NCBI GenBank assembly: GCA_025450255.1
Contig: JANWHV010000249.1
Span: 1-11,705 of the forward strand
DNA from: Chloroflexota bacterium
GTDB taxonomy: Bacteria; Chloroflexota; UBA5177; JANWHV01
DNA: 11,705 nt
Direction: 5' to 3'
The position numbers and the translations under genes were made by a program. Positions within the stretch are counted from its first letter, which is position 1. Each line of letters begins with the position of its first letter. The notes under the pieces are model-generated. The model worked only from the letters and a program-made list of their open reading frames with translations. It ran no database searches and was not told where the DNA came from. Positions 1-11,705 of this stretch are shown one piece after another.

Positions 1-935
1 GCGCCGCGCGTGATGGCGCGGAAGCGGTACGCCTTTGCATGTCACTGCGGCCCGATGTCGTAATCATGGACATCAATATGCCGATTATGGACGGCTTGCT
101 GGCAACGCAGAAGATCCTCGAACAGGCAGCGGTGCCGATCGTGGTGTTAAGTGGCTATGTTGGCGATCCGTCGTCACAGATGGCCTTCGAGGCGATCCGC
201 GCGGGCGCGCTGGCGGTGGTCGCGAAGCCTACGGGGCCGGACGAGCCCGAATACCGGCGCATGCACGACGAGCTGGTGCAAGCAGTTCGCAGCATGGCCG
301 AGGTCAAAGTCATACAGCGACAGCCGAATCGTACCAGCCCGATCACGCCGTTGGCGGCGCACAACACGCCGACGCACGTTCGCGCTGTCGGCATTGTGGC
401 CTCGACCGGCGGGCCCGCTGCTCTGCACTTTCTCCTGCGGCGTCTACCCTATAATTTCCCAGCGCCTATTCTCATCGTACAGCACATCACGCTTGGGTTC
501 GTGCCAGGGCTTGTCGAATGGCTGAGCAACGACACGAAGCTGGAGGTGCGCCTTGGACAGGCCGGCGAAGTGCCGCAGCCTGGGCAAGCGCTCTTTGCTC
601 CTGACGACGCGCATATGACCGTCGATAGCGCGGGGTTCCTGACATTCACCAGTGAAGATCCCGTTGATGGTCACCGACCCTCCGGCACGGTGCTCCTCCG
701 CTCCATAGCCCGGACGTATGGCGCCCAGGCGGTGGGGGTGGTCTTGACCGGAATGGGCACGGACGGCGCGGCCGGCCTATTGAATATCAAGAACGCGGGC
801 GGGCAAACCATTGCCCAGGATGAGGCAAGCAGTGTCGTGTACGGCATGCCCAAGGAGGCATCAGCATTGGGCGCCGCCCAGGAAATCCTCTCTTTGGAGC
901 GAATCGTGGCGCATCTGCTCGCCATCATGCCCTGA
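1..935 (+). CDS. cheB: CheB chemotaxis response regulator, protein-glutamate methylesterase (5' truncated by window edge)
   Basis: CheB removes methyl groups from, and deamidates, glutamate/glutamine side chains on chemoreceptors; phosphorylation of its receiver domain activates it. The reading frame is open from base 3 to the TGA at 933-935, giving 310 visible residues. The family is usually about 350 long, so roughly 40 N-terminal residues lie outside the window. The ATG at 39 is internal: residues before it (AARDGAEAVRLC) are already receiver-domain sequence. Counting from base 3, the phospho-acceptor is D23 (MDINMP), with the conserved Ser at 50 and Lys at 75 (VAKP). A linker of about 25 residues leads to the methylesterase domain, which has the triad S134 (ASTGGP), H161 (VQHI) and D254 (GMGTDGA). 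All key residues are intact. No other che gene is visible downstream; the next gene is dnaA. It could serve a non-chemotaxis receptor-like pathway, but the enzyme assignment is firm. Confidence 0.96.
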   Translation, partial: AARDGAEAVRLCMSLRPDVVIMDINMPIMDGLLATQKILEQAAVPIVVLSGYVGDPSSQMAFEAIRAGALAVVAKPTGPDEPEYRRMHDELVQAVRSMAEVKVIQRQPNRTSPITPLAAHNTPTHVRAVGIVASTGGPAALHFLLRRLPYNFPAPILIVQHITLGFVPGLVEWLSNDTKLEVRLGQAGEVPQPGQALFAPDDAHMTVDSAGFLTFTSEDPVDGHRPSGTVLLRSIARTYGAQAVGVVLTGMGTDGAAGLLNIKNAGGQTIAQDEASSVVYGMPKEASALGAAQEILSLERIVAHLLAIMP

Positions 936-943
936 CGGTCAGG
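931..943. other. Perfect palindrome over the cheB stop codon
   Basis: CCTGAC-G-GTCAGG is a perfect 6-bp inverted repeat with a one-base centre. It contains the cheB TGA. There is no T-run after it, so it is not a standard intrinsic terminator. It might be a protein-binding site in the 172-bp gap before dnaA, or chance. Confidence 0.35.
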
Positions 944-1092
944 TCACGATGACGGAGATGCATCGAGCGTTCCAGATAGCAGATGGCTTGCCACTATGCA
1001 CGCGCTACGAACGCGCCGTTATCGCGGGTGCAAACGGTGCGAAGAACCGCATTGCCACGCCATTGACGTTCTGCTACGCTTGACCGGCGAAC

Positions 1093-1100
1093 AAGGAGGA
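1093..1100 (+). promoter_or_regulatory. Strong ribosome binding site deciding the dnaA TTG start
   Basis: AAGGAGGA lies 7 nt before TTG at 1108. This spacing and near-perfect anti-SD match make the TTG the start, rather than the ATG codons further in, which would cut into DnaA domain I. No convincing -35/-10 pair or DnaA box was found in 936-1092. Confidence 0.85.
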
Positions 1101-1107
1101 CAGTAGC

Positions 1108-2526
1108 TTGCAGCACGGCGCACTCATTTGGCAGCGGGCATTGGCTGAGCTGCAAAGTATCATGACCTCGCAAAACTACGGCACCTGGCTCCAGCACACG
1201 CGGTGCGTCGACTATGAAGGGTCCATCATGACGGTGGGCGTACCAAATACGTTCAACAAGGAATACCTGGAGAAAAAGATTCCCCACCTCATCGACAAAG
1301 CGATGCAAGGGCTGGGATACGGTAATTTAAGGCTGCGGTACACGGTCGTGGCGAACGAGCAACCTGACGCCGGCCACAAACCGCGTGGAGCGGGGGCAAC
1401 CCGGCAAGCCGCCGGCCCTGCCGTGAGCTTGAATGGGCACTCCGGGAGTACGCCGTTGCCACCCCCCACGCCGTTCTTCTCGGGCCAGTCTTCGCAGCTA
1501 AACCCTCGATATGTGTTCGAGACCTTTATCCAGGGTGGCGGTAACCGTTTCGCCTACGCGGCGAGCATGAGCGTGGCCGAGAACCCGGCGAAGCGGTTCA
1601 ACCCCTTGTTCATCTGGGGCAGTGTCGGCCTGGGCAAAACACACCTTTTGCATGCCATCGGCCATGAGGCGCTAAGGCAGCATCCGCATTTGCAGGTGCT
1701 GTACACCTCGTCCGAAAAGTTCATGAACGAGATGATCGGCGCAATCCAGAAAGGCAGGACCGAGGAGTTCCGCAGCCGATACCGTTACGTCGACATCCTC
1801 TTGATCGACGATATCCAGTTCATTGCCGGCAAAGAGAGCACGCAAGACGAATTTTTTCACACCTTCAATACCTTGCACGAGGCACAAAAACAGATCGTCA
1901 TGACCAGCGATCGCCATCCAAAGGCGATGACGACGCTCGAAGATCGATTGCGATCGCGTTTCGAGTGGGGTCTTATCGCCGACGTTCAGCCGCCGGATCT
2001 CGAGCACCGCATGGCGATTTTGCAGGCCAAGGCCGAGCTGCAGCCCGTACCCGTGCCCAAAAACGTTATCGACTATATCGCGCGGCGCGTGCAAAGCAAC
2101 GTGCGCGAGCTGGAAGGCACCTTGACGCGCATTACGGCGATGGCAAACGTCGCGGGCACGCCGGTGACGCTTGAGTTGGCCACGACCGCGCTCGACGCGA
2201 ACGCGGGTGGGGTCCGGCGCTCGGCGCCCACGCTGGACGAAGTCATGGAGGCAGTGCTGAACTATTACAAGGTGGATCGGCACTTCATGCTCAGCACATC
2301 GCGCGAACGCGCCATTGCCTTGCCGCGCCAGGTCGCGATGTACCTCATGCGTGAGGAAGCGCAGTGCTCGCTACCGCGGATTGGCGCCTATCTCGGCAAT
2401 CGCGATCATTCCACCATCATGCACGGCTGCGATAAGATTGCGTCCGAGCTAAAGAACGAGAACGTTCAGGTACGGAAGGATATCTCGGCGATCCGGAGCG
2501 CCCTCTACGAAACACGAGACCGCTAG
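1108..2526 (+). CDS. dnaA: Chromosomal replication initiator DnaA
   Basis: DnaA is the AAA+ ATPase that binds DnaA boxes and opens the replication origin. The product is 472 residues, normal for the family, starting at TTG 1108. Domain I (about 5-82) carries the typical W8, WL (27-28) and VPNTF pattern. Domain II is a short Gly/Pro-rich linker (about 85-130). Domain III begins at LNPRYVFETF (131-140), with Walker A GSVGLGKT (171-178), Walker B LLIDD (231-235), sensor I TSDR (266-269), the arginine-finger stretch LRSRFEWGL (281-289) and sensor II NVRELEG (331-337). Domain IV ends with the DNA-binding signature NRDHST (431-436). One small difference is Ser172, where many relatives have Gly (GGVGLGKT). 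dnaN and recF, often next to dnaA, are absent; a J-domain gene follows after 131 bp. A second dnaA paralogue elsewhere cannot be excluded. Confidence 0.97.
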   Translation: MQHGALIWQRALAELQSIMTSQNYGTWLQHTRCVDYEGSIMTVGVPNTFNKEYLEKKIPHLIDKAMQGLGYGNLRLRYTVVANEQPDAGHKPRGAGATRQAAGPAVSLNGHSGSTPLPPPTPFFSGQSSQLNPRYVFETFIQGGGNRFAYAASMSVAENPAKRFNPLFIWGSVGLGKTHLLHAIGHEALRQHPHLQVLYTSSEKFMNEMIGAIQKGRTEEFRSRYRYVDILLIDDIQFIAGKESTQDEFFHTFNTLHEAQKQIVMTSDRHPKAMTTLEDRLRSRFEWGLIADVQPPDLEHRMAILQAKAELQPVPVPKNVIDYIARRVQSNVRELEGTLTRITAMANVAGTPVTLELATTALDANAGGVRRSAPTLDEVMEAVLNYYKVDRHFMLSTSRERAIALPRQVAMYLMREEAQCSLPRIGAYLGNRDHSTIMHGCDKIASELKNENVQVRKDISAIRSALYETRDR

Positions 2527-2582
2527 GGCGCCGTTTGTTCCGCCAACTTGCGTGGGTTATGCTGAAGCGTAAATGGATGCGC

Positions 2583-2632
2583 CCAATCGTCAGCATGCGC
2601 GTCCAGATCCACGGCTGACATCAGACGATTGG
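2583..2632. repeat. Imperfect inverted repeat between dnaA and the J-domain gene
   Basis: The 9-bp arm CCAATCGTC (2583-2591) is repeated in inverse as GACGATTGG (2624-2632), 32 bases apart. The match extends as CAGC facing GCTG (2591-2594 and 2614-2617), with a small bulge. In RNA this would form a bulged hairpin just before the J-domain start. There is no T-run, so a classical terminator is unlikely. Role unknown. Confidence 0.4.
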
Positions 2633-2657
2633 CAATGTAAAGGCGTTCGCGGCAGCC

Positions 2658-3467
2658 ATGTCGAGTGAAATCGCCGATCCTTACAGTGTCCTTGGCATCT
2701 CCCGCACGGCAACCGCGGACGACCTCAAACGGGCCTACCGCCGCCTGAGCAAAGCTTGGCATCCGGATCACCACGCGACTGAATCGGACGGGCTGCGGGC
2801 CGAGGCCGATCGACGGTTCAAGCTGGTGAACGCCGCATATGTCGCGGTAGGGGATATCCTCCGCACCAGGGAGGAATCGGATACCGCCGCCGCGCGAGCG
2901 GTGGTAAATGCTCGCTCGGACGCGCGGGTGGAAGCAATCAAGTCCGTGGTGGCAAGCGCTGCCTTGCGGCTCATTCCAAACGTGCCGAGGCACACCTATC
3001 GCCGCGTGTTGAGCGTGGTTGAGGCGTTGTTGATCGACACAATCGCGGTTGGCGAGCGGGCGTTCGCGAGCGGATTCGATCAGGCGGTTCGCGAGGCGAT
3101 GGACTTCGCGGGGCTTGGCTACGACTCACGACCGGATGCGCTCAAGGTCCTCGACGCGGCTGCCGACGACTTGCAATGGCGCGGTCGAGGGGCGGACCCA
3201 GGAACGTGGCAAACGCTGCTCACGCCGCTCAATCGCGCCATGCACCCCAAGGCGCCGACCGCGCCCACACGCCCCGAGGCGGCTCCCGCGCCGGAACAAT
3301 TACTGCACAAGGACGCGACGCTGCGCTACGCGCAAATAGCGCTGACGGTGCTGTTTCTTCTCCTGGTCCTTCCCATGGTGCCATTGCCGTCGTTGGCGCG
3401 CGTCGTTTGCATGCTGGTTGTGCTGGCCGCGCTCGTCTATATCACCTTTGGCATAAGCCGCGCCTGA
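2658..3467 (+). CDS. J-domain (DnaJ-type) co-chaperone-like membrane protein
   Basis: J-domains stimulate the ATPase of Hsp70 (DnaK). The 269-residue product has a J-domain at about residues 7-70: the opening DPYSVLGI, the helix II sequence LKRAYRRLSKAWHPD with the essential HPD at 35-37, then the helix III-like RRFKLVNAAY. It lacks the Gly/Phe region, zinc-finger and C-terminal substrate domains of true DnaJ. The middle (about 85-190) is helical and unrecognised, followed by an Ala/Pro-rich linker (about 197-214). Two hydrophobic helices at about 224-242 and 246-265 end the protein, so it is probably a membrane hairpin with the J-domain facing the cytoplasm. ATG 2658 is the first start after an in-frame stop (TGA at 2616); no good SD is visible. 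Its job is probably to recruit DnaK to the membrane, which is inference. Confidence 0.85.
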   Translation: MSSEIADPYSVLGISRTATADDLKRAYRRLSKAWHPDHHATESDGLRAEADRRFKLVNAAYVAVGDILRTREESDTAAARAVVNARSDARVEAIKSVVASAALRLIPNVPRHTYRRVLSVVEALLIDTIAVGERAFASGFDQAVREAMDFAGLGYDSRPDALKVLDAAADDLQWRGRGADPGTWQTLLTPLNRAMHPKAPTAPTRPEAAPAPEQLLHKDATLRYAQIALTVLFLLLVLPMVPLPSLARVVCMLVVLAALVYITFGISRA

Positions 3468-3490
3468 CCAGGAGAGCCACCCTTAGCCGG

Positions 3491-3544
3491 CACGTACGTG
3501 TAAGAAGGCAGGAGTAGGGTGTGATCGGCGAATGCACGACGTGC
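3491..3544. other. Two short palindromes between convergent genes
   Basis: CACGTACGTG (3491-3500) is a perfect 10-bp palindrome. GCACG-A-CGTGC (3534-3544) is a second, about 44 bp away. They lie in the 140-bp gap between the J-domain gene and the small minus-strand gene, whose 3' ends face each other. They could be weak termination hairpins or binding sites; neither has a T-run. Nothing else was recognised in 3468-3607. Confidence 0.3.
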
Positions 3545-3607
3545 CCTGATTCGACCGGTGGTGGGCGTACATCGCCCGGCCCGATCCGGACGAGCTTGGC
3601 GAGCGCG

Positions 3608-3820
3608 TCAGACGGCTCGGGAGTGGCGCAGCGCTCTGCGTACAACGGTGCCGGCGGCGTGCGTCTTGCGATGGCGGCCCATGCCGAAGGTCAGAGCCAT
3701 CAGTGCTAGCTTCCCCGTCCGCGACTGCGCGAAGGGGGCCACTCTCGGATGCCTGGCGACGCGGCTCAAAGCCTCGCCAGCAAGCAGCACTACCGCGAAT
3801 CGTGCCATAAATGGAAACAT
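3608..3820 (-). CDS. Probable small basic protein of unknown function (70 residues)
   Basis: This frame gives 70 residues from the ATG at 3820-3818. Support: an SD-like AAGGAAGAG sits a few bases before the ATG; the N-terminus is a plausible short hydrophobic helix (FAVVLLAGEAL, about 8-18); and a second apolar stretch (LALMALTFGM, about 38-47) precedes an Arg/His-rich basic tail. The frame stays open another 15 codons upstream to an ATG at 3865, but those residues look less protein-like and have no SD. No family was recognised. It may be a small membrane-associated protein. It sits alone, convergent with the J-domain gene and divergent from the DUF72 gene. It could still be a chance frame in GC-rich DNA. 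Confidence 0.5.
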   Translation of the reverse strand: MFPFMARFAVVLLAGEALSRVARHPRVAPFAQSRTGKLALMALTFGMGRHRKTHAAGTVVRRALRHSRAV

Positions 3821-4016
3821 TTCTCTCTTCCTTCGTATGATGGGTGACGCTTCGAGCGTCTCCACGGTTCCAATACACCATACATTCAGTAACGCCTGAT
3901 AAAGCCGGCATTAAGAATTCTTCACCAGGACACAAAATACGAACGTGACGTACATTCAAAGCAGGTTAGTCTGAGGGACGATGTGAGTAGAGCCGAACGG
4001 AGCGCCGTCACCGCGC
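3821..4016. promoter_or_regulatory. Divergent control region, AT-richer than its surroundings
   Basis: This 196-bp stretch separates the small minus-strand gene from the DUF72 gene. It holds a hairpin GACGCT-TCG-AGCGTC (3846-3860), which falls in the likely leader of the minus-strand gene; a 10-bp palindrome AAGAATTCTT (3913-3922); and an 8-bp direct repeat TACATTCA at 3881-3888 and 3951-3958. No -35/-10 pair is good enough to name. A bidirectional promoter region is inferred from gene orientation and local AT content. Confidence 0.45.
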
Positions 4017-4931
4017 ATGGGCAGTATCTACGTCGGGACTTGTAACTGGGCCGACTTCAAAGACTGGTACCCACCTGGATTACGGCCAGGAGAGAGGCTG
4101 CGGTACTACGCGCGTCACTTTTCCGTCGTCGAAATAGACAGCACATTTTACGCGATCATGCCGCGTCGAAACTTCGATACGTGGGCTGCCACAACTCCCG
4201 ACGACTTTGTCTTTGACGTGAAAGCGTTTCGTACCTTAACCGGTCATGGGCGTACCCATCAACCAGGGCTGGCGCGGCAATCCGCGGATCTCAATACGGA
4301 CGCGACGGCGGAGGATTTTGAAAGGTTCATCTGGCAAATCCAGCCTCTTCGGGAAGCAGGAAAGCTACGCGCTATTCAGTTTCAGTTTCCGCCATGGTTT
4401 GAGTATTCAACCGCGGGCTTCGAGCATCTGGAACTGTGCAGGCGCTACTTCGCGGACTACCTGATGGCGGTGGAGTTCCGGCACCGTAGCTGGCTGGAGC
4501 CTGAACATATGGACGACAGCTTTACGTTCCTGCGGGACCGGGGCATCGTCTATACCATCGCGGATGAACCCCAGGTCGGCATGGGGACGGTGCCCCCTAT
4601 CGTGGAAGTGACCAATCCGAGGCTCGCGGTCATTCGCTTTCATGGACGCAACGCGGAGAAATGGCGTGCCAAAGGCGGTGAGTCCGGACGGGACAGGTAC
4701 GACTACCTGTATCTGCCTGACGAGCTTTCGCTATGGGCGGACGAGATCCGGGAGCTTTCAACCCGCGTGTCGGAGGTCCATGTCCTGATGAACAACAACG
4801 TGCAGGGGCAGGGTCTGGTCAATGGGAAGCAGTTTCAGCATATGCTGCCCAATGTCGTGCTGCCGGCCGGCGCCGATGAGCCAATGGTGCAGACGCGTAT
4901 GTCATTCGACCCGGGTACGGATGGGCGCTGA
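4017..4931 (+). CDS. DUF72 / YecE-family TIM-barrel protein
   Basis: The 304-residue product matches the DUF72 (YecE) family, a TIM-barrel fold of unknown biochemical function. Diagnostic stretches in order: IYVGTCNWADF (4-14), WYPPGL (17-22), HFSVVEIDSTFYA (34-46), WAATTPDDFVFDVKAF (56-71), FQFPPWF (122-128), VEFRHRSW (152-159), IADEPQ (181-186), RFHGRN (207-212), YLY (230-232) and MNNNVQGQGLVNG (258-270). Length is slightly above many members. The ATG at 4017 is the first start after an in-frame TGA at 3984; the only SD-like bases (CGGAG) are about 14 nt away, so translation may be inefficient or leaderless. It converges with the B12-binding regulator, leaving only 5 nt between stop codons. 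Family membership is firm; function is unknown. Confidence 0.93.
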   Translation: MGSIYVGTCNWADFKDWYPPGLRPGERLRYYARHFSVVEIDSTFYAIMPRRNFDTWAATTPDDFVFDVKAFRTLTGHGRTHQPGLARQSADLNTDATAEDFERFIWQIQPLREAGKLRAIQFQFPPWFEYSTAGFEHLELCRRYFADYLMAVEFRHRSWLEPEHMDDSFTFLRDRGIVYTIADEPQVGMGTVPPIVEVTNPRLAVIRFHGRNAEKWRAKGGESGRDRYDYLYLPDELSLWADEIRELSTRVSEVHVLMNNNVQGQGLVNGKQFQHMLPNVVLPAGADEPMVQTRMSFDPGTDGR

Positions 4932-4936
4932 GCGTG

Positions 4937-5941
4937 CTACTTCGGTTTCCGCTTGCCGATAGGCGGCCGGACGCCGGAAAAGCGCTCCAACACCACTTCG
5001 GCCCGATCGGCCGCCGAGCCCAAATCGTCGCCCAGGTAGACTGCCGTGCCTTCGAGCAGATCGCGCAATCGCGCGTCACGCTTGAACGGTGGTCCGCCAT
5101 ACGTGAGGAGCACCGAGCCACATTCCGGCAGTCGCCGCAGACGGCGCAGTAGTTCGGTAAGCGAGGGAATGGTTTCCTCAGTCGCCGATGATAGGCAGAT
5201 TAACTGAGGATGTTTGCGTTGAATGGCGTCCGTCAGGGCCTCGAACGGCGTGTCGGCTCCCAGGTAGATGGCCCTCCAGCCGCGCCGGCGCAGAAGCAAG
5301 GCGAGCGCCATGGTGGGAATCTCGTGCTGGTCGCCAGGGCAGGCGCCGAGCAATGCAATGGGTTGATTATCGCCGCGCGAACCGCCTTCGAACGCCGCGA
5401 GTAGCCTGGCGCGTATCAGGCCGCTGCCGAAATGCTCGGCCGCTACCGAGGCCCGCCCTGCCGCCCAGGCGGCGCCGACCGCCGCCAGCGCGGGCAAGAT
5501 CACTTCCGCGAGCGCCAACTCGGGTCCGAAAAGGAAGAATGATTCGCTGAGCAGTCGATTGGCGGGCTCCTCATCCAGATTGATAAACGAGGCTGTCAAC
5601 GCGTCGCGAACATAGTGGCTTGCCTGGGTCGCGGGCGTGTCGTCATCGCCGCGCTCAGCGGGAGCGTCGTGGCTCTCGGCGAGCACAAGAGCGCAGGCGC
5701 GACTCGGAGGGGTGCCGCCACGCAACAATTGCTGCACGCGCCTGAGATGGGCGATATCCTCCGTCCCATACAGGCGATGGGTGCCGGCAGTTCGAGAGGG
5801 ACGTGGCAACCCATAGCGCCTCTCCCACGCCCGGAGAGTATGGATGCCTATGCCGGTCTGCTTCGCGACGACACGTATAGGATACAGACCCATTTCGCCG
5901 CAAGCGCCTTCTTCAGCCGCCGGCCCTTCTTCGTTTTCCAT
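4937..5941 (-). CDS. MerR-type HTH regulator with cobalamin-binding domain (CarH/LitR-like)
   Basis: The 334-residue product joins a MerR HTH (about 19-88; YPIRVVAKQTGIGIHTLRAW, then RRYGLP and THRLYG) to a helical B12 cap (about 105-180) and a Rossmann cobalamin-binding domain (about 194-325). It has the CarH signature Wx9EH (W159, E169, H170) and the DxH loop GDQH (203-206), where H206 is the expected lower axial cobalt ligand. CarH-type proteins bind adenosylcobalamin, repress DNA in the dark, and release it on light. The residue after W159 is Ala; in Thermus CarH that position is, as I recall, the His that forms the light adduct, so photochemistry may differ. The start at ATG 5941 is preferred because a promoter lies directly upstream and predicts a near-leaderless mRNA. 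A GTG at 5992 would lie inside an inverted repeat; ATG 5893 has weak SD support. Target genes are not obvious here. Confidence 0.9.
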   Translation of the reverse strand: MENEEGPAAEEGACGEMGLYPIRVVAKQTGIGIHTLRAWERRYGLPRPSRTAGTHRLYGTEDIAHLRRVQQLLRGGTPPSRACALVLAESHDAPAERGDDDTPATQASHYVRDALTASFINLDEEPANRLLSESFFLFGPELALAEVILPALAAVGAAWAAGRASVAAEHFGSGLIRARLLAAFEGGSRGDNQPIALLGACPGDQHEIPTMALALLLRRRGWRAIYLGADTPFEALTDAIQRKHPQLICLSSATEETIPSLTELLRRLRRLPECGSVLLTYGGPPFKRDARLRDLLEGTAVYLGDDLGSAADRAEVVLERFSGVRPPIGKRKPK

Positions 5942-5951
5942 CGCTAGTCCA

Positions 5952-5980
5952 GCTATACCTGACAAGGGCCAAGCCGTCAA
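5952..5980 (-). promoter_or_regulatory. Sigma70-type promoter of the CarH-like regulator
   Basis: Reading the minus strand, TTGACG (5980-5975; 5 of 6 to consensus) is followed by a 17-bp spacer and TATAGC (5957-5952; 4 of 6). The start of transcription would fall near 5945, leaving about 4 nt before ATG 5941. One arm of the 19-bp inverted repeat fills the spacer, so a bound protein would block or remodel the promoter. Confidence 0.7.
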
Positions 5981-6028
5981 CGATTTGTCCACGTTTTCTG
6001 GACCGGCACACGGCTTGGCCCTTGTCAG
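5959..6028. repeat. 19-bp perfect inverted repeat, probable operator
   Basis: CTGACAAGGGCCAAGCCGT (5959-5977) is perfectly inverted at 6010-6028. The arms are 51 bp apart centre to centre, close to five helical turns. Pairing continues outward with two mismatches (5952-5957 with 6030-6035). Inside the 32-base loop is a smaller hairpin, GTCCA/TGGAC (5987-5991 and 5998-6002). No T-run follows on either strand, so it is not a standard terminator. The inner arm overlaps the regulator promoter, which suggests an autoregulatory operator. It could also act as a strong RNA hairpin in readthrough transcripts from the kinase gene. Confidence 0.7.
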
Positions 6029-6079
6029 CTAGAGCGACAAGTCACGTTCCATCAGGGGGAAACGAACGGTGGGAGCTGG

Positions 6080-7447
6080 TCAGTCGTCCCCGGCCCGCAT
6101 CAAGCGCCGCATGGGGACCTGATGCGTCTGCCCAGCCCGGAATATGCTGACGCTCCAACAGACGATTGCCGCCAATAGCGTGAAGACGACAACGCCATCG
6201 ATCAGCGCGCTGCCGCCGCTCGCGGCCGACGTAACGGCGGCCCAGAAAGGAAGCGCGATGGCAAGACGCAGCAGCAGCAAGCGCCGCGCTTGTCTGACCA
6301 TTGCCGTGACGTTTCCACCCTGCGCCGACCGCTTCCTCAGGCTCAGCGCGAGCAACGGTTGCAGATACAGCACGGCCGGAATATACGCGCTGAGCAGCAG
6401 CGCCGGGCCAGACCACGAGGGCTGCCCATGTCCGGCGAGCCACGCGTGCATCCAGTTGAAGCAGACAAGCGACAGGGGCGTGGTCACGCCCGGCAACACG
6501 GTCAGCCAGAAGTAAAAGGGCGCGGTAGTGGCGTGCATCACCTCAGGCGTGGCAGGCAGCGCCTCGCGGAGCATCGCCCTCATGTCCAGGGCCCGGGCAA
6601 AGCGGTCCGAGGGCGAGAGCGACAGTGCTCGGTCTATGGCGCGTGCTGTTTTCTCCGAGACATCGGGGCGGAGCTGGAGCACGGGCGGGTGCCGGAACGG
6701 ATCTTGCTGCTCGGGGTTGTACCCGGTGAGCAGGCGGTGGAGCGTGGCGCCAAGCGCGTACATATCACTTCGCACATCGGCGAGGCCCTGGTATTGCTCG
6801 GGCGACGCATAGCCCGGCGTGCCGACCGCGGTGCCGACCTTGCCCGGGGATTCGCGGCGCGCGACGCCAAAATCGACCAGAACCAGCTCACCAGTGTCGG
6901 CTCGCTCCAGCACATTCGCGGGCTTCAGGTCGCGGAAGATAACTGGCTCGGGTTGGTTGTGCAAAAAATGAAGGACGCCACAGAGCTCGATCCCCCAGCG
7001 CAAGACCTGGCTTTCCGTGACCGAGCCCGATCGCGCGCGCATTTCAAGGCTCGGTCCTGGTATTGCCTCCATCACGAGATAGCTCCGCTCGTCGGTCGAG
7101 AAGGAAGCGTGCAGAGCCGGGAGAGAGTGGTGCCTGAGCGTGCTGAGGAGATGGGCCTCGCGCAGAAACCAACGGTGCGCCTCTGCCCGTTCGGCGGGGG
7201 GCAACGCCGCAAACACGAGTTCCTTCAGCACCATTGCCGTCTCGCCGCGCGCCGTGTCTACCACGCGATACACCGTACTCATCGGCCCACGATGCACGGT
7301 GTTGAGCACGCGATATCTGCCGGCAACCATCTCACCGACTGGGAGCGCGGATTGGCCGCCCTGATTCAGGATCAGCGCGACCGGACAGGCCCCCTGGTCG
7401 GCGTGGTGCAACCCGCATGATGCGCAAGGGGCAACCAAAGCCAGCAT
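6080..7447 (-). CDS. Membrane Ser/Thr protein kinase with N-terminal Cys-rich motif
   Basis: This 455-residue Hanks-type kinase would phosphorylate Ser/Thr on cytoplasmic proteins. The N-terminus has C8, C11 and C21 (CASCG...CP), a short possible zinc-binding motif. The kinase domain spans about 44-297: ATP lysine K75, helix C E97, catalytic loop FRDLKPAN (171-178, with D173 and N178; Phe replaces the usual His), DFG 192-194 and SPE 215-217 in GTPGYASPEQYQG. The glycine loop is poor: the first and third Gly are replaced by His52 and Ser57, and only Gly54 remains. Four hydrophobic segments follow (about 309-332, 348-370, 388-408, 415-436), so the protein is integral in the membrane. ATG 7447 has an SD (AAGGAGA, 7452-7458) 5 nt before it. 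It resembles the second kinase in this window. The substrate is unknown; the B12 regulator lies downstream with its own promoter. Confidence 0.93.
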   Translation of the reverse strand: MLALVAPCASCGLHHADQGACPVALILNQGGQSALPVGEMVAGRYRVLNTVHRGPMSTVYRVVDTARGETAMVLKELVFAALPPAERAEAHRWFLREAHLLSTLRHHSLPALHASFSTDERSYLVMEAIPGPSLEMRARSGSVTESQVLRWGIELCGVLHFLHNQPEPVIFRDLKPANVLERADTGELVLVDFGVARRESPGKVGTAVGTPGYASPEQYQGLADVRSDMYALGATLHRLLTGYNPEQQDPFRHPPVLQLRPDVSEKTARAIDRALSLSPSDRFARALDMRAMLREALPATPEVMHATTAPFYFWLTVLPGVTTPLSLVCFNWMHAWLAGHGQPSWSGPALLLSAYIPAVLYLQPLLALSLRKRSAQGGNVTAMVRQARRLLLLRLAIALPFWAAVTSAASGGSALIDGVVVFTLLAAIVCWSVSIFRAGQTHQVPMRRLMRAGDD

Positions 7448-7685
7448 CCAATCTCCTTGTCTCTGATGGGCGCGGCATCACTCTTCACATGATAGACGGA
7501 ACGGCGACTGGTTGGGCTCACTTATTATGTGGCGAAATGAACGCGATTCCGGACTAGAGGATGCCTCCCGTCAGTGGGAGCGGGTGATCTGGCCGCGAAA
7601 GTATGGCGTTTCCGCCCTCGCCGGCGCGGCGGTTGGCAGCGCTTCCGGGGTGGAACCGGCAGGTTCCTCGCAACCCGCGCGTCGA
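7448..7685. promoter_or_regulatory. Intergenic region with kinase RBS, a weak -10 and a hairpin
   Basis: The 238-bp gap lies between two minus-strand genes. It holds the kinase SD (7452-7458); a -10-like CATAAT on the minus strand (7529-7524), about 70 bp before the kinase start but without a recognisable -35; and a perfect hairpin GGAACC-GGCA-GGTTCC (7652-7667) just after the stop of the upstream membrane-protein gene. The hairpin lacks a T-run, so termination there is only possible. No gene was supported. Confidence 0.4.
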
Positions 7686-8198
7686 CTAATGGAAATAGAG
7701 CACGGTTCCAATCACCAAAATAAGCACGGCCGGCACGATCGCGACGAGTATCATGGCGTTCGCGGACCAGGAATCGGATCCCGCCTTCAGTGGCGTTGCG
7801 GGAGCGCTCACGGCGAAGGTCGACGGCGCCTGTGCCGCCGTGCTTGCGGCCGGCTTGCCGGGATTCGAAGTCGTCGAAACGCCGGCATCCGCCGCATCGC
7901 CGAGCGAGTTGACCGTCTCGGACCACACGGCCGGCGCCGGGGCGGACGATACCGCGGCACGCCTGGACGTTTTCTTCGTTGTCCGTTGCTCCCCACGCAT
8001 CACGCGATTCGGCAAAACCCAGATCAACCCAAAAGCCACGAAAAGGACCAGCAGATCGCCTATCACGATGTTCGCGAGAGCCTGCAAGGAATGGTCCGCG
8101 CCGTCGGCCAATATCACGCGACCACTGGCGGTGAGCACGGCCAGCACGAGAAACACGGTGAAGAAAACCTGGATAGAACGAACGACGGCGCGATCCAT
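7686..8198 (-). CDS. Small membrane protein of unknown function
   Basis: The 170-residue product has two N-terminal membrane helices (about 8-31 and 42-63), a basic stretch (RTTKKTSRR, 72-80), a long low-complexity Ala/Pro/Ser/Thr-rich linker (about 81-146) and a C-terminal membrane helix (about 147-168) ending in YFH. By the positive-inside rule the linker is probably cytoplasmic. The start at ATG 8198 is supported by GGAGG (8213-8209) 10 nt upstream. An earlier in-frame ATG at 8267 would add 23 residues but has no SD and sits in a palindromic control region. No family was recognised. It is transcribed towards the kinase gene, 238 bp away, so it may or may not share a transcript. The Ser/Thr-rich linker could be a phosphorylation target, which is speculation. 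Confidence 0.72.
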   Translation of the reverse strand: MDRAVVRSIQVFFTVFLVLAVLTASGRVILADGADHSLQALANIVIGDLLVLFVAFGLIWVLPNRVMRGEQRTTKKTSRRAAVSSAPAPAVWSETVNSLGDAADAGVSTTSNPGKPAASTAAQAPSTFAVSAPATPLKAGSDSWSANAMILVAIVPAVLILVIGTVLYFH

Positions 8199-8382
8199 TG
8201 GCCACTCGCCTCCACTGCGCACATTCACGCGACGCCCAAACGGTTGCCCGACGTACGCAGCGTACAATACCCATCATGCGGGCGCTATAGCCCTGTATGG
8301 CGGCAAAAATCGACGATTAGCGGTACGCTAGAAGTACGTAATGGCTCCGGAATGCAAATGTCTCGATTTTGAGGTGAGCGAC
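8199..8382. promoter_or_regulatory. Divergent control region with several palindromes
   Basis: This region separates the minus-strand membrane-protein gene from the plus-strand acidic protein gene. It contains GTACGC-A-GCGTAC (8253-8265), GGGC-GCTATA-GCCC (8283-ish block just before 8294) and TAGCG-GTA-CGCTA (8318-8330). The SD GAGGTG for the plus-strand gene is at 8371-8376. TATAG-like -10 candidates exist but no full promoter could be assigned. The palindromes are candidate operators for the divergent pair. Confidence 0.45.
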
Positions 8383-8673
8383 ATGTCCGGATCGAGTCCT
8401 GGTAATGGCGCGGATGATGGCGTTGCCGCAATTATTGATTTGTTCATACGCGCATCGGCGGATTTCACGTTATCGTTGGTGCGCTCGGACGATGTCGCCG
8501 ACGAAGTGGATTTTACAGGCTCGCTCCACCAATTGGGCTTCGAGGCGGGCCGGGTGAGCGCGCTGGGTCAGGCGCTCACAATGTTGACCGGGAATCCTAC
8601 CTGGACCGAGCGCGCCGACGACGTGCTTGCCGAATATATGGCGGCGACGCTACTGCCCGAGGAGGCAAACTGA
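8383..8673 (+). CDS. Small acidic protein of unknown function, no lysine
   Basis: The 96-residue product is acidic, has no lysine or cysteine, and is predicted mainly helical after a Gly/Ser/Asp-rich start. ATG 8383 is chosen because GAGGTG lies 6 nt upstream; an ATG at 8341 in the same frame would add 14 residues without SD support. It is the only plus-strand gene in the right half of the window. It lies between two minus-strand genes and stops 3 nt before the proB stop codon. No family was recognised. It has no signal peptide or membrane segment, so a cytoplasmic location is likely. A clean SD, sensible composition and tight fit between neighbours support a real gene. Confidence 0.68.
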   Translation: MSGSSPGNGADDGVAAIIDLFIRASADFTLSLVRSDDVADEVDFTGSLHQLGFEAGRVSALGQALTMLTGNPTWTERADDVLAEYMAATLLPEEAN

Positions 8674-8676
8674 GCG

Positions 8677-9807
8677 TTACTGGAATGCGTCGCGCGATCG
8701 CTCGCCGTCAGTCGGCACCACGACCAGGTTGTCGCGATGGATCACTTCATCGCCGTGATGATAGCCCAGGACGGAACTGATAGCGCCGGAATGCGCGCCT
8801 CGGATGCGCGCGACATCCGCCGCCGAATAGTTGCTGAGCCCAAAGCCCACGACAACGCCGCGGCCGTCGCGGATCTCCACGGGCTCGCCGCGATCGAATC
8901 TGCCCTGTACATCGACGACGCCGGCGGCCAGCAAACTCCTGCCATGGCTTCGGACGGCGCGAGCAGCCCCTTCGTCGATCAAAACGGCGCCCCGACCACC
9001 GAGATGCGCGCGAAGCCAACGCCCGCGCGCGTCCAGACCGGCATGACTGGCGAGGAACAAGGTACCGGCCGAGCCGCCCACCGCGCCGGCGAGCACGCCA
9101 GGAACGCGTCCATCGGCGATCACCATGGGGATACCCGCCGACGTAGCCAGTCTCGCGGCCCGAAGCTTGGTAATCATGCCGCCCGTACCATTCATGGTGC
9201 CGGAGTCTCCCGCGAGCCGCTCGATGTGAGCGGTCAGCGCCGGCACGCGGCGGATCAGCGTGGCGGCCGGATCGCGTCTGGGATCCGCGGTATATAGGCC
9301 GTCGATGTCGGTCAACAGCACAAGCATATCCGCGTCTACCAGGCCGGCCACAACCGCCGAGAGCGTGTCATTGTCGCCGAACTTGATCTCGTCGGTGGCG
9401 ACCACGTCGTTCTCGTTAATCACCGGTACGACGCGATGCCGCAGCAGGCCAAGCAGAGTACTCCGCGCGTTCAGGTAGCCCTGGCGCGAGCCAAGGTCGC
9501 CACGCGCCAGCAGCGCCTGGGCCACGGGAATGCCTCTGGCCTGAAAAAGGCGATCGTAGACGTGCATGAGCCTGACCTGGCCGATCGCCGCCAGCATCTG
9601 TTTCGCGGGCAGATCGGGCCGTCGCCGCAGGTCCGGAAACCGGGCCCGAGCCGCGGCTACCGCGCCGGACGACACGATTACCACTTCCGTGCCGCCGGCA
9701 TGCAAATCGGCGACCTGATTGACCAGCCCGCGTACGGCGGAAGGCGCCAGGATGCCGCGGTTATTGGTAAGTATATTACTGCCGAATTTGACGACAAGGC
9801 GCCGCAC
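8677..9807 (-). CDS. proB: Glutamate 5-kinase (proline biosynthesis)
   Basis: ProB phosphorylates glutamate to gamma-glutamyl phosphate, the first and usually proline-inhibited step of proline synthesis. The 376-residue product matches the usual length (about 367 in E. coli). The amino-acid kinase domain has VVKFGSNIL (5-13), VSSGAV (45-50), NENDVV (131-136), FGDNDTLSA (143-151), TDIDGLYTADP (166-176) and GTGGMITK (207-214). A C-terminal PUA domain covers about 272-355. The start is GTG at 9807, giving the canonical RRLVVKFG opening; no other suitable start is near. It begins 2 nt after the stop of the upstream Ser/Thr kinase and has no clear SD of its own, which points to translational coupling. 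proA, the usual partner, is not adjacent; downstream is a convergent gene. Confidence 0.96.
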   Translation of the reverse strand: MRRLVVKFGSNILTNNRGILAPSAVRGLVNQVADLHAGGTEVVIVSSGAVAAARARFPDLRRRPDLPAKQMLAAIGQVRLMHVYDRLFQARGIPVAQALLARGDLGSRQGYLNARSTLLGLLRHRVVPVINENDVVATDEIKFGDNDTLSAVVAGLVDADMLVLLTDIDGLYTADPRRDPAATLIRRVPALTAHIERLAGDSGTMNGTGGMITKLRAARLATSAGIPMVIADGRVPGVLAGAVGGSAGTLFLASHAGLDARGRWLRAHLGGRGAVLIDEGAARAVRSHGRSLLAAGVVDVQGRFDRGEPVEIRDGRGVVVGFGLSNYSAADVARIRGAHSGAISSVLGYHHGDEVIHRDNLVVVPTDGERSRDAFQ

Positions 9808-9809
9808 GC

Positions 9810-11399
9810 TTAGCGCCCGATGCCGGCCCGCAACACGCGCAGAATCACCCTGCCGACCAGACCGGCCACGATCATATTCCAGGCCAGCGCGTCGGCGAGG
9901 ACGTGAACCCCAAGCACGGATAGCCCCATCAACAGCACGCCGACGGAGAAGCAGAACATCGCGATACCGCTCAGCGGCGGGATCAGTCGCTGCACCACCA
10001 TCGCCTCGATGCCGTGAAAGCGGAGCGCGACCGGAACGCTCCAGGTATTGCCACCGCCATGCACGCGCACTGAGCCGTGATGATCGCCGGCTGGTGGGTT
10101 GGACCAGGTGATACCCACGGTTAGCTCCAATCTGTCGTGCGGATCGAGCCAGGCGGCCGGCCTATCGGGCCGGAGCCACGGCACATCGGCGTCAAAGCTG
10201 CACAACAGGCGCTTATTCGTGCGGTTCTTAATGCGAATGGTGCGCTTGTCGATGCGGGTCATGATCGAGCTTCCGGCGTACGAGATGGTCATCTCCTGAG
10301 GATGCAGACGCACATCACGGTTGCCGATCCGCACGGCCGAGCTGTCGGCGGGATCCATGCCGGCAGGCATCGACCCACGGGCCGAGAGCGCGGGTATGGC
10401 GCCCGTGCCGGTATTCGAGCGGGCCAGGGTACCGGTAATGGTGAGCTTCGGCATCAAATCGCTGGTTGGATTGGCGCGCATCGCGCGCCGCATCTCCGCC
10501 GCGGTGCCCGGCCGCGCCCGTGGATCGAGGGATAACGAATGGTCCACGACGTTCGCGACTTGCAAGCTCACTTCAGGCGCGATACCGCGGATGGCGGGGA
10601 AATCGAAGGGCCTATTCTTGCGGGGATCGCGCCCGGTAAGCAGATGATGCATGGTGGCGCCCAGGGCATACAGATCACTCGCCGGCTCCGCCAGGCCCTG
10701 GTATTGTTCGGGCGGGGCGTAACCGGGGGTACCGATGGCGGTGCCCATCGACTGTTGGGTGAACACACGCGCGATGCCGAAGTCAATCAGGCGTATCTGG
10801 CCCTGCGGCGTGAGCATCAAATTGGCGGGCTTGAGATCCCGGAAAATTAAGGGGTCGCTTCGGCTGTGCAGGTAGCTCAAAACGTCGATTACCTGATCCG
10901 CCCAGGCGACGACCCGTGCTTCATCCAGGCCGGGCCTACCCTCTTCGAGCATCACCTGTTCCAGCGAGCGTCCCTCGACGAGGTCCATCACCAGATAATG
11001 GCGCTGACCCTCGCTGAAGGTATCGTGTACGAGGGGGATCGCCGGGTGTTGTAAACTCATGAGCGTCTCACCCTCGCGCCTGAACCAGTGCTCGGCCTCG
11101 CCGCGCTCGTGCTCGGTGCCCCAGTGCTGGAGCAGCTCCTTTAGCGCGCGCGGCCGGCTGCCAAGGCGAAGATCCTCGGTGCGATATACGGCGCCCATCG
11201 AACCGGCGGCAAGGGCAGTCACGATCTTATACCTGCCACCGAGCACCGTACCTGGCGACAACGGCGCCAACGCGCCGGCCGCCGGCGCGGGCGGCGAAAA
11301 CCTGGCAATGCCCGCTTGCTCCAAACGCATGCCGCAGGTGCCGCAGAAACGGTCCAGGCCGGCAGGTGTCCCGCACGACGGGCATATTTTGTTACTCAT
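9810..11399 (-). CDS. Zinc-ribbon Ser/Thr protein kinase with C-terminal membrane anchor
   Basis: This 529-residue Hanks-type kinase begins with a four-Cys zinc ribbon (C6, C9, C19, C22; CPSCG and CGTCG). A Pro/Ala linker leads to the kinase domain (about 56-308): glycine loop AAGSMGAVY (64-72, first Gly replaced by Ala), ATP lysine K87, catalytic loop FRDLKPAN (186-193; D188, N193), DFG 206-208, PPE 229-231 in GTPGYAPPEQYQG. A flexible Ser/Thr/Gly-rich stretch (about 310-350) follows, then a beta-strand-rich domain (about 355-462) that looks like an Ig- or MSP-like sandwich. One or two hydrophobic helices (about 472-497 and 503-522) end it. As the kinase and beta domain precede the anchor, both are probably cytoplasmic. 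No SD is seen before ATG 11399. It overlaps operonically with proB (2-nt gap), suggesting a shared transcript. It is a paralogue of the kinase at 6080-7447. Substrate unknown. Confidence 0.94.
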   Translation of the reverse strand: MSNKICPSCGTPAGLDRFCGTCGMRLEQAGIARFSPPAPAAGALAPLSPGTVLGGRYKIVTALAAGSMGAVYRTEDLRLGSRPRALKELLQHWGTEHERGEAEHWFRREGETLMSLQHPAIPLVHDTFSEGQRHYLVMDLVEGRSLEQVMLEEGRPGLDEARVVAWADQVIDVLSYLHSRSDPLIFRDLKPANLMLTPQGQIRLIDFGIARVFTQQSMGTAIGTPGYAPPEQYQGLAEPASDLYALGATMHHLLTGRDPRKNRPFDFPAIRGIAPEVSLQVANVVDHSLSLDPRARPGTAAEMRRAMRANPTSDLMPKLTITGTLARSNTGTGAIPALSARGSMPAGMDPADSSAVRIGNRDVRLHPQEMTISYAGSSIMTRIDKRTIRIKNRTNKRLLCSFDADVPWLRPDRPAAWLDPHDRLELTVGITWSNPPAGDHHGSVRVHGGGNTWSVPVALRFHGIEAMVVQRLIPPLSGIAMFCFSVGVLLMGLSVLGVHVLADALAWNMIVAGLVGRVILRVLRAGIGR

Positions 11400-11588
11400 G
11401 GTCAGAGGATCGCACGCTACTCAAGGCATCACGCACACGCCATACCACCGATTGAAATCCAGGTGCCTGTTCTGTCCCATTCTGATAGTACGGTATCCAC
11501 AAGTTACCGCGAAGAAGTCATTCCGTATTTGCCATGCCTGGCGACTTGTCCGGTCAGTTGCTCAAATCCACCGTGCGGATGCCAATGC
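11400..11588. other. Intergenic gap with one DnaA-box-like site
   Basis: This 189-bp gap separates the truncated membrane-protein gene from the kinase gene, both on the minus strand. GTATCCACA (11493-11501) matches the E. coli DnaA box TTATCCACA at 8 of 9 positions, but it is a single copy. No convincing promoter or terminator was found, although one is expected for the kinase gene. Confidence 0.3.
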
Positions 11589-11705
11589 CTATTTGCGAGC
11601 GCGAGCGCGACGTTGCAGGAACATGGCCAATATCAGCGCGGGCATCTCATAGACGAAGAACGCGCCCAATGGCAGTATATGGCCCACGGCAAGCAGAACG
11701 AACCC
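11589..11705 (-). CDS. C-terminus of a membrane protein (truncated by window edge)
   Basis: Reading the minus strand from 11705, 38 codons are open to a TAG at 11591-11589. The residues begin GFVLLAVGHILPLGAFF and continue VYEMPALILAMFLQ, ending in a basic tail QRRARARK. That is two hydrophobic segments followed by positive charges, typical of the cytoplasmic end of an integral membrane protein. The start lies outside the window, so family and length are unknown. It precedes the kinase gene by 189 bp on the same strand. Confidence 0.6.
   Translation of the reverse strand, partial: GFVLLAVGHILPLGAFFVYEMPALILAMFLQRRARARK

Follow-up and report, generated by a model that had tools for sequence, protein, structure and literature searches.

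The operators characterised for CarH proteins are tandem 11-bp repeats of the form nnnnTnnACAn that overlap the -35 or the -10 element, according to the available parts of two publications (PMC9304148, PMC8156234). In the open-access literature searched, no paper combined CarH, B12 and operator with the name Chloroflexi, and CarH-type operators in Chloroflexota may be undescribed. The window considered here, by which we mean the whole 11,705-nucleotide stretch of DNA that was analysed, carries the gene for a CarH-like regulator and, at its promoter, a perfect inverted repeat with 19-bp arms. The case shows clearly how a perfect long palindrome at a promoter can mislead when conservation lies instead in a weaker-looking array next to it, and it shifts the focus from a repeat that is striking but private to short repeats, the probable operator, which recur upstream of the regulator genes in a sister clade (28 of 28 loci).

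The regulator and its promoter

The regulator combines a MerR DNA-binding domain with a helical and a Rossmann B12-binding domain, with matches above the cut-offs to PF13411, PF00376, PF02607 and PF02310, and the solved CarH structure 5c8d aligns with its residues 16-262 (E 1e-32). W159 and E169-H170, which form the Wx9EH motif, and D204-Q-H206, which includes the cobalt-ligating His, align with the same residues of 5c8d, and Wx9EH is matched in all 120 listed homologues. Since the score against the NCBIfam CarH equivalog is 169 bits, below the cut-off of 400, we call the protein CarH-like rather than CarH. The light-state cobalt ligand of Thermus CarH, His132, is missing and A160 stands in its place; His occurs at this position in 5 of the 120 listed homologues, so it does not define the wider group. 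The accessible text of a 2023 study describes His132 as important for light-driven disassembly and notes an earlier report in which a variant without it still disassembles (PMC10442372). As judged from these alignments, the regulator is CarH-like, and light sensing by it is putative. The homologues P0002 and P0003 are 82% and 74% identical to it, none of its relatives was found in viral contigs, and a Pfam scan of ten window proteins recognised zero carotenoid enzymes. The gene, its promoter and the gene upstream are placed as follows, L001 being a locus in an uncultured Chloroflexota genome.

4937-5941, minus strand: MerR / B12-binding_2 / B12-binding regulator, CarH-like, 334 aa, ATG start
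5952-5957, minus strand: -10 hexamer TATAGC, 17-bp spacer, identical in L001
5975-5980, minus strand: -35 hexamer TTGACG, identical in L001, also a degenerate third 11-bp repeat (T at 5980)
6080-7447, minus strand: protein kinase gene, co-directional and upstream, from which read-through would transcribe the inverted repeat as a hairpin

Read along the minus strand, TTGACG (5980-5975), the 17-bp spacer and TATAGC (5957-5952) are followed by 10 bases and the ATG at 5941. A plain consensus promoter scan of 5800-6200 returned 0 sites and left this promoter unlisted because it accepts only -10 hexamers that end in T. Around the -10 element, the window and L001 agree at every position of the stretch TGTCAGGTATAGCTG (5950-5964, minus strand), which includes TGTCAGG before the hexamer. 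The ORF caller had started the gene at a GTG at 5992, in an open frame that traverses the promoter. A GTG-started frame through the promoter is present in both genomes (L001:4750-4800, window 5942-5992), and the annotation of the public protein P0005 includes such an extension. We rejected this start: over the 17 codons from GTG to ATG the substitutions between the window and L001 number 3/5/3 by codon position, versus 112/78/219 over the 329 codons of the gene proper, which suggests that the extension is non-coding and makes the ATG at 5941 the likely start. The mRNA of the regulator would then be nearly leaderless.

The inverted repeat and its comparison with L001

The inverted repeat sits in the 138-bp gap between the regulator gene and the protein kinase gene. 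Its two arms, CTGACAAGGGCCAAGCCGT at 5959-5977 on the plus strand and the reverse complement at 6010-6028, are perfect over 19 bp and separated by a gap of 32, and their centres lie 51 bp apart.

5959-5977, no strand: downstream arm of the 19-bp repeat, covering the ACG of the -35 hexamer and most of the promoter spacer
6010-6028, no strand: upstream arm of the 19-bp repeat, counterpart absent in L001, probable origin as an inverted duplicate of the promoter core
5952-6035, no strand: extended inverted repeat with 26-nt arms (5952-5977 and 6010-6035), 24 of 26 positions matched (92%), the -10 hexamer within it
5987-6003, no strand: short dyad between the arms, GTCCA-N7-TGGAC, with the L001 form TTTGTCCA-N7-TGGACAAA

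This is the longest perfect inverted repeat of the window at any gap, the next longest having 13 bp, and it is far beyond chance, with 13 bp also the longest (gap at most 100) among 60 dinucleotide shuffles of the window. Its 18-mer core, with up to 3 mismatches allowed, is found within the window at the two arm sites only (0.02 expected), and an Rfam scan of the window at gathering scores returned zero families. To this point the first-pass annotation, drawn from the letters of the window, was accurate: the CarH-like regulator it named has the expected domains, its TTGACG/TATAGC promoter with a 17-bp spacer is backed by conservation in L001, and the perfect 19-bp repeat with arms offset by 51 bp is as it described. 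The arm that it placed in the 17-bp spacer does occupy the spacer and, as a refinement, extends over the ACG of the -35 hexamer.

A scan of species genomes with the regulator protein returned nothing, and a repeat of the scan with an alignment of 19 homologues returned 38 loci, one of which, L001, is a close orthologue with a regulator 61% identical to that of the window. Within the class of G001, which holds 7 genomes, G001 alone matched at 1e-60. The DnaA and ProB proteins of the window and L001 are 87% and 84% identical and the gene neighbourhood is largely common to both; no kinase ORF (of at least 150 aa) lies between proB and the regulator gene in L001. In an ungapped alignment from the ATG, 14 of the 63 positions of the promoter block (5942-6004) differ, versus 33 of the next 37 positions upstream and 77 of 115 fourfold sites in the regulator gene, a pattern that argues for a promoter held by selection. 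On this alignment the promoter is under selection, and the inverted repeat is no part of what is held.

The two arms fare differently in L001. Around the upstream arm the DNA aligns poorly, and an equivalent of the arm is absent. The downstream arm keeps its ends, ACGG and TGTCAG, which belong to the -35 hexamer and to the stretch before the -10 hexamer, with 7 of the 9 positions of its core changed; the Fisher p for this core, 0.00018, overstates the case because the limits of the core were set after the alignment had been seen. The longest inverted repeat at the L001 promoter has 8 bp. In the DNA-binding stretch Y20-Y58 the two regulators share 38 of 39 residues, so the same target would be expected in both, and the arm is unlikely to be that target. 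The comparison of the arms rests on one close relative, L001, and the repeat may be conserved in species closer than L001, such as those of the P0002 and P0003 homologues. As it stands, the 19-bp repeat looks like a lineage-private event, seen so far in one sequence only.

A candidate operator of 11-bp repeats

An array of TnnACA-type repeats is set between the arms and on the -35 hexamer, which supplies its third member. The other two members are the following.

5985-5995, minus strand: 11-bp CarH-type direct repeat, TGGACA (T at 5991), conserved in L001
5996-6006, minus strand: degenerate 11-bp repeat, TCCAGA (T at 6002), agreeing with 3 of 4 consensus letters, 2 of 4 in L001

TGGACA at 5991 is the only perfect TnnACA on either strand of 5942-6079, and none lies within the 19-bp arms. 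It stands exactly 11 bp upstream of TTGACG at 5980, with TCCAGA at 6002 another 11 bp up, and L001 has the same TGGACA and TTGACG boxes at the same distance from each other. Scored by consensus letters out of 4, the three repeats reach 3, 4 and 3 in the window and 2, 4 and 3 in L001, a weak array with one full repeat.

Across 400 Chloroflexota genomes the search found 82 matches, spread over 75 genomes and including that of L001 itself. Loci were available for the best 30 of the 82, namely that of L001, L048, which was left out (32 bases upstream), and 28 others; a further 20 of the other 52 matches were examined as more distant homologues. The array T..RCR-N5-TTGAC-N6-T..RCR is present within 450 bp upstream of the match in 28 of the 28 sister-clade loci with upstream DNA, where the pattern was widened and fixed after seeing the loci and the loci are related rather than independent. 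Elsewhere in 109,284 bases, on both strands, the same array occurs 0 times. Across the sister clade (L040-L068, for example L059 and L064) the sequence upstream of the regulator reads TGTGCR-N5-TTGACR-N5-TGTGCR, with the -35-like TTGACR in the center; this near-invariant array is of CarH type, with G replacing A in the outer half-sites.

The other loci (L002-L038) hold the array in 3 of 37 cases: close to the match in L010, and some 0.86 kb upstream of it in L006 and L008, where it perhaps belongs before another gene. Among the 20 more distant homologues, judged by three full T..RCR or 11 of 12 TnnACA letters and with TTGAC not required, an array lies upstream on the strand of the regulator in four (L096, L097, L100 and L104) and on the opposite strand in two (L102 and L108), and mononucleotide shuffles held an array in 4 of 1000 cases. 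A fifth distant array, in L107, was discounted because of its position within the match. In G001 the promoter core has 1 exact site, the promoter itself, and 8 sites at 2 mismatches; with these 9 sites versus 16 in the control, there is no sign of a regulon. The three-repeat pattern gave 11 matches in four genomes versus 9 in controls. A second array, TTTGCAATCTATTGACAAAG-N2-TGTACA, lies away from the regulator gene and is common to G118 and G238 (the genomes of L081 and L087); beyond the known regulator sites, this kind of sharing is seen once, with one site alone that looks common to both genomes.

Explanations weighed and related systems

We consider it reasonably probable that the locus is an autoregulated promoter of a CarH-like protein, with the 11-bp array as operator, to which a private template-switch copy of the promoter core has been added. 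The regulator would bind the array on the minus strand (T at 6002, 5991 and 5980), the last repeat of which is the -35 hexamer, and once bound it would keep RNA polymerase off, as reasoned from characterised CarH proteins; on this analysis the regulator probably represses its own promoter. The 26-bp promoter core, which spans the -10 hexamer and the region up to the ACG of the -35 hexamer, would have been duplicated as an inverted copy 32 bp further upstream. Template switching during replication is the simplest route to such a copy, in which two positions would have diverged since. Over the 26 promoter positions that reach from this ACG to the end of the -10 hexamer, the upstream arm agrees at 24, which is what a copied core would show, and since L001 has the ends of the downstream arm too, the source of the copy can be identified. 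Binding, repression, control by light or B12 and the copying event are all steps that we infer. Self-regulation by a CarH-like protein is plausible here through another, known kind of element than the long palindrome.

The first-pass annotation had proposed instead that the regulator binds both 19-bp arms, acts from the spacer to block the promoter and draws the intervening 51 bp into a loop. An arm does occupy the spacer, the site of classical MerR action, and the spacing is near five helical turns, although a DNA loop of 51 bp would be very short. The repeat is absent in L001 despite the near-identical DNA-binding residues and the conservation of the rest of the promoter, so that its presence upstream of orthologues fails as far as it could be followed; the arms lack a perfect CarH half-site; and within 200 bp around the operator none of the 28 sister-clade promoters has a perfect inverted repeat longer than 11 bp (gap at most 80). 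CarA was at first thought to use inverted repeats, but the available text of PMC9304148 suggests that it too reads direct rather than inverted ones. As in the window, a long perfect inverted repeat does occur at the promoter of a more distant homologue of the regulator, L092. This 17-bp repeat (L092:137-185, CAAAACCTTGACAAAAT, gap 15) has TTGACA in each arm and lies between the CarH-like regulator and a divergent gene of the FAD/amine-oxidase family (amine oxidoreductase in Pfam), which presumably resembles phytoene desaturase. Given these arms and the divergent gene, the arms may be two divergent copies of promoter and half-site, possibly back-to-back promoters with common half-sites. The L092 arms thus hold TTGACA as both -35 hexamer and TnnACA half-site beside a divergent gene, whereas those of the window have no full -35 hexamer, no perfect half-site and no divergent gene; going by these sequences, L092 is how an inverted repeat used by the regulator would look, and the window repeat looks otherwise. 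We therefore find looping between the arms not supported, and binding at them very unlikely. An RNA role for the repeat, in which a 19-bp stem in read-through transcripts from the kinase gene terminates the upstream mRNA or protects it, and keeps read-through away from the regulator, while selection keeps the arms perfect, also seems unlikely to us, though the strand does fold strongly over 5938-6079 (-63.1 kcal/mol against a shuffle mean of -43.6, z -5.2), the co-directional kinase gene ends 51 bp before the stem, and hairpins lie upstream of the operator in some homologues (14-bp arms in L097, 15-bp arms in L096). Of the GC-rich stem and T run that define an intrinsic terminator, the T run is absent after the stem; a terminator scan of 5800-6200 found 0 sites, with loops of 3-8 considered and the 32-nt loop thus beyond its reach; and L001 has no such kinase ORF. 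The stem lies upstream of the expected transcription start and would therefore be present in upstream read-through RNA only, where it is possible that it hinders read-through or protects an mRNA end. Rather improbable, in our judgement, is a combination in which the promoter-core copy has been co-opted, its stem (with the promoter spacer as 3' arm) blocking or processing kinase read-through RNA, so that a single stretch of DNA serves as RNA insulator and as CarH-controlled promoter; if true, CarH occupancy between the arms and read-through would be mutually exclusive, coupling transcription of the kinase gene to expression of the regulator.

The remaining alternatives concern the origin of the repeat. 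Long perfect terminal inverted repeats around a short interior are what a small MITE- or REP-like element with 19-bp ends, inserted at the promoter, would present, but the interior here is the conserved array and half of the -35 hexamer, also found in L001, and an insertion would therefore have had to bring them. Further copies of the arm are absent from the window, the 19-mer arm is found in G001 (up to 3 mismatches) at 2 places versus 1 in the control, and there were 0 hits for the 18-mer arm in viral contigs and 0 for the repeat region in plasmids and phages; such an insertion is in our view highly improbable. Equally improbable is a fold-back chimera introduced in the assembly of a metagenome contig: the protein database does hold a single contig for the regulator protein of the window (P0001), but such chimeras would not typically show 2 mismatches in 26 or a spacer with 32 bp unmatched, and recognisable genes lie on either side of the repeat.

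The favored explanation, a self-regulated promoter with a private inverted copy of its core, resembles known systems in both of its parts. According to the accessible part of a 2022 study (PMC8794818), RNA hairpins can arise and be maintained through template switching, and the quasipalindromes attributed to it there and in the available text of PMC7202029 share with the window a short-range inverted copy of a neighbouring stretch and perfect arms, with the difference that the event here is deduced from one relative. The sister-clade array of the Chloroflexota is centred on the -35 hexamer, whereas that of the window ends at it. With the CarH operators of Thermus, Bacillus and Myxococcales the window shares the 11-bp phasing, the TnnACA at 5991, the -35 hexamer as one of the repeats, a regulator of MerR/B12 type and the overlap with a promoter; it differs from them in having one full repeat, in lying at the regulator's own promoter and in that a carotenoid gene was not recognised among the ten proteins.
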